The notes beneath the pieces are model-generated. The model ran no database searches, was not told the origin of the DNA, and saw only the letters and a list, made by a program, of their open reading frames with translations. A stretch of 53,421 nucleotides of DNA from Synechococcaceae cyanobacterium (lineage in GTDB: Bacteria > Cyanobacteriota > Cyanobacteriia > PCC-6307 > Cyanobiaceae), in NCBI GenBank assembly GCA_947378425.1, contig CANCJV010000028.1, positions 1-53,421 of the forward strand, written 5' to 3'. Positions 1 to 53,421 of the stretch are shown here, in pieces (within the stretch, counting starts at the first letter, position 1; each line of letters starts with the position of its first letter). A program made the translations under genes and the position numbers.

Positions 1-34
1 TTGAGAGCTGGCCGTTATGGTGTTTTCGGTACAT
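1..34 (-). CDS. Transposase N-terminus (partial, cut by left edge)
   Basis: Read on the minus strand from an ATG at 34-32, the sequence gives MYRKHHNGQLS and then leaves the window. This opening matches my memory of IS1182/IS5-type cyanobacterial transposases, which continue with a conserved PFGG segment that is not visible here. Only 11 residues can be seen, so the family is tentative. The next 275 bases (35-309) would be the upstream end of such an insertion sequence plus the tail flank of the glycosyltransferase gene; I see no convincing gene there. Confidence 0.45.
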   Translation of the reverse strand, partial: MYRKHHNGQLS

Positions 35-309
35 CTGCAGCGTTCAGCAGTTGTAGCAATCGTTAATTGCTCTGTACGCGGCCAGTTTAACGGGTTTCGA
101 TCGCTGAAACAAGTTGCGCTGCAGTCGATCTGGCTTTTTCAGGAGTCCCGATTTAAAGCGGTGCCATCTTTCCTGAATGTGGAGGCACCGCCATGAGGCG
201 CTACCACCGAAGAAAGCCAGCAAAACCAAAAGGAGTCATATCAGTTGAGTAGGCTGCATACCCCTCCCTTGAAATAAAGTTGCCGGCCATGCACCTTGAG
301 CCCCATCCG

Positions 310-1314
310 CTATCTAATTCTCCCCAATAACTTTCTAATGCTTGTTTTCATTGATTCGAGGGCCCCAAAGTGCTCTCTGTCGTCGCTTAACACTGGAGTG
401 GGAATTGATTCGGACAGGGGAACTATCCCCAGGCTAACCAAGTAATCGATTGATTGAAAGTTTCCAAAGCTTCTAAGTTCTCGAACGGTAACCCCTTTTT
501 TGTTCAACAGATGTCTGTATTCTGATGCTAGATCGATATCGTGTGCGCGCGCAATGTCTGTCAGCCATTTTGATGTTTGGTCCCACCAGAGGCGGCCAAC
601 TTCATTATTCATTCTTACGCTTTCCTGTCCTCCGTGCTGCCGAATCAGAACACTTGGTATTCGATCCATGATTACAGATCCTTTGGTGCTGAGCATGGTG
701 GCTATGATCCGATCTGTGTCAAAAGGGTTGTCACCAAGTTCCTCGATGCATTCAGCCCAAGCCGCACGCTTCACGATAATTGACGAAAAATGACAGGTTG
801 TAGATATAAGATTCGCTATCAGCATTTGCTGAAGTTGGAAGATCCATCGGTCATCGGCAGGTGTCTCATCCGTTGCGAACCACATGTTAAACTGGCCAAA
901 TAGTTGCTTCAAAAAATGATCTTCACCTTCAGTCCATGCGCACGCTCCATAGCTTGCAACCACATCCTGTGCCATTGAAAACGAATTTATGCCTCGCTCT
1001 ATGTGATTCTCGGTCCACCAGTCGTCATCGAAGAGCATTGCAAAGCTGTCTTCTTTGACGTGTTGTAAATGTCCTTTTGCAAGATGGTACCCTGGCGTGA
1101 TTGGAATGTCATTGAATATATAGTTGATCGGAAGCATTGTAAACTCGTTGCACACAGACTCTGATTGTCTGTCTGCGCCATTTTCAACAACGCAAACTTC
1201 TGAAATCTGGCTTAGTGCGCTTTGATTTGCGATTGACTTCAGTGCAGTTCTCAGCATATCTGGGCGTTTGCATGTAGGGAGGAGAACTGAAAGTTTCAAG
1301 GCTACATTCTTCAT
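310..1314 (-). CDS. Family 2 glycosyltransferase (GT-A fold)
   Basis: A 334-residue protein opening with KLSVLLPTCKRPDMLRTAL, the typical first beta strand and loop of GT2 enzymes. FDDDW near residue 95 is the DxD-like metal and nucleotide-sugar site. It probably transfers a sugar from an NDP-sugar during synthesis of a surface polysaccharide; donor and acceptor cannot be told. There are no membrane segments, so it should act in the cytosol. The gene is AT-rich relative to the rest of the window and lies downstream of a glycosyltransferase-methyltransferase fusion and a GDP-mannose dehydratase-like gene on the same strand, now separated from them by an IS3 element. This suggests a horizontally acquired glycan cluster. 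Confidence 0.85.
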   Translation of the reverse strand: MKNVALKLSVLLPTCKRPDMLRTALKSIANQSALSQISEVCVVENGADRQSESVCNEFTMLPINYIFNDIPITPGYHLAKGHLQHVKEDSFAMLFDDDWWTENHIERGINSFSMAQDVVASYGACAWTEGEDHFLKQLFGQFNMWFATDETPADDRWIFQLQQMLIANLISTTCHFSSIIVKRAAWAECIEELGDNPFDTDRIIATMLSTKGSVIMDRIPSVLIRQHGGQESVRMNNEVGRLWWDQTSKWLTDIARAHDIDLASEYRHLLNKKGVTVRELRSFGNFQSIDYLVSLGIVPLSESIPTPVLSDDREHFGALESMKTSIRKLLGRIR

Positions 1315-1673
1315 TTTACTTGAACCAATCTAGCATATATTGCTAGCTTGGGTGTAGTACTGTCTTGGTCCCGCATGTGTCGCTCCAGCCTTCGCGCACA
1401 CCTAGGCCGATCTCCTGCCCAAGTCCATGCCCGCTGAGCAGTTGAAGCACTGGCCATTTTCTTCTCCGACGTCTTCAATTTTTTTGCATTGAAGCATCCC
1501 AACCACTGTCTTTGAATAACTTAACTTGGGGCATTTAGGTGGCCCAATGACGTTGCGAACGCCATCTCTTGCGCGAGTCTGATAGCGTAAAATGCTTTTT
1601 ATAGCCATCAAAACCTGGCCTGACTTTGCAGAGTATTTTAACAATGATGCTTTGCTCTTGTTTCGGCTGGCTC
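1315..1673. other. Non-coding stretch between GT2 gene and IS3 element
   Basis: These 359 bases separate the start of the GT2 gene from the left end of the IS3 element. Short open frames exist on both strands, but none has recognisable motifs or codon bias like its neighbours. It probably contains the native leader of the GT2 gene, or a decayed gene too eroded to name. Confidence 0.4.
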
Positions 1674-1700
1674 TGAGGTGGATGGCTTTTATTGGACAGA
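1674..1700 (+). repeat. IS3 element left inverted repeat
   Basis: This 27-bp terminal repeat starts TGAGGTGG and ends with GGACAG plus one base. It pairs with 2911-2937. The stop codon of orfB (1689-1691) lies inside it, which is common in compact IS3 elements. Confidence 0.88.
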
Positions 1701-2600
1701 TTCGGCCCCTGACATCGTTAACTCCGGGCGGGAGGAACAGGGTTTCGTCTCAGTGTAGACCTCATGGGGAGTTTTGCCTCCCAGGGAGTTGTGTGGTCTT
1801 ACATGGCCATACCTCCAATAGAAGCGGGCCAGGCTGATCTCGGCTTCCCAGCCATCGCCATAGGCACGGAGGTAGACCTCCTCATATTTAACGGTGCGCC
1901 AGAGCCTCTCCACCAGGATGTTGTCAAAGCACCGCCCCCTGCCTGACCAGCTGATCTTGATCTCTTCTGCCTTGAGCTGCGCCCCGAAGTCTCCAGAGGT
2001 GAATTGACACCCCTGATCCGAGTGAAAGATCTGTGGCTTGCGGCCACTGGCCAGAGCCATCTCCAGGGCCTCCAGGCAAAACTCCGTGTCAAGGCTGTTG
2101 GAGAGTTTCCAGCTGAGAACATGCCGTGAGAACAGATCGACAACGGCCACCAGGTACAGAAAGCCCTTCCGCAGCGGGATGTAGGTAATATCCGTCGCCC
2201 AGACCTGATCTGCGGCCGTGAGCTGCTGGAGGTCCACCAGGCAGGGAAAACGCTCGGATGGGCTACCAGGCACTGTCGTCCTTGGTCTCTGATAGATCGC
2301 CCGTAAACCCATGCGCCGCATGAGGTTTCGGACACGGTCACGGCTGATCGGGATACCGTCTCTGGCCAGATACTGCACCATCCGACGGCTGCCGGCGGTG
2401 GGATCCTCGAGATACAAGGAATCGATCCTGGCCATGATCCGCAGGGTGGATTCACTAACCGGCACGGGCTTGTAGTAGAGGGTCGATCGTGGCAGTCCGA
2501 GGAGCTCGCACTGGCGGCTGACCGTGAGCTCAGGGTGTTCATGATCGACAAGCTTGCGTAGTTCACGGGCATCAGAACAGTTGAGACTTTTTTCATCCAC
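1689..2600 (-). CDS. IS3-family transposase OrfB (DDE integrase core)
   Basis: A 303-residue frame with an integrase catalytic core. The first Asp is in WATDITYIPL, the second in IFHSDQG, and the Glu in NILVERLWRTVKYEEVYL; the usual FTSGDF and RPHNSLGGKTP segments follow. An HTH_21-like region precedes the core. The frame opens at a GTG (2600), but OrfB is normally made as an OrfAB fusion by minus-one slippage at the A6G tract (2593-2587). Slippage after the two lysine codons gives LEWMKKSLNCSDARELR, which joins the frames smoothly into a protein of about 389 residues. All catalytic residues are present and no disabling change was seen. Confidence 0.92.
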   Translation of the reverse strand: MDEKSLNCSDARELRKLVDHEHPELTVSRQCELLGLPRSTLYYKPVPVSESTLRIMARIDSLYLEDPTAGSRRMVQYLARDGIPISRDRVRNLMRRMGLRAIYQRPRTTVPGSPSERFPCLVDLQQLTAADQVWATDITYIPLRKGFLYLVAVVDLFSRHVLSWKLSNSLDTEFCLEALEMALASGRKPQIFHSDQGCQFTSGDFGAQLKAEEIKISWSGRGRCFDNILVERLWRTVKYEEVYLRAYGDGWEAEISLARFYWRYGHVRPHNSLGGKTPHEVYTETKPCSSRPELTMSGAESVQ

Positions 2601-2857
2601 TCCAGCTCCATTTGGAGCTTGCCGATCTGCTGGAACAGCTCAGCTTCCTTGGCTTGGTTCTCTTCCTTGGCCTGCGTCTTGTTGCCACGGGTGAACAGGT
2701 CGCTCGCGCCATCCAGCAGCTGCTTCTTCCACTGGCTCACCTGGATCGGGTGCACCGCGTGGTCGGCGGCGATCTCCTGGAGCGTCTTGCGACCAGAGAT
2801 CGCCTCCATGGCGACTCTGGCCTTGAACTCGGGGCTGTGGGTTCGGCGTTTGCTCAT
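2585..2857 (-). CDS. IS3-family transposase OrfA (HTH_Tnp_1)
   Basis: Starts MSKRRTHSPEFKARVAMEAI and contains the helix-turn-helix KTLQEIAADHAVHPIQVSQW followed by a leucine-zipper-like stretch (ELFQQIGKLQMELEWMKK). This is the DNA-binding and multimerisation part of the transposase, about 90 residues up to the slippery site. The end given here is the frameshift point rather than a stop codon. The unshifted frame stays open through most of orfB to 1799, so an unslipped product would carry a long nonsense tail of about 260 residues. That is unusual, since orfA normally stops soon after the slip site. Confidence 0.88.
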
Positions 2858-2910
2858 GGGTGGGAACCCCTTTCAGGGGTGGTGCCCCGCCTCACAGGTT
2901 AACGATGGAC

Positions 2911-2937
2911 CCTGTCCAGAAAACCCAGACCACCTCA
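2911..2937 (-). repeat. IS3 element right inverted repeat
   Basis: This 27-bp terminal repeat reads TGAGGTGG at its outer end on the minus strand and matches the left repeat at 19 of 27 positions. It lies 53 bp upstream of the orfA start and would contribute promoter sequence for the element. Confidence 0.88.
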
Positions 2938-2952
2938 CTCTTGCCTTGTCTA

Positions 2953-4836
2953 TCATGTCGACATCTTGTTTGCTGCCACCGCAATCCCCGCTAATCCAAT
3001 ATGCATCTGATGATTGCGAATCGCTGCTTCCTCGTTCTTGCCTTTATGTATTAAATACGAATACAATGGCCAAGCTAGCAGTTTGGCAATTTTTCGTTTC
3101 CGTTCCCCCATGCTGCGATTGGTTAGCCATAGTCCGATTTGCTGGGCTAGGGAATGGTCCCAGCCACCTAATATCTGGATAGCCTGTACATGAAAGCTGG
3201 CTTCTTCCAAGTAGGCTCTTAAGGCAATCGGGGTAAATCGATGATAATCAAAAGGGAGTTCATGCATCGGCCATGAGAAGGGTACCGTGAGAAATAGCAC
3301 GCCTCCAGGCTTGAGCACCCTGCGGATTTCATGCAGCACTTCTCCTGGTTTGTGAACGTGTTCCAGGACCTCTGTCATGAATACGGTGTCGATCGATTGA
3401 GAATCCAACGGGATATTTTCCCCATCCCAGGTTAGGTCTAGTTTGTGGCCTTGATGATATTCTGAGCTGGCAAAATCCAGTTTGATGTATTCGCTGACCT
3501 TGCCGCTTGCCATGATCAGTTCTTCGTAGGGTGAGCTGCCTGCGCCCACATCAAGTAGTTTGCCGTGGAACTGACCCTTGGCTTGCATCACGGCCTGAAG
3601 AATTGATGCTCTGACAAGATAAGTTTCATAATTGCCTATACAAGGAACAAGGCTGGTAAAAGCGTTTCCACTGTGATCGCGGAAAATCTGGTCTTTGCCT
3701 TGATTGATCAAAAGGGACTGTGCGGTGTGGATTGTTCGCTTCAGTTGCCAGGAAACTAGTTTTACTCTTCCAGCAATTTTGCCTGTCGATCGAATGCCTC
3801 GTGTGACTTTCTGGATTACTCCCTTTGGGAAGCCTCTTTTTTGTGCTTGAGAAACTGCCTTCGCCTGCTTTTCTGCTTCCCTTGCCCCGCTGGGCTGGAT
3901 GATGCTGTAGGGGTATGGGATTGATTGTGTACTGGTTTTTGCTTGTTCCAGCCTATCGAGATATTCCGTGGCCATCATGGCCCAGGGCTTGGATTGATTT
4001 TCGGTATAGAGATGCGAATGGCATGAAACTACTGCAAGATCTTTTTTTGGAGGTAGCCCTGAGAAATGGGCTATCACCACTCTTTCCCCATTGAAGTAGG
4101 CGAGTCCATCCCGAATTTCTAGTTCGCCTTGATGAATATTCCAGTGCCCAAGATTGCAGGTTTCTTTGCTGAGAATTGCTGTTTCAGTCCGGAAGTATAG
4201 GTACATTAAGTTAAGCCATATCTGATCTACAAATTCAAAGTCAGGACAGTTTGGCAGGCCTGTGCCTTGTCGGTGGGCATATGCATGGCCATAGGCTTCT
4301 AGTCTTTCGCTTAGCCATTGGGAGGCTTGTTTCGCAGTTGCTGAGCGCTTCATGCCGACCACTCCCCCATTAAATAATCCACTTTTTAGGATATTCTCTT
4401 CGTGGGGGATTACCTGCTGGGTGCTGACAGGTTTGCTTGCGTGGGGGGTAAGGACAATGCAGCCTGAATCCAGTGCTTGCCAGACTGGGTCGAGCCTAGA
4501 GAGCACCCCGATATCTACATCGAGCATGATCCATTTCTCGAAACTGCGCTGAGTTGCTAGATAGTGATGAAAGCGTCCCCTTGTCACGCAGGCAAGCTCA
4601 AATGGTACATATTCTCTGGCTAGACGTAGGCGTTCTTCTCTTCCATAAATCATATCCCAGTATATCCACTCCGGTCCGTCTGGCAGGTCTTGAGATACGC
4701 AATCAGATTCGCCGATGATCAGGACAAGGTGGCTTGTGCCTGGATTGCTTTCTTTGATGTATGAATAGAGCGTTAGCGCTTGAGGGATGTAATTGGGCGT
4801 AATGATTGATGTAATCGCATGGGTCGCGGACGGCAT
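2953..4836 (-). CDS. Glycosyltransferase-methyltransferase fusion protein
   Basis: A 627-residue two-domain protein. Residues 1-290 look like a nucleotide-diphospho-sugar transferase: SIITPNYIPQALTLYSYI at the N-terminus and MLDVDIG near 105-110 as the DxD site. A basic linker follows (about 320-400). Residues 405-600 are a class I SAM-dependent methyltransferase: motif I LLDVGAGSSPYEE (427-439), a post-I acidic LDF, and MTEVLEHVHKPGEVL and LKPGGVLFLTVP further on. A plausible role is adding a sugar and methylating it, or the glycan tip, during surface polysaccharide synthesis; the substrate is unknown. It lies downstream of the GDP-mannose dehydratase-like gene and just upstream of the IS3 element. 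Confidence 0.82.
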   Translation of the reverse strand: MPSATHAITSIITPNYIPQALTLYSYIKESNPGTSHLVLIIGESDCVSQDLPDGPEWIYWDMIYGREERLRLAREYVPFELACVTRGRFHHYLATQRSFEKWIMLDVDIGVLSRLDPVWQALDSGCIVLTPHASKPVSTQQVIPHEENILKSGLFNGGVVGMKRSATAKQASQWLSERLEAYGHAYAHRQGTGLPNCPDFEFVDQIWLNLMYLYFRTETAILSKETCNLGHWNIHQGELEIRDGLAYFNGERVVIAHFSGLPPKKDLAVVSCHSHLYTENQSKPWAMMATEYLDRLEQAKTSTQSIPYPYSIIQPSGAREAEKQAKAVSQAQKRGFPKGVIQKVTRGIRSTGKIAGRVKLVSWQLKRTIHTAQSLLINQGKDQIFRDHSGNAFTSLVPCIGNYETYLVRASILQAVMQAKGQFHGKLLDVGAGSSPYEELIMASGKVSEYIKLDFASSEYHQGHKLDLTWDGENIPLDSQSIDTVFMTEVLEHVHKPGEVLHEIRRVLKPGGVLFLTVPFSWPMHELPFDYHRFTPIALRAYLEEASFHVQAIQILGGWDHSLAQQIGLWLTNRSMGERKRKIAKLLAWPLYSYLIHKGKNEEAAIRNHQMHIGLAGIAVAANKMST

Positions 4837-4978
4837 AGTTTCTTGCCTGTGTGAGTTGGTTGGCGGCGGGCTCTTGGGCTGCTGGCTTGTGAGAATTTGT
4901 TGAATTTTGAACTGCTTCTTGTTTGTGGGCGGCGCGGTGGAGGCCGTTACTGTGTAGTTGTTGTTTGACTGTCCAATC

Positions 4979-5932
4979 TCAGTGTAATGTGTTGGTAGAC
5001 ATTCTCTCCACGATATCTTGCAATCCGAGGCTCGATTTCCAGCTCAGTTCTCTGGTAATCCTGCCGGGATCTATGGCTGAATAGCACAGGTCTGATGGTC
5101 GCATCAAGTCGCCATTGACCTCCAGTTGATCCTTCGGATCAAGGCCTGCGTGGTCAAACGCTGCATCAACAAACTCCCGCAGTGAATGCGACTTTCCTGA
5201 AGCAATCAGGTAATCCCTGGGCTTATGCGCCTGCAGCATCCTGTGCATTGCCTCCACATACTCCGGCGCCCACCCCCAGTCCCGCCAGATATCGAGATTG
5301 CCTAGTACCAGCTTTTCCTGCTTTCCCGCCGCAATCGCCTTCACTCCCTGGATGATCTTCTGGGTCACGAAGCGATTCGGTCTGAGCGGTGATTCGTGGT
5401 TCGCCAGGATGCCCGTGCAGGCGAACAACCCATAGGCTTCGCGGTAGTTCGCCACCTGCCAGTAGGCGGTCGCCTTGGCCACGGCATACGGGCTGCGCGG
5501 CTTGAAGGGGGTGTCTTCGTTGGCGGGTTCTCGGCCCGTATCGCCGAAGCATTCGGAGCTGCCGGCATTGAACAGCCGCACCGGCGCATTCAGGTAGCGG
5601 ATCACCTCCAGCAGGTTGAGGGTGCCGCCGGCGATCGATTCCATGCACTCCACCGGCTGCTCAAATGACAGCCCCACGCTGGTCTGTCCAGCCAGGTTGT
5701 AGATCTCATCCGGCTGCACACCACTCACCACCTTGAGCACGCTGCGGAAGTCGTTCGGCGCCAGCGAGACCACCTCCACCGCTTCGCGCACGCGCAACCG
5801 CTCCAGCCGGCTGGTGTTGGCCATCTGGGCATCACGGCTGCTGCCCACCACCCGGTAGCCCTTGCCCAGGAGCAGATGGCTCAGATAGGCGCCGTCCTGT
5901 CCCGTGACCCCCAGGATCAGTGCCGTTTTCAC
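4979..5932 (-). CDS. gmd: GDP-mannose 4,6-dehydratase-like SDR enzyme
   Basis: An extended short-chain dehydrogenase of 317 residues from a GTG at 5932, preceded by a strong Shine-Dalgarno sequence GGAGG five bases upstream; longer upstream frames have no such site and look non-coding. The NAD(P)-binding loop is GVTGQDGAYLSHLL. The catalytic Ser/Glu are in NAGSSECFG and the Tyr/Lys in SPYAVAKATAYW. NHESPLRPNRFVTQKI is characteristic of the GMD group. It should turn GDP-mannose into GDP-4-keto-6-deoxymannose, the precursor of fucose, rhamnose or perosamine-type sugars. It is the first gene of the left-edge glycan cluster and diverges from the coiled-coil membrane gene, leaving 33 bp between starts. 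Another closely related sugar dehydratase cannot be excluded. Confidence 0.85.
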   Translation of the reverse strand: MKTALILGVTGQDGAYLSHLLLGKGYRVVGSSRDAQMANTSRLERLRVREAVEVVSLAPNDFRSVLKVVSGVQPDEIYNLAGQTSVGLSFEQPVECMESIAGGTLNLLEVIRYLNAPVRLFNAGSSECFGDTGREPANEDTPFKPRSPYAVAKATAYWQVANYREAYGLFACTGILANHESPLRPNRFVTQKIIQGVKAIAAGKQEKLVLGNLDIWRDWGWAPEYVEAMHRMLQAHKPRDYLIASGKSHSLREFVDAAFDHAGLDPKDQLEVNGDLMRPSDLCYSAIDPGRITRELSWKSSLGLQDIVERMSTNTLH

Positions 5933-5965
5933 CCCTTCCTCCGGTGCCTTCTGCTGAGCTCCATC

Positions 5966-6637
5966 ATGGCTGCCTGGGCGTTCCTCGGATCCACGCATCC
6001 GCAATTCCACGGAAGCCATCCCTGCTGGTATGCACGTACCATCGCGGAACTGGTCCGGATCGGGCTCGCTACCGTGATTGCACAAGGCAACAGTCTCGCT
6101 ACGCAGCAGTCATTCCCGTGGCTGGATCGTTCCGGCTTGGCGGCCTTGCTGGCTGGCACCTTGATCGTGTTGATCACGTTCTTCACCTCTTACAGCTATG
6201 TCGACATCCCCGCCCATGACAGCCTCCAGGTCAATCAGCAAATCGGAATTCCTCTCCTCCTTGCCGCCCTGGCGGCGCTTGTTGGCGAAGTTAAACTGGC
6301 ATCCAACAGTCGATGCTCAGATCAACGCGATCGAATCGAGGAATGCATCCGAGCGACTGAGGATCGAAACCGCTCAGCTGAGGAACGAAACCACTCAGTT
6401 GAGGAACGAAACCGATCAGCTGAGGAGCGAAACCACTCAGCTCAAGAACGAAACCGAGCGAGTGAGGAACGAAACTTCGCTGCTGAAGATCGAGAACGCT
6501 CGGCTCGCCGCGCTCGAATCCAAGCTCGACTTGCTGCTGCTCAATGCCGATTCCTCCTCGCCGATTCCCCCCGCAACCGACTGCAACTGAGTGAGACCTT
6601 GGCCCTGCTTCTCGAGGATCTGGGCTTGTTCAGGTAA
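5966..6637 (+). CDS. Membrane protein with heptad-repeat coiled coil
   Basis: A 223-residue protein of unknown function. Two hydrophobic helices (GLAALLAGTLIVLITFF, and IGIPLLLAALAALVG) flank a short polar loop beginning SYSYVDIPAHDSL. They are followed by a tandem heptad stretch of the ERNRSAE / ERNHSVE kind and a tail QCRFLLADSPRNRLQLSETL. The start at 5966 is a guess; there is no good ribosome site and the true start may be later. The repeat DNA (6351-6497) is also open one frame over (6198-6590), where it codes an even more regular leucine heptad (LRNETTQ, LRNETDQ, LRSETTQ). An ancestral frameshift or dual coding is therefore possible. It is convergent with yvcK, 20 bp away. Confidence 0.6.
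   Translation: MAAWAFLGSTHPQFHGSHPCWYARTIAELVRIGLATVIAQGNSLATQQSFPWLDRSGLAALLAGTLIVLITFFTSYSYVDIPAHDSLQVNQQIGIPLLLAALAALVGEVKLASNSRCSDQRDRIEECIRATEDRNRSAEERNHSVEERNRSAEERNHSAQERNRASEERNFAAEDRERSARRARIQARLAAAQCRFLLADSPRNRLQLSETLALLLEDLGLFR
6351..6497 (+). repeat. Seven 21-bp tandem heptad-coding repeats
   Basis: Seven consecutive 21-bp units, of which the middle five are clearest (for example gctcagctgaggaacgaaac plus c, then actcagttgaggaacgaaac plus c). Unit length is exactly seven codons, so copy-number changes would keep the frame and lengthen or shorten a coiled coil. Units are open in at least two forward frames. Confidence 0.85.
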
Positions 6638-6657
6638 AGCCACGTTCAACCGCTCCC

Positions 6658-8106
6658 TCACCCCTCCCTCCGGTGCTTCTTGTAAAAGCGCATCACCGCC
6701 AGGGCCACGCTGCGGGGATCATGGCGCAGGGTTGCCGTGGGACGAGCTCCTTGCAGGGGGGCCCGCATCACCTCGTAGCCCTGGCTGGCCAGGGTGCGGG
6801 CGTCGCAGGTCACCGGTTCGGCTCCGCGCAGCCGATAGTTCGCGACCAGGGGGGATTCGCCCAGGTCCTCCTGGGCCAGCACACAGTTGAACAGTCGCTG
6901 CTCCACACCCAGGCTGGCGAGTTGGGCCTCAATCGCCCGCAGATGGCCGCCGACATCGAGGCCATCGGTCTCGCCCGGCTGGGTCATCAGGTTGCAGATG
7001 TACAGGCGTGGGGCCTTGCTGCGGCTGATGGCGCTGACCAGTTCCGGTACCAATAGATTGGGCAGCAGCGAGGTGTAGAGGCTGCCGGGCCCCAGCACGA
7101 TCAGATCGGCATGGGCGATCGCTTCGAGGGCGCGGGGCAGGGCCGGCGGGCGTTCGGGGATGCAGCCGAGCCTCACGATCGGGCTGGTGGCCTTGCCGAT
7201 CCGCGATTCGCCTTCGATGCGCTCGCCGTTTTCCAGTTCGGCCCACAGGCGCACATCCGCATTGGTGGCGGGCACCACCTGGCCCTGCACCGCCAGTACC
7301 CGGCTGCTGGCGGTGATCGCCGATTCCAGGCTGCCGGTGATGGCGGTGAGGGCCGTCAGGAATAGGTTGCCGAAGCTGTGACCCTCCAGGCCGGTGCCGG
7401 AGCGGAAGCGGTACTGGAACAACCGCGTCATCAGCGGCTCTTCGGTGGAGAGGGCTGCCAGGCAATTGCGGATGTCGCCGGGGGGCGCGACGCCGAACTC
7501 CCGCCGCAGCACGCCACTGCTGCCGCCGTCATCGGCGACGGTGACGATGGCGGTGAGGTTGGTGCTGTAGCGCTTCAGGCCCGAGAGCAGGGTGGAGAGG
7601 CCCGTGCCGCCGCCGATGGCCACGATCGCCGGGCCGCGGTTCAGTCGACGCTGGGCCAGCAGGGCATCCACCAGCACCGTGTCCTTCTCCGGAGCCAGGG
7701 CCTGCTGGATCGAGCCGAAGCTGCGGCTCTGGCCCAGCCAGATCAGGCCACCGCCGATCAGCAGCACCAGGGGGCCGGTGATGCTGCGGGGCAGCACCCG
7801 GGTGAGCTGGGCCAGGGCCCATTTGATCGTCTCCAGGCTCCAGTAGATCGGCTGCAGGTCGGCCCAGACCGCGGCGCCGAGCAGCAGGATCAACAGCCCC
7901 AGTCCGGAGGTGAACATCCAGCGCTTCACCACCAGCCCGGGCTGCAACCAGCGGGCGGCCCGGCGCGAACGGCTGACCAGGTCCTGGCGGCGCCGATCAC
8001 CACGGCCGACCCAGCTCGGTCGTTCGGCCGGTCGCCTCAGGCGGGGAGGTTTGGCGCCGGAATGGCGGACGGCCAAGGGGGAAGCGCCGGGACGCGGCGG
8101 GGACAT
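6658..8106 (-). CDS. yvcK: YvcK/CofD-like gluconeogenesis factor family protein
   Basis: 482 residues from ATG 8106; the open frame continues upstream but that part is antisense to the ABC gene and not convincing. The N-terminus has two membrane segments (WMFTSGLGLLILLLGAAVW and ITGPLVLLIGGGLIWLG), a feature of cyanobacterial YvcK. Then come the nucleotide-binding loop IVAIGGGTGLSTLLSGLK, VTVADDGGSSGVLRREFG, PPGDIRNCLAAL and LIVLGPGSLYTSLLPNLLV. YvcK proteins bind UDP-GlcNAc and influence carbon metabolism and cell-wall precursor allocation in other bacteria. It is divergent from the Mla-type ABC ATPase with 58 bp between starts. Confidence 0.9.
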   Translation of the reverse strand: MSPPRPGASPLAVRHSGAKPPRLRRPAERPSWVGRGDRRRQDLVSRSRRAARWLQPGLVVKRWMFTSGLGLLILLLGAAVWADLQPIYWSLETIKWALAQLTRVLPRSITGPLVLLIGGGLIWLGQSRSFGSIQQALAPEKDTVLVDALLAQRRLNRGPAIVAIGGGTGLSTLLSGLKRYSTNLTAIVTVADDGGSSGVLRREFGVAPPGDIRNCLAALSTEEPLMTRLFQYRFRSGTGLEGHSFGNLFLTALTAITGSLESAITASSRVLAVQGQVVPATNADVRLWAELENGERIEGESRIGKATSPIVRLGCIPERPPALPRALEAIAHADLIVLGPGSLYTSLLPNLLVPELVSAISRSKAPRLYICNLMTQPGETDGLDVGGHLRAIEAQLASLGVEQRLFNCVLAQEDLGESPLVANYRLRGAEPVTCDARTLASQGYEVMRAPLQGARPTATLRHDPRSVALAVMRFYKKHRREG

Positions 8107-8164
8107 GGACGGACTGTACGAATGGAAACCCGTCAGGGAAATGGCAAGCCGGTGGGGGAAACGG

Positions 8165-9058
8165 ATGGAGATCGCTGAAATGCGCAGGCGCAACGGCCAG
8201 GATGGGTCGGGAGGTCGGGCCTCCCTCCCGTTTCGTCCCCCGCTGCTCTTGGTTCCCAGTTCCGCCGATACCGCCCCGGGCGCCGCCGTGGCCCAGATGG
8301 AGAAGCTCACGGTGCGCTGGGGCAGCAAGCCGCCGGTGCTCGAGTCGGTCGATCTGGAGCTGTTTGCCGGCGAGCGCCTGGTGGTGATCGGCCCTTCCGG
8401 GGCCGGCAAGTCGACGATCCTGCGGCTGCTCTCCGGCCTGCTGCTGCCCTCGGCCGGCCGTCTGCGCATCCACGGGGACGAGCAGACCTACCTGCGCCTC
8501 GATCAGCGCCATCCCCCCGACGTGCGCCTGGTGTTCCAGAACCCGGCTCTGCTGGCCTCGCTGACGGTGCGGGAGAACGTCGGCTTTCTGCTCTATCGCT
8601 TCAGCCGCCTCAGTGATCGGGAGATTCGCGAGCGGGTGAGCCTGGCCCTGGAGGCCGTGGGGCTGGTGGGGATCGATGAGCTGCTGCCCGGCGAACTCAG
8701 CGGTGGCATGCAGAAGCGGGTCAGCTTCGCCCGGGCCCTGATCGATGATCCCGGCGCCGCCGGCGGTCGCGTGCCCCTGCTGTTGTTCGACGAGCCCACG
8801 GCCGGCCTCGATCCGGTGGCCTGCACCCGAGTGGAGGATCTGATCGTGCGCTCCACCGAGCTCACCAATGCCTCCTCGGTGGTGGTGAGCCACGTGATCA
8901 GCACGATCGAGCGCTGTGCCGAGCGGGTGATGCTCCTGTACGACGGCCATTTCCGCTGGAATGGCAGCCTCGAGGAGTTCCGGCTCACCACCAATCCCTA
9001 CGTGGTGCAGTTCCGGAGCGGTAGTCTGCGCGGACCCATGCAGCCGGCGGAGCTCTGA
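8165..9058 (+). CDS. mlaF: Mla-type ABC transporter ATP-binding protein
   Basis: 297 residues; GGGGGA sits upstream of ATG 8165 (ATG 8180 is an alternative). Complete ABC ATPase: Walker A GPSGAGKST, Q-loop VFQNPAL, signature LSGGMQKR, Walker B LLLFDEPTAGLD and switch His VVSH. The short REN/GFLLYR region and the following MCE-domain gene identify it as the MlaF/Ttg2A-like ATPase that powers phospholipid transport between inner and outer membranes. The N-terminal 40 residues before the ABC core are not conserved. It is followed by the MCE protein after 4 bp. The permease (MlaE) is not in this window. Confidence 0.88.
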   Translation: MEIAEMRRRNGQDGSGGRASLPFRPPLLLVPSSADTAPGAAVAQMEKLTVRWGSKPPVLESVDLELFAGERLVVIGPSGAGKSTILRLLSGLLLPSAGRLRIHGDEQTYLRLDQRHPPDVRLVFQNPALLASLTVRENVGFLLYRFSRLSDREIRERVSLALEAVGLVGIDELLPGELSGGMQKRVSFARALIDDPGAAGGRVPLLLFDEPTAGLDPVACTRVEDLIVRSTELTNASSVVVSHVISTIERCAERVMLLYDGHFRWNGSLEEFRLTTNPYVVQFRSGSLRGPMQPAEL

Positions 9059-9062
9059 GCCC

Positions 9063-10079
9063 ATGCGCCGCAGTGTCCGCGAGGCTCTGGTCGGATTTTC
9101 ATTGCTCGCTGCCGCAGGCAGCGCTTTCACCTTCTGGCTCTGGCTCAAGGGGGTGTCCCTGAGCCAGAGGACCTGGATCATGCATGTCAGCTTTGCCGAT
9201 GCGGCGGGCCTGGCGGACCGCTCACCGGTGGTCTATCGCGGAGTGCTGGTCGGCAATGTCCGCAGGATCAAGGTCACGGACAAGGCGGTGCTGGCCGATC
9301 TGGAGATCAGTGATTCGAGCCTGCGGCTTCCGAGGCCGGTCGTGGCCAGGGTCGGGGCGGGCTCCCTGCTCGGCGGTGACGCCCAGGTGTCGCTGATGAC
9401 CGGCGGCCAGCCCCTGCCCGCCAACACCCCTTCGCCGCGGGATCCCCACTGCAACAACAGCCGCATGGTCTGCCAGAACGGCCTGGTGCAGGGGGTGGCC
9501 TCGGCCACCCTCAACTCGGTGACCGAAACGGTGCAGAAGATGCTCAATCAGGCCGACAGCGAGAAGCTCGTCGCCAAGCTGGTGGCCGCCACCGTGAGCT
9601 TCCAGTCCACGGCGGATGAGACCAAGAAGCTCACGCTGGACGGTCAGGTGCTGGTGAAGAAGCTGAACCAGTCGCTCACCAACATCGATCCGATTCTCAT
9701 TAACTTCAAGGCCGCCAGCCTCGACACCGCCAAGGCCACCCGGCACATCAACAATCTCACCGCCGCCCTCGACAACCCCAGAACCGTGGCCGATCTGCAG
9801 GCCACCCTCACCAATGCCAAGCAGCTCACCGATCGCTGGAGTGCGGTGGGGGGGGATGTGCGCAAGCTCACCGACGATCCCAAGTTCATGGACGGCATCC
9901 GCAGTGTCTCGGTGGGGCTCGGCAAGTTTTTCGGTGAGCTCTATCCAGCCCAGACCGAGGCCGCCAAAGAGCGGGACGATCGCCATCGCCAGGAGCGGCA
10001 GCAGGCTCATGACCAGCCCCCCTCCAGCCGCTTGGCGCCGCGCTCCAATGGCCCGGCTCCCGGTGGTTCCAATCCTTGA
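9063..10079 (+). CDS. mlaD: MCE-domain (MlaD-like) lipid-binding protein
   Basis: 338 residues from ATG 9063, 4 bp after the ATPase stop. A single N-terminal membrane helix (ALVGFSLLAAAGSAFTFWLW) is followed by an MCE domain (FADAAGLADRSPVVYRGVLVG, then KVTDKAVLADLEI and VGAGSLLGGDAQVSL). A long helical and Ser/Thr/Asn-rich region with repeated spacing (TLTNAKQLTDRW) and a proline-rich tail follow. MCE proteins form hexameric rings that ferry lipids across the periplasm, partnering the ATPase above. Translational coupling is likely. Confidence 0.88.
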   Translation: MRRSVREALVGFSLLAAAGSAFTFWLWLKGVSLSQRTWIMHVSFADAAGLADRSPVVYRGVLVGNVRRIKVTDKAVLADLEISDSSLRLPRPVVARVGAGSLLGGDAQVSLMTGGQPLPANTPSPRDPHCNNSRMVCQNGLVQGVASATLNSVTETVQKMLNQADSEKLVAKLVAATVSFQSTADETKKLTLDGQVLVKKLNQSLTNIDPILINFKAASLDTAKATRHINNLTAALDNPRTVADLQATLTNAKQLTDRWSAVGGDVRKLTDDPKFMDGIRSVSVGLGKFFGELYPAQTEAAKERDDRHRQERQQAHDQPPSSRLAPRSNGPAPGGSNP

Positions 10080-10262
10080 TTGAGCTGGTCGGGCTGCATC
10101 AGCATGGGGCCGTTGGCCAGGTGTTTCTTTAGGGCTCTGGGCTGGGAGTGTCCTGGTTGGGCCCGGCCCCTCTTTGGATGAGCCTGGCTGCGTCGACTGG
10201 GGGCGCGTGATGCCTCCTCATCGGTGGACTGCAACAATGCAGGCCAAGGCGGAACGGCGTTG

Positions 10263-11162
10263 ATGCAGGCGAAAACCATCGGAGGCTCTCCCAGTTACCC
10301 GCTTCCGTTGACCAGGTCCCCCTATCGACCGGAGATCGACGGCCTGCGGGCGTTGGCGTTGGTGGCGGTGATCATCAATCACTTCAAGAAGGACCTGCTG
10401 CCCAGCGGCTATCTGGGCGTGGATATCTTTTTGTGATCTCCGGCTCTGTGATTTGGTCATGCCAATCGAAGGGTACTGGTGATTGGCAACTCGTTTTCCA
10501 CGGCCTTTGCCCATGCATTTGACAGGCTGGTGAGCCGTGATCACTGCGCTGTGACAATCACGTCATCCTGGGGCGCTTCACCGGTCAGAGAAATTCCAAG
10601 CCGCGGAGCATGGGACAAGGCAAACAATTGCTACTGGTCAAAGACAGTCCTAAGTCTTGCCGGAGAGCTCAGAAAAGGCGACTGGATCTTCCTGATCAGC
10701 GATGTGGCCGACTATCCCCCTAAGGAACAATCCGATGAAAGCAGGAAGACATTGGCAACTCTCAAGGATGGACTTCAGCGCCTGGCGACTGACTTCTCCG
10801 GGAGTGGTATTCGTGTCGCAGTCCTGCATGGCAATCCATTCGCGAGGGAGGCGAACTGCAAGCCCTTGAATGCCGTCAAGCAATGGTTCCAAATCTCGAG
10901 CAACGAATGCAGTCTTCCCGATCGCTCGGAATCCCTGCTTAGACGAAAGCCCCTTGACGACATACTTTTACAACTTGAAGGCCAAGATTGTATCAGGGTA
11001 GTCGACTTGTTTTCTGTTTTTTGCCCTTGCGACGAGTGTACGTGCAGCGCCGCCAACGGGAGCATTCTTTGCCGAGGCGAATTCTCTCACCCTTCAGTTG
11101 AAGCGGCTAAGTCGGCCTCTGATGCTCTCCGAAAGGTCCTTGCTGTTCGCCGGCACGGCTAG
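10263..11162 (+). pseudogene. Acyltransferase-3/SGNH O-acetyltransferase remnant
   Basis: The N-terminus is that of an OafA/YrhL-type membrane acyltransferase: YRPEIDGLRALALVAVIINH then SGYLGVDIF. The frame then stops (TGA 10434) where the family normally reads FFVISGF; one missing T in the run at about 10428-10432 would explain it. Only a few bases later a typical C-terminal SGNH hydrolase domain starts (RRVLVIGNSFSTAF at about 10467) and runs to 11162, ending with the DLF...C...SHPS type block. The roughly 300-residue multi-helix acyltransferase core is gone. Thus both ends of one long gene remain, joined by a large deletion plus a frameshift. The SGNH piece (10479-11162, 227 residues from a GTG) is still open and could be expressed, but lacks its membrane partner domain. 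Confidence 0.78.
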
Positions 11163-12703
11163 TTTTTGTCCGGGAACTCATGGTGCCAGGATTGGTGCTT
11201 CTCTGTCCTTTGTCCCCCATTCAACCCCCGCTCCGCCTCCTCGGCCAGCACGGTGCACCAGTGATCCACCTGCTGCTGCTCCGCCGCCTCCACCATCACC
11301 CGCAGTAACGGTTCGGTGCCGCTGGCGCGCACCAGCACCCGGCCGGATCCGGCCATGGCGGCTTCGGCCTGCTCGACGGCCTGGCGCAGGGATTCGCACT
11401 GGTGCCACTGGGTGCGCTTCTGGCGATCGGGCACGGTGATGTTGACCAGCTTCTGGGGATAGGAGGTCCAGCTGTCCTCCATCCAGCCGGCCAGATCCTG
11501 GCCGCGGCTGTGCACCAAGGTGGCCACCTGCAGGGCCGTGAGCAGTCCATCGCCGCTCATGCCGTGTTCGGCCGAGAGGATGTGTCCCGACTGTTCGCCG
11601 CCCAGGCTTGCCCCCAGCTCCTGCATCGCCGCATGCACGTATTGATCACCCACGGCGGTGCGCTCCAGCACACCGCCGCAGTCCGTCCAGGCCCGCTCGA
11701 AACCGAGATTGGACATCACCGTGGCGACGATGCGGTTGCCCGGCAGCGCTCCGGCCTGCTTCAGGGCTGAACCCCAGAGATAGAGAATCTGATCGCCATC
11801 GACGATGCGGCCGCGGCCATCCACCGCCAGCACGCGATCGGCATCGCCATCGAAGGCGAAGCCCAATGCCGCCTGGTGCTCCAGCACCGCCTGGCGCAGG
11901 GGCTCCAGATGGGTGCTGCCGCAGCCCTGATTGATGCGGGCTCCATCGGGTTGGCCGTGCAGCACGGTGAGATCGGCCCCCAGCTCCCGGAACACCGCTT
12001 CGCCGCAGGCTGTGGCCGACCCCCAGCAGAGGTCGAGCACCACCTTCACCCCATCAAGCCGGCGGCCCTGCGTGCTCTCCAGCAGTGAATCGCGATAGGC
12101 CTCCAGCAGATCGGGGCGCTGGTGGGCCGTGCCCTGGCCGTGGAAGGGGGGCGCCTGAGCCTCGCCCCGCAGCCCGGCCTCAATCGCTTGCTGCTGCTGT
12201 CGCTGCAACTTGGCGCCGCAGGCCCCGAACACCTTGATGCCGTTGTCGTGGGGGGGATTGTGGCTGGCGGAGACCATCAGGCCACCGGCAGCTCCCAGAC
12301 GCCGGATCGTGCCCGGGATCGCCGGTGTGGGGCACAGGCCGAGCTGCCAGACCTCGCGACCGGCGGCCGTGAGCCCGGCCGTCAGGGCCGCCACCAGCAT
12401 CGGCCCGCTGCTGCGTGAGTCCGTGCCGATCAGCACCGGCCCTGCCGCCGGCAGCACCAGACCGCACCAGTAGCCCACCTGCAGGGCCAGGGCCGGGGTC
12501 ACCGCCGTGCCGACGCGGCCGCGGATGCCATCGGTGCCGAAGCCGGTCAAGCCCGCTCCGAGGCTGGCTCCGAGCGGCGAGGGGGCCGGTGCCTCGCTGC
12601 TGCTCTGGAGATCAGCGCTGGCGTCGACAGGCTCGTGGATTGTCCTGTGCAGCTGGCTGCTGCCGCTGCTGCTACTTCCCCCGTCGCGGCCCTTGCTCAT
12701 CAT
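11159..12703 (-). CDS. glmM: Phosphoglucosamine mutase
   Basis: 514 residues. It interconverts glucosamine-6-phosphate and glucosamine-1-phosphate on the way to UDP-GlcNAc for peptidoglycan. FGTDGIRGRVG marks the N-terminal domain, the phosphoserine loop is VSASHNPPHDNGIK, the metal loop is FDGDADRVL, and the C-terminal phosphate-binding loop is VRASGTEPLLRVM. GGEQSGHI is the sugar-binding loop. An N-terminal Ser/Ala-rich extension of about 50 residues precedes the domain, so a later start is possible. The two ATGs at 12703 and 12700 are equivalent candidates. Its 3' end overlaps the acyltransferase remnant convergently by 4 bp. Confidence 0.95.
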   Translation of the reverse strand: MMSKGRDGGSSSSGSSQLHRTIHEPVDASADLQSSSEAPAPSPLGASLGAGLTGFGTDGIRGRVGTAVTPALALQVGYWCGLVLPAAGPVLIGTDSRSSGPMLVAALTAGLTAAGREVWQLGLCPTPAIPGTIRRLGAAGGLMVSASHNPPHDNGIKVFGACGAKLQRQQQQAIEAGLRGEAQAPPFHGQGTAHQRPDLLEAYRDSLLESTQGRRLDGVKVVLDLCWGSATACGEAVFRELGADLTVLHGQPDGARINQGCGSTHLEPLRQAVLEHQAALGFAFDGDADRVLAVDGRGRIVDGDQILYLWGSALKQAGALPGNRIVATVMSNLGFERAWTDCGGVLERTAVGDQYVHAAMQELGASLGGEQSGHILSAEHGMSGDGLLTALQVATLVHSRGQDLAGWMEDSWTSYPQKLVNITVPDRQKRTQWHQCESLRQAVEQAEAAMAGSGRVLVRASGTEPLLRVMVEAAEQQQVDHWCTVLAEEAERGLNGGQRTEKHQSWHHEFPDKN

Positions 12704-12908
12704 CCGTCTTGATCCGACGATCGTGGCTGAAGGCTACGTGGAGTGATTCCAGGGCCCTTGCTTCACGCTGCTGGTGCGTCCCCCACCCCCAAGCTGGCGG
12801 TGCGACTGAACGGCAGGCAATATCAATAAGAATAACAAAGTGACGCTCGCCTATATTGCCGCACTCTTCGCTGTTAAATTTATCCCGTAATGTTTTGAGC
12901 GGCGTCTT

Positions 12909-13355
12909 GTGGGCAGGCGACAATTGATGCTTCTTGGTTTCGCCTTGGCGCTTTCCGGGGCCACGCTTGCTGGGGCTCCGGCCAGTGCTGGTGATCAATG
13001 CTCGCTAGCAACCATGAAGGGCGATTACTTGTATGCCCAGGATGGCATCATTTCAGGCAAGTCGGCCGATAAAAACCGGCTTTTTGCGCAGGCCGGTCGA
13101 GAGCATTTTGATGGCAGCGGTGGCATGTCTGGTGTGTACTCCGGCAACTTTAATGGCACTATCGTTCGTGGGAGCTATTCAGGCACCTATGCCATGAAGG
13201 CGGATTGCTCGGGGAGTGTGACATTTACGGATAATCTCAAGCAGGTTTCCCATTACGACGTCTATGCCACGCACGGTGGCGACGAATTTGTGTTTGTCCA
13301 GACCGATTCGAGTTCTGTGACGGCCGCCTATGAGCGGCGCAGGGTTGCCCCCTAG
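12909..13355 (+). CDS. Small secreted protein of unknown function
   Basis: 148 residues from GTG 12909 with a signal peptide (basic MGRRQ, then hydrophobic LMLLGFALALSGATLAG, and cleavage near ASAGD). The mature part resembles small secreted bacterial beta-rich proteins with C...LKGxYxY, FDGxGxxSGVYSGNFNG, GSYSGTYAMKADCSGSVTF and a C-terminal VQTD motif; the two Cys may form a disulphide. The function is unknown. A clearly AT-rich leader (about 12820-12895) upstream differs from surrounding DNA and probably holds its promoter. It is divergent from glmM. Confidence 0.75.
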   Translation: MGRRQLMLLGFALALSGATLAGAPASAGDQCSLATMKGDYLYAQDGIISGKSADKNRLFAQAGREHFDGSGGMSGVYSGNFNGTIVRGSYSGTYAMKADCSGSVTFTDNLKQVSHYDVYATHGGDEFVFVQTDSSSVTAAYERRRVAP

Positions 13356-13513
13356 TCCAGGGCTGTCTCAAAGTCCGCCACAGACGCGCCTGTCAGGGGT
13401 GTCTGCATGGCTTGAGGTCGGCGCCCTCGCCTCCTGCTTGTGTTCGATACCGCTGCTGCAACCGAACCTGACCTGATCAGCCACCTGAAGGCTCTGCGCG
13501 CTTTGTCCCCCAG

Positions 13514-13930
13514 GTGGCCCTGCGCGTCCGGGAGCTGGGGGTGGCCATCGCCCAGATCTCCGATGACGACGGAGCCTCCCATGGGCGATCGGCACGCAAG
13601 GGCCGGCTGACCAGGCTGGATCTGGCGGGCGTGCTGATCCAGGCGGATGGCAAGCCGTTGCGACAACTCCACCGGTTCATCTCCACCCTGCGCACAAGCC
13701 TGAAAGCGTTGCTCCGCCTGGAGAGGCCGCCTTGGGCCTTTTCGAACGCATGGCACTGGGTTCGTGATGTGAAGCTCGGCGAGGATGCCCACTGCTGCAG
13801 CGAACGCAACGGCGTCCAGGTGCTGGCGCTCCTGCGCACCCTGGCTTTGAGCCTACTGGGCAGCAACGGTTTTCGTTTGATCCGGGAGGCACCAATTGCT
13901 GTGAGTCACGACATCACCCGGCCACTCGGC
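13514..13930 (+). pseudogene. Degraded DDE transposase (ISAs1-like)
   Basis: The forward frame contains LAGVLIQADGKPLRQL, resembling the central GVLIQADALH segment of ISAs1-type transposases, and then HWVRDVKLGEDAHC, VLALLRTLALSLLGSNGFR and AVSHDITRPLGW, which match the C-terminal block of the same family. Intervening catalytic residues and the N-terminal part are missing or scrambled, and no inverted repeats are obvious. It is read as a decayed fragment; bases 13360-13513 may hold further eroded pieces. Upstream and downstream codon use is ordinary. Confidence 0.6.
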
Positions 13931-14062
13931 TGGACTGGTGCCTGCGAACGCCGACAGCGCGATCTGGCTTTCCGTCGGCCCGAGGGGGTGTCTCGCCAGG
14001 TGTCGCTGCTGGGACTGCGCCGGTGCCGCCCAACCCTTCCCGGCGACCACCGCCGTTGCTGT

Positions 14063-14311
14063 TCAGCGCCAGCGCCTGGGCCAGTACAGGCAGCCCAGCA
14101 GTGAGACCAGGGCCCAGAGCAGCAGCCCTCCCACACACCACCCCGGCAGCCACAGAAACGGCGGCCAGGGCCGCAGCAGGATCGCCAGGCCGGCCAGTGC
14201 CGCCAGCAGCAGGGCCCGGCGCCGCTGCTCCGCCCCGGGCAGGCTGCTGAGCAGGGGCGGCAGGGGCGGCAGCCGGGAGACCAGACGCTGCGGCAGGAAC
14301 GGCAGGGGCAC
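14063..14311 (-). CDS. Small two-helix membrane protein
   Basis: About 82 residues, start uncertain (GTG 14311 chosen; the frame continues upstream). It has the polar start LPQRLVSRLPPLPPLLSSL, a helix (ALLLAALAGLAILL), a Trp/Pro loop, a second helix (WCVGGLLLWALVSLLGCLYW), and ends RRWR. This is a normal layout for small cyanobacterial membrane proteins of unknown role. It diverges from the lytic transglycosylase, whose start is 56 bp away. Codon third positions are strongly G/C as in neighbours, which supports coding. Confidence 0.5.
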   Translation of the reverse strand: MPLPFLPQRLVSRLPPLPPLLSSLPGAEQRRRALLLAALAGLAILLRPWPPFLWLPGWCVGGLLLWALVSLLGCLYWPRRWR

Positions 14312-14366
14312 CGAGGCGGAGCAGGGCGTTGTCCAGAATGCTCGCCGACTGTCCGCCCCAGAGTGA

Positions 14367-16409
14367 TTGACGCGCCTCTCCCTGCTGTTGGCCGTCTCTT
14401 GCCTGGGCACCGGGGCGGCCCTGCTGGGAGGCCGGGCGCTGCTGCAGGCTCTGCCCGCGCCCAGCCCCGACACCCCCGTCACCACTCTTGAGCGGCTCAG
14501 GCGCTGGGCCCCGGATCCGGCGACCAGGCGCGAAGCCAGCCTGCTGTTGGAGCGTCAACCCGAGGCGGCTGAGGATCCTGGCCGGCAGAGCCGCCTGCTG
14601 GCCGGCCAGGGCTGGGGCCCGGATCCCCTGGCCGCGGTGGTGCTCAAGCACCAGGCTCAGAGCGCCGAGGCCCTGGGTCAGCCCGCCCGGGCCCGCAGCC
14701 TGTGGCAGCAGCTGCTGCACCGCTTCCCCAGCGATGCCGCCAGTGCCGATGCCCTCTATGCCCTCGGTCGCCGGAACCCGCGGCTGCGCCAGCAGCTGCT
14801 CCAGCGCTTTCCCGCCCATCCGGCCGCTCTGGCGGCTGCCCTGGAAGCCGGCCCCGCCGCGGCGGCAGCCAGGGCCGGAGCGCTGCACCTGGCCCGCTGG
14901 GGTGCCCGTTGGCCCGGCGCCCAGGCGAAGATCGAAACCAGCTGCAAAGCCGCCCCCCCGCGGCCCAGTGCCGCGCAGCGCAGCCAGCTGGCGGCGGCCC
15001 TGGCCGAGCTGGGCGACCCCGAGGCCTCCCTCGCCTGCCTGGGGAAGGACGCCCAGCTGCCGCCCAGCGGCCAGCTGGCCCTGGCCCGACCCTGGCTGCA
15101 GGGAGATGAAACGCAACAGAACCGGGCCCTGAAGCTCCTGGTGGCGCTGGTGCACCAGTCGCCGGACAGCCCCGAAGCCGAGGAGGCCGTGCGGCTGCTC
15201 AGCCAGCAGGAAGGATCCGCCAGTGATGGCGCCCTGGGCCAGTTGCCCGATCGCTGGCTGGCCAGTGCCCCGGTGGCGGCCCACCGGGCCCTGGCGGTGG
15301 CTGGCGGCAGCGAGGCGAAAACGGCCGGCGACAGCCTCGCTGCCCTGCAGGTGCTGCGCCGCTGGCCGGAGGATCCCGCCAGCTGGGATCTTCAATGGGA
15401 TCTCAGCCGCCGCCAGCTCTTGGCTGGCCAGTGGGGCGCGGTGCAGACCCTTCTGCAGGCCATCCCGGCGGAGCGACTGCCGCCTCCATTGGCGGCCCGG
15501 CAGCGCTTCTGGCTGGGCTATGCGCAGCGCCAGGCCGGTGAGGAAGCCGCGGCTCGGGCCAGCTGGGCAGAGCTGCTGCGGCGCAGCCCCGGCGGTTACT
15601 ACGGCTGGCGAGCGGCGTTGCACCTGGACAAGGGTGAGCTGAAGCGGGAGAGCGGCGCGGCGGGCAGAGAGGCCTCCGCGAGCACCGGCTGGCAGCCCCT
15701 GGCCAGCGGTGATGCCGGCCTCGATCGGCTCTGGCGTCTGGATCAACGCACCGAGGCCTGGGAAAGCTGGCGCCTGCGCCGCGCCAACGTGCCGCCTGAG
15801 CAGAGTCCGGAGCTGCTGGTGGAGGGACGCCTGCGCCAGGGGGTGGGTGATGACTGGACCGGCCTGGCCCAACTCGATCGGGCGGCCCTGCGGCTGAAAG
15901 CCGACCAATGCCGGCTGCTGCCCCAGCTGGAGCGCAGCCTCCATCCGCCCCGCTTTGCGGCGATCTTCCGCCGGGCCGGTCGCCAGCAGAACCTTTCCAT
16001 GGCCCTGCTTCAGGGGCTGACCAAACAGGAATCGCGCTTCACCCCGGCCGTGCGTTCGGCGGCGGGGGCCGTGGGTCTGATGCAGCTGATGCCCGACACC
16101 GCCTCCGAGCTGGCGGGACAACCCGTGAGCCCGGCGGAGTTGGTCGATCCCGCGCGCAATGTGGAGCTCGGCAGTCGCTATCTGCGGCGTCTGCTGCGGC
16201 AATGGCAGGAGGAGCCCATCCTGGCCGTCGCCAGCTACAACGCCGGTCCGGGAGCGGTGCAGCACTGGCGACCGGATCAGCTCCAACTCGCCCCCGAACT
16301 CTGGGTGGAAGCGATTCCCTATCCGGAAACGCGCCTCTATGTGAAGAAAGTGCTCGGCAATGCCTGGAGTTATCAGCAGCAGGAGCAGGGAATCGAGCCG
16401 AGCTGTTAG
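14367..16409 (+). CDS. Soluble lytic murein transglycosylase (SLT domain)
   Basis: 680 residues from a TTG at 14367, with a hydrophobic N-terminal signal segment (LSLLLAVSCLGTGAALLGG). A long alpha-helical superhelix region of TPR-like pairs (about 60-520) precedes a C-terminal SLT domain (about 535-660): catalytic Glu in LTKQESRFTPAVRSAAG, then AVGLMQLMPDTA, ASYNAGPGAVQHW and PYPETRLYVKKV. It cleaves peptidoglycan glycan strands to form 1,6-anhydro products during wall growth or recycling in the periplasm. The last 4 bases overlap the convergent membrane-protein gene. Confidence 0.92.
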   Translation: MTRLSLLLAVSCLGTGAALLGGRALLQALPAPSPDTPVTTLERLRRWAPDPATRREASLLLERQPEAAEDPGRQSRLLAGQGWGPDPLAAVVLKHQAQSAEALGQPARARSLWQQLLHRFPSDAASADALYALGRRNPRLRQQLLQRFPAHPAALAAALEAGPAAAAARAGALHLARWGARWPGAQAKIETSCKAAPPRPSAAQRSQLAAALAELGDPEASLACLGKDAQLPPSGQLALARPWLQGDETQQNRALKLLVALVHQSPDSPEAEEAVRLLSQQEGSASDGALGQLPDRWLASAPVAAHRALAVAGGSEAKTAGDSLAALQVLRRWPEDPASWDLQWDLSRRQLLAGQWGAVQTLLQAIPAERLPPPLAARQRFWLGYAQRQAGEEAAARASWAELLRRSPGGYYGWRAALHLDKGELKRESGAAGREASASTGWQPLASGDAGLDRLWRLDQRTEAWESWRLRRANVPPEQSPELLVEGRLRQGVGDDWTGLAQLDRAALRLKADQCRLLPQLERSLHPPRFAAIFRRAGRQQNLSMALLQGLTKQESRFTPAVRSAAGAVGLMQLMPDTASELAGQPVSPAELVDPARNVELGSRYLRRLLRQWQEEPILAVASYNAGPGAVQHWRPDQLQLAPELWVEAIPYPETRLYVKKVLGNAWSYQQQEQGIEPSC

Positions 16410-17077
16410 GGGGGCGGCGCCTTCGGAGCCTGGTTACGGAGCCGTTTGATGTGGGGGATCATCCGGTTGAGGGCTTCCTGGTTGTCGCTGGCCCTGCCCA
16501 CCGCTCCTGGCGAATGGGACAGCGAAGCGCGAGCTGGCAGGGGTGACGGGCTGGTTGCCGCCGGAGCCGGGTTGCCGCCCGTCTGGGGGTGGGGTGACAG
16601 GGGTTGAAAGCGGGCTTCCAGGGTGCGTCCCAGCCCAGCCCCACCGAGCACCAGCAGGCTGAGCAGGCCAGCCAGCAGCAGGGGAGATGGCTGCACCCGG
16701 ATGCGTGCCAGATCCAGCCTGGCGAGCAGCACCGAGGAGCCAAGAATCAGCACGTTGGAGAGCACATCCATGTGCAGCAGATAGAGCCCGCCGGTGATCA
16801 CCAGCAACAGGGTGACCACCAGGCTCATCACCCGGCTGGCGGCCATCAGGCTCGAAACCTGGCGCAGCAGCAGATCGGGCATCGTGCAGGCCACCACCAC
16901 CACCAGGGCCTGCAGGCATTCCGCCGACCAGATCAGGGTGCCCAGGGAGGCCAGCTTGCTGGCCTCGTCCGTGATCGGCCGGCTCCAATGCATGCCGAGA
17001 TAGGTGCTGATCGCGAACAGCAGCAGCAGCATCGGGGCCTGCACGGGCAGGATCGTCAGGCGCAGAAGGGATTTCAT
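16406..17077 (-). CDS. Integral membrane protein, partner of NIL-ferredoxin
   Basis: 223 residues from ATG 17077. The start codon overlaps the stop of the upstream NIL-ferredoxin gene (ATGA), so translation is coupled. Four hydrophobic helices are visible: LTILPVQAPMLLLLFAI, ECLQALVVVVACTMP, VMSLVVTLLLVITGGLYLL and LLLAGLLSLLVLGGAG. A low-complexity tail rich in Pro, Ala and Ser follows, ending IPHIKRLRNQAPKAPPP. I do not recognise the family. Coupling to an iron-sulphur protein suggests a membrane anchor or redox partner, which is inference only. Confidence 0.7.
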   Translation of the reverse strand: MKSLLRLTILPVQAPMLLLLFAISTYLGMHWSRPITDEASKLASLGTLIWSAECLQALVVVVACTMPDLLLRQVSSLMAASRVMSLVVTLLLVITGGLYLLHMDVLSNVLILGSSVLLARLDLARIRVQPSPLLLAGLLSLLVLGGAGLGRTLEARFQPLSPHPQTGGNPAPAATSPSPLPARASLSHSPGAVGRASDNQEALNRMIPHIKRLRNQAPKAPPP

Positions 17078-17487
17078 CGCGTCTCCAGGACCAGATCGAT
17101 GGCCTCCAGTGGGCAACTGGGTATGCACTGCTCACAGACCAGGCAGTGGGGAGCCTGGAAGGTGAGCCGAGCCGTCGGCCCATCAAAGCTCAGGGCGCCA
17201 CTGGGGCAGACGCTGGAGCAGATGCCGCAGTCCACACAGAGCAGGGGATTGACGCGGATCTCGCCCGGCACCCGGTTCAGGGCCAAGCCCTGGCGCTCGA
17301 GCCAGAGCTCGGCCGCATCGAGTTCGTCGATGTCGCCGGAGAGCTCCACCACCATGGTGCCGCTCTGATTCGGCGCGATCTGGGCGCGCAGGATCTTGGC
17401 GGCGATGTCGAAATCGACGGCCAATCGGTAGGTGATCGGCTGATGCACCGCCTCGCGGGGGAAGTGGAGAGTGAGGCGCCGCTTCAC
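17074..17487 (-). CDS. NIL domain 4Fe-4S ferredoxin
   Basis: 137 residues. Residues 1-75 form a NIL domain (RRLTLHFPREAVHQPITYRL, then VVELSGDIDELDAAELWL), a small regulatory fold also found at the C-terminus of methionine ABC ATPases. The C-terminus carries two 4Fe-4S motifs: CVDCGICSSVCPSGAL and CLVCEQCIPSCPLEAI. Cyanobacteria and plants share such NIL-ferredoxins; a role in cluster transfer or electron flow is likely, though the exact one is unknown. It is first in a two-gene operon with the membrane protein. Confidence 0.88.
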   Translation of the reverse strand: MKRRLTLHFPREAVHQPITYRLAVDFDIAAKILRAQIAPNQSGTMVVELSGDIDELDAAELWLERQGLALNRVPGEIRVNPLLCVDCGICSSVCPSGALSFDGPTARLTFQAPHCLVCEQCIPSCPLEAIDLVLETR

Positions 17488-17690
17488 GCATCCAGGCCCT
17501 GGGAGTTGAAGCTAGCAAGCACAATCCCAGTCCAGGTCTCACCAGGCTTGTCCAGCGGAGCCGCTGTCCCGGGGATGGGCTGTGGCGGGAGTCCTCCGCA
17601 TCGGCCCGACGCTTCCCCGGCTCCCTTGGGCCCGCCCGCTCCCAGCTCCAGGGCTGCCAGAGTGCCTGCGGCCCGCCCGCTTGGCCCCCC

Positions 17691-18278
17691 ATGCCTGCCA
17701 ATCCGCCGGAAACTCCCACTGTCCGCTCTGATCCCACCAGCCCCCTCGGTCGGCGCGAGCGCATGCTGCTGGCGGCCGTGGCCGCGATCCTGGCCCTGCT
17801 GTTGCTGTGGATGCGGGGGGGGCTGAATCCCGCCGGCCAGCTGGAGCAGTTGGCGCGCCAATCGCCGCCGCTGCCGGTGGCCCTGGCCGATGGGCGCCCC
17901 ACCCTGGTGGAGTTCTATGCCGATTGGTGTGAAGCCTGTCGCTCCATGGCTCCCGCCATGGAAAAACTGGAACAGCGGCATCGCGGCAGCCTTGATGTGG
18001 TGATGCTCAACGTGGACAATCCGCGCTGGCAGCCCGAAGTGGAGCGCTACGAGGTCAATGGCATTCCCCAGCTCGAGCTGTTCGATGCGGCCGGCCAACC
18101 GGTGGGGCGTTCCCTCGGGGCCCGCAGCGCCGGCGAGCTGGAGAGCCTGGTGGGCGCCCTGCTCAGCGACGCCCCCCTGCCCGCGCTGGCCGGCGTTGGA
18201 GCCACCAGCCGCCTCGGCAGCGAAGCGCAGGGCGGAGCCCCAGCCCCGGCCATGGCCAACCCCCGCAGTCACGGTTGA
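17691..18278 (+). CDS. txlA: Thioredoxin-like TxlA/HCF164 protein
   Basis: 195 residues with one N-terminal membrane helix (MLLAAVAAILALLLLWM) and a thioredoxin domain: VEFYADWCEACRSMAPAMEKL holds the CxxC, followed by VNGIPQLELFD with the cis-Pro. The homologues (TxlA in cyanobacteria, HCF164 in plants) reduce cytochrome b6f components on the lumenal side of thylakoids. The tail after about 165 is low complexity and variable. Confidence 0.9.
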   Translation: MPANPPETPTVRSDPTSPLGRRERMLLAAVAAILALLLLWMRGGLNPAGQLEQLARQSPPLPVALADGRPTLVEFYADWCEACRSMAPAMEKLEQRHRGSLDVVMLNVDNPRWQPEVERYEVNGIPQLELFDAAGQPVGRSLGARSAGELESLVGALLSDAPLPALAGVGATSRLGSEAQGGAPAPAMANPRSHG

Positions 18279-18731
18279 GACAGCCACTCTGAGGCAACCA
18301 CTCTGAGGCAGCCAAGCCTGACGATCCGGCCGCCCCGGTCTCTGGGTCGCCCCCGCGACAGCTGATCCCACCCCGGCGATCCCAGATCACGAACCAGCCA
18401 GCTCGGTGCTGGGATCCGCCGGCACGGGCCACGATCCGGCTGCAACGCTCCTGCTCCACCGCTCTGCAGCCCAGCCTCCGGGCAGCAGAGCCGTTCGGCA
18501 GGACAGTCGTTCGCCAACACACCTGGTCGGCAACAGGGCCGTTCTGGCAACGCAGCCGTTCAGCCAACCAGCCGTGTGGCCTCCAGCAGCGGCGGCGGCC
18601 TGTTCCGTCAGCCCGCTGCCCGCTGCCGAGTTCATGGGGCCGCTCTCCCGGGACCAGGCTGGCGCCAGAATCCGAATCCGAACCTCACCGGCAATCCCGC
18701 CCGCTGACCGTCGCCCCCAGCCCCCTCTGCC
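18279..18731. repeat. Intergenic stretch with degenerate 14-17 bp repeats
   Basis: 453 bases between txlA and thyX hold no gene that I can support. Near 18283-18312 a unit like gccactctgaggca is repeated in tandem. At about 18480-18580 there is a run of degenerate 16-17-base units with consensus close to gcaacagnngccgttctg. Similar units form the low-complexity insert of the GH38 gene at 34.26-34.60 kb. A promoter for thyX should lie in the last 100 bases but no clear boxes are visible. Confidence 0.55.
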
Positions 18732-19457
18732 ATGGATCCCCGCTTCCGGGTCGCCCTGATCGCCGCCACCCCCAACCCGCAGCAATGCGTCTACGCGGGC
18801 ATGCACCAGGACTACAGCGAGGGCTTCGTGGTGGCCGACCAGGCGGACTGGCCCGATGAGAGCCGCGCCGGTGCGATCTGCGTCAAGCGTTTGCTGGCCG
18901 GCGAGCGCGGCCACTACGGCCCCCTGGAACACGCCCAGATCGTGCTCAACGTCGGCTGGTTCCCCCATTCGGTGATGCAGCAGGCCCGCACCCACCGGGT
19001 GGGAGTCAGTTTCGACGTGCAGTCGATGCGCTACACCGGCGATCGCATCCGCAAGGCCGCAGACGGCGAACTGGAACTCGAGGAGGTGTTCTACCTGCGG
19101 CCGGTGGGTGATTACAGCGATCGCCAGGGCAAGAAGTATCACTACGGCGCCGATCAGCGGGCCATTGATCTGCAGCTCTGCCGTGCCGCCGCCGACCGCT
19201 ACCGCGACCTGCTTGATGCCGGCTTCGCCGAGGAACATGCCCGCGGCATCCTGCCCTTCGACTACCGCCAGCATTTCGTGGTGAGTTTCACCTTGCGGGC
19301 CTTCCTGCACTTTCTCGATCTGCGCGCCAAGCTCGATGCTCAGCAGGAGATCCGCGAGCTCTGTGATCTGATGTGGCCCCATCTGCAGGCCTGGGTGCCC
19401 GAGTTCGCCGACTGGTACGAGAAGAGCCGCCTGCATCGCGCTCGCCTGGCGCCATGA
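18732..19457 (+). CDS. thyX: FAD-dependent thymidylate synthase
   Basis: 241 residues. ThyX makes dTMP from dUMP using methylene-tetrahydrofolate and NADPH with FAD. The family signature appears as RTHRVGVSFDVQSMRYTG (a variant of RHRxxSxNxxSxR), with LEHAQIVLNVGWFPHSVMQQ before it and the C-terminal helix YRQHFVVSFTLRAFLHFLDLR. The stop overlaps the ATG of the Coq4-like gene. The dCTP deaminase gene dcd, which supplies dUMP, lies 5.3 kb away beyond the cellulase island. Confidence 0.95.
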   Translation: MDPRFRVALIAATPNPQQCVYAGMHQDYSEGFVVADQADWPDESRAGAICVKRLLAGERGHYGPLEHAQIVLNVGWFPHSVMQQARTHRVGVSFDVQSMRYTGDRIRKAADGELELEEVFYLRPVGDYSDRQGKKYHYGADQRAIDLQLCRAAADRYRDLLDAGFAEEHARGILPFDYRQHFVVSFTLRAFLHFLDLRAKLDAQQEIRELCDLMWPHLQAWVPEFADWYEKSRLHRARLAP

Positions 19458-20158
19458 AGCCCACCCCCCAGCTGCAGCGCCTGGCCGCCGACATGGTGGT
19501 GCTCTGCGCCGATCCCGGTGATGTGCCCTGTGCCCTGGATCTGCTCGCCGCCAGTTATGCCACCCCGGCGGCCGAGGCGGCCCGGGCCCGGCTCCTGGCC
19601 GACCCCGCCATCGCCCCGCTGATCGCCGAGCGCTACTGGGGCCCCTGGCCCGATCCGGCCAGCCTGGCGGCCCTGCCGGCGGGGAGCCTCGGCTATGCCT
19701 ACGGCCACCTGCTGCTCGATCAGGGCCTCGAGCCCCTGCCCGCCCCGGTGCTGCCGCCGGGAGCCGATGGCGACACCACCTATCTGCAGCTGCGCATCCG
19801 CCACTGCCATGACGTCTGGCACGCCATCGCCGGCTGCCCCACCACCCTGGCCGGCGAAGCCGCCATGAACGGCCTCACCACCGAGCAACTGCGCTGGCCG
19901 GGCTGTGCCCTGTTGCTCGCCGCTGATCTGATCCATCGCGTCCACGACGACCTGGACCCGAGCGGCCCGGCCGGGGTGGATGTCGGCCGGGCGATCGCCT
20001 ACGGGCTGGAACTGGGGGCCAGCACCAGCGCTCCACTGCTGGCCCAGCGCTGGGAGGAGGACTGGTCACGCCCCCTGGCCGAGTGGCGCGAGCAGCTGGG
20101 CCTGAGCGGCCTGATGGTGCGCAATCCCTTTGCTGCGGCGCAGGGCCAGCGGAGCTGA
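19454..20158 (+). CDS. Coq4-like protein
   Basis: 234 residues from ATG 19454, overlapping the thyX stop as ATGA, so probably co-translated. IRHCHDVWHAIAGCPTTLAGEAAMNG carries the HDxxH...GE zinc-binding pattern of the COQ4 family, whose eukaryotic members take part in ubiquinone biosynthesis. Helical segments such as YGHLLLDQGLEPL and RWPGCALLLAADLIHRV agree with the family. Cyanobacteria use plastoquinone rather than ubiquinone, so its real substrate is open. It ends 82 bp before the convergent end of the cellulase gene. Confidence 0.75.
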   Translation: MKPTPQLQRLAADMVVLCADPGDVPCALDLLAASYATPAAEAARARLLADPAIAPLIAERYWGPWPDPASLAALPAGSLGYAYGHLLLDQGLEPLPAPVLPPGADGDTTYLQLRIRHCHDVWHAIAGCPTTLAGEAAMNGLTTEQLRWPGCALLLAADLIHRVHDDLDPSGPAGVDVGRAIAYGLELGASTSAPLLAQRWEEDWSRPLAEWREQLGLSGLMVRNPFAAAQGQRS

Positions 20159-20240
20159 ACGGGGCTGCCCCGGCAGTTCGGGGCGAAGGTCGTGGCAGCG
20201 GGGGGACGAGCGGCCCTGGTCCCCCCTGGCCAGCACCCCG

Positions 20241-23200
20241 TCAGATCACCGCCAGACCCCGAAGATCGCCGCCGTACCCCGTGATCTCCAGCAGCGCATC
20301 GGTCGAGGCCTGGAATCCGGCCACGCCATCGTTCAAGGCCACGAAGGTGCGGGTGGTTGGCCCAGAGCCGAAGCTGAAGGTGGCCGCCTGGTTGGCCAGG
20401 AAGCTGGTGGTGGTGAGCACGCTGGCCAGGCCTGTTTCGTTGAGAGCCGCCACCGAACCCAGCTTGGCCACCTGGGCGGCGGCCACCGCCGTCGGGCCAT
20501 CGAGGCTGTCGACGCCGATGTTGAAATCGGTGAGGCGATCCATCCCCCCCAGCAGCGACTGCCCCAGGCTGGTCAGCCGGAACACGTCGGCGCCCGCGAG
20601 GCCCGTGAGCAGATCCGCGCCAGGGCCGGACTTGAGCAGATTGGCCGTGGCGTCGCCGCTCTGGTAGTTGGGATTGCCTGAGGTGGCCGCCAGCTGGGCG
20701 GCGCTGGTGGAGAACAGGGCCGGCCCCGTGAGTGTGCCGGTATCGCCCAGGCCCAGACCCTGGTTGGCGTTGAAGCCCACGGTCACCGAGGCTCCCGCCG
20801 CCAGGTTCGCGCCCCAGTCCTTGCCGCTCAGGGTGGAGCGATAGAGACCGCCCCCCAGATTCACCTGGCTCAACGTCGCTCCCCAGGGGGCGCCACTGAG
20901 CACATGGGTGGTGTCAAACGTCAGGCTCCAGCTACCGAGAGCCGTCGTTCCGGTGTTGGTCACCGTGATCTGGGCGGTGAGACCGTGGTACCAGACGGAG
21001 CCGGCCACGCTCACCTTCAGGAAGGGCGAGCTGGGGGTGGGCACGGCCGGCTTGATCGCCCCGCCGGCATCGAAGATCGGCTGATCCGGCGAGGGTGGGG
21101 TTGGCACGATCGCCGCAGGAATGGCCACGCTGCCGCTGGTGACGGTTTCGGCGAATCCCTGCAGATCCCGATAACTGAGCTGCAGCCTCAGGCTCTGGCC
21201 CTGCTGGGCCGTGCCTGGCAGGAAACTGGCGCCATTGGCCCCTGAGATCGCCTGCCAGGAGCCACTGCCGCTGGCCAGAGCCTGCCATTGATAGGCGAAG
21301 CTGCCATCGCCGTCGGGATCGACCTGGGTTTCGCTGGCGGTGAGCACCTGCCCCACAGCTCCCGAGCCGATCAGAGCAAAGACCGCCTGGCCATCATTGA
21401 CGAAGGGAACGAGCTGTGAGGCCGTGAAGACGGTCTCCGAGAAATTGGCGGCATCGATGTAGGTGGCCTTCAGACGCACGCTCTTGCCTTCCTCCGCGTG
21501 GCTCAGCAGCAGGGACGGGGCATTGGTTCCCAGGGGGCTCCAGTTCTGGCCGCCATCGCCGGAGGCCTGCCACTGGTAGGTGACACCAGCGCTGCCCTGG
21601 CCATTGGGATCGTTGGCACTCTGGATCGCCGTCAGGGTCGCTCCAACGGCCGCCGTGCCGCCGATGGCAAAGCTGGCCGCGCCCAGATTCACCGGTGCAG
21701 GGGGTGGTGTGGGTGTCGGTGTGGGTGTTGGGGGTGGGGTTGGCGTGGTTGTCAGGGAATGAACGGTGATGCCGGGCAGCGCATCGAGCTCCGCGTCGGT
21801 GAGGGCGACACCGCCCTTGAGTTCAACGCTGCGGGCGAAGGCACCGGTCAGGCCGGCGTTGTAATCCAGTGCCACCTCATTGGAGACGTAATCACTGCGG
21901 ACATCGCTGTAGGAGGTGTCATTGGCCTGGGTCGGCCCCCCCACCAGGGCGCCGAAATCAATGTGAGCATTGGGCAGCCCATTTCTGAAGCCATCCCAGC
22001 CCACTCCAGAGGCCTCACGGCTGTGGGGCTGTTGGGGGAAATTATTGCCATAGCCCACCAGGTAACTGGACTGGCGCGGGTTGGCACCGAGAATGTAGTC
22101 CACGGTCTGCTGCGCCAGGGCGGTGTAGGTCCCATTGGGATCATTGACACTGCTGGCGTAGACATCCGCCAGGAAGGCTGTATTGGCGGCATAGCGAAGC
22201 GAGCCCCACTGGCTGATCCAGCGCAGACCGCCTGCCGTGATCGTGACACCATTGCCACCGGTCACCCAGTTATTCAGCCAGCCCTCCACCTGCTGTTTGA
22301 TCGCCGTCGAACCAGTCTGCTGAGCCAGCAATATGGCTGTGGCATAGGAGCTGTCGTCCCAGTTCCCTGTCCAGCCCTTGTTCAGGCCGCCGATATTGGT
22401 GTTGTAGAGATTGAGCGCTTTGTTCAAATAAGCCGAGCCATCGCCTCCCTGGGCTTTCACCGCCTGGGCCAGCCACACGGCGCCATTGGCAAGCTCATCA
22501 TAATAACCACTATAGGAATTATAAAATCCCTGCACTACGGGGATCGAGTCTGAATACTTGCCCCGATAGGTGTCGGCGAACTGGTACAGGGCAATGGCGC
22601 TATTCAGAAGCTTGTCGGCATAGGCAATATCACCGCTGCGGCGAAACAGAATCGAAGCTGAGGCCATGGCCGCGGCGCTGCCGCCGGCGACATCGGAGCC
22701 TGGCTTGCTGGCCGTCACCGCCATCGCCGGACGAAGGATGGTTTCGGTTTCAGCGGGTTGCCAGAGGGCGTGGTCGGCATCGGCATCGCCAACCTGGGCC
22801 ACGAAAAAGGAGGTCTTGCCGGAGCTGTCCAGCACATTGCACTTGAGCAGATAGTCGGTGCCCCACTTCAGCGCCGCCAGTAGATCATCGTCCTGGCCTG
22901 AGGCGGCGTAGCCCTTGCCAAATTGCAACCCTCCCCAGGCGAGGTTGGTGAGACTGGATGCCAGTGGCAGGCCAAACTTTCCATAATCGCCGGCATCGTG
23001 ATAGCCGCCGCTGAGATCCAGCTTCAGCCCTGCCTGGAGATTGGCGCTGGTGTTGGATCCGAAATAAACTCCATCCAGTCCATCATGGAGGCCGGAATCT
23101 CCTCGCCAGTCGATGCGATTGCTGGCTTCATCAAGATTGCCGGAACGCTGGCCCTCATAAAACAGAAACGATTTCTGCAGCGCCTCGGCGTAATTGGTGC

Positions 23201-23690
23201 CACCGCCCTTCACCGCAAACGAGCTGGGATTCACTTCGCCTGTTGCCGCGGGCGCTGGCGGTGTTGGCGTGGGGCTGGGGCTCGGAGGTGGCGTTGGGGT
23301 TGCCGTTGGCGCAGGCGACGCTGCCGCGCTCAGGACCGGCTTGGTGACGAACAGATCGGAGGCCTGGAGCGCGCCGCCGGCAGCGCCGGCGGGCCGGGTG
23401 GCCGTGAATCCGACGGTGACCGAGCCACCGGCCGCCAGGGCCGAACCCCAATCAATGCCGGTGAGCGTATAACCGTAATGACCGTCAGCCAGGGTGGTGA
23501 CCGTGTAGGTCATCCCCCAGGGGACACCGCTGATCAGCACATCACTTTCAAAGGAAAGGCTCCAGTCAGCCAACGGCACGGCGCCGGTGTTGGTGATCGT
23601 CAATTGGGCTGTCAGCCCTCCATCCCAGGTGGATCCACCCAGGAGCAAATTGAGAGTGGGATCTCCCGTGCTGGCAATCAATGAGGCCAT
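20241..23690 (-). CDS. Multidomain GH9 cellulase with bluetail C-terminus
   Basis: 1149 residues. Order: CBM2 cellulose-binding module (8-115, Trp-rich TWDGGLTAQLTITNTG); Pro/Thr linker (125-148); GH9 catalytic domain (160-625) with DLSGGYHDAGDYGKFGLP (Asp232/Asp235), SREAS near 557-561 and VSNEVALDYNAG (acid Glu605); PT linker (646-666); two Ig-like repeats (668-765 and 768-858, each with YQWQA); a second CBM2 (888-1000); and a C-terminal domain (1012-1149) reading GGMDRLTDFNIGVDSLDGP...FVALNDGVAGFQASTDALLEITGY, which I recognise as the cyanobacterial bluetail surface-protein domain. No N-terminal signal peptide, consistent with C-terminal (type I-like) export. It should cut beta-1,4-glucan outside the cell. 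Divergent from a LuxR regulator. Confidence 0.92.
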   Translation of the reverse strand: MASLIASTGDPTLNLLLGGSTWDGGLTAQLTITNTGAVPLADWSLSFESDVLISGVPWGMTYTVTTLADGHYGYTLTGIDWGSALAAGGSVTVGFTATRPAGAAGGALQASDLFVTKPVLSAAASPAPTATPTPPPSPSPTPTPPAPAATGEVNPSSFAVKGGGTNYAEALQKSFLFYEGQRSGNLDEASNRIDWRGDSGLHDGLDGVYFGSNTSANLQAGLKLDLSGGYHDAGDYGKFGLPLASSLTNLAWGGLQFGKGYAASGQDDDLLAALKWGTDYLLKCNVLDSSGKTSFFVAQVGDADADHALWQPAETETILRPAMAVTASKPGSDVAGGSAAAMASASILFRRSGDIAYADKLLNSAIALYQFADTYRGKYSDSIPVVQGFYNSYSGYYDELANGAVWLAQAVKAQGGDGSAYLNKALNLYNTNIGGLNKGWTGNWDDSSYATAILLAQQTGSTAIKQQVEGWLNNWVTGGNGVTITAGGLRWISQWGSLRYAANTAFLADVYASSVNDPNGTYTALAQQTVDYILGANPRQSSYLVGYGNNFPQQPHSREASGVGWDGFRNGLPNAHIDFGALVGGPTQANDTSYSDVRSDYVSNEVALDYNAGLTGAFARSVELKGGVALTDAELDALPGITVHSLTTTPTPPPTPTPTPTPPPAPVNLGAASFAIGGTAAVGATLTAIQSANDPNGQGSAGVTYQWQASGDGGQNWSPLGTNAPSLLLSHAEEGKSVRLKATYIDAANFSETVFTASQLVPFVNDGQAVFALIGSGAVGQVLTASETQVDPDGDGSFAYQWQALASGSGSWQAISGANGASFLPGTAQQGQSLRLQLSYRDLQGFAETVTSGSVAIPAAIVPTPPSPDQPIFDAGGAIKPAVPTPSSPFLKVSVAGSVWYHGLTAQITVTNTGTTALGSWSLTFDTTHVLSGAPWGATLSQVNLGGGLYRSTLSGKDWGANLAAGASVTVGFNANQGLGLGDTGTLTGPALFSTSAAQLAATSGNPNYQSGDATANLLKSGPGADLLTGLAGADVFRLTSLGQSLLGGMDRLTDFNIGVDSLDGPTAVAAAQVAKLGSVAALNETGLASVLTTTSFLANQAATFSFGSGPTTRTFVALNDGVAGFQASTDALLEITGYGGDLRGLAVI

Positions 23691-23703
23691 GAGGTATCTG
23701 TAT

Positions 23704-23757
23704 GACTCCTGGAGTCAAATCCCACTCACCGGCAGCTGACGATCCCCGAAAGGGGAT
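23704..23757 (-). promoter_or_regulatory. Palindrome and hairpin upstream of cellulase
   Basis: A perfect 6-1-6 inverted repeat gactcc-t-ggagtc (23704-23716) sits 14-26 bases before the cellulase ATG. On the coding strand it contains AGGAG, the only Shine-Dalgarno-like sequence near the start, although it is rather far (about 17 bases). A second hairpin with stem atcccc/ggggat and a GAAA tetraloop lies at 23742-23757. These could be an operator, or a leader structure that hides the ribosome site. No -10/-35 boxes are clear. Confidence 0.35.
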
Positions 23758-24068
23758 ACCTGCAACGTCCCGCTCGGGCTGAGACCTGGAGCAGGGCTGC
23801 ACAACGGACCTTGCTGTTTCCGGGTTCAACTGGCCTCCGCGATTGGCCCGCATACATTGACATTTTGTTTACAAAGCTGGGCCTTCGACGGCGAGCCGAT
23901 GGGCGTGGCAGGGCTGAACGGCTCCAGGCATCATCGTGCCGGCTGCGCCACCAGGGATGACGCGTTCCGCTCGGCAGCAAGGCCACAGGCACTCTCGCCA
24001 GCTCGAAGGCTGGCAGCCGAGTCCAAGCAAAATATCGCTAGAATCGCCGGATTAGTCAAGCCTGACCA
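23758..24068. other. Remainder of cellulase/LuxR divergent intergenic region
   Basis: No gene is visible. An AT-richer patch at 24025-24045 contains tagaat, a possible -10 element for the plus-strand regulator, about 25-30 bases before its GTG. The cellulase promoter should also be in this interval, though no boxes were convincing. Confidence 0.3.
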
Positions 24069-24761
24069 GTGGATTTAACTTATAAAATTCCGTCGCTGAT
24101 TCACAGCCGTAAAGTCATACTTGAGGCCATCGCCAGAAGTGGAAGCGAGTCCACTGTCGCCATCGCCATGCAACGGGAAGAGCAGCTGCTTCCCTTGGTG
24201 ATGGGTTTCAGGGATCCCAAGTTCATCCGCTACATGGGAACCGATGCCAGCAGCTGCCTTGGGGCCTTCAGTCAAAAGCCCATTGGTTTCCTGATCTGCA
24301 CCGATCATCTTGAGCAGGGCGACGGCTTTCATCTCTGCCAGACCATCAAGACCATCAGCCCAGCCACCAAGACTCTGCTGATCTGCACAGGCCATCAGAT
24401 TGATCAACGTGCTTTTGATGCCGACGAAATTAATGGCATCTTGTGCTATCAGGAACTGATTGAAGCCAGGGGTATCCTCGGCGCAGCGATTCTGGCGGCC
24501 AGCGTCGGCAGGCGCTATCGCAGCCAGCGCATTCGCGACATCTCGGAAAAAACATCCAGCCTGGATCTCAAAGAGAGGGATTACGACATTCTCCATTGCC
24601 TGGCCGATGGCATGAGCAATCGCGAAATCGCCGATGCCCTGCAGATCAGCGAACAGACAGCCAAGACTTATACCAAGCGCCTGATCGGCAATCTCAGCGC
24701 CAAGAACCGCCTCCATGCCCTGATCCTTGGCCTGCGCTACGGCCTCACCAGCATTCGCTGA
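24069..24761 (+). CDS. LuxR-type response regulator
   Basis: 230 residues from GTG 24069. Residues 20-145 form a receiver-like domain: FLICTDHLEQGDGFHLCQTI holds the likely phospho-acceptor Asp, and TKTLLICTG is the fourth strand, but the usual final Lys is not evident, so the domain is atypical. Residues 165-225 are a LuxR/GerE helix-turn-helix (LKERDYDILHCLADGMSNREIADAL followed by SEQTAKTYTKRLIGNL). No histidine kinase is nearby. Its divergent placement 378 bp from the cellulase makes control of that gene an attractive guess. Confidence 0.85.
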   Translation: MDLTYKIPSLIHSRKVILEAIARSGSESTVAIAMQREEQLLPLVMGFRDPKFIRYMGTDASSCLGAFSQKPIGFLICTDHLEQGDGFHLCQTIKTISPATKTLLICTGHQIDQRAFDADEINGILCYQELIEARGILGAAILAASVGRRYRSQRIRDISEKTSSLDLKERDYDILHCLADGMSNREIADALQISEQTAKTYTKRLIGNLSAKNRLHALILGLRYGLTSIR

Positions 24762-24788
24762 GTGCCGGCGGCGGTCTCAGGGCCTGAT

Positions 24789-25382
24789 CTACACCTTGGC
24801 CAGGGTGACGCGCTCGGGCTGATGTTGATATTTGCCGGAGCGATCCTGATAGGTGGTGTCGCAGGGATCCCCCTCGAAGAACAGCAACTGGCAGATGCCC
24901 TCATTGGCATAGATGCGGCAATCGGCGCCGGAGGAGTTGCTGAACTCCAGGGTCAGATGCCCCTCCCAGCTGGCCTCGGCGGGAGTGGTGTTGACGATGA
25001 TGCCCAGGCGGGCATAGGTGCTCTTGCCCAGGCAGATCACCGTGATGTTGGTCGGGACCTTCATGCGCTCCAGGGCCACGCCCAGGCCATAGGAATGGGC
25101 CGGCAGGATGAAATAGTCGCCATCCTCATCGGCGTGCAGCGGCGCCGGCTCCAGATTGGCCGGATTGAACCGCTTCGGGTTCATCACCGTGCCGGGCACA
25201 TGGCGGAAGATCAGAAACTCCTTGCTCGAGAGCCGCAGGTCGTAGCCGTAGGACGAACAGCCGAAACTGAGCACCGGCCCGCTGCGGGCTTCGGGATTGA
25301 GATGGCGCACCAGGGTGGACTGGAAGGGCTCGAGCATGCCGGCAGCGGCCTGCTCGTTGATCCAGCGGTCGTTCTTGAGCAT
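24789..25382 (-). CDS. dcd: dCTP deaminase
   Basis: 197 residues; MLKNDRWINEQAAAGMLEPF at the start, then SFGCSSYGYDLRLSS, ILPAHSYGLGVALERMKVP and GKSTYARLGIIVNTTPAEASWEGHLTLEF with the catalytic Glu region, and a C-terminal GICQLLFFEGD. It converts dCTP to dUTP, providing dUMP for ThyX. It is 33 bp downstream of cobO on the minus strand, probably an operon. Confidence 0.94.
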   Translation of the reverse strand: MLKNDRWINEQAAAGMLEPFQSTLVRHLNPEARSGPVLSFGCSSYGYDLRLSSKEFLIFRHVPGTVMNPKRFNPANLEPAPLHADEDGDYFILPAHSYGLGVALERMKVPTNITVICLGKSTYARLGIIVNTTPAEASWEGHLTLEFSNSSGADCRIYANEGICQLLFFEGDPCDTTYQDRSGKYQHQPERVTLAKV

Positions 25383-25415
25383 CGGCGTGGAGAAAGGGCG
25401 GCCGGGGGGGATGGC

Positions 25416-26153
25416 CTAGGGGGCTCGGCGCAGCTGGGTGACCTGATCCGCCATCGCCATCAGCGCTGCCGGCATCGAGGGACCCGTCAGGATGACATCC
25501 AGCTGGGCGGGCCTCCTCTCCAGGGTGGCGGTGACTTCATCCGCCGCCAGATAGCCCAGCTCGATCGCCAGACCCAGCTCATCGAGCACCATCAGATCCA
25601 CCGAACCCTCCAGCAGGCAGGTGCGGCTGTAGGCCCAGACCTCGGCCACGGCCTCCAGGGTCTGGGCCAGGGCTGACTCCGTCCCGAGCTCCGCGTCAGC
25701 GGCCTCGTGGCGGCTCCCCAGCCCTGCGCTTGCCGCGGCGGCGGTCCCGCCGTCGGGCTCAAGAGCGCCGGCCTGAATCCCGCCGAGCCTCAACGGGGTC
25801 TGGATGCACTGTGGGGTGGCAGGCCGCAGCCACTCCAGCCGGCCGCACAGCCTGAGGCTGCCGGCCACTCCCTGCTCCACCCCTCCCTTGAGGAACTGGC
25901 TCACCAGCACCCGGCTGCCCAGGCCGGCCGTGCGCAGGGCCTGGCTGAACACCGCCGCGAAACTGCCCCGGAAGGGGGCCGTATGGATCTGCAGCAGGCC
26001 TTCAGGCTGGGGCACCAGCCGCAGGGGCGGCAGCGGCGCCGGCAGATGGGCCGGCGATCCACCGGTGGCGGACTCCAGTCGCCCCGCAGCGGCAGGCCTC
26101 GGGCTCTGGCGATGGCTGGCGAGGCTGACGGTCATGGCGATGCTGCTGTTCAC
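25416..26153 (-). CDS. cobO: CobO-like corrinoid adenosyltransferase
   Basis: 245 residues. LQIHTAPFRGSFAAVFSQAL occupies the Walker A place, LGSRVLVSQFLKGG follows, and VDLMVLDELGLAIELGYL is the Walker B/DE strand of CobO/BtuR enzymes, which adenosylate cob(I)alamin. The Walker A loop lacks the usual GK[ST]; as far as I recall the same oddity is typical of picocyanobacterial members, so the enzyme may bind ATP differently or have changed role. ATG 26135 is an alternative start. The protein has an Ala/Gly-rich insertion around 125-150. Upstream of dcd and divergent from rph. Confidence 0.8.
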   Translation of the reverse strand: MNSSIAMTVSLASHRQSPRPAAAGRLESATGGSPAHLPAPLPPLRLVPQPEGLLQIHTAPFRGSFAAVFSQALRTAGLGSRVLVSQFLKGGVEQGVAGSLRLCGRLEWLRPATPQCIQTPLRLGGIQAGALEPDGGTAAAASAGLGSRHEAADAELGTESALAQTLEAVAEVWAYSRTCLLEGSVDLMVLDELGLAIELGYLAADEVTATLERRPAQLDVILTGPSMPAALMAMADQVTQLRRAP

Positions 26154-26284
26154 AGGCCTGGAACGGAACGGCTAGGCGGGCCTGCCGCTGGTCCCGATGG
26201 CGAATGTAGCGGCATCGACAAGCCGCGCACACCACCGGTGGTGGAAACAGACGTACCAGTGCCGGCGCCTAGCCTGCTGCTGGC

Positions 26285-27115
26285 GTGCCTTCAGCCGCCC
26301 CCGTCCGCCGTTCTGTCCTCGCCGTGTTCTCCAGCCCTGATGCCGACCTGCGGCGCGATGGCCGCAAGGCCACCAGCCAACGTCCCGTTCAGTTCCAGTG
26401 GGATCCGATGGGCTTCGCCCTCAGTTCGGTGCTGATCGCGACCGGACAGACCCGGGTGCTCTGCAGCGTCTGCCTGCAGGAGGAGGTGCCCCGCTGGCGC
26501 CGGGGCAGCGGCAGCGGCTGGCTCAGCGCTGAGTACCGCCTGCTGCCGGCCTCCACCCCCAGCCGCCAGTCCAGGGAGCTGATGAAGCTCTCCGGGCGGA
26601 CCCAGGAAATCCAGCGCCTGATCGGCCGCAGCCTGCGGGCCGCCCTTGATCTCGGCGCCCTGGGGGAGCGCACCCTGCTGGTGGATTGCGATGTGCTGCA
26701 GGCCGATGCCGGCACCCGTACGGCCTCGATCACCGGCGCCTGGGTGGCCCTGGCGGCGGCGATCGAACGGCTGCAGCGCCAGCAATTACTGAGTGGCTCC
26801 CCCCTGAAGCAGCAGGTGACGGCGATCTCGGTGGGCCTGGTGGAGGGAGCGGCGCTGCTGGATCTCGATTACAGCGAAGACAGCCGCGCCGAGGTGGATC
26901 TCAATGTCGTCATGGACGATCAGCTGCGGCTGCTGGAGATTCAGGGCACCGCCGAAGGGGCTCCGTTCAGCCGCAGCCAACTGGATGCGCTGCTGGATCT
27001 GGCCGACGGCGGCATCCGCAGCCTGCAGCAGGCCCAGCGTCAGGCTCTCGCCGCGGCTCCGGCCGGGTCGCCGATCGGGTCGGCGCCGGAGCCGCTGGCG
27101 GGCGGGGCCGCCTGA
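26285..27115 (+). CDS. rph: Ribonuclease PH
   Basis: 276 residues from a [41 protein letters not shown] opens the RNase PH fold; [38 protein letters not shown] and [23 protein letters not shown] hold the phosphate- and RNA-binding positions; [21 protein letters not shown] closes the domain. It trims tRNA 3' ends phosphorolytically. A low-complexity tail of about 25 residues is added. It precedes ntcA by 106 bp. Confidence 0.93.
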
Positions 27116-27156
27116 GGCGCCAGATTGTGCCCTGGCAAACTGTGCCGTGGTAAACA

Positions 27157-27198
27157 GTGTGGATTGCTACAAGCCTGGGGGCAACCGCTCCTTAGCTT
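27157..27198 (+). promoter_or_regulatory. NtcA-type activator site and -10 box of ntcA
   Basis: GTG-N8-TAC at 27157-27170 differs from the NtcA consensus GTA-N8-TAC at one base; exactly 22 bases later is TAGCTT (27193-27198), fitting the TAN3T -10 element. Spacing and order match NtcA class II activated promoters, which argues for self-activation of ntcA. The predicted transcript would start about 27205, leaving a short leader before the ATG at 27222. Confidence 0.55.
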
Positions 27199-27221
27199 CC
27201 AAGCCAACTCGGCAGCCCGTC

Positions 27222-27962
27222 ATGGTCGGCGCCACACGCGGATTCAGCCGTTACGCCAGCACCCCGTCGACGGGGGCCCCCGGAGCGGTCGCTTCCATCG
27301 GCAGCGCCGCCACGGCAGGCCCCACTCTGATGGAGGTGATTCGCGGCCTCTCCGGCAGCAGCGTCGAAACCATCGAACGGGGCAAGACGATCTTCTTCCC
27401 CGGCGATCCCGCCGAACGGGTGTATCTGCTGCGCCGCGGCGCCGTACGCCTCTCCCGGGTCTATGAATCGGGGGAAGAGATCACCGTGGCCCTGCTGCGC
27501 GAGAACAGCCTGTTCGGGGTGCTGTCGCTGCTCACCGGCCAGCGCTCCGATCGTTTTTATCACGCCATCGCCTTCACCCGCGTCGAGATGGTGACGGCGC
27601 CCGCCACCTCGGTGCGACGGGCGATCGAGCAGGACGCCAGCGTCGGTCTGCTGCTGCTGCAGGGACTCTCGTCCCGCATCCTGCAGACAGAGACCATGAT
27701 CGAAACCCTCACCCACCGCGACATGTCCTCACGGCTGGTGAGTTTCCTGCTGGTGCTCTGCCGCGACTTCGGCGTGCCCGGCAGCGAGGGAATCACCATC
27801 GATCTGCGCCTCTCCCACCAGGCGATCGCCGAGGCGATCGGCTCCACCCGTGTCACGATCACGCGCCTGCTCGGCGACCTGCGCAATGAAGGCCTGGTTC
27901 AGATCGACCGCAAGAAAATCACCGTGTTCGATCCGATTGCCCTGGCCAAGCGGTTCAGCTGA
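27222..27962 (+). CDS. ntcA: Global nitrogen regulator NtcA
   Basis: 246 residues from ATG 27222. A CRP/FNR-family protein: cAMP-binding-like fold with [27 protein letters not shown] and [22 protein letters not shown], dimer helix, and a C-terminal helix-turn-helix [24 protein letters not shown] that is nearly invariant in NtcA. It senses 2-oxoglutarate and switches on nitrogen-assimilation genes when ammonium is scarce. The N-terminus has about 30 extra Ser/Gly/Ala-rich residues. Confidence 0.97.
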
Positions 27963-28025
27963 GTTCAGCTTCCAGAGCCGTACCCCCGCCGGCCGGAACG
28001 GCAGGGCCAAGACGATACTGAGGCG

Positions 28026-29297
28026 TTGCCGGAGCTGGGCGTGTCGGGCTGGCTGCTGATCCTGACCTTGCTGGTGCTCGGGGGCGTGCTCTCCACCCTC
28101 GGCGATCGACTCGGGACCGGGGTGGGCAAGGCTCGGCTGAGGCTGTTCGGGCTCAGGCCGAAGAACACGGCCGTGGTGATCACCGCCCTCACCGGCGCCC
28201 TGATCAGTGCGCTGTCCCTGGGGCTGATGCTGCTGGTCAGTGAGCGCCTGCGGGTGGGTCTGTTCGAACTCGACCAGATCCAGGCGCGCCTGCGGGACAG
28301 CCGCAGCGCCCTGCGCCAGAGCCAGGTCGATCTGGACCGCAGCCGCGGCGAACTCAGCCGGGCGGAGCTGGGCCGCACCCAGGCGATCGCCGGCCGCCAG
28401 CGGGCTCTCGACAGCCAGCACAAGGCGGAGGGCCAGCTCAAGGCTGCCGAGTCGCGCATCGCCGGCCTGCGTCGGGAACTGCAACCCCTGCAACAGGAAC
28501 GCAGGCGCCTGGAGAGCGAGCGTCTGCGGCTCAGTCGCGAGGTCAGGGGCCGGGATGCGGAAATCCGCCGCACCGAAGCCGAACTGGCCAGTGTGCGTCA
28601 GCGGATCGCTGCGGGCGAGAAGGAACTCAAGGGTCTTGAGACCAACGTGATCGCCCTGCGCCGCGGCGACGTGGTGATCGCCAGCGGCCAGCCCCTGGCC
28701 ACCGCCAAAGTGAAACTCGAGAAGTCAAGCCAGGCCCAGGCGGTGATCGATGCCCTGCTGCAGCAGGCCAATCTCACGGCTTTTCAACGGCTGCTGCCCA
28801 ACCAGAAGCCGGACCGCCAGATCCTGCTGGTGCCCCGCAATGACATCGAACGGCTCAAGACCCTGCTGGCCAAGCAGGGCACCTGGGTGGTGAGCATCCG
28901 CTCGGCGGCCAACGTGCTTCGGGGTGAGCAACGGGTGCTGGCCTTCCCGGATCTGCGACCCAATCGCCAGGTTGTGCGCAAGGGTGAGGTGCTCGCCCGC
29001 ACCACCCTGGAAGGCGACGCCAGGGGCGCGGAGGTGGTGCGCAGCAGGCTGAATCTGCTGCTGGCCGCCGCCTTCGCCCGAGCCCAGCGTCAGGGCACCC
29101 TGGTGGACGGCCTGCAATTCGATGTCAACGACTTCAACGAGCTGGGCCGGGCCCTGGCGGATCGTCCGGCCGGCCAGGAGGCCACCCTGGAGGCCACGGC
29201 CCGCGGCAACGCCGACACCCCCGATCCGATCGTTGTCGATCTGCACTGGCTGAGCTCGGGCAAGGGCGGTGATCAACGCCGCGAACGGCAGCCATGA
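28026..29297 (+). CDS. DUF3084 membrane/coiled-coil protein
   Basis: 423 residues from a TTG. Two N-terminal membrane helices (GWLLILTLLVLGGVLSTLGD and TAVVITALTGALISALSLGLMLLV) enclose LGDRLGTGVGKARLRLFGLRP, a hallmark of the family. A long Arg/Glu/Leu coiled coil (about 85-210) and a C-terminal globular part (VIALRRGDVVIASGQPL and later) follow. It is conserved in cyanobacteria; function unknown, probably envelope or cell-shape related. Its stop overlaps the start of the RuvX-like gene (ATGA). Confidence 0.85.
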   Translation: MPELGVSGWLLILTLLVLGGVLSTLGDRLGTGVGKARLRLFGLRPKNTAVVITALTGALISALSLGLMLLVSERLRVGLFELDQIQARLRDSRSALRQSQVDLDRSRGELSRAELGRTQAIAGRQRALDSQHKAEGQLKAAESRIAGLRRELQPLQQERRRLESERLRLSREVRGRDAEIRRTEAELASVRQRIAAGEKELKGLETNVIALRRGDVVIASGQPLATAKVKLEKSSQAQAVIDALLQQANLTAFQRLLPNQKPDRQILLVPRNDIERLKTLLAKQGTWVVSIRSAANVLRGEQRVLAFPDLRPNRQVVRKGEVLARTTLEGDARGAEVVRSRLNLLLAAAFARAQRQGTLVDGLQFDVNDFNELGRALADRPAGQEATLEATARGNADTPDPIVVDLHWLSSGKGGDQRRERQP

Positions 29298-29770
29298 GCC
29301 CCGTCGTCAGCGCGCCGGGCCCGGGGCCGCTCGCCGGTCTCGATCCGGGCCGCAGCAAATGCGGCCTGGTGCTCACGGACCCGGAGCGCCAGCAGGTTGT
29401 CATGGCCGGCGTGCTGCCTCCTGAACAAACCCTGGAGCTGCTGGGATCCTGGCAACGGGGCGCCGGCCTGGCCGCGGTGGTGCTGGGCAACGGCACCGGC
29501 TCGGGCTTCTGGCGGCAACAGCTGGAACCGGGCCTGCTGGTCCTGCCGGTGGAGGAACGGGGCAGCACCCTGGCCGCCAGGGAGCGCTACTGGCAGTTGC
29601 AACCGGCCAGGGGCTGGCGCCGTCTGCTGCCTGAGGGTCTGCGCCAGCCCCCCCGGGACTGGGACGACGTGGTGGCCCAGCTGCTGCTGGAACGCTGGCT
29701 GGGTCACCCCCTGATCCGCCCCCAGAGCGTGGTCGAGCTTCAGAAACTGGCGCGTACCGTGAAGGCGTAG
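29294..29770 (+). CDS. RuvX/YqgF-like RNase H-fold protein
   Basis: 158 residues. LAGLDPGRSKCGLVLTD matches the first strand of the YqgF/RuvX fold, which carries the catalytic Asp; LPVEERGSTLAARERYW and PRDWDDVVAQLLLERWL give the later acidic positions. YqgF proteins mature the 16S rRNA 5' end or resolve junctions; this member is a divergent cyanobacterial type. The gene is coupled to DUF3084 by a 4-bp overlap, and its last 31 bases overlap the convergent DUF3146 gene. Confidence 0.75.
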   Translation: MSPVVSAPGPGPLAGLDPGRSKCGLVLTDPERQQVVMAGVLPPEQTLELLGSWQRGAGLAAVVLGNGTGSGFWRQQLEPGLLVLPVEERGSTLAARERYWQLQPARGWRRLLPEGLRQPPRDWDDVVAQLLLERWLGHPLIRPQSVVELQKLARTVKA

Positions 29771-29997
29771 TCGCCGCCGGGTTCCAGCTGGTAATCGGCC
29801 TGGAGCAGAAAGCGCAGCAGGGCGTCCTGAATCAGGGCCCGTCCCAGCGAGGGCTCGACGCTCAGCTCACCGCGATCGAAGGCCCAGCGAAAGCTCCACT
29901 GGAAGCCACCGGCGCTCACCTCCCCCTCCAGCAGGCAGGGACTGAAGCTCTGGCGCAGCACTCGCAGCCTGGCCGTGGTGGTCGGTAGTCGGCTCAT
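29740..29997 (-). CDS. DUF3146 family protein
   Basis: 85 residues. ARLRVLRQSFSPCLLEGEVS, then FQWSFRWAFDRGELSVEPSLG and a C-terminal YQLEPGGDYAFTVRASF, in line with the small cyanobacterial DUF3146 family. No membrane segment; function unknown. The ATG overlaps the pth stop (29994-29997), so it is translationally coupled to pth. Convergent overlap with the RuvX-like gene. Confidence 0.75.
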   Translation of the reverse strand: MSRLPTTTARLRVLRQSFSPCLLEGEVSAGGFQWSFRWAFDRGELSVEPSLGRALIQDALLRFLLQADYQLEPGGDYAFTVRASF

Positions 29998-30611
29998 GCT
30001 CCTGAGGATGCCGCCACGACGGCCCGAAAACTGTTCAGCCGGTTGCCAGCCCGCTCCAGGCCCGAACGGCGGATCAGCTCGATCCCGGCTGCCACCTCCA
30101 GCAACACGGCCTCCAGCAACGGCCGCTCTTCGGCCGAGAAGCGGCCCAGCACATGGGACACGGTGCGCTCACGCCGCTCCTGGGGATTGTCAGCGGGGGC
30201 ACCGATGCCGATGCGCAGGCGGGGGAAGTCCGGGCTGCCCAGGTGCTGGATGGTGCTGCGCAGCCCGTTGTGGCCGCCGGCGCTGCCCGAGGCCCGCAGG
30301 CGCAGCCGGCCGAGGGGCAGGTCCATGTCATCCACCAGCACCAGCATCTGGCCGGGGCTGAGGCGGTACCAGTCAAGGGCGGAGCGGATCGAGCGGCCGC
30401 TCTCGTTCATGTAGGTCTGGGGCATCAGCAAGCGCAGCCGCTGCTCACCTGTGCCGATCTCGGCGATCTGGCCCTGCAGCCGGGATTGGTTGCGGAAGGG
30501 GGCGCCGGCGGCGGTCGCCAGGCGCTCCAGCACCATGAAGCCGACGTTGTGTCGGGTGTCGGCATAGCGAGCGCCGGGATTGCCAAGTCCAACCAGCAGT
30601 TGCAGATCCAC
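29994..30611 (-). CDS. pth: Peptidyl-tRNA hydrolase
   Basis: 205 residues: LLVGLGNPGARYADTRHNVGFMVLE contains the catalytic His, LMPQTYMNESGRSI the substrate loop, LVLVDDMDLPLGRLRLRASG the Asp, and GSAGGHNGLRSTIQHLGS the RNA-contacting loop. It frees tRNA from peptidyl-tRNA dropped by ribosomes. It lies downstream of tatA/B on the same strand (19 bp), with DUF3146 after it. Confidence 0.95.
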   Translation of the reverse strand: MDLQLLVGLGNPGARYADTRHNVGFMVLERLATAAGAPFRNQSRLQGQIAEIGTGEQRLRLLMPQTYMNESGRSIRSALDWYRLSPGQMLVLVDDMDLPLGRLRLRASGSAGGHNGLRSTIQHLGSPDFPRLRIGIGAPADNPQERRERTVSHVLGRFSAEERPLLEAVLLEVAAGIELIRRSGLERAGNRLNSFRAVVAASSGA

Positions 30612-30630
30612 GCGGGGGTGAGCGAGCCTT

Positions 30631-31005
30631 TCAGCCGAGAGTTTCGGCAGGCTGGGGGCTCACCTCGACAGGATTGGTTGAGGCAATGGGGACGCTCAGA
30701 TCCGAGGTGGGCTCTGAGACGCTGGCCAAGGGCGCCGTGCCGTCGGCATCGATGGGAGTCGCCATGGGGTCCGTCGCCGCGCCATGAGTGGCAGGGAGGG
30801 AGGTTGCAGCAGTTGAGCTCGCCGCTTCCGTGGAGGCGATGGCGCTGCGGAACTCCTGCTCGAACTCCTGGGAGGCGGACTGGAACCCGCGCAGTGTCCG
30901 CCCGAGGGTTTTGCCGAGTTCGGGCAGGCGCTTGGGCCCGAAGACCAACAGGCCGATGGCGGCGATGACCGCCATCTCGGGGAGTCCGATGCCGAAGATG
31001 TTCAT
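30631..31005 (-). CDS. tatA: TatA/TatB-type translocase subunit
   Basis: 124 residues from ATG 31005. MNIFGIGLPEMAVIAAIGLL is the short N-terminal membrane helix, FGPKRLPELGKTLGRTLRGF the hinge and amphipathic helix; the rest is a Ser/Thr/Pro-rich acidic tail. It forms part of the twin-arginine pore that moves folded proteins across thylakoid and plasma membranes. TatA and TatB cannot be separated with confidence; the Glu at position 10 is seen in TatB-like members. Downstream of psbH on the minus strand. Confidence 0.85.
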   Translation of the reverse strand: MNIFGIGLPEMAVIAAIGLLVFGPKRLPELGKTLGRTLRGFQSASQEFEQEFRSAIASTEAASSTAATSLPATHGAATDPMATPIDADGTAPLASVSEPTSDLSVPIASTNPVEVSPQPAETLG

Positions 31006-31036
31006 GGGGGGTGCTGGGGCGGAAGCCGCCGAGGGA

Positions 31037-31237
31037 TCAGCCGACGCCGTTCCAGTTGACGGTGATGCCCTCAAGCAGCAGGGACTTGTTGTACAGCTGC
31101 AGGATCACCAGCAGGAAGACCAGGAACAGGGCCATGAAAATCCCCATCACCGGCGTGGTGCCCCAGCCGGGGACGACCTTGCCGTATTCGGAGTTCAGAG
31201 GACGCAGAATGTCTCCCAGGCGGGTGCGTTGAGCCAT
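31037..31237 (-). CDS. psbH: Photosystem II protein PsbH
   Basis: 66 residues: [20 protein letters not shown], the conserved [11 protein letters not shown], one membrane helix ([18 protein letters not shown]) and the lumenal end [13 protein letters not shown] small PSII core subunit near CP47 needed for QA/QB function. Divergent from psbN, the usual arrangement in cyanobacteria and plastids. Confidence 0.97.
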
Positions 31238-31379
31238 GACAGATCGGTGCTCTCAAGCAGAAGATCGTTCTGGCTACTGTAAGGGCCTTGCAGGCCGCAC
31301 CGAGGCGGGCTGTCGAGAGTTGTGACGCAGGCTCCCCTGCGCACCCCGGCCCCCTCGCGTCCTGCCCCCTTTCTCCCCC

Positions 31380-31529
31380 ATGGATCCCACCACCAGCGGC
31401 TCCCCGGCCCTCTCCGTAGCGATCGCCGTTCTGACGGTGCTGCTGGCCTTGACCGGCTTCGGGGTCTACACCGCCTTCGGGCCCCCCTCCAAGCAGCTCA
31501 CCGATCCCTTCGACGACCACGAAGACTGA
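31380..31529 (+). CDS. psbN: PsbN assembly factor
   Basis: 49 residues from ATG 31380: one membrane helix (ALSVAIAVLTVLLALTGFGV) followed by the signature YTAFGPPSKQLTDPFDDHED. It helps assemble photosystem II heterodimers and repair them rather than being a stable subunit. Read directly from the sequence. Normally near psbI too, but here psbI is 4.7 kb away, beyond the GH38 gene. Confidence 0.96.
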   Translation: MDPTTSGSPALSVAIAVLTVLLALTGFGVYTAFGPPSKQLTDPFDDHED

Positions 31530-32087
31530 AGGCAGCAAGTCAGACCTGGAACTTTGATTTCCTGGCCGTCAAAGCCGACCTGGGCCGGCCCCATGGAACA
31601 GCCGTCCATGGGCTGGGCTCAAGCCAGGGCGCTACCCACCTGAGCCGGTTGGACGCAATTCTTTCCGGTAGACCTCGGGACACCCTGCAACCGGAAGCCT
31701 CGTTCGGCTGAGCTTCCCCTCGGCGCCAGCACCCAGGATGCTGCGGACGGCGTTGGTCACAGCTGGTTCGGACGCGTTCCCAGCCAGCGGCGTCAAGCCA
31801 GGCCAATGCTGGACCACCGCTTCCTTCCGGAACCGGGCGACTCGGGTCCCTTGACCCCGGGGGTCACGTCAGGTCGTCAACGGCGATTTCCAGTGCTTGC
31901 CGCGCGGCCACCCTGGAGGCGATGACGCCAACCCCTGCGGCGTTGTTTGGGATGTTCAGCTCCAGGGGTACGGATGCACGGGCAGGCGAGCCAGGGCTGG
32001 GCGATCACTCGCTTGCGCCGTCGCCGAGCTGGCCTGCTGTGGCAGGCCGCAGCCGTGGAAACCATGCCGGCTGCGAAGGCCGGAGGC
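31530..32087. other. Gene-poor stretch with a short coding-like remnant
   Basis: 558 bases after psbN. No full gene. On the minus strand 31864-32004 gives 46 codons ending in TGA with natural-looking composition (VPLELNIPNNAAGVG, IASRVAARQALEIAVDDLT) but no start codon and a stop upstream, so it may be the tail of a lost gene; I do not recognise the family. The rest has only short random frames. Confidence 0.35.
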
Positions 32088-35000
32088 TCAGGCCGGAGCC
32101 GGCCGCCGGCGAATGCGCCAGAAGGCCAGCTGCCAGGGGCCCAGCGCCAGGTGGTCCTCGCCTGAGGCCCATGGGCGATCGAGCCCGTCGAGCCGCTCCA
32201 GCACCTGCCAGTGCGCGCCCAACTCCAGCCGGCGCCGGCAGGGCCCTTCGTTCTGGACGCTGAGCACCAGGTCAATCCCGGCGTGATCGGCAGCGCCGCC
32301 GAACGGCTCCCCCGTGGGCTGATCCGCCGCCATCGGCGCAACGCTGATCGGCTCCGCGCTGGAGCGATCCTGGCAGGCGAGCCCGGTGGGATTGTCAGCA
32401 GCAGGACCCGTGGCAGAGGTGGGGGCGACTGAGGCATGCGCGTGGGTGGGGCGCAGCCCGACCAACCGCAGATCGTCCTGCAGGAGTGGAATGAAGGGCC
32501 CGGCGGGCGACCGCGGTCCAGTCGGCTGAGATCCGGAGCGTTCGGAGGGAGCCCCATGGGGGCCAGACGATCGGGTGCCAGGCGGCTGGCGCGGCCGCAG
32601 CCAGAGGGGCTCGCGCAGCCGTCGGGCCTGCTGGGGCACCTGGGCCTGCCGCCAGCCTGCCGGCGCCGCCATCAGGCCCAGGCGCTGGCGCTGCCAGCCG
32701 TTGTCGGCGCCGGGATCGGGCCAGGTGGGGGCTCGCAGCAGCGAGACGCTGAGACGATCGGCTGTGGCTGAAACTCCCTGGGGCCCATCCAGCAGCACTG
32801 CCACGCCAGCGGCGGCGGCCCAGCTGATCGCCGGCACCTCCCAGCGGGCCTGCTCCCGCGGTGTGCGCGCCACGGCGGGTCGTTCGATCACGCCGGCACT
32901 GGTGTCCGCCGCCCAGCGCTCGGCCTTGCCGGCCAGGGGGATCTCCAGCTGCAGCAGCTCGTGGCGCTGGCGCCACTGCTGGCAGAGCACCAGCTCCAGC
33001 CAGGGGCTGCCGGCCAGCAGGCGCAGCTCCAGCCGCACCGGGCTCTCGCCGACGATGCCGCGCCAGCGGAACTGGGCAGCCAGGGGACCGGCGCTGACCA
33101 GCTCCGGTGCTCCCTGCCAATCCCAGGGCAGCGGATGGCGGCGGTGATCGGCGGCCAGATCCCAGGCATCCCAGAACTCGCCCCGATCGGCCCAGCGCTG
33201 CCAGCGCAAGGGTGCCGCCAGCAGGGAGTTGCCCTCGCCCGCGACCAGCTGTTCCAGTCCTGCCGGGCCGATCACGGCCTCGATCAGGCCGTTGCCGAGG
33301 CGCCAGTGGTCGGGCCCGAGCTCCTCAGCGCCGATCAGGTGCACGGGCTGGTGTGGTTCCAGGTGCTGGTGGAACTGGGTTGCTGCCAGGGGCTGCCCTG
33401 CGGCCGGGGACTGCCGGGAAGGCGTCGGTACGGATGCGGGGGGTCTCTGTTGGGGTTGCCTGGGCTGCGCTGCTGCGGGTGGCCGCAGCGGCTCGACGGG
33501 TGGCGCCTTCCAGATTCGCTCTGGCGGCAGGGCTTCAAGGCTGGCCGAAGCCAGGGCCGCCGGGATGGCCCGGCGCCGAAGCGCCAGGGCCGCCACCCCG
33601 GCGGGCACGGGCAGCTGGATCCAGACACCCCCCTCGCCAGCGGCCTGGCCCGGCAGGGCTGACTCCTGGCCGTCGGCCTGAATCAGGCTCCAATCGCCTG
33701 CGGGCAGGCGCAGAGTGTGGCCAGCGGCCGGCAGCGTCTGCAGCTGGACCAGCCACCAGAGCTGGTCGCCGGGCGCCTGCGTGCTCCGGTCCTGGGCCGG
33801 ATCGCTGTTCCGATCGACGGCCAGAAGGCTGGCCTTGTTGCTGATCTCCTGGCTCAGGGGGCGGCCATCAGAGAGGTTCGGCAGCGGCGGCAGAGCCCAT
33901 GCCGCTGCTGCCAGATGGGAGCGGACCTTCTGCGGGGGATCCCCCGACGGGCTGGCCGAGAGCTCCTTCTCCGGCGCCGTGGTTCCCGGCGAGGGCTCCG
34001 GGCATGGCGCTGCCGTCCGGGCACCAGCGTTAGCGTCCGCCCTGGCCAGGAGTGCCTGCAGATCCCGGTCGCGCTGGGAGCGGCTGCGCCGACGGGCTGC
34101 TCGCCACTGGGGCTCGGCCTGTTCGAACACCTCCGGGATCGACGTGCCCGGCAGGATGTCGTGAAACTGCTGGAACAGCAGGGGCCGCCAGTCGATGGCC
34201 GCTTCGCTCCCGGGGTCAGCCGCGCCCGCCAGCGGGCCGGCAACGGCTGCCCGGGCAGCAACTACGGCCTCGTCACCAACAGCGGCCTGACCCGTGACAG
34301 CCGATTGCCCAGCCGCCGCCGTCTGCCCAGTTGCAGCCTTCTGGCTGCCAGCGACAGCCTTCTGGCCCGCAACAGCCCTTGGCCCAGCACCCGCTGTCTG
34401 CTCAGCCACAGCTGTCTGGCTGCCATCGGCCGGCCGGTCCACGGCTGACATCCTTGCCCCAGCAGCCGACTGGGAGACACCCGGGATCAGGGAGACACCT
34501 GCCGCTGGACCACCCCCCGTTGATTGCCCACCAACAGCCGGTGGATCAGCGACAGCTCGGGCAACGGCGGCGATTGATCGCTCTCCAGCGGCTGACTGGC
34601 CCGGACCGGCTGAGGAACCGGCGACAGTCCCATTCCAGGCCATCAGCAGGGCCCGGGCCAGTTCCGCCTCCCGCAGCAGCCGCTCCAGGCTGCGGTTGTG
34701 TCGCTTCTGATCCGGCCGACTGGTGGCACAGCCCCGATGCAGCTCCAGGTAGAGCTCATCGCGCCAGACCGGCAACCGGGGGGCCAGGGGCTCCAGGCGC
34801 CCGAGATAGGCGCGCAGGGTGCCGTGGCGCTGGGGGACAGCCTGCGGTTGCTGTTGCCAGAGGGCCAGCTGCTCCAGCATCTCGGCGGTGGGGCCGCCGC
34901 CGTGATCGCCCACCCCCGGCAACCACAGGGCGTCCGCAATCCCGGTGGCCCGCTGCCAGTCGAGGCGGTAGGTCTCGATCGGCAGGGGATCGCCATCGGT

Positions 35001-36149
35001 GCCGATCGGCGCGCTCATCAGGGCCAGCACCTCGCTGCCGCAGCGGCTGCGCCAGCGGAACAGGCGATGGGGGAAGGGATTGGTGGCGTTCCAGGCCAGC
35101 TTGTGGGTGCAGAACCAGCGCACCCCGGTGGCCGCCGCCACGGCCGGCAGACCCGCGGCGAAGCCGAAGCTGTCGGGCAACCAGGCCAGGTTGTGGTCCC
35201 ATTCCGGGAAGGTCCGCCGGCTGTAGTGCTGCCCCTCCTGGAACTGGCGCAGCAGCGAGGCCGTGTCGATCAGCACGCAGTCGCTCTCGACCCAGGGGCC
35301 ATTGAGCGGCTCCCAGCGGCCGGCCCGCATCGCGGCGCGGATGCGCGCGAACAGGGCTGGCCGCTGAAGCTCCAGCCAGGCATAGAGGGCCGGGGTGGAA
35401 TGGCCGAAATGGAGCTGCGGGAAGCGCTCCATCAGATCCAGGGTGGAGACGAAGGTGCGCTCGGCCGCCCGCCAGGTGTCGGCCACCGGCCAGAGCCAGG
35501 CGAGATCGAGATGGGCATGGCCCAGCACCTGGACGGATCCGGCGGGGGCTCCCTCAGGCCAGCCCCGTTGCTGTCGCAGGGCCGCCAGGGCCGTCAGGGT
35601 GGGGGCCAGCAGGCCGTCGGGATCGCTGGGATCGAGCGGTTCGAGTTCCAGTCGGCTGTGGATCAGGGCGCCGTCGTCGTGGCAGGGACTGCGCAGAGCC
35701 ACTTCCAGCTGCACGGCTTCGCCGTTCCACCAGCGCTCGGGCAGGGGCCAGCGACAGGCGGTATCGAACAGATCGCCGCCGTGGATCAGTTCCGCGTCGA
35801 CGCGCAACTCCATCGCCTCGGCCCACCAGCGCAGACAGAGCCGTGCCACCGCCTTGCCGGGGCCCAGGGAGCGCCAGGGCTGCGGGCAGACCAGGGTCAA
35901 CCGCAGTCGCCGCCACTGGCCGCCCCGGGGCCAGATGATCAGGCCGCGGGCTGCCCAGTCGGGCCGATGGACCCGCCCCCAGGGATCCGCCAGGGCCGGC
36001 AGGGCGCCGGAATTCCCTTGCTGCCAGAGCCAGAGGGGCTGAAGATCGAGAGTCGGGTCCAAGGGCAAACGTGACTGAAACGTTTCAATCCAGGCGGGAA
36101 CGCACTGCTCCAGCCCCCCTGGCATCTTGGATGGCCATTCAAGCCCCAT
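32088..36149 (-). CDS. GH38 alpha-mannosidase with low-complexity insertions
   Basis: 1353 residues from ATG 36149 (ATG 36125 also possible); the frame extends upstream past psbI, so a longer start is unlikely. Catalytic features: zinc ligands in GHAHLDLAWLWP, nucleophile region GPWVESDCVLIDTASL, KRHNRSLERLLREAE and the late His in LLFQQFHDILPGTSIPEVF. C-terminal beta domains follow (LGNGLIEAVIGPAGL). It should hydrolyse alpha-mannosides, perhaps glycan from the cell's own surface or the surroundings; no signal peptide is seen. It is longer than common family members because of an Ala/Gly/Gln-rich insert (about 508-648), a Pro-rich insert (about 880-930) and a Pro/Ser/Ala-rich stretch near the C-terminus. 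It sits between psbN and psbI. Confidence 0.88.
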   Translation of the reverse strand: MGLEWPSKMPGGLEQCVPAWIETFQSRLPLDPTLDLQPLWLWQQGNSGALPALADPWGRVHRPDWAARGLIIWPRGGQWRRLRLTLVCPQPWRSLGPGKAVARLCLRWWAEAMELRVDAELIHGGDLFDTACRWPLPERWWNGEAVQLEVALRSPCHDDGALIHSRLELEPLDPSDPDGLLAPTLTALAALRQQRGWPEGAPAGSVQVLGHAHLDLAWLWPVADTWRAAERTFVSTLDLMERFPQLHFGHSTPALYAWLELQRPALFARIRAAMRAGRWEPLNGPWVESDCVLIDTASLLRQFQEGQHYSRRTFPEWDHNLAWLPDSFGFAAGLPAVAAATGVRWFCTHKLAWNATNPFPHRLFRWRSRCGSEVLALMSAPIGTDGDPLPIETYRLDWQRATGIADALWLPGVGDHGGGPTAEMLEQLALWQQQPQAVPQRHGTLRAYLGRLEPLAPRLPVWRDELYLELHRGCATSRPDQKRHNRSLERLLREAELARALLMAWNGTVAGSSAGPGQSAAGERSIAAVARAVADPPAVGGQSTGGGPAAGVSLIPGVSQSAAGARMSAVDRPADGSQTAVAEQTAGAGPRAVAGQKAVAGSQKAATGQTAAAGQSAVTGQAAVGDEAVVAARAAVAGPLAGAADPGSEAAIDWRPLLFQQFHDILPGTSIPEVFEQAEPQWRAARRRSRSQRDRDLQALLARADANAGARTAAPCPEPSPGTTAPEKELSASPSGDPPQKVRSHLAAAAWALPPLPNLSDGRPLSQEISNKASLLAVDRNSDPAQDRSTQAPGDQLWWLVQLQTLPAAGHTLRLPAGDWSLIQADGQESALPGQAAGEGGVWIQLPVPAGVAALALRRRAIPAALASASLEALPPERIWKAPPVEPLRPPAAAQPRQPQQRPPASVPTPSRQSPAAGQPLAATQFHQHLEPHQPVHLIGAEELGPDHWRLGNGLIEAVIGPAGLEQLVAGEGNSLLAAPLRWQRWADRGEFWDAWDLAADHRRHPLPWDWQGAPELVSAGPLAAQFRWRGIVGESPVRLELRLLAGSPWLELVLCQQWRQRHELLQLEIPLAGKAERWAADTSAGVIERPAVARTPREQARWEVPAISWAAAAGVAVLLDGPQGVSATADRLSVSLLRAPTWPDPGADNGWQRQRLGLMAAPAGWRQAQVPQQARRLREPLWLRPRQPPGTRSSGPHGAPSERSGSQPTGPRSPAGPFIPLLQDDLRLVGLRPTHAHASVAPTSATGPAADNPTGLACQDRSSAEPISVAPMAADQPTGEPFGGAADHAGIDLVLSVQNEGPCRRRLELGAHWQVLERLDGLDRPWASGEDHLALGPWQLAFWRIRRRPAPA
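34260..34600. repeat. Degenerate 18-21 bp repeats inside GH38 gene
   Basis: A run of about ten imperfect units such as gcccgcaacagcccttg and gctcagccacagctgtctg lies here. Most units are 18 or 21 bases, so the reading frame of the enzyme is kept and translates to AAAGQ / AVAGQ-type peptides between the catalytic and C-terminal parts. The units resemble those in the txlA-thyX intergenic region. Confidence 0.6.
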
Positions 36150-36225
36150 AGGATGATGCGGCTGCCGCTGGGTCCACCAGACCCCTCCCGGCCTCCTGTC
36201 ACTCCCTGTCACCTGCCGGACAGCC

Positions 36226-36345
36226 ATGCTCGCGCTCAAGATCTCGGTCTACTCGGTCGTTTTCTTCTTTATCGGGATCTTCGTGTTCGGCTTCCTGGCC
36301 AGCGATCCCAGCCGCACCCCGAGCCGCAAGGACCTCGAAGACTGA
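36226..36345 (+). CDS. psbI: Photosystem II reaction centre protein PsbI
   Basis: 39 residues from ATG 36226: [20 protein letters not shown] is the single membrane helix and [17 protein letters not shown] the conserved tail. Subunit at the D1/CP43 side of photosystem II. Too short to appear among long open frames; read directly. Divergent from the GH38 gene, 76 bp between starts. Confidence 0.97.
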
Positions 36346-36454
36346 ACAATTCCGCAACACGCTCCCGGCTCCAGCTGGGCAGTGGCGCCCATCACAACAA
36401 CCGGTCTGAACTGACCGCGACCCTGACGACCCACGTGGCAGGATCGCCGGCGAT

Positions 36455-39400
36455 GTGACCCATGCTTTCCGGTTTCCTGTGCTGCCTCCCCCCCGGACAG
36501 TTCTCAGGGCCACGACCGTCGCTGGACTCGCTCTGGCCGGAACCCTGGTGCTGTGGCCCCTGCCGGCGCGGGCCCAGGATTCCGATCAACAGGCGCCGCT
36601 GGCCCATGCGATCGCGCCGCCGCCACCTCTGCCTCCGCTGGACGGAGCCGCCACCCAGGCCCTGGCTCAGGCTCCGATCGGCAGCGGCCCGGACATCCCT
36701 CCCAGCCCCACGCGGCTGCCGGCCGATCTCAATCCCTTCGCCCCAGCTCCCAGCCCGCTGAATCCGGCCGGCTCCGCCGTCCCTGCGGTCCCCGCGGCAG
36801 CGGCAGCCACCGGCACCACCCGGCCATCAGCGAGCCCCACGCCGGCAGCCGGTGTCCTGACACCGGGTGTGCCGGTCGATCTGGAGCTGCGGGCCGATCA
36901 CCAGGGCTACGACGCTCAGATGCGTCGCTTCGTCAGCACCGGCCATGTCTCGGCCCGCCTGGCGGGCGCCCGGTTGCTGGCGGATCGGATCGAGATCGAC
37001 ACCGAATCCCGCACGCTCTACGCCTACGGCAGTGTTCGCCTGCAGCGGGGCATGCAGTACATGCAGGCCAGCCGGCTGCGCTACAGCCTGTTGGAGGGCA
37101 TGGGCGAGCTGGAGGACGTCTACGGCGTGCTCGATCTCGACGGCAGCGAAACTGACTTCAACCTGGCCTCGATGCCTTCGGTGCCGCTGACGCCGGCGGA
37201 GCCGATCGCCTGTCCGCCGACCTTGCCGGGCCCAGCCCAGTGGCATCCCTATCCCTGGGCGGTGACCACCTGGGCGGGCCAGATGTTCGCGGCCAACTTC
37301 GGCGACACCTTCATTTTCAAAGGCCGCCTGCGGCCGGAGTACCTCACCGGACTGGGTCTGGAGCGTCGCCTGATCGATGCCGGCCCCCTGGCCCTGGAGC
37401 TGGATGCCAACCTGCTCGGCCACCGTGCCGACCGCCAGCCCGGGGGTCCCTACAACCAAGCGGTGGCCTTTGCCGACACGCCCGCCCAGACCTTCGCCGA
37501 GGGGACCGTGGGTCTTGGTGGGCGCCTGTGGCTGCAGCCCTGGCTCAACCTCTATTTCGTCGAGGGCGTCAGCCTGCTGAGCCAGCCCAGCAACTACGAG
37601 AAGACCTTCCGTCAGAACTACTCCGTCTTCCTCAACTACCTGGCCTTCGAGGTCGAGGCTCTGGTCAGCCCCCAGTTGTCGGTCGTCGGTCGCATTCATC
37701 ACCGCTCCGGCGCCTATGGGGTCTATTTCGGTGTCAGTGAAGGCAGCAACGCCTACATGCTGGGCCTGCGCTATCGCCTCGGCCAGGCCAAACCCCTGGT
37801 GCCGCCCCTGGAGCTGCCCCCAGCCCAGGGTTGCCCAGGGGCACCGGAGCCCGGCCAGGAGCGACCGGAAAGCCTGGCGGAACAACTGCAGGTGGTGACG
37901 ATGGGCCCCAGGCGCCTGGCCCAGGCCCGGCCGACGGGCAGCAGTCCAGCCGCTACAGCTACCACCCCTGGCACGACCGTCAGCCCCCAGCCCGCCAGCC
38001 GCCAGGGGGTCTGGGCCGCGGCCCGGCAACAGGAGCGGGACCGTCGGGCGGCGATCGCCGCCCTCGATCAGCGCGTCACCGCCGTGCAGTTCCAGCAGAG
38101 CCTGGTGGCCGAACGGCGCCGGGGCTTCCCCAATGCCTCCCTCTCCACCGATGCCGCCAACAACTACGGCGGGATCCGGCCGAGCCAGCTCAACAGTCTC
38201 TCCACCTCCAGCAACAAGCAGCTGGTGCGCGGCACCATCAGCCGCTGGCGCTTCCAGGCCCGGCGCCTGCGCATCACGCCCACCACGCTCAGCGGCGATC
38301 GCGTCGGCTTCAGCAACGACCCCTTCACCCCCGCCCAGTCGTGGCTGGATTCGGAGAACGTGGTGGCCACACTGCAGCCGAATGGCGACACGGTGATCAA
38401 GGCCTCCCGCAATCGCCTGCGGCTGGAGGATCGCCTGCCGATCTCGGTGACCCGCAGCACCACGATCAAAAAGCAGGAGGAGGTCGATAACCGCCTGGTG
38501 TTCAGCTACGACAAAGACGACCGCGACGGGTACTACACGGGTTACAAGATTCCGATCGCCTTCGGCTCCCAGGGCACCACCAGGCTGGTGCTGGAACCCC
38601 AGTTCCTGCTGCAGCGGGCCATCAATGGCAGCACCGAGGTCTACCCCCTGCCCGGCCAGCCGGTGCAATCTGCCGGGGTGTATCAACCGGCCACCAGCAG
38701 TGACCTGTTCGGCCTTCAGGCCAAGTTGACGGGGCCGCTGCTGGGCTTCAACAGCAGCGCCCAGCTGGAGATGTCCACCTTCAACCCGGAAAACATCCCC
38801 GATGGCACCCGCAGCTGGGGTGATCTCTCCCGCAACATCCATCTGCCCCTGCTGGGGGATGCCACCGCCCGGCTGTTCGGGGCCTATCGCTATCGCACCT
38901 GGAACGGCACCCTCGGCGAGCAGGACATCTACACCGCCTACGGCCTGTCCTTCGACGACACCGGAGTGCTGCCCACCTGGGGCCGACTGAGCAGCAGCTA
39001 CTACTGGCGGGCCGGTGTCGGTAACTACCAGAGCAACCCTTACCAGAGCACCAATCTCAACGATCTCTGGCGGGCCAATGCCATCGGCTCCTTCAACCTC
39101 AGCTACAGCCTCTGGAGGGGCAAGCCGGCCGCGCTCACCGTCGACAAGGCCTTCCTGAACACCGCCCAACCGGTGATCCCCGGCTTGAGCCTCAACGCCA
39201 ATGTGCTCGGCACCATGGCGTATTACGGCGATGGCACCAACCAGAACACCATCGGCCTCTCCGGTGGCCCCACCCTCACCCTGGGCCACTTCGTGCGCCC
39301 CTTCCTCGATTTCACCCAGCTCACGATCACCGGCGGCGGCACCCTCAAGCAGGGCATCAGCCCCCTGAGCTTCGATCGGGCGGTGGACCTCAACACCCTC

Positions 39401-39682
39401 GGCATCGGTCTGACCCAGCAACTGGTGGGTCCGCTGGTGTTCAGCGGCGGCATCGGCCTGAACGTCGATCCCAACTCACCGAACTACGGCGACGTCACCG
39501 GCTCCTACCTGGAGCTGCGCTGGCAGCGGCGTTCCTATGAGATCGGTCTTTTCTATAGCCCCTACGACGGCCTCGGCGGCCTGCGCATCAAACTCAACGA
39601 CTTCAACTTCAAGGGCACGGGACGCCCCTTCGTTCCCAACACCTACAACCCCAGCCAGGCCATCTTGAACCGCCCGTTCTGA
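36455..39682 (+). CDS. DUF3769 OstA/LptD-like outer-membrane protein
   Basis: 1075 residues from GTG 36455. Signal peptide (TTVAGLALAGTLVLWPLPARA, cleavage near ARAQ), Pro-rich spacer, then an OstA/LptA-like jelly-roll (DLELRADHQGYDAQMRRFVSTGHVSARLAGARLLADRIEID) and a long C-terminal part with alternating beta strands characteristic of LptD-like barrels, ending in a terminal Phe (ILNRPF), the usual last residue of beta-barrel proteins. Probably delivers lipopolysaccharide or another glycolipid to the outer leaflet. Conserved between psbI and leuD in relatives, as I recall. A central coiled stretch (about 505-560) carries Arg/Gln-rich sequence. Confidence 0.85.
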   Translation: MTHAFRFPVLPPPRTVLRATTVAGLALAGTLVLWPLPARAQDSDQQAPLAHAIAPPPPLPPLDGAATQALAQAPIGSGPDIPPSPTRLPADLNPFAPAPSPLNPAGSAVPAVPAAAAATGTTRPSASPTPAAGVLTPGVPVDLELRADHQGYDAQMRRFVSTGHVSARLAGARLLADRIEIDTESRTLYAYGSVRLQRGMQYMQASRLRYSLLEGMGELEDVYGVLDLDGSETDFNLASMPSVPLTPAEPIACPPTLPGPAQWHPYPWAVTTWAGQMFAANFGDTFIFKGRLRPEYLTGLGLERRLIDAGPLALELDANLLGHRADRQPGGPYNQAVAFADTPAQTFAEGTVGLGGRLWLQPWLNLYFVEGVSLLSQPSNYEKTFRQNYSVFLNYLAFEVEALVSPQLSVVGRIHHRSGAYGVYFGVSEGSNAYMLGLRYRLGQAKPLVPPLELPPAQGCPGAPEPGQERPESLAEQLQVVTMGPRRLAQARPTGSSPAATATTPGTTVSPQPASRQGVWAAARQQERDRRAAIAALDQRVTAVQFQQSLVAERRRGFPNASLSTDAANNYGGIRPSQLNSLSTSSNKQLVRGTISRWRFQARRLRITPTTLSGDRVGFSNDPFTPAQSWLDSENVVATLQPNGDTVIKASRNRLRLEDRLPISVTRSTTIKKQEEVDNRLVFSYDKDDRDGYYTGYKIPIAFGSQGTTRLVLEPQFLLQRAINGSTEVYPLPGQPVQSAGVYQPATSSDLFGLQAKLTGPLLGFNSSAQLEMSTFNPENIPDGTRSWGDLSRNIHLPLLGDATARLFGAYRYRTWNGTLGEQDIYTAYGLSFDDTGVLPTWGRLSSSYYWRAGVGNYQSNPYQSTNLNDLWRANAIGSFNLSYSLWRGKPAALTVDKAFLNTAQPVIPGLSLNANVLGTMAYYGDGTNQNTIGLSGGPTLTLGHFVRPFLDFTQLTITGGGTLKQGISPLSFDRAVDLNTLGIGLTQQLVGPLVFSGGIGLNVDPNSPNYGDVTGSYLELRWQRRSYEIGLFYSPYDGLGGLRIKLNDFNFKGTGRPFVPNTYNPSQAILNRPF

Positions 39683-39716
39683 GCGGCTCCCGCCTGGCCA
39701 TCAAGCCAGTGGTCGC

Positions 39717-40388
39717 TCAGCTGGCTTCGGTGCCAAAGCCGCTCAGATAGGGAAGCCTGGCCGCGGTGCGCCTGAGTTCGGCGTCGTGGGCCACGAGTTG
39801 GCCGGTGCCGTCCCACTGGCCACTCACCAACATGCGATGGGGCCCCTGGGCCAGGCTGAAGGGCCAGCTTTGCTCCCCAGGAGCAGCCGGGCTGCCCAGC
39901 AGGCTCACCTGAAGCGCCTCGAGATCGAGCACCAGCTCAGCGGCGCGATCGGCGGCGATGGCCTGCTGCAGCGCCACGACCTCGTCATGGCCGGCGGTGA
40001 GGCAGGGGATGCCCATCGCCAGGCAATTGCCAAAGAAGATCTCCGAGTAGCTCTCGCCGATCAGGGCCCGGATCCCCCAGCGCATCAGCGCCTGGGGGGC
40101 GTGTTCGCGGCTGGAGCCACAGCCGAAGTTGCGATTGACCACCAGGATCGTGGCGCTCTGATGCTCGGGGTGATCAAAGGGATGGTCGCCGGCCAGCTCG
40201 GCGCGATCATCGGCGAAGGCACCGGTGGCCAGTCCTTCAAAGCTGACGCACTTGAGGAAGCGGGCCGGGATGATCCGGTCGGTGTCGATGTCGTCGCCGA
40301 CCACGGCCACCGCCTGGCCGCGGCAGAGGCGGATGGCTCCGACAGGGAACGGGGCGGAGCCGGTTGGGGTGCTCGAGGCGGAGCTCAT
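39717..40388 (-). CDS. leuD: 3-isopropylmalate dehydratase small subunit
   Basis: 223 residues. GDDIDTDRIIPARFLKCVSF is the swivel-domain start and FGCGSSREHAPQALMRWGIRALIGESYSEIFFGNCLAMGIPCL the active-site loop with SREH. Together with LeuC it isomerises 2-isopropylmalate to 3-isopropylmalate in leucine synthesis. It follows leuC on the minus strand after 65 bp. A short Ser/Thr/Pro N-terminal addition is present. Confidence 0.95.
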   Translation of the reverse strand: MSSASSTPTGSAPFPVGAIRLCRGQAVAVVGDDIDTDRIIPARFLKCVSFEGLATGAFADDRAELAGDHPFDHPEHQSATILVVNRNFGCGSSREHAPQALMRWGIRALIGESYSEIFFGNCLAMGIPCLTAGHDEVVALQQAIAADRAAELVLDLEALQVSLLGSPAAPGEQSWPFSLAQGPHRMLVSGQWDGTGQLVAHDAELRRTAARLPYLSGFGTEAS

Positions 40389-40453
40389 CGGAGTGGGGAG
40401 GGCAAAGGGCGCATCGGAGCGGGGCTGGCACCCAGCTCAAGGGGGGCAGCGAA

Positions 40454-41911
40454 TCAGCCGGGAGTGCCCATGACCGCCGGGCGACTGGCGCCAGCAGCGG
40501 CGGGCGTGGCCAGCAGCTCACGGACATCGACCACATGGCCGGCAACGGCGGCGGCCGCCACCATCGCCGGGCTCATCAACAGGGTGCGGCCACTGGCGGA
40601 GCCCTGGCGACCCTTGAAGTTGCGGTTGGAGGAGCTGGCGCTGATCTGGCGGCCCTCAAGGCGGTCGGGGTTCATGGCGAGGCACATCGAACAGCCCGGT
40701 TCGCGCCATTCGAAGCCGGCGGCACGGAACACCGCATCAAGGCCCTCGGCTTCGGCGGCGGCGGCCACCTGCTCCGATCCCGGCACCACGAACGCCTTGA
40801 TGCCCGCGGCCACCTGGCGGCCTTGGGCCACGGCGGCTGCCGCCCGCAGATCGCTGAGGCGGCCGTTGGTGCAGCTGCCGATGAAGCAGACATCCACCGG
40901 CACGCCGGCAATCGGCACCCCCGGCTGCAGATCCATGTAGCGATAGGCCTCCTCGGCGATCGGTCGCTCGTCGGGATGGAGCTGCTCGGCGATCGGCACG
41001 GTCTCGTCGACACCGATCCCCTGGCCCGGGGTGATGCCCCAGGTGACGGTGGGCGCAATCCCGGTGGCATCGAACACCACCTCATCGTCGAAAACGGCCT
41101 CAGGGCCACTGGCCAGGGAGCGCCACCATTCCACGGCGCGGGCCCAGGCCTCACCCACCGGCGCCTGGGGCCGTCCCTGCAGGTAAGCGAAGGTGGTGGC
41201 GTCGGGGTTCACATAGCCGCAGCGAGCGCCGCCCTCGATCGCCATGTTGCAGAGGGTCATGCGCTCCTCCATCGAGAGCGCCTCGATCGTTTCACCGGCG
41301 AACTCGTAGGCGTAGCCCACCCCCCCCTTGACTCCGAGCACCCGGATGATGTGCAGGATCAGATCCTTGGCGGAGACGCCGCTCTGCAGGGCGCCCTCCA
41401 CCCGGATGCGACGCACCTTGAGCTTGTTCATCGCCAGGCTCTGGCTGGCGAGCACATCACGCACCTGGCTGGTGCCGATGCCGAAGGCGATGGCGCCGAA
41501 GGCCCCGTGGGTGGAGGTGTGGGAATCCCCGCAGGCCACCGTCATGCCGGGCTGGGTGAGCCCGAGTTCCGGGGCGATCACGTGCACGATCCCCTGGCGG
41601 CCGCTGCCGAGGCCGTGCAGGGTGATGCCGTGCTCAGCGCAGTTGCGCTCCAGGGTGACCAGCATCTCCTCGGCCAGCGGATCGGCGAAGGGCCGTGCCT
41701 GGGAGGTGGTGGGCACGATGTGATCCACCGTGGCCACGGTGCGCTCGGGATGGCGCACCCCCAGGCCCAGATCGCGCAGGGCGGAAAAGGCCTGGGGACT
41801 GGTCACCTCATGGATGAGGTGCAGGCCGATGAACAGCTGGGTGGCACCGCCGGGCAGTTCGGCAACCCGGTGCAGCTCCCAGACCTTGTCGTAGAGGGTG
41901 CCGGCGCTCAC
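40454..41911 (-). CDS. leuC: 3-isopropylmalate dehydratase large subunit
   Basis: 485 residues from a [13 protein letters not shown] opens the aconitase fold; [40 protein letters not shown] and [11 protein letters not shown] supply the three cysteines that hold the 4Fe-4S cluster. [10 protein letters not shown] near the C-terminus is also typical. Partner of leuD in the leucine pathway. Confidence 0.96.
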
Positions 41912-41972
41912 CGTGGCTCCGCAGGGGATGAATCACCCTAAAACGGGAGCTCACGGCGTCGGATGGCGGCCT

Positions 41973-42935
41973 TCAGGCCCCGTTGACCACATGGATCGGC
42001 CGGCCCGCCAGCAGGGCCGCGACATTGCGGGCGCTGACGGCCAGCAGGCGCTGACGGGCCGCCTGGGTGGCCCAGGCCACATGGGGCGTGATCAGACAGT
42101 TGGGGGCGCTGAGCAACGGGTTGTCGGCCCGGGGCGGCTCCAGGCAGAGCACATCGAGGCCGGCACCGCCGAGCTGGCCACTGGCCAGGGCCGCCGCCAG
42201 ATCGACCTCGTTGATCAGGGCACCGCGGCCGGTGTTGATCAGCAGGGCGCCGGGTTTCATCCGCTGCAGCCGCTCAGCGTCGATCAGGCCCTGGGTCGCG
42301 GCGGTGAGGGGACAGTGCAGGCTGATCACGTCGCTCTCCCGCAGCAGGTGATCGAGCTGCACCGACGCCGGATCGGGGCTGCGGCGATGGCTGAGCACCC
42401 GCATGCCGAAGGCCTCGGCGATGCGGCCGACGGCAGCACCGATGCGCCCCATCCCCACCACCCCGAGGGTCTGGCCGGCCAGCTCCACCAAGGGCTGATC
42501 CCAGTAGCAGAAATCGGTTCCTGCCGACCAGCGTCCCTGGCGCACCGAGGCCGCCAGGGCGCCGGTGTGGTTCGTGAGTTCCAGCAGCAGGGCGAACACG
42601 GCCTGGGCCACCGACAGGGTTCCGTACTCCGGCACGTTGCAGACCGGGAGTCCCAGGCGGCGGGCGGCCGCCGCATCGACCACATCAAACCCTGTGGCCA
42701 GCACCGCCACTCCCCGCAGACCGGCAGCCGCGGCCAGGCTGGCGGCATCGAGCCGGGTCTTGTTGGTGAGCACCACATCGGCCGCGGCGATGCGCTCCGC
42801 CACCTGCTCCGGCGCCGTGCGCTCGTGAACCGTCAGCTCCCCGAGGCGCTCCAGGAGCTCCCAGTCGAGATCGCCGGGATTGCTGGTGTAGCCATCGAGC
42901 ACCACCAGCCGCGGACGAGGGGAGGGGGAAGCCAT
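41973..42935 (-). CDS. D-2-hydroxyacid dehydrogenase
   Basis: 320 residues. The NAD-binding Rossmann motif is VVGMGRIGAAVGRIAEAFGM; catalytic residues are Arg in LINTGRGALINE, Glu in DVLCLEPP and His in ITPHVAWAT. The layout resembles glycerate or hydroxypyruvate reductase (HprA) used in photorespiratory glycolate recovery, but other hydroxyacids are possible. 61 bp upstream of leuC on the minus strand, so possibly cotranscribed. Confidence 0.88.
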   Translation of the reverse strand: MASPSPRPRLVVLDGYTSNPGDLDWELLERLGELTVHERTAPEQVAERIAAADVVLTNKTRLDAASLAAAAGLRGVAVLATGFDVVDAAAARRLGLPVCNVPEYGTLSVAQAVFALLLELTNHTGALAASVRQGRWSAGTDFCYWDQPLVELAGQTLGVVGMGRIGAAVGRIAEAFGMRVLSHRRSPDPASVQLDHLLRESDVISLHCPLTAATQGLIDAERLQRMKPGALLINTGRGALINEVDLAAALASGQLGGAGLDVLCLEPPRADNPLLSAPNCLITPHVAWATQAARQRLLAVSARNVAALLAGRPIHVVNGA

Positions 42936-42947
42936 GGCCGGCGGATC

Positions 42948-43199
42948 TCAGGAGGAGAACGGGAACGGAGCGGAGGCTGAGGGCTCGCGCCGGAACAGGC
43001 CGTCCAGGTAGTGGCGGGCCACGGAGCGATCCTGGCAGCCCTGCTGGAACAGGAAGCCCGCCAGTGCCGCCTGCATCAGCCGGTACTGATCCCACTGGGG
43101 ATGGATGCGGATGAACTCCGCCATCGCTTCAAACAGGTCCTGGGGCATCTGGTTTTCGATGCTGACGAACTGGGGGGAATGGTCGGGGATCTGGCTCAA
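42948..43199 (-). CDS. DUF2811 family protein
   Basis: 83 residues: FVSIENQMPQDLFEAMAEFI and HPQWDQYRLMQAALAGFLFQQG match the cyanobacterial DUF2811 pattern, a small helical protein of unknown role. It begins the minus-strand run with the hydroxyacid dehydrogenase (12 bp apart). Confidence 0.78.
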   Translation of the reverse strand: MSQIPDHSPQFVSIENQMPQDLFEAMAEFIRIHPQWDQYRLMQAALAGFLFQQGCQDRSVARHYLDGLFRREPSASAPFPFSS

Positions 43200-43762
43200 G
43201 CGGCGTCCTTCGCGATGTCGTCCCCATCACCCCACGGCGCCCCCCATCCCGTCAAAGCGGCCCCCGGGGTCGCCGTCCCATCGGACCCGCGGCTGGACCT
43301 GAGCCAGGCCAGGCCCTCAGACGCAGGGTGCTGGCGGCGCCCGCCGATGGGTCGCTCCGGTCCGCTGCGGTCAAGGGGAGAGGCCGTTTTCCCCAGAAGA
43401 AAGTGACAGTCCTGTCGGCGCCAGGGATTTTCCCTCTGCAAACCGGGGAAAACCTTGGGTGCCCTGTTGAAAACCCCAGAGGTGAAGCGGAAAACTCCAC
43501 CCGTCAGCATTGGTGATCGTTCGGCGGTCGGGCTGCAGGGATGCCGATCACCGCCAGCAGCCAGAAGGGCTGGCGGCGGAATCCGGCCGCCTCGATCCGG
43601 CCGCAGCGCCAGAACCTTCGGCTTGGTACTGAAGACGCAGCGGGGTGAACCCCCAAGCCAGGGGCGGCCATGCCGTGTCCTGGGGCCGCGGCATGGCCGC
43701 CAGCCCGATCAGCCTTGGCATCCGCAGAGCGCGGTCAGGCCAGGCGATCCGTGGGCGCCCCC
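43200..43762. other. Gene-free region with repeated GGGGAAAAC motifs
   Basis: 563 bases between DUF2811 and cinA. No gene is supported. At 43386-43498 the motif gttttcccc / ggggaaaac occurs about five times in both orientations (43386, 43425, 43445, 43468, 43488 approximately), and tttccc...gggaaa around 43427-43451 can form a hairpin. The rest is G/C-rich with only random frames. A promoter or leader for the DUF2811 operon may be here. Confidence 0.45.
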
Positions 43763-45031
43763 TCAGCCCAGGGCCAGCCGCAGGCGGTTCAGGGACTCGC
43801 CGATGCTCAGGGTCTGGATCCAGCTGCGACCGCGGCTGGCGCCGAAGCGCACCCCCTCACTGGTGCATCCCCGCGGGCCGGCCAAGGCCAGATGCACCAG
43901 CCCCACCGGTTTGCCGGGGCTGCCGCCCCCCGGTCCGGCGATGCCGCTGACCGCCAGAGCCCAGGTGCTCCCGGTCAGGCGCTGGACGCCCTCGGCCATG
44001 GCCCTGGCCACCGGATCACTGACGGCGCCATGCTCCCGCAGCAGCTCGGCCGGAACGGCCAGCACCTGCTGCTTGACGGCATTGGCATAGGCGATCACGC
44101 CGCCGAGAAACACATCCGAAGCCCCCGGCACCGCCGCCAGGGCGGCTCCGAGGCCCCCGCCGGTGCAGGATTCGGCCACGGCCAGGCTCTGGCCCCGCTG
44201 CCGCAAGCCCGCTAGCACCACCGAAGCCAGGCTGTCGTCGTCAGTGCCGAAGCAGGTGGCGCCCGTACGGGCCCGCACCTCGGCCTCCAGGGGGGCCAGC
44301 AGGGCCTCGGCGCCGGCCCGATCCGCCGCACTCGCTGTCAGTCGCAGGCTGACCTCGCCGGCACCGGCATAGGGCGCCACGGTGGGGTTGGCGCCGGCCA
44401 GCAGATCCTCGAGCTGCTCCGCCAGGTTCGATTCACCCACCCCCCAGAAACGCAGGAGTCGACTGGCGAACACTCCCTGGGCCAGGCCGGACTGCCGCAG
44501 CCAGGGAGCCGCGGTGGCGTCCCACATCGCCTTCATCTCACTGGGCACCCCGGGAAAGGTGAGCAGGGTGAAGCCCGGCACCGGCGTCCAGATCATCCCC
44601 GGGGCGGTGCCGGTGGGATTGGGCAGCACGGTGGCGCCGACCGGCAGCAGGGCCTGGCGGCGCACCGCCTGCGAGGGGGTGCGGCCGCGCAGGGCCAGCT
44701 TGGCTTCGATGTCGGCCCAGACCTCAGGGCGCTCCTGGAGGGGGGTGTCAAAGGCGGCGGCGATCGCCTCGGTGGTGAGGTCGTCGGGGGTGGGGCCGAG
44801 GCCGCCGGTGATGATCAGCAGCCGGCAGCGCCTTGAGGCCGACTGCACGGCGGCGATCAGGCGGGCGCGGTGATCGCCCACCACCTGCTGGCGGTGATGG
44901 GGAATGCCGAGGGCGGCCAGCTGATCAGCCAGCCAGCGGGCATTGCTGTTGACGATGTTGCCCAGCAGCAGCTCGCTGCCGACGCAGAGGATTTCGGCGG
45001 CAGTCCGATCGGCTGGCTCTGGCAGGCTCAC
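43763..45031 (-). CDS. cinA: CinA family protein
   Basis: 422 residues from GTG 45031, chosen because it overlaps the stop of the upstream WecA-like gene by 4 bases (GTGA) and because [25 protein letters not shown] is the normal N-terminus. N-terminal MoCF-like domain: [43 protein letters not shown]-terminal amidase domain: [29 protein letters not shown] and [20 protein letters not shown]. CinA proteins have NMN deamidase and ADP-ribose pyrophosphatase activity and are linked to competence in some bacteria. Confidence 0.93.
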
Positions 45032-46110
45032 CCAGCCTCCTGCTGCATCTGCCGGCGGAAGACCACCACCACGGCGATCAGCACCGCCGTGGCCAGGCCC
45101 AGCCAGAGAAAACGCAGCTCGGCATCGGCCACCACCAGGGCCAGGGCCGCCAGCCACTGGGTGAAGGCATAGATCAGCACCACGGTGCGGCGATGGCTGA
45201 ACCCGGCCCGTAACAGGCGATGGTGCAGATGGCGGCGATCGGGATAGAAGGGGGAGCGCCCCTCGCTGAGACGGCCCATGATCACCGCCGACATGTCGGC
45301 CAGAGGCAGGGACAGAATCAACAGCGGCAACAGCAGACTGACTCCGGTCAGTCCCTTGGCCGGCCCGACGATGCTGATTGCCGCCAGGGCGAAACCGAGA
45401 AAATAGGAGCCGCCATCGCCCATGAAGATGCGGGCCGGATTGAAGTTGTGGCGCAGGAAGCCGAGGCAGGCTCCCGCCAGGGCCGCCGCCAGCAGGCCGG
45501 CAGCCGGTTGGTGCAGGCTGTAACTGACCGAGAGCAGGCCCACGGCGGCGATGCCGCTGACCCCGGCCGCCAGTCCATCGAGGCCATCGAGCCAGTTGAT
45601 GGCGTTGGTGATGCCCACCAGCCAGATCACCGTGGCCAGGAGGCTCAGGGGAGCTGCCAGAGCCAGGTTTGCGCTGTGGCCAAACAGGGGAAAGGGAAAT
45701 TCGATGTTGCTGATGCGGACCCCCTGGCTCCAGACCGCCATCGCCACGGCCAGCTGACCGGCCAGCCTGGGCAGCGGCGGCAGGGCGAACAGGTCGTCAG
45801 CGAGGCCGATGACGAAGAAGCACAGGGCCCCGGCCAGGGTGGTCCAGATCAGTTGATCCTTGTCCGGAGCCAGGTCCGCGAACCCCCCCAGCAGCCAGGT
45901 GAGGGTCAGGGCCAGGCTGAAGCCGACGACGATGCCGATGCCGCCGAGGCGCACCATCGGCAGGGTGTGCTGCTTGCGCGGATCGGGCTTGTCCACCAGA
46001 CCCCAGCGCAGGCCCCACATCCGGACCTGCGGCACCACCAGCGTCGTGAGCAGGGCCGCAACGGTGAGGGTGAGCAAGGCTGCTGCGATGGGACTGGAGG
46101 CGAGCGTCAC
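45028..46110 (-). CDS. WecA/TagO-like glycan 1-phosphate transferase
   Basis: 360 residues with about ten membrane helices. Family motifs: [36 protein letters not shown] (Asp-Asp pair), [15 protein letters not shown] (Asp/Asn site), [12 protein letters not shown] and [20 protein letters not shown]. It transfers a GlcNAc-1-phosphate-type sugar onto undecaprenyl phosphate, starting the synthesis of O-antigen, a capsule or a related polymer. MraY is less likely given the HLHHRLL motif. Coupled to cinA. Confidence 0.92.
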
Positions 46111-46168
46111 AGGTGCAGGACGGGAAGCAGCAGGCCGATGGGCGCCACCTTACGGGCGTCGCTGAAGG

Positions 46169-47446
46169 TCAGATGTTCTGAAGCTGACGTTGGGGCGCGT
46201 AGAGCGGAAAACGCCGACAGAGATCGGCGACCCGCTCGCGGCAGCGCTGTTCCACGGCGGCATCCTCCCGCTCGATCAGCCGGTCGGCGATCACATCGGC
46301 CACCTCGTGGAAGGCCGCCGCATCGAAGCCACGCGTGGTGAGGGCCGCGCTGCCGAGACGCAGGCCGCTGGTCACGAACGGGGATTCGGGATCGAACGGC
46401 ACCGTGTTCTTGTTGGCGGTGATGTGGACATCGCTGACCAGCAGATCGGCCACCTTGCCGGTGAGACCGATCGAGCGCAGATCGAGCAGGACGATGTGGT
46501 TGTCGGTGCCGCCGGAGACCACCGTGATGCCCCGCTCCTGCAACCGGGCCGCCAGGGCCTGGGCATTGATCACCACCTGCTCGCTGTAGGTGCGGAACGA
46601 GGGCTGCAGGGCCTCCCCGAAGGCCACCGCCTTGGCGGCGATCACATGTTCGAGCGGGCCTCCCTGGCTGCCGGGGAAGACGGCCTTGTCGAACTGTTTG
46701 CCGAAGGCCTCGTCATTGCAGAGGATCAGGCCACCGCGGGGACCGCGCAGGGTCTTGTGGGTGGTGGTGGTGACCACATGGCAGTGGGGCAGGGGGCTCG
46801 GATGCACGTCCGCCGCCACCAGGCCGGCGATGTGGGCCATGTCGGCGAGCAGATAGGCCCCCACCTCATCGGCGATGGCGCGGAAGGCGGCGAAGTCGAT
46901 CCGGCGCGGATAGGCAGAGCCGCCGCAGATGATCAACCTGGGGCGATGCTCCAGGGCCAGCTCGCGGATCTGGGCGTAGTTCAGGGTCTGGGTCTGGGGA
47001 TCGACGCCGTAGTGGACGGGCTTGAACCACTTGCCCGAGACATTCACCGGCGAGCCATGGCTGAGGTGGCCCCCATGGGAGAGGTCCATGCCCAGAATCG
47101 TGTCGCCGGGCGACAGCAGGGCCAGGAACACGGCGAAGTTGGCCTGGGCGCCGCTGTGGGGCTGCACGTTGGCCCAGGCGGCACCGAACAGCTGCCGGGC
47201 CCGCTTGATCGCCAGCTCCTCGATCGCATCGACATGCTCACAGCCGCCGTAGTAGCGCATGTGGGGCAGCCCCTCGGCGTACTTGTTGGTGAGCACCGAG
47301 CCCTGGGCCTCCATCACGGCCCGGGAGGCGAAGTTTTCGCTGGCGATCAGCTCCAGATGGGTCTGCTGGCGCTCCAGCTCCTTGGCGATCAGGGTGGCGA
47401 TGGCCGGATCAGCACTGCTGAGGGGGCTGTCGATCAGGTCCGCCAT
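46169..47446 (-). CDS. glyA: Serine hydroxymethyltransferase
   Basis: 425 residues from ATG 47446. [22 protein letters not shown] and [18 protein letters not shown] are the folate- and serine-binding start; the pyridoxal phosphate Lys is in [19 protein letters not shown]. It interconverts serine and glycine with tetrahydrofolate, serving photorespiration, one-carbon supply and ThyX. 58 bp upstream of the WecA-like gene on the same strand. Confidence 0.97.
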
Positions 47447-47588
47447 GGGAGCCGCACGGAAGTGGCTCGATCGTAGGCATTGGCGAGGCGGGCCCCGCGG
47501 CCGTGTGCCCCTCCGCACCGGCGAGCGGGCAGCTCAGGGCCAGGCCGTGGTGAGAAACGGCCGTGCCGGGACAGGGCCTGCTGAGACC

Positions 47589-47615
47589 AAAAAAAAGCCG
47601 TCCCGGAGGACGGCT
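47589..47615 (-). terminator. Rho-independent terminator after tRNA-Arg
   Basis: On the minus strand an 8-bp perfect stem agccgtcc/ggacggct with a 4-base loop is followed by eight Ts. It lies 10 bases past the tRNA 3' end and should stop the tRNA transcript before glyA. Confidence 0.9.
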
Positions 47616-47625
47616 GATGAAAGGA

Positions 47626-47699
47626 CGCGCCTGGAGAGATTCGAACTCCCGACCCTCTGATCCGTAGTCAGATGCTCTAATCCGCTGAGCTACAAGCGC
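47626..47699 (-). tRNA. tRNA-Arg (ACG)
   Basis: 74 nt, no encoded CCA. Acceptor stem GCGCTTG pairs with CAGGCGC (one GU), discriminator G. The anticodon arm has stem TCTGA/TCAGA and loop CTACGGA, giving anticodon ACG (read as ICG), for arginine CGN codons. The T arm contains the standard TTCGAAT loop, and GCTC/GAGC is the D stem. Confidence 0.97.
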
Positions 47700-47810
47700 C
47701 TGCCTGCTCATTCTCACCGCATAGGGTGCCCATCCGTCAACCAGGCTGGTCCCCGGGGCTCCCCCAGCCGGCCGCCTTCCGCCCCACCCCACCCCTCCCC
47801 GAACCCCCCC

Positions 47811-48062
47811 ATGCCGATCCGTTGGTACGGCCCCGCCGACCCCGCCGACCCCACCTACCGACACTTCGAGCGCATCGTCAATTTCACGCTGCACGCCGCC
47901 GCCTTCGCCGCGCTCAACAGCGGTCTCTGGTTCGTGCAGGAGCTGCGCCATCCCTGGCCCCATCTCAGCTGGCTGACCCTGGGCTGGGGGGCGGCCCTGC
48001 TGATCCATGGCAGCGTGGTGGTGGCCCTGCGGCCCCAATCCGCCAGCGAACCCTCCCCATGA
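47811..48062 (+). CDS. 2TM-domain small membrane protein
   Basis: 83 residues. HFERIVNFTLHAAAFAALNSGLWFV and SWLTLGWGAALLIHGSVVVA form two membrane-spanning helices in the arrangement of the 2TM domain found in many bacteria; function unknown. Its stop overlaps the ATG of the DUF3181 gene (48059-48062). Confidence 0.78.
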   Translation: MPIRWYGPADPADPTYRHFERIVNFTLHAAAFAALNSGLWFVQELRHPWPHLSWLTLGWGAALLIHGSVVVALRPQSASEPSP

Positions 48063-48349
48063 CGATCGATGCCCGGGCCCTCGACGATCTCAGCCGCTCG
48101 ATCGCCGATCGCCTCTACGTCCAGATCGCCGGCTGGCATCTCTACCTGGGAGATGCGGGCCTGGCCGAGACCCTGGCGATCGAATGCGCCGGTCGCCTCA
48201 GCCAGGGGGCTGAGATCTGCGCCCGCCAGTCCCTGGAGGCGGTGCAGGTGCCGATCGGCGGTGGCGCCACCCGGTTGCCCCTGGCCCGCCTGGTGCCGCC
48301 CGGTCAGCTGCGCGATCTTGAGGAACTGCTCGAGCCTTTCTGCGGATAG
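48059..48349 (+). CDS. DUF3181 family protein
   Basis: 96 residues from ATG 48059. DLSRSIADRLYVQIAGWHLYLGDAGLAETLAIEC is the conserved part, in agreement with the cyanobacterial DUF3181 family; no function known. Coupled to the 2TM gene, and followed by another small conserved gene 24 bp later. Confidence 0.8.
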   Translation: MTIDARALDDLSRSIADRLYVQIAGWHLYLGDAGLAETLAIECAGRLSQGAEICARQSLEAVQVPIGGGATRLPLARLVPPGQLRDLEELLEPFCG

Positions 48350-48373
48350 GGTGACAGCTCACGCGAACGGGCC

Positions 48374-48631
48374 GTGCTGATCATTGAGGTCACCAACGCC
48401 CGCGAAGTCGTGCGACAGAGGATCGGACGCCTCGGTAGCCGCCTGATCGGCAAGGTGGTGGACGCGGAGGCGCAGGTGGAGAAGGCGCTGATGCAGGAAC
48501 TGGAAACCGCCTTCCGCGATTTCGGCATCGAGGCCCGCATCTATTCCGTCGACGGCCCCCAGATGCTCGGTCGCTCCCACCTCGAGATCCCCCTGCAGGT
48601 GCGCGAGGAGCGCCAGATCAAGCAGTCCTGA
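48374..48631 (+). CDS. Small conserved cyanobacterial protein
   Basis: 85 residues from GTG 48374: LIIEVTNAREVVRQRIGRLGSRLIGKVVDAEAQVEKAL, FRDFGIEARIYSVDGPQMLG, ending LEIPLQVREERQI. I recall this as conserved in picocyanobacteria but without known function. Mixed alpha/beta, no membrane segment. Last of three plus-strand small genes. Confidence 0.75.
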   Translation: MLIIEVTNAREVVRQRIGRLGSRLIGKVVDAEAQVEKALMQELETAFRDFGIEARIYSVDGPQMLGRSHLEIPLQVREERQIKQS

Positions 48632-48788
48632 ATGCCAGCGGGCTCTGGATCACCCAGTTCGCTCCCTGGAGTGGCGTGCTGCAGAGCCTCTGCTCTGTCC
48701 TCACCACGTGAGGAAAGCCCTGGCGGAGACTGAGCCGCTTATCGGCCGACGGGCCGCAGCCAGGACGGCCGGGCAGCCCCAGCGGCTC

Positions 48789-50396
48789 TCAGGATGCCGG
48801 CTTGCGCTGCACCAGCCGCAACAACTGGGCCGCCTCCGGCACCTGGAAGACATTGGCCAGCAGGCCGTAGACCCCCAGGGCCAGCCCTGCACTGAGACCG
48901 TTCTGCAGCAGCAGGCCCACCAGCCCCGCCGGCCAGCTCACGCCATGGGCGAGCAGCCAGCCCAGCAGCGCCCCCAGCAGGGCCGCCAGGGCCAGCAGAC
49001 CGGTATCGCGCAACCAGACCCGCAGGGGCAGCGCCCCCAGCCTGGCCTGGAGGGCCAGCAGCAGCCCCAGGCAGGTGATCACATTCACCGAAACCGTGGC
49101 CAGCACCAGGCCGGGGGCGCCGAAGTTGAGCGCCGGCAGCTGCAGGCCCCAGGGTGTGGGAGCCCCGACCAGCAGCCAGTCGAGAACGGCATTCAGGCCG
49201 ATGCCGGCCATCGACCAGCGGAACGGTGTCACGCCGTCGCCGAGGGCATAGAAGACCCGCACCAGCACATCCCGGGCCAGATAGGCGGGCATCCCGACCC
49301 CGTAGGCCATCAGCAGGCCCCCCACCAGCGAGGCGGCGTGCTGATCAAAGGCGCCGCGCTCATACACCAGGGACACGATCGGACCGGCCAGGGCCACCAT
49401 CACCGCCCCCAGCGGCAACATGCTGGCGTTGGACAGCATCAGTCCCTGGCGGATCCGGGCGATCAGCTCGGGGCGATCGGCTCGGGCCGTGAGCCGGGCA
49501 TACACCGGCAGCAGCGGCACCAGCAGCGCATTCGAGAGCAGACCCAGGGGGGTCTGCACCAGCAGGTTGGCGTAACCCAGGCCGGCCGCCGCGCCGATGA
49601 TGCCGGAGGCGAAGAACAGATCGACGAACACGTTGATCTGCAGCATCCCCGAGGAGAGGGTGGCCGGACCCATCACCTGCAGCACCTCGCGCACGCCGGG
49701 ATCCTTCCAGTCCCAGACCAGCTGGAATTTGTGCAGGCCCTCCTTGGCCAGGGCGGGCAGCTGGATCAACCACTGCAGTACCGCTCCCACGGTGGTGCTG
49801 GCCGCCAGCACCACGCCGCCGATCACGGCCCATTGCGGCAGCACGATCGCCGCGCCGAGCTGCCACCAGAGAAGGCCGATGCCGCCGATCACGGCGACGC
49901 TGGACAGCAGCGGGCTCACCGAGGGCAGCCAGAAGACATCGGCGGCATTGAGGGCGCCGAAACCGAGGCCGATCAGGCCGGCGAACAGGGCCATCGGCGC
50001 CATCCAGCGCAACTGCAGCACCGCCAGCGCATGGCGGGTGCCATCCAGGCCCGGTCCCACCAGGGTGACCAGCGGATCGGCGGCCACGATCAGCAGCAGC
50101 GTCACCCCGATCAAGGCCGCCCCCACCAGGGTGTTGATGGCGGCCAGCACATGGGCCCCCTCCTGTCGCGGGCGGCGCGCCAGCACGCTCACCATGGCGC
50201 TGTGGAAGGGGCCGTTGATGCCCCCCAGCAGAATCAGCAGGAAGCCCGGCAGCACATAGGCGTAGTTGTAGGCGTCGTAGGCGGCACCCACCCCGAAGGC
50301 GGCGGCGATCACCTGCTGACGCAGCAGGCCGGCAACCTTGCTGAGGGCGGTGGCCAGGGCCACGATCAGAGCAATCCTCTTGAGCGATCTCGCCAT
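48789..50396 (-). CDS. murJ: Lipid II flippase MurJ
   Basis: 535 residues from ATG 50396 (the frame opens at 50429 but ARSLKRIALIVALATALSKV is the normal start). About 14 membrane helices. MurJ/MviN motifs: LSKVAGLLRQQVIAAAFGVG, AYDAYNYAYVLPGFLLILLGGINGPFHSA, LINVFVDLFFASGI-like segment, SNALLVPLLPVYARLTARAD, and VSLVYERGAF. It moves lipid II across the plasma membrane for peptidoglycan synthesis. Divergent from sfsA, 70 bp between starts. Confidence 0.94.
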   Translation of the reverse strand: MARSLKRIALIVALATALSKVAGLLRQQVIAAAFGVGAAYDAYNYAYVLPGFLLILLGGINGPFHSAMVSVLARRPRQEGAHVLAAINTLVGAALIGVTLLLIVAADPLVTLVGPGLDGTRHALAVLQLRWMAPMALFAGLIGLGFGALNAADVFWLPSVSPLLSSVAVIGGIGLLWWQLGAAIVLPQWAVIGGVVLAASTTVGAVLQWLIQLPALAKEGLHKFQLVWDWKDPGVREVLQVMGPATLSSGMLQINVFVDLFFASGIIGAAAGLGYANLLVQTPLGLLSNALLVPLLPVYARLTARADRPELIARIRQGLMLSNASMLPLGAVMVALAGPIVSLVYERGAFDQHAASLVGGLLMAYGVGMPAYLARDVLVRVFYALGDGVTPFRWSMAGIGLNAVLDWLLVGAPTPWGLQLPALNFGAPGLVLATVSVNVITCLGLLLALQARLGALPLRVWLRDTGLLALAALLGALLGWLLAHGVSWPAGLVGLLLQNGLSAGLALGVYGLLANVFQVPEAAQLLRLVQRKPAS

Positions 50397-50466
50397 CGGG
50401 GCCTGGGCTCGAAGCTCAAACGGAGACACGGCAGTATGGCGGGCGTTCCGGTGTGCGCCAGACCAG

Positions 50467-51270
50467 ATGCCCAGGGCCGCCCACCCGTCCAGTCCGCCGA
50501 TTCCCGGGGCCGCCAGGCCACCGTTGGCCGTTCTGGCGACCGGCCCGCTGGTCGAGGGCGTGCTGCTGAAGCGTTACAAGCGCTTTCTGGCCGATGTCGC
50601 CCTCGACAGCGGCGAGCAGGTCACCGCCCATTGCGCCAACACCGGCCCGATGACCGGCGTGCTGCATCCGGGCGGGCGGGTGCGCCTGCGCCACGATCCC
50701 TCGCCCAGCCGCAAGCTGGCCTGGACCTGGGAGCAGGCCGAGGTGCCCGGCGCTGACGGCAGCCCCATCTGGGTGGGCATCAACACCGCCCTGCCGAACC
50801 GACTGGTGCGCGCCACGATCGAGGCCGGCTGCCTGGAGCCCTGGCTGGGCCCGATCGGCGCGATCCGGGCTGAAGTGCCCTACGGCGAGGGCCGCCGCAG
50901 TCGCATCGACCTGCTGCTGAGCCCCGCTGACGGGGCCGCCGATCCGCGGCCGATCTGGCTGGAGGTGAAGAACACCACCTGGAGCGACGGCCGCCTGGCC
51001 CTGTTTCCCGACACGGTCACCGAACGGGGGCAGAAACACCTGGTGGAGCTGATGGCGCTGCTGCCCGAGGCGCGGGCCGTGCTGGTGCCCTGCCTGAGCC
51101 GCCGTGATGTGGATCGTTTCGCCCCTGGCGATGCGGCCGATCCCCGCTACGGCGAGTTGTTCCGCCAGGCCCTGAACGCCGGCGTTGAGGTGCTGCCCTG
51201 CCGCTACGACTTCGGTGGCGAGGCCATCGACTGGCTGGGGCTGGCGGTGGTGCAGGCGCAGCAGGGCTGA
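50467..51270 (+). CDS. sfsA: SfsA family protein
   Basis: 267 residues from ATG 50467. [34 protein letters not shown] is the N-terminal OB-like region; [19 protein letters not shown] and [31 protein letters not shown] hold the nuclease-like acidic and Lys residues. SfsA is a DNA-binding/nuclease-like protein with a sugar-fermentation phenotype in E. coli; its cyanobacterial role is unclear. Confidence 0.93.
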
Positions 51271-51334
51271 GCCCGGGCAGCGCCGGGCAACGGTCAGGCC
51301 CCATAGAGTTCCAGCGAGCCGATCAGCAGCAGCC

Positions 51335-52558
51335 GTGGATACCCGAGCCTTCAAGCGTTCCCTGCACCATTCAGAGCGCTACAACCGTCGCGGTTTCGGG
51401 CTGGGTGAGGAGGTGGCCGGCAGCCTGCGCACCGCCTATCAAAGCGACCTAGTGGCCTCGCTGCGCACCGACGGTCACGAGTTGCGGGAAGGCCGGCTGA
51501 CGGTGCGGCTGGCCGAGGCCTTTGGCTTCTGCTGGGGCGTGGAGCGGGCCGTGGCGATGGCTTACGAAACCCGCCGTCACTACCCGAGCGAGCGGATCTG
51601 GATCACCAACGAAATCATCCATAACCCTTCGGTCAACGACCATCTGCGCGAGATGGACGTGCAGTTCATCGATGTCAAGGATGGCTGCAAGGATTTCTCC
51701 GAGGTGGGTACCGGCGATGTGGTGATCCTGCCGGCCTTCGGCGCCACTGTGCAGGAAATGCAGCTGCTCAATGAGCGGGGCTGTCACATCGTCGACACCA
51801 CCTGTCCCTGGGTGTCCAAGGTGTGGAACACGGTGGAGAAGCACAAGAAACACGCCTTCACCTCGATCATTCACGGCAAGGTGAAACATGAGGAAACCCT
51901 GGCCACCAGCTCCTTTGCCGGCACCTATCTGGTGGTGCTCGATCTGGCTGAAGCCCAGATGGTGAGTGATTACATCCTCGCCGGCGCCGACAGCGAGGGC
52001 CAACGCAGTCCGATCGAGCGGCAGGCCTTCATGACCCGCTTCCAGCACGCCTGTTCGCCCGGTTTTGATCCGGATCGCGATCTGATCCGCGTCGGTGTGG
52101 CCAACCAGACCACCATGCTCAAGAGCGAAACCGAGGACATCGGCCGCCTGTTTGAGCGCACCATGCTGCAGCGCTACGGCCCGGCCGGGCTCAATGACCA
52201 CTTTCTGGCCTTCAACACCATCTGCGACGCCACCCAGGAGCGGCAGGACGCCATGTTCGCCCTGGTGGACGAACCCCTCGATCTGATGGTGGTCATCGGC
52301 GGTTACAACTCCTCCAACACCACCCACCTGCAGGAGATCGCCGTTTCCCGCGGCATCCACTCGTTCCACATCGACACCCCCGAGCGGATCGGCCCCGGCA
52401 ATCGGATCGAACACAAACCCCTGGGCGGGGAGCTGGAAATCCTCGAGCCATTCCTCCCCGCCGGAGCGATTCGGGTGGGCATCACCTCCGGGGCTTCCAC
52501 CCCGGATCGGGTGGTGGAGGACGTGATCCGGCGCCTGGTGGAGCTCAGCGAGAACTGA
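51335..52558 (+). CDS. ispH: 4-hydroxy-3-methylbut-2-enyl diphosphate reductase
   Basis: 407 residues from GTG 51335, the long cyanobacterial/plant form. [22 protein letters not shown] is the N-terminal extension; three cysteines ligate the 4Fe-4S cluster: [22 protein letters not shown] and [24 protein letters not shown] and HGKVKHEE give the His ligands for the diphosphate. It carries out the last step of the MEP pathway, giving IPP and DMAPP for carotenoids, phytol and quinones. Only 64 bp separate it from sfsA. Confidence 0.96.
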
Positions 52559-52651
52559 AGCGGTCCGATCGCGCTGTCACGGTCGCGACGGTGCGTTTGG
52601 TGCGGGGCTTTACATTCCCTTGCGGTCGTCTGCCCAAGGTCTTCTGAACCG

Positions 52652-53421
52652 ATGAGCCACGACCAGCACGCTTCGGCCAACCCGGTTGCGCCAGCCACCC
52701 AGGGCCCCTTCCCCGGATCGGCCATCCCCCCCCATCCCCTTCCCGCCGCGATCGTCCCGATTCCGAATTCCGCCGCAATCCCCAGAACCTCCGGCACCAG
52801 CGTGACGGCCGATTCCAGCCCCCAGCCCAGCCATCTGCGCGCCAGCGACGATCCGCGGGTGCATCGCTATGCCAGTGCCTTCGCCGATCTGATGGAGATG
52901 CGGGCACCGGCCGCCGTGGTGGCGGCCTACCTGGATTGTCACGAGGGCTGGTTCCGCCGCTGTGCGGCGCCGATGGCGGTCACTCCCCTGGGGGACAACG
53001 GGTATGTGCTCACCCTCGGCCGCTTCGGCAACTTCGGTTTTGAAGTGGAGCCCACGATCGGCCTGGAATTGCTGCCCCAGGACGAGGGTGTCTACCGGAT
53101 CACCACCGAGAGGGTGCCCGATGCCGATCCGGCCCTGCAGGCCTTCTACGACGTCGATTTCAACGCCTCCCTGCGCCTCGATGAAACCACCGGCCCGGAG
53201 GTGTCCCATGAGGAGGTGGATCGGATGATGCGGCACACGCTGGTGCGCTGGCAGCTGGAGCTTTCGGTGTGGATCCGCCTGCCGTCGATGATCAATCTGC
53301 TGCCTGACAACCTGGTGCAGAGCAGCGGCGACCATCTGTTGCGCCAGATCGTGCGCCAGATTTCCCGGCGGCTCACCTGGAAGGTGCAGGAGGACTTCCA
53401 CTCCAGCCACGGCATCCCCTG
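52652..53421 (+). CDS. DUF1997 family protein (partial, runs off right edge)
   Basis: At least 256 residues from ATG 52652 with no stop before the end of the window. The N-terminal 65 residues are Pro/Ala/Ser-rich and variable. The conserved part starts near HRYASAFADLMEMRAPAAVV, followed by HEGWFRRCAAPMAVTPLGDNGYVLTLGRFGNFGFEVEP and LSVWIRLPSMINLLPDNLVQSSGDHLLRQIVRQISRRL, which fit DUF1997, a family found in cyanobacteria and plants with unknown role (related to START-like folds). 93 bp after ispH, probably the same transcript. Confidence 0.82.
   Translation, partial: MSHDQHASANPVAPATQGPFPGSAIPPHPLPAAIVPIPNSAAIPRTSGTSVTADSSPQPSHLRASDDPRVHRYASAFADLMEMRAPAAVVAAYLDCHEGWFRRCAAPMAVTPLGDNGYVLTLGRFGNFGFEVEPTIGLELLPQDEGVYRITTERVPDADPALQAFYDVDFNASLRLDETTGPEVSHEEVDRMMRHTLVRWQLELSVWIRLPSMINLLPDNLVQSSGDHLLRQIVRQISRRLTWKVQEDFHSSHGIP

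Follow-up and report, generated by a model that had tools for sequence, protein, structure and literature searches.

A leaderless GH9 cellulase of a freshwater picocyanobacterium with a proposed type I secretion tail and a LuxR-type neighbour

The genome of a Synechococcaceae cyanobacterium (3.63 Mb, 84 contigs, 98.6% complete), for which the earlier note's label "picocyanobacterium" fits, encodes a modular GH9 cellulase whose C-terminus resembles those of RTX proteins exported by type I systems. The gene (20241..23690, minus strand, ATG start, 1149 aa) lies in the window analyzed here, i.e., the whole stretch of 53,421 nucleotides (G000:C28:1-53421). The explanation that we regard as reasonably probable, judged from the sequence and a predicted fold, is that of a leaderless endo-acting cellulase, exported via its tail, acting on the cellulose of other organisms and controlled by a LuxR-type regulator. 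Synthesized in the cytoplasm without a leader, the protein would leave the cell in a single step via an HlyB/HlyD-type (type I) exporter, directed by its uncleaved RTX/bluetail C-terminus. Outside the cell, the enzyme, equipped with two CBM2 modules, would bind and nick cellulose, likely that of algae or plant debris and not the cell's own, and expression of its gene probably depends on the adjoining regulator, acting via the upstream region that the two genes share. This account of activity, export route, substrate, and control draws on the domains, the catalytic motifs, the likeness of the tail, an exporter in the genome, and the neighbouring regulator gene, all of which are seen directly. 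If it is true, abundant freshwater phototrophs join the attack on cellulose, which is usually credited to heterotrophs.

Domain composition of the cellulase

From the N-terminus, the protein consists of a CBM2, a proline/threonine linker, the GH9 catalytic domain, a further linker, two Ig-like repeats, a second CBM2, and a 140-aa tail ending in the bluetail domain. The open reading frame, Pfam and NCBIfam matches, and an alignment of the repeats confirm the length and domain order that the earlier note had proposed. The Glyco_hydro_9 profile matches aa 167-617 (21840..23192, minus strand) over positions 1-443 of 444, with E 6.3e-131 and 438.2 bits against a cut-off of 27.7 (Pfam). Two stretches match CBM_2 (55.8 bits, cut-off 24), the first at aa 20-102 (23385..23633) and the second at 20754..20999, both on the minus strand. 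The Ig-like repeats (aa 672-768 and 769 to about 863; 21102..21677, minus strand) were defined by their mutual alignment; no Pfam family matched them, and an NCBIfam match to ZirU over this region stays below the cut-off (33.3 vs 100).

The residues named in the earlier note are in place within the catalytic domain: D232 and D235 lie in a DAGD motif starting at 232, and E605 in SNEVALDYNAG starting at 603. From general knowledge of GH9 enzymes, we take these three to be the catalytic residues. Both motifs are matched in the alignment with Thermobifida fusca E4, which spans aa 165-634 with E 1.9e-114. The Pfam scan, followed up to E 1, gave no CBM3 after the GH9 domain. Because E4 is the best solved relative but carries a CBM3 at that place, plain endo action is proposed for the cyanobacterial protein, which is predicted to be, and looks like, a genuine cellulose-cutting enzyme. 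The window also holds a GH38 alpha-mannosidase gene (1383-aa frame, 32091-36239, minus strand).

The C-terminal tail and the export route

The C-terminal unit of about 140 aa (20244..20663, minus strand) has an RTX/serralysin-like first half, followed by a 47-aa match to bluetail (NF041519; aa 1097-1143; 20262..20402, minus strand; E 4e-17, 61.8 bits vs a cut-off of 21, NCBIfam), the domain that the earlier note had recognized. A profile was built from nine tails, five of GH9 proteins and four of other bluetail proteins of the same genome, and each of the nine aligned tails hits the bluetail as well as the Zn_serralysin family at E<=1. Searched against the PDB, this profile found 37 distinct sequences at E<=1, with serralysins at the top (E 4e-12) and PrtC, CyaA segments, mannuronan epimerases, and a lipase also among them; the matches sit mostly in the RTX-like first half (profile positions 2-66). 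RTX repeats of the GGxGxDxUx type are weak in the tail (HemolysinCabind 15.8 bits vs a cut-off of 23), and a Peptidase_M10_C match is likewise below the cut-off (19.1 vs 20.7). The predicted fold of the tail has a pLDDT of 76.4 and a pTM of 0.77, with residues 1-14 mostly poor. Foldseek found nothing at E<=0.001, its best match having E 0.021. A second aligner, rerun on Foldseek's own match list, gave Z 10.2 for RsaA 866-1022 (127 residues, 25% identity), 9.5 for PrtC 348-479, 8.8 for an alginate epimerase/lyase, about 6.9 for serralysins, and 5.6 for CylK, which is not, to our knowledge, a known type I substrate.

By both profile and fold, the tail thus behaves as an RTX/type I secretion C-terminus, and the term "surface-targeted", used in the earlier note, is unsupported as stated. 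The two results that would have counted against that note, a C-terminus unlike any surface or secretion family and a catalytic domain without GH9 homology, are not seen. The tail looks more like an export signal of the RTX kind than like a surface anchor, and it is proposed to serve type I export. Shed enzymes, the serralysins, have RTX C-termini, and so does the S-layer protein RsaA; the tail is therefore evidence for export and not for a final location. In RTX proteins, the signal for type I export is described as lying at the C-terminus and staying uncleaved (PMC3034196). An anchored enzyme, held on the cell by bluetail so that the cell could fasten itself to cellulose and break it down on the spot, seems unlikely to us. 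NCBIfam does give bluetail the label "putative surface protein", RsaA is the best fold match, the two CBM2 modules would tether the cell to cellulose, and a protein exported by such a tail can still stay bound. However, the tail also matches serralysin-type enzymes, which are released, and RsaA is described as held via lipopolysaccharide and other RsaA units (PMC3034196), whereas no second anchor is seen in the cellulase.

Type I export, the preferred reading, can be set beside the distribution of leaders and exporters. An 11-residue Kyte-Doolittle window with a limit of 1.9, which was our choice, shows no hydrophobic N-terminal leader in the cellulase, in agreement with the earlier note. By the same window, 50 of 53 closed cyanobacterial GH9 frames are leaderless, compared with 12 of 43 others, the rows being related and the samples not independent. 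Tail-less picocyanobacterial and most filamentous cyanobacterial GH9 proteins are leaderless as well, so type I export does not follow from a missing leader by itself. Of six further bluetail frames in the genome, four have a closed N-terminus, and none of these four has a hydrophobic leader at the first ATG or, at L017, at a TTG. An HlyB-type ABC protein is encoded at G000 C1:136535-139483 (TIGR01846, 727.2 bits vs a cut-off of 725.55), and beside it lie the genes of an HlyD-like protein (176 bits vs 208.65) and of an RTX-repeat protein. A second ABC/HlyD pair on contig C25 is weaker (600 and 171 bits, the HlyD cut-off being 208.65). These exporter genes are unlinked to the cellulase gene. 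HlyD-like proteins occur in all 42 genomes of the genus and exceed the cut-off in three, the host not among them.

Distribution, descent, and the LuxR-type neighbour

Within the host genus code, which covers 42 genomes, GH9 was found in 16 genomes and bluetail in 30. In the family, 34 of 400 genomes and 10 of 59 genera have GH9; in the phylum, 19 of 386 genomes (18 above the cut-off) and 13 of 142 genera. The pairing of GH9 with bluetail, to which the earlier note had drawn attention, is genuine and has arisen in the data repeatedly, with the tail present on 13 of the genus's 16 GH9 frames. A fourteenth (G023) ends at a contig edge, and a CBM2 + bluetail frame on another contig may be its missing part; the frames of G032 and G040 have no tail. 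The tailed proteins come in two forms, a long one (CBM2-GH9-Ig-CBM2-tail) and a short one that begins with GH9 right from the N-terminus. A decayed copy (L049, genome G088) joins 62 aa of the GH9 start to the tail, with a partial LuxR match beside it.

The tree of the catalytic domain (100 rows, quick method, SH-aLRT support only) groups the picocyanobacterial rows (99), with one Planctomycetaceae row within, and the 18 bluetail-clade rows (97). In the genus, a ThyX-type gene and its neighbours flank long- and short-form loci alike. Since the tree keeps the picocyanobacterial rows together and the flanks are common to both forms, the gene was more probably inherited vertically within the family than imported recently. 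A phage origin was rejected, as viral contigs gave five pattern-matching stretches, none confirmed as relatives; so was a plasmid origin, the plasmid search giving eight records, all below 60% identity.

Several of the relatives are unusual in themselves. The planctomycete row (L077, Planctomycetaceae UBA7805) carries a GH9 69% identical, inside the picocyanobacterial clade, on a protein whose N-terminus looks planctomycete by eye; it may represent a transfer or a misbinned contig. A record titled as a Bifidobacterium breve MAG (L071) holds a cyanobacterial GH9 locus and is apparently mislabelled. In Mastigocoleus testarum (L091:7968-10691), a leaderless GH9-CBM2 protein continues into an expansin-like domain, DPBB_1. 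Marine-type GH9 proteins (L060, L057, L056, L062) begin with a region of no assigned family; that of L060 matched nothing specific in Pfam or NCBIfam and that of L056 nothing in Pfam.

A LuxR-type regulator gene with a GerE helix-turn-helix (24069..24761, plus strand) diverges from the cellulase gene, 378 bp apart; the N-terminal half of its product has no Pfam match. Such a gene adjoins GH9 in all 18 bluetail-clade loci (17 with the tail seen, plus G023). It is divergent in the eight long-form loci, at 198-392 bp, and lies upstream on the same strand in the ten short-form loci, at 122-136 bp. Across the 42 genomes, the best 14 matches to the LuxR-type protein are exactly the neighbours of the 14 GH9 genes of the bluetail class, with 38-100% identity. 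Paralogues at other places also reach 38%, though with lower scores, and the two groups therefore cannot be told apart by identity alone. Of the 14 other picocyanobacterial GH9 genes, 9 have a weaker relative (39-76 bits) upstream, and none was found upstream at L047, L048, L056, L059, and L061; L063 is cut, and the count leaves out the weak GH9 of L054 and the L049 remnant. Among 11 CBM2 frames without GH9, six loci were fetched, and all six have a LuxR relative 101-159 bp upstream on the same strand. They read as GH18 chitinases, L064 by a scan (GH18 26.0 vs a cut-off of 29.6) and the others by eye. Weak LuxR matches in other loci (L089, L119, L130, L150) are in no case adjacent to GH9. The L064 locus belongs to the host itself (G000:C8:12130-14007; L064:4131-6008) and encodes a leaderless CBM2 + GH18-like chitinase with the LuxR-type gene upstream; a long perfect inverted repeat, noted by eye, lies between the two.

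Between the cellulase and its regulator, 51 bp upstream of the cellulase start codon, lies a perfect inverted repeat, ATCCCC-N4-GGGGAT (23742..23757). Its TCCCC-N4-GGGGA part is kept in seven of seven long-form intergenic regions, and this core occurs 13 times in 53 stretches (849,729 bases), seven of them at the GH9 upstream place. The short forms have a C-run/G-run element that by eye is similar, not identical, to it. With up to two mismatches allowed, the window contains 3 copies of the pattern against an expectation of 5.4, which is no enrichment, so the case for the palindrome rests on its exact copy and its conservation. An RNA hairpin was rejected, the fold of the region being no better than that of shuffles (z 0.00). 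We infer that the palindrome is a candidate operator.

Substrate and relation to known systems

The substrate proposed in the earlier note was the cyanobacterium's own cellulose or that of algae. The best CelA-like protein of the host reaches 183 bits against a cut-off of 699 and, by eye, lacks the D, DxD, ED, and QxxRW motifs that its homologue in G006 shows. These motifs, which we take to be the catalytic ones of cellulose synthase, being absent, own cellulose is an unlikely target in this host. Turnover or remodelling of the cell's own cellulose, or of a cellulose-like sheath, is thus given a very low probability. All seven short-form species do have a strong CelA-like gene, the one of G006 with canonical motifs, but all seven long-form genomes, the host included, are without a strong hit. 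As none of the 42 genomes passes the CelA cut-off, a diverged cyanobacterial synthase could be missed. In the genus, a strong CelA-like hit is present in 8 of 16 genomes with GH9 and 14 of 26 without (Fisher p 1.0), i.e., no association either way. A different target, such as another beta-glucan or, together with neighbouring GH18 enzymes, material containing chitin, is just as improbable: CBM2 also occurs on GH18-type enzymes of the genus and one relative fuses GH18-like, CBM2, and GH9 parts in one chain, but the catalytic domain is close to characterized endoglucanases. That relative (L047:6994-10260, genome G084) is a leaderless chain of 1088 aa with a GH18-like part below the cut-off, two CBM2 modules, and GH9.

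Cellulose of other organisms remains the preferred substrate. The full enzyme set of a saprotroph was rejected for the genus on a search of GH1, GH3, and GH5, since GH1 is found in 0 of 42 genomes and GH5 in 1 of 42; GH3, present in 41 of 42, is therefore uninformative. Among the families searched, GH9 is nearly alone, so its role would be more like nicking or colonizing cellulose than living on it. These data suggest that some photosynthetic plankton may work on the cellulose of other organisms.

A broader model, which we advance tentatively and hold with less confidence than the explanation of the single enzyme, is that of a picocyanobacterial cassette, in which a LuxR-type gene would accompany a leaderless CBM2 polysaccharidase with an exchangeable catalytic part (GH9 for cellulose, GH18 for chitin, or both). 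One clade would have added the type I secretion tail, a further export route would serve the tail-less leaderless enzymes, and the whole may form a freshwater cellulose counterpart of the chitin-raft life of marine picocyanobacteria. That way of life has been proposed in a paper that uses neither the word "cellulose" nor "cellulase" (PMC12329445).

In the open-access literature searched, none of the listed papers deals with a cyanobacterial GH9 enzyme in its title or the opening of its abstract, and the titles listed for "bluetail" are animal studies, which fits the earlier description of the combination as under-described. The portions of that literature available to the search likewise gave nothing on the GH9-bluetail combination, the history of the clade, or the LuxR pairing. 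GH9, CBM2, RTX tails, and type I-secreted glycanases are known already; the pairing of a LuxR-type gene with bluetail-clade GH9, the domain combination, and the clade history appear new against that literature.

Among known systems, T. fusca E4 (Cel9A, PDB 1js4) is like the cellulase in its GH9 domain and catalytic motifs; the cyanobacterial protein differs in having neither the CBM3 after GH9 nor a leader, and in its Ig-like repeats, CBM2 modules, and RTX/bluetail tail. Type I RTX proteins (serralysins, PrtC, RsaA) resemble the last 140 aa in fold and profile and also lack a leader, whereas the cellulase has few recognizable RTX repeats, carries GH9 as cargo, and is exported by prediction. 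In Rhizobium, the type I system PrsDE is described as secreting two glycoside hydrolases, PlyA and PlyB, the latter scored leaderless, which cut the bacterium's own exopolysaccharide (PMC2275737); the comparison is by description. Within picocyanobacteria, ChiA of marine Synechococcus WH7803, compared by description and not by sequence, likewise unites CBM2 with a glycoside hydrolase, although it is a GH18 chitinase, and the reported loss of extracellular activity in a chiA mutant indicates that ChiA is extracellular (PMC10651935).
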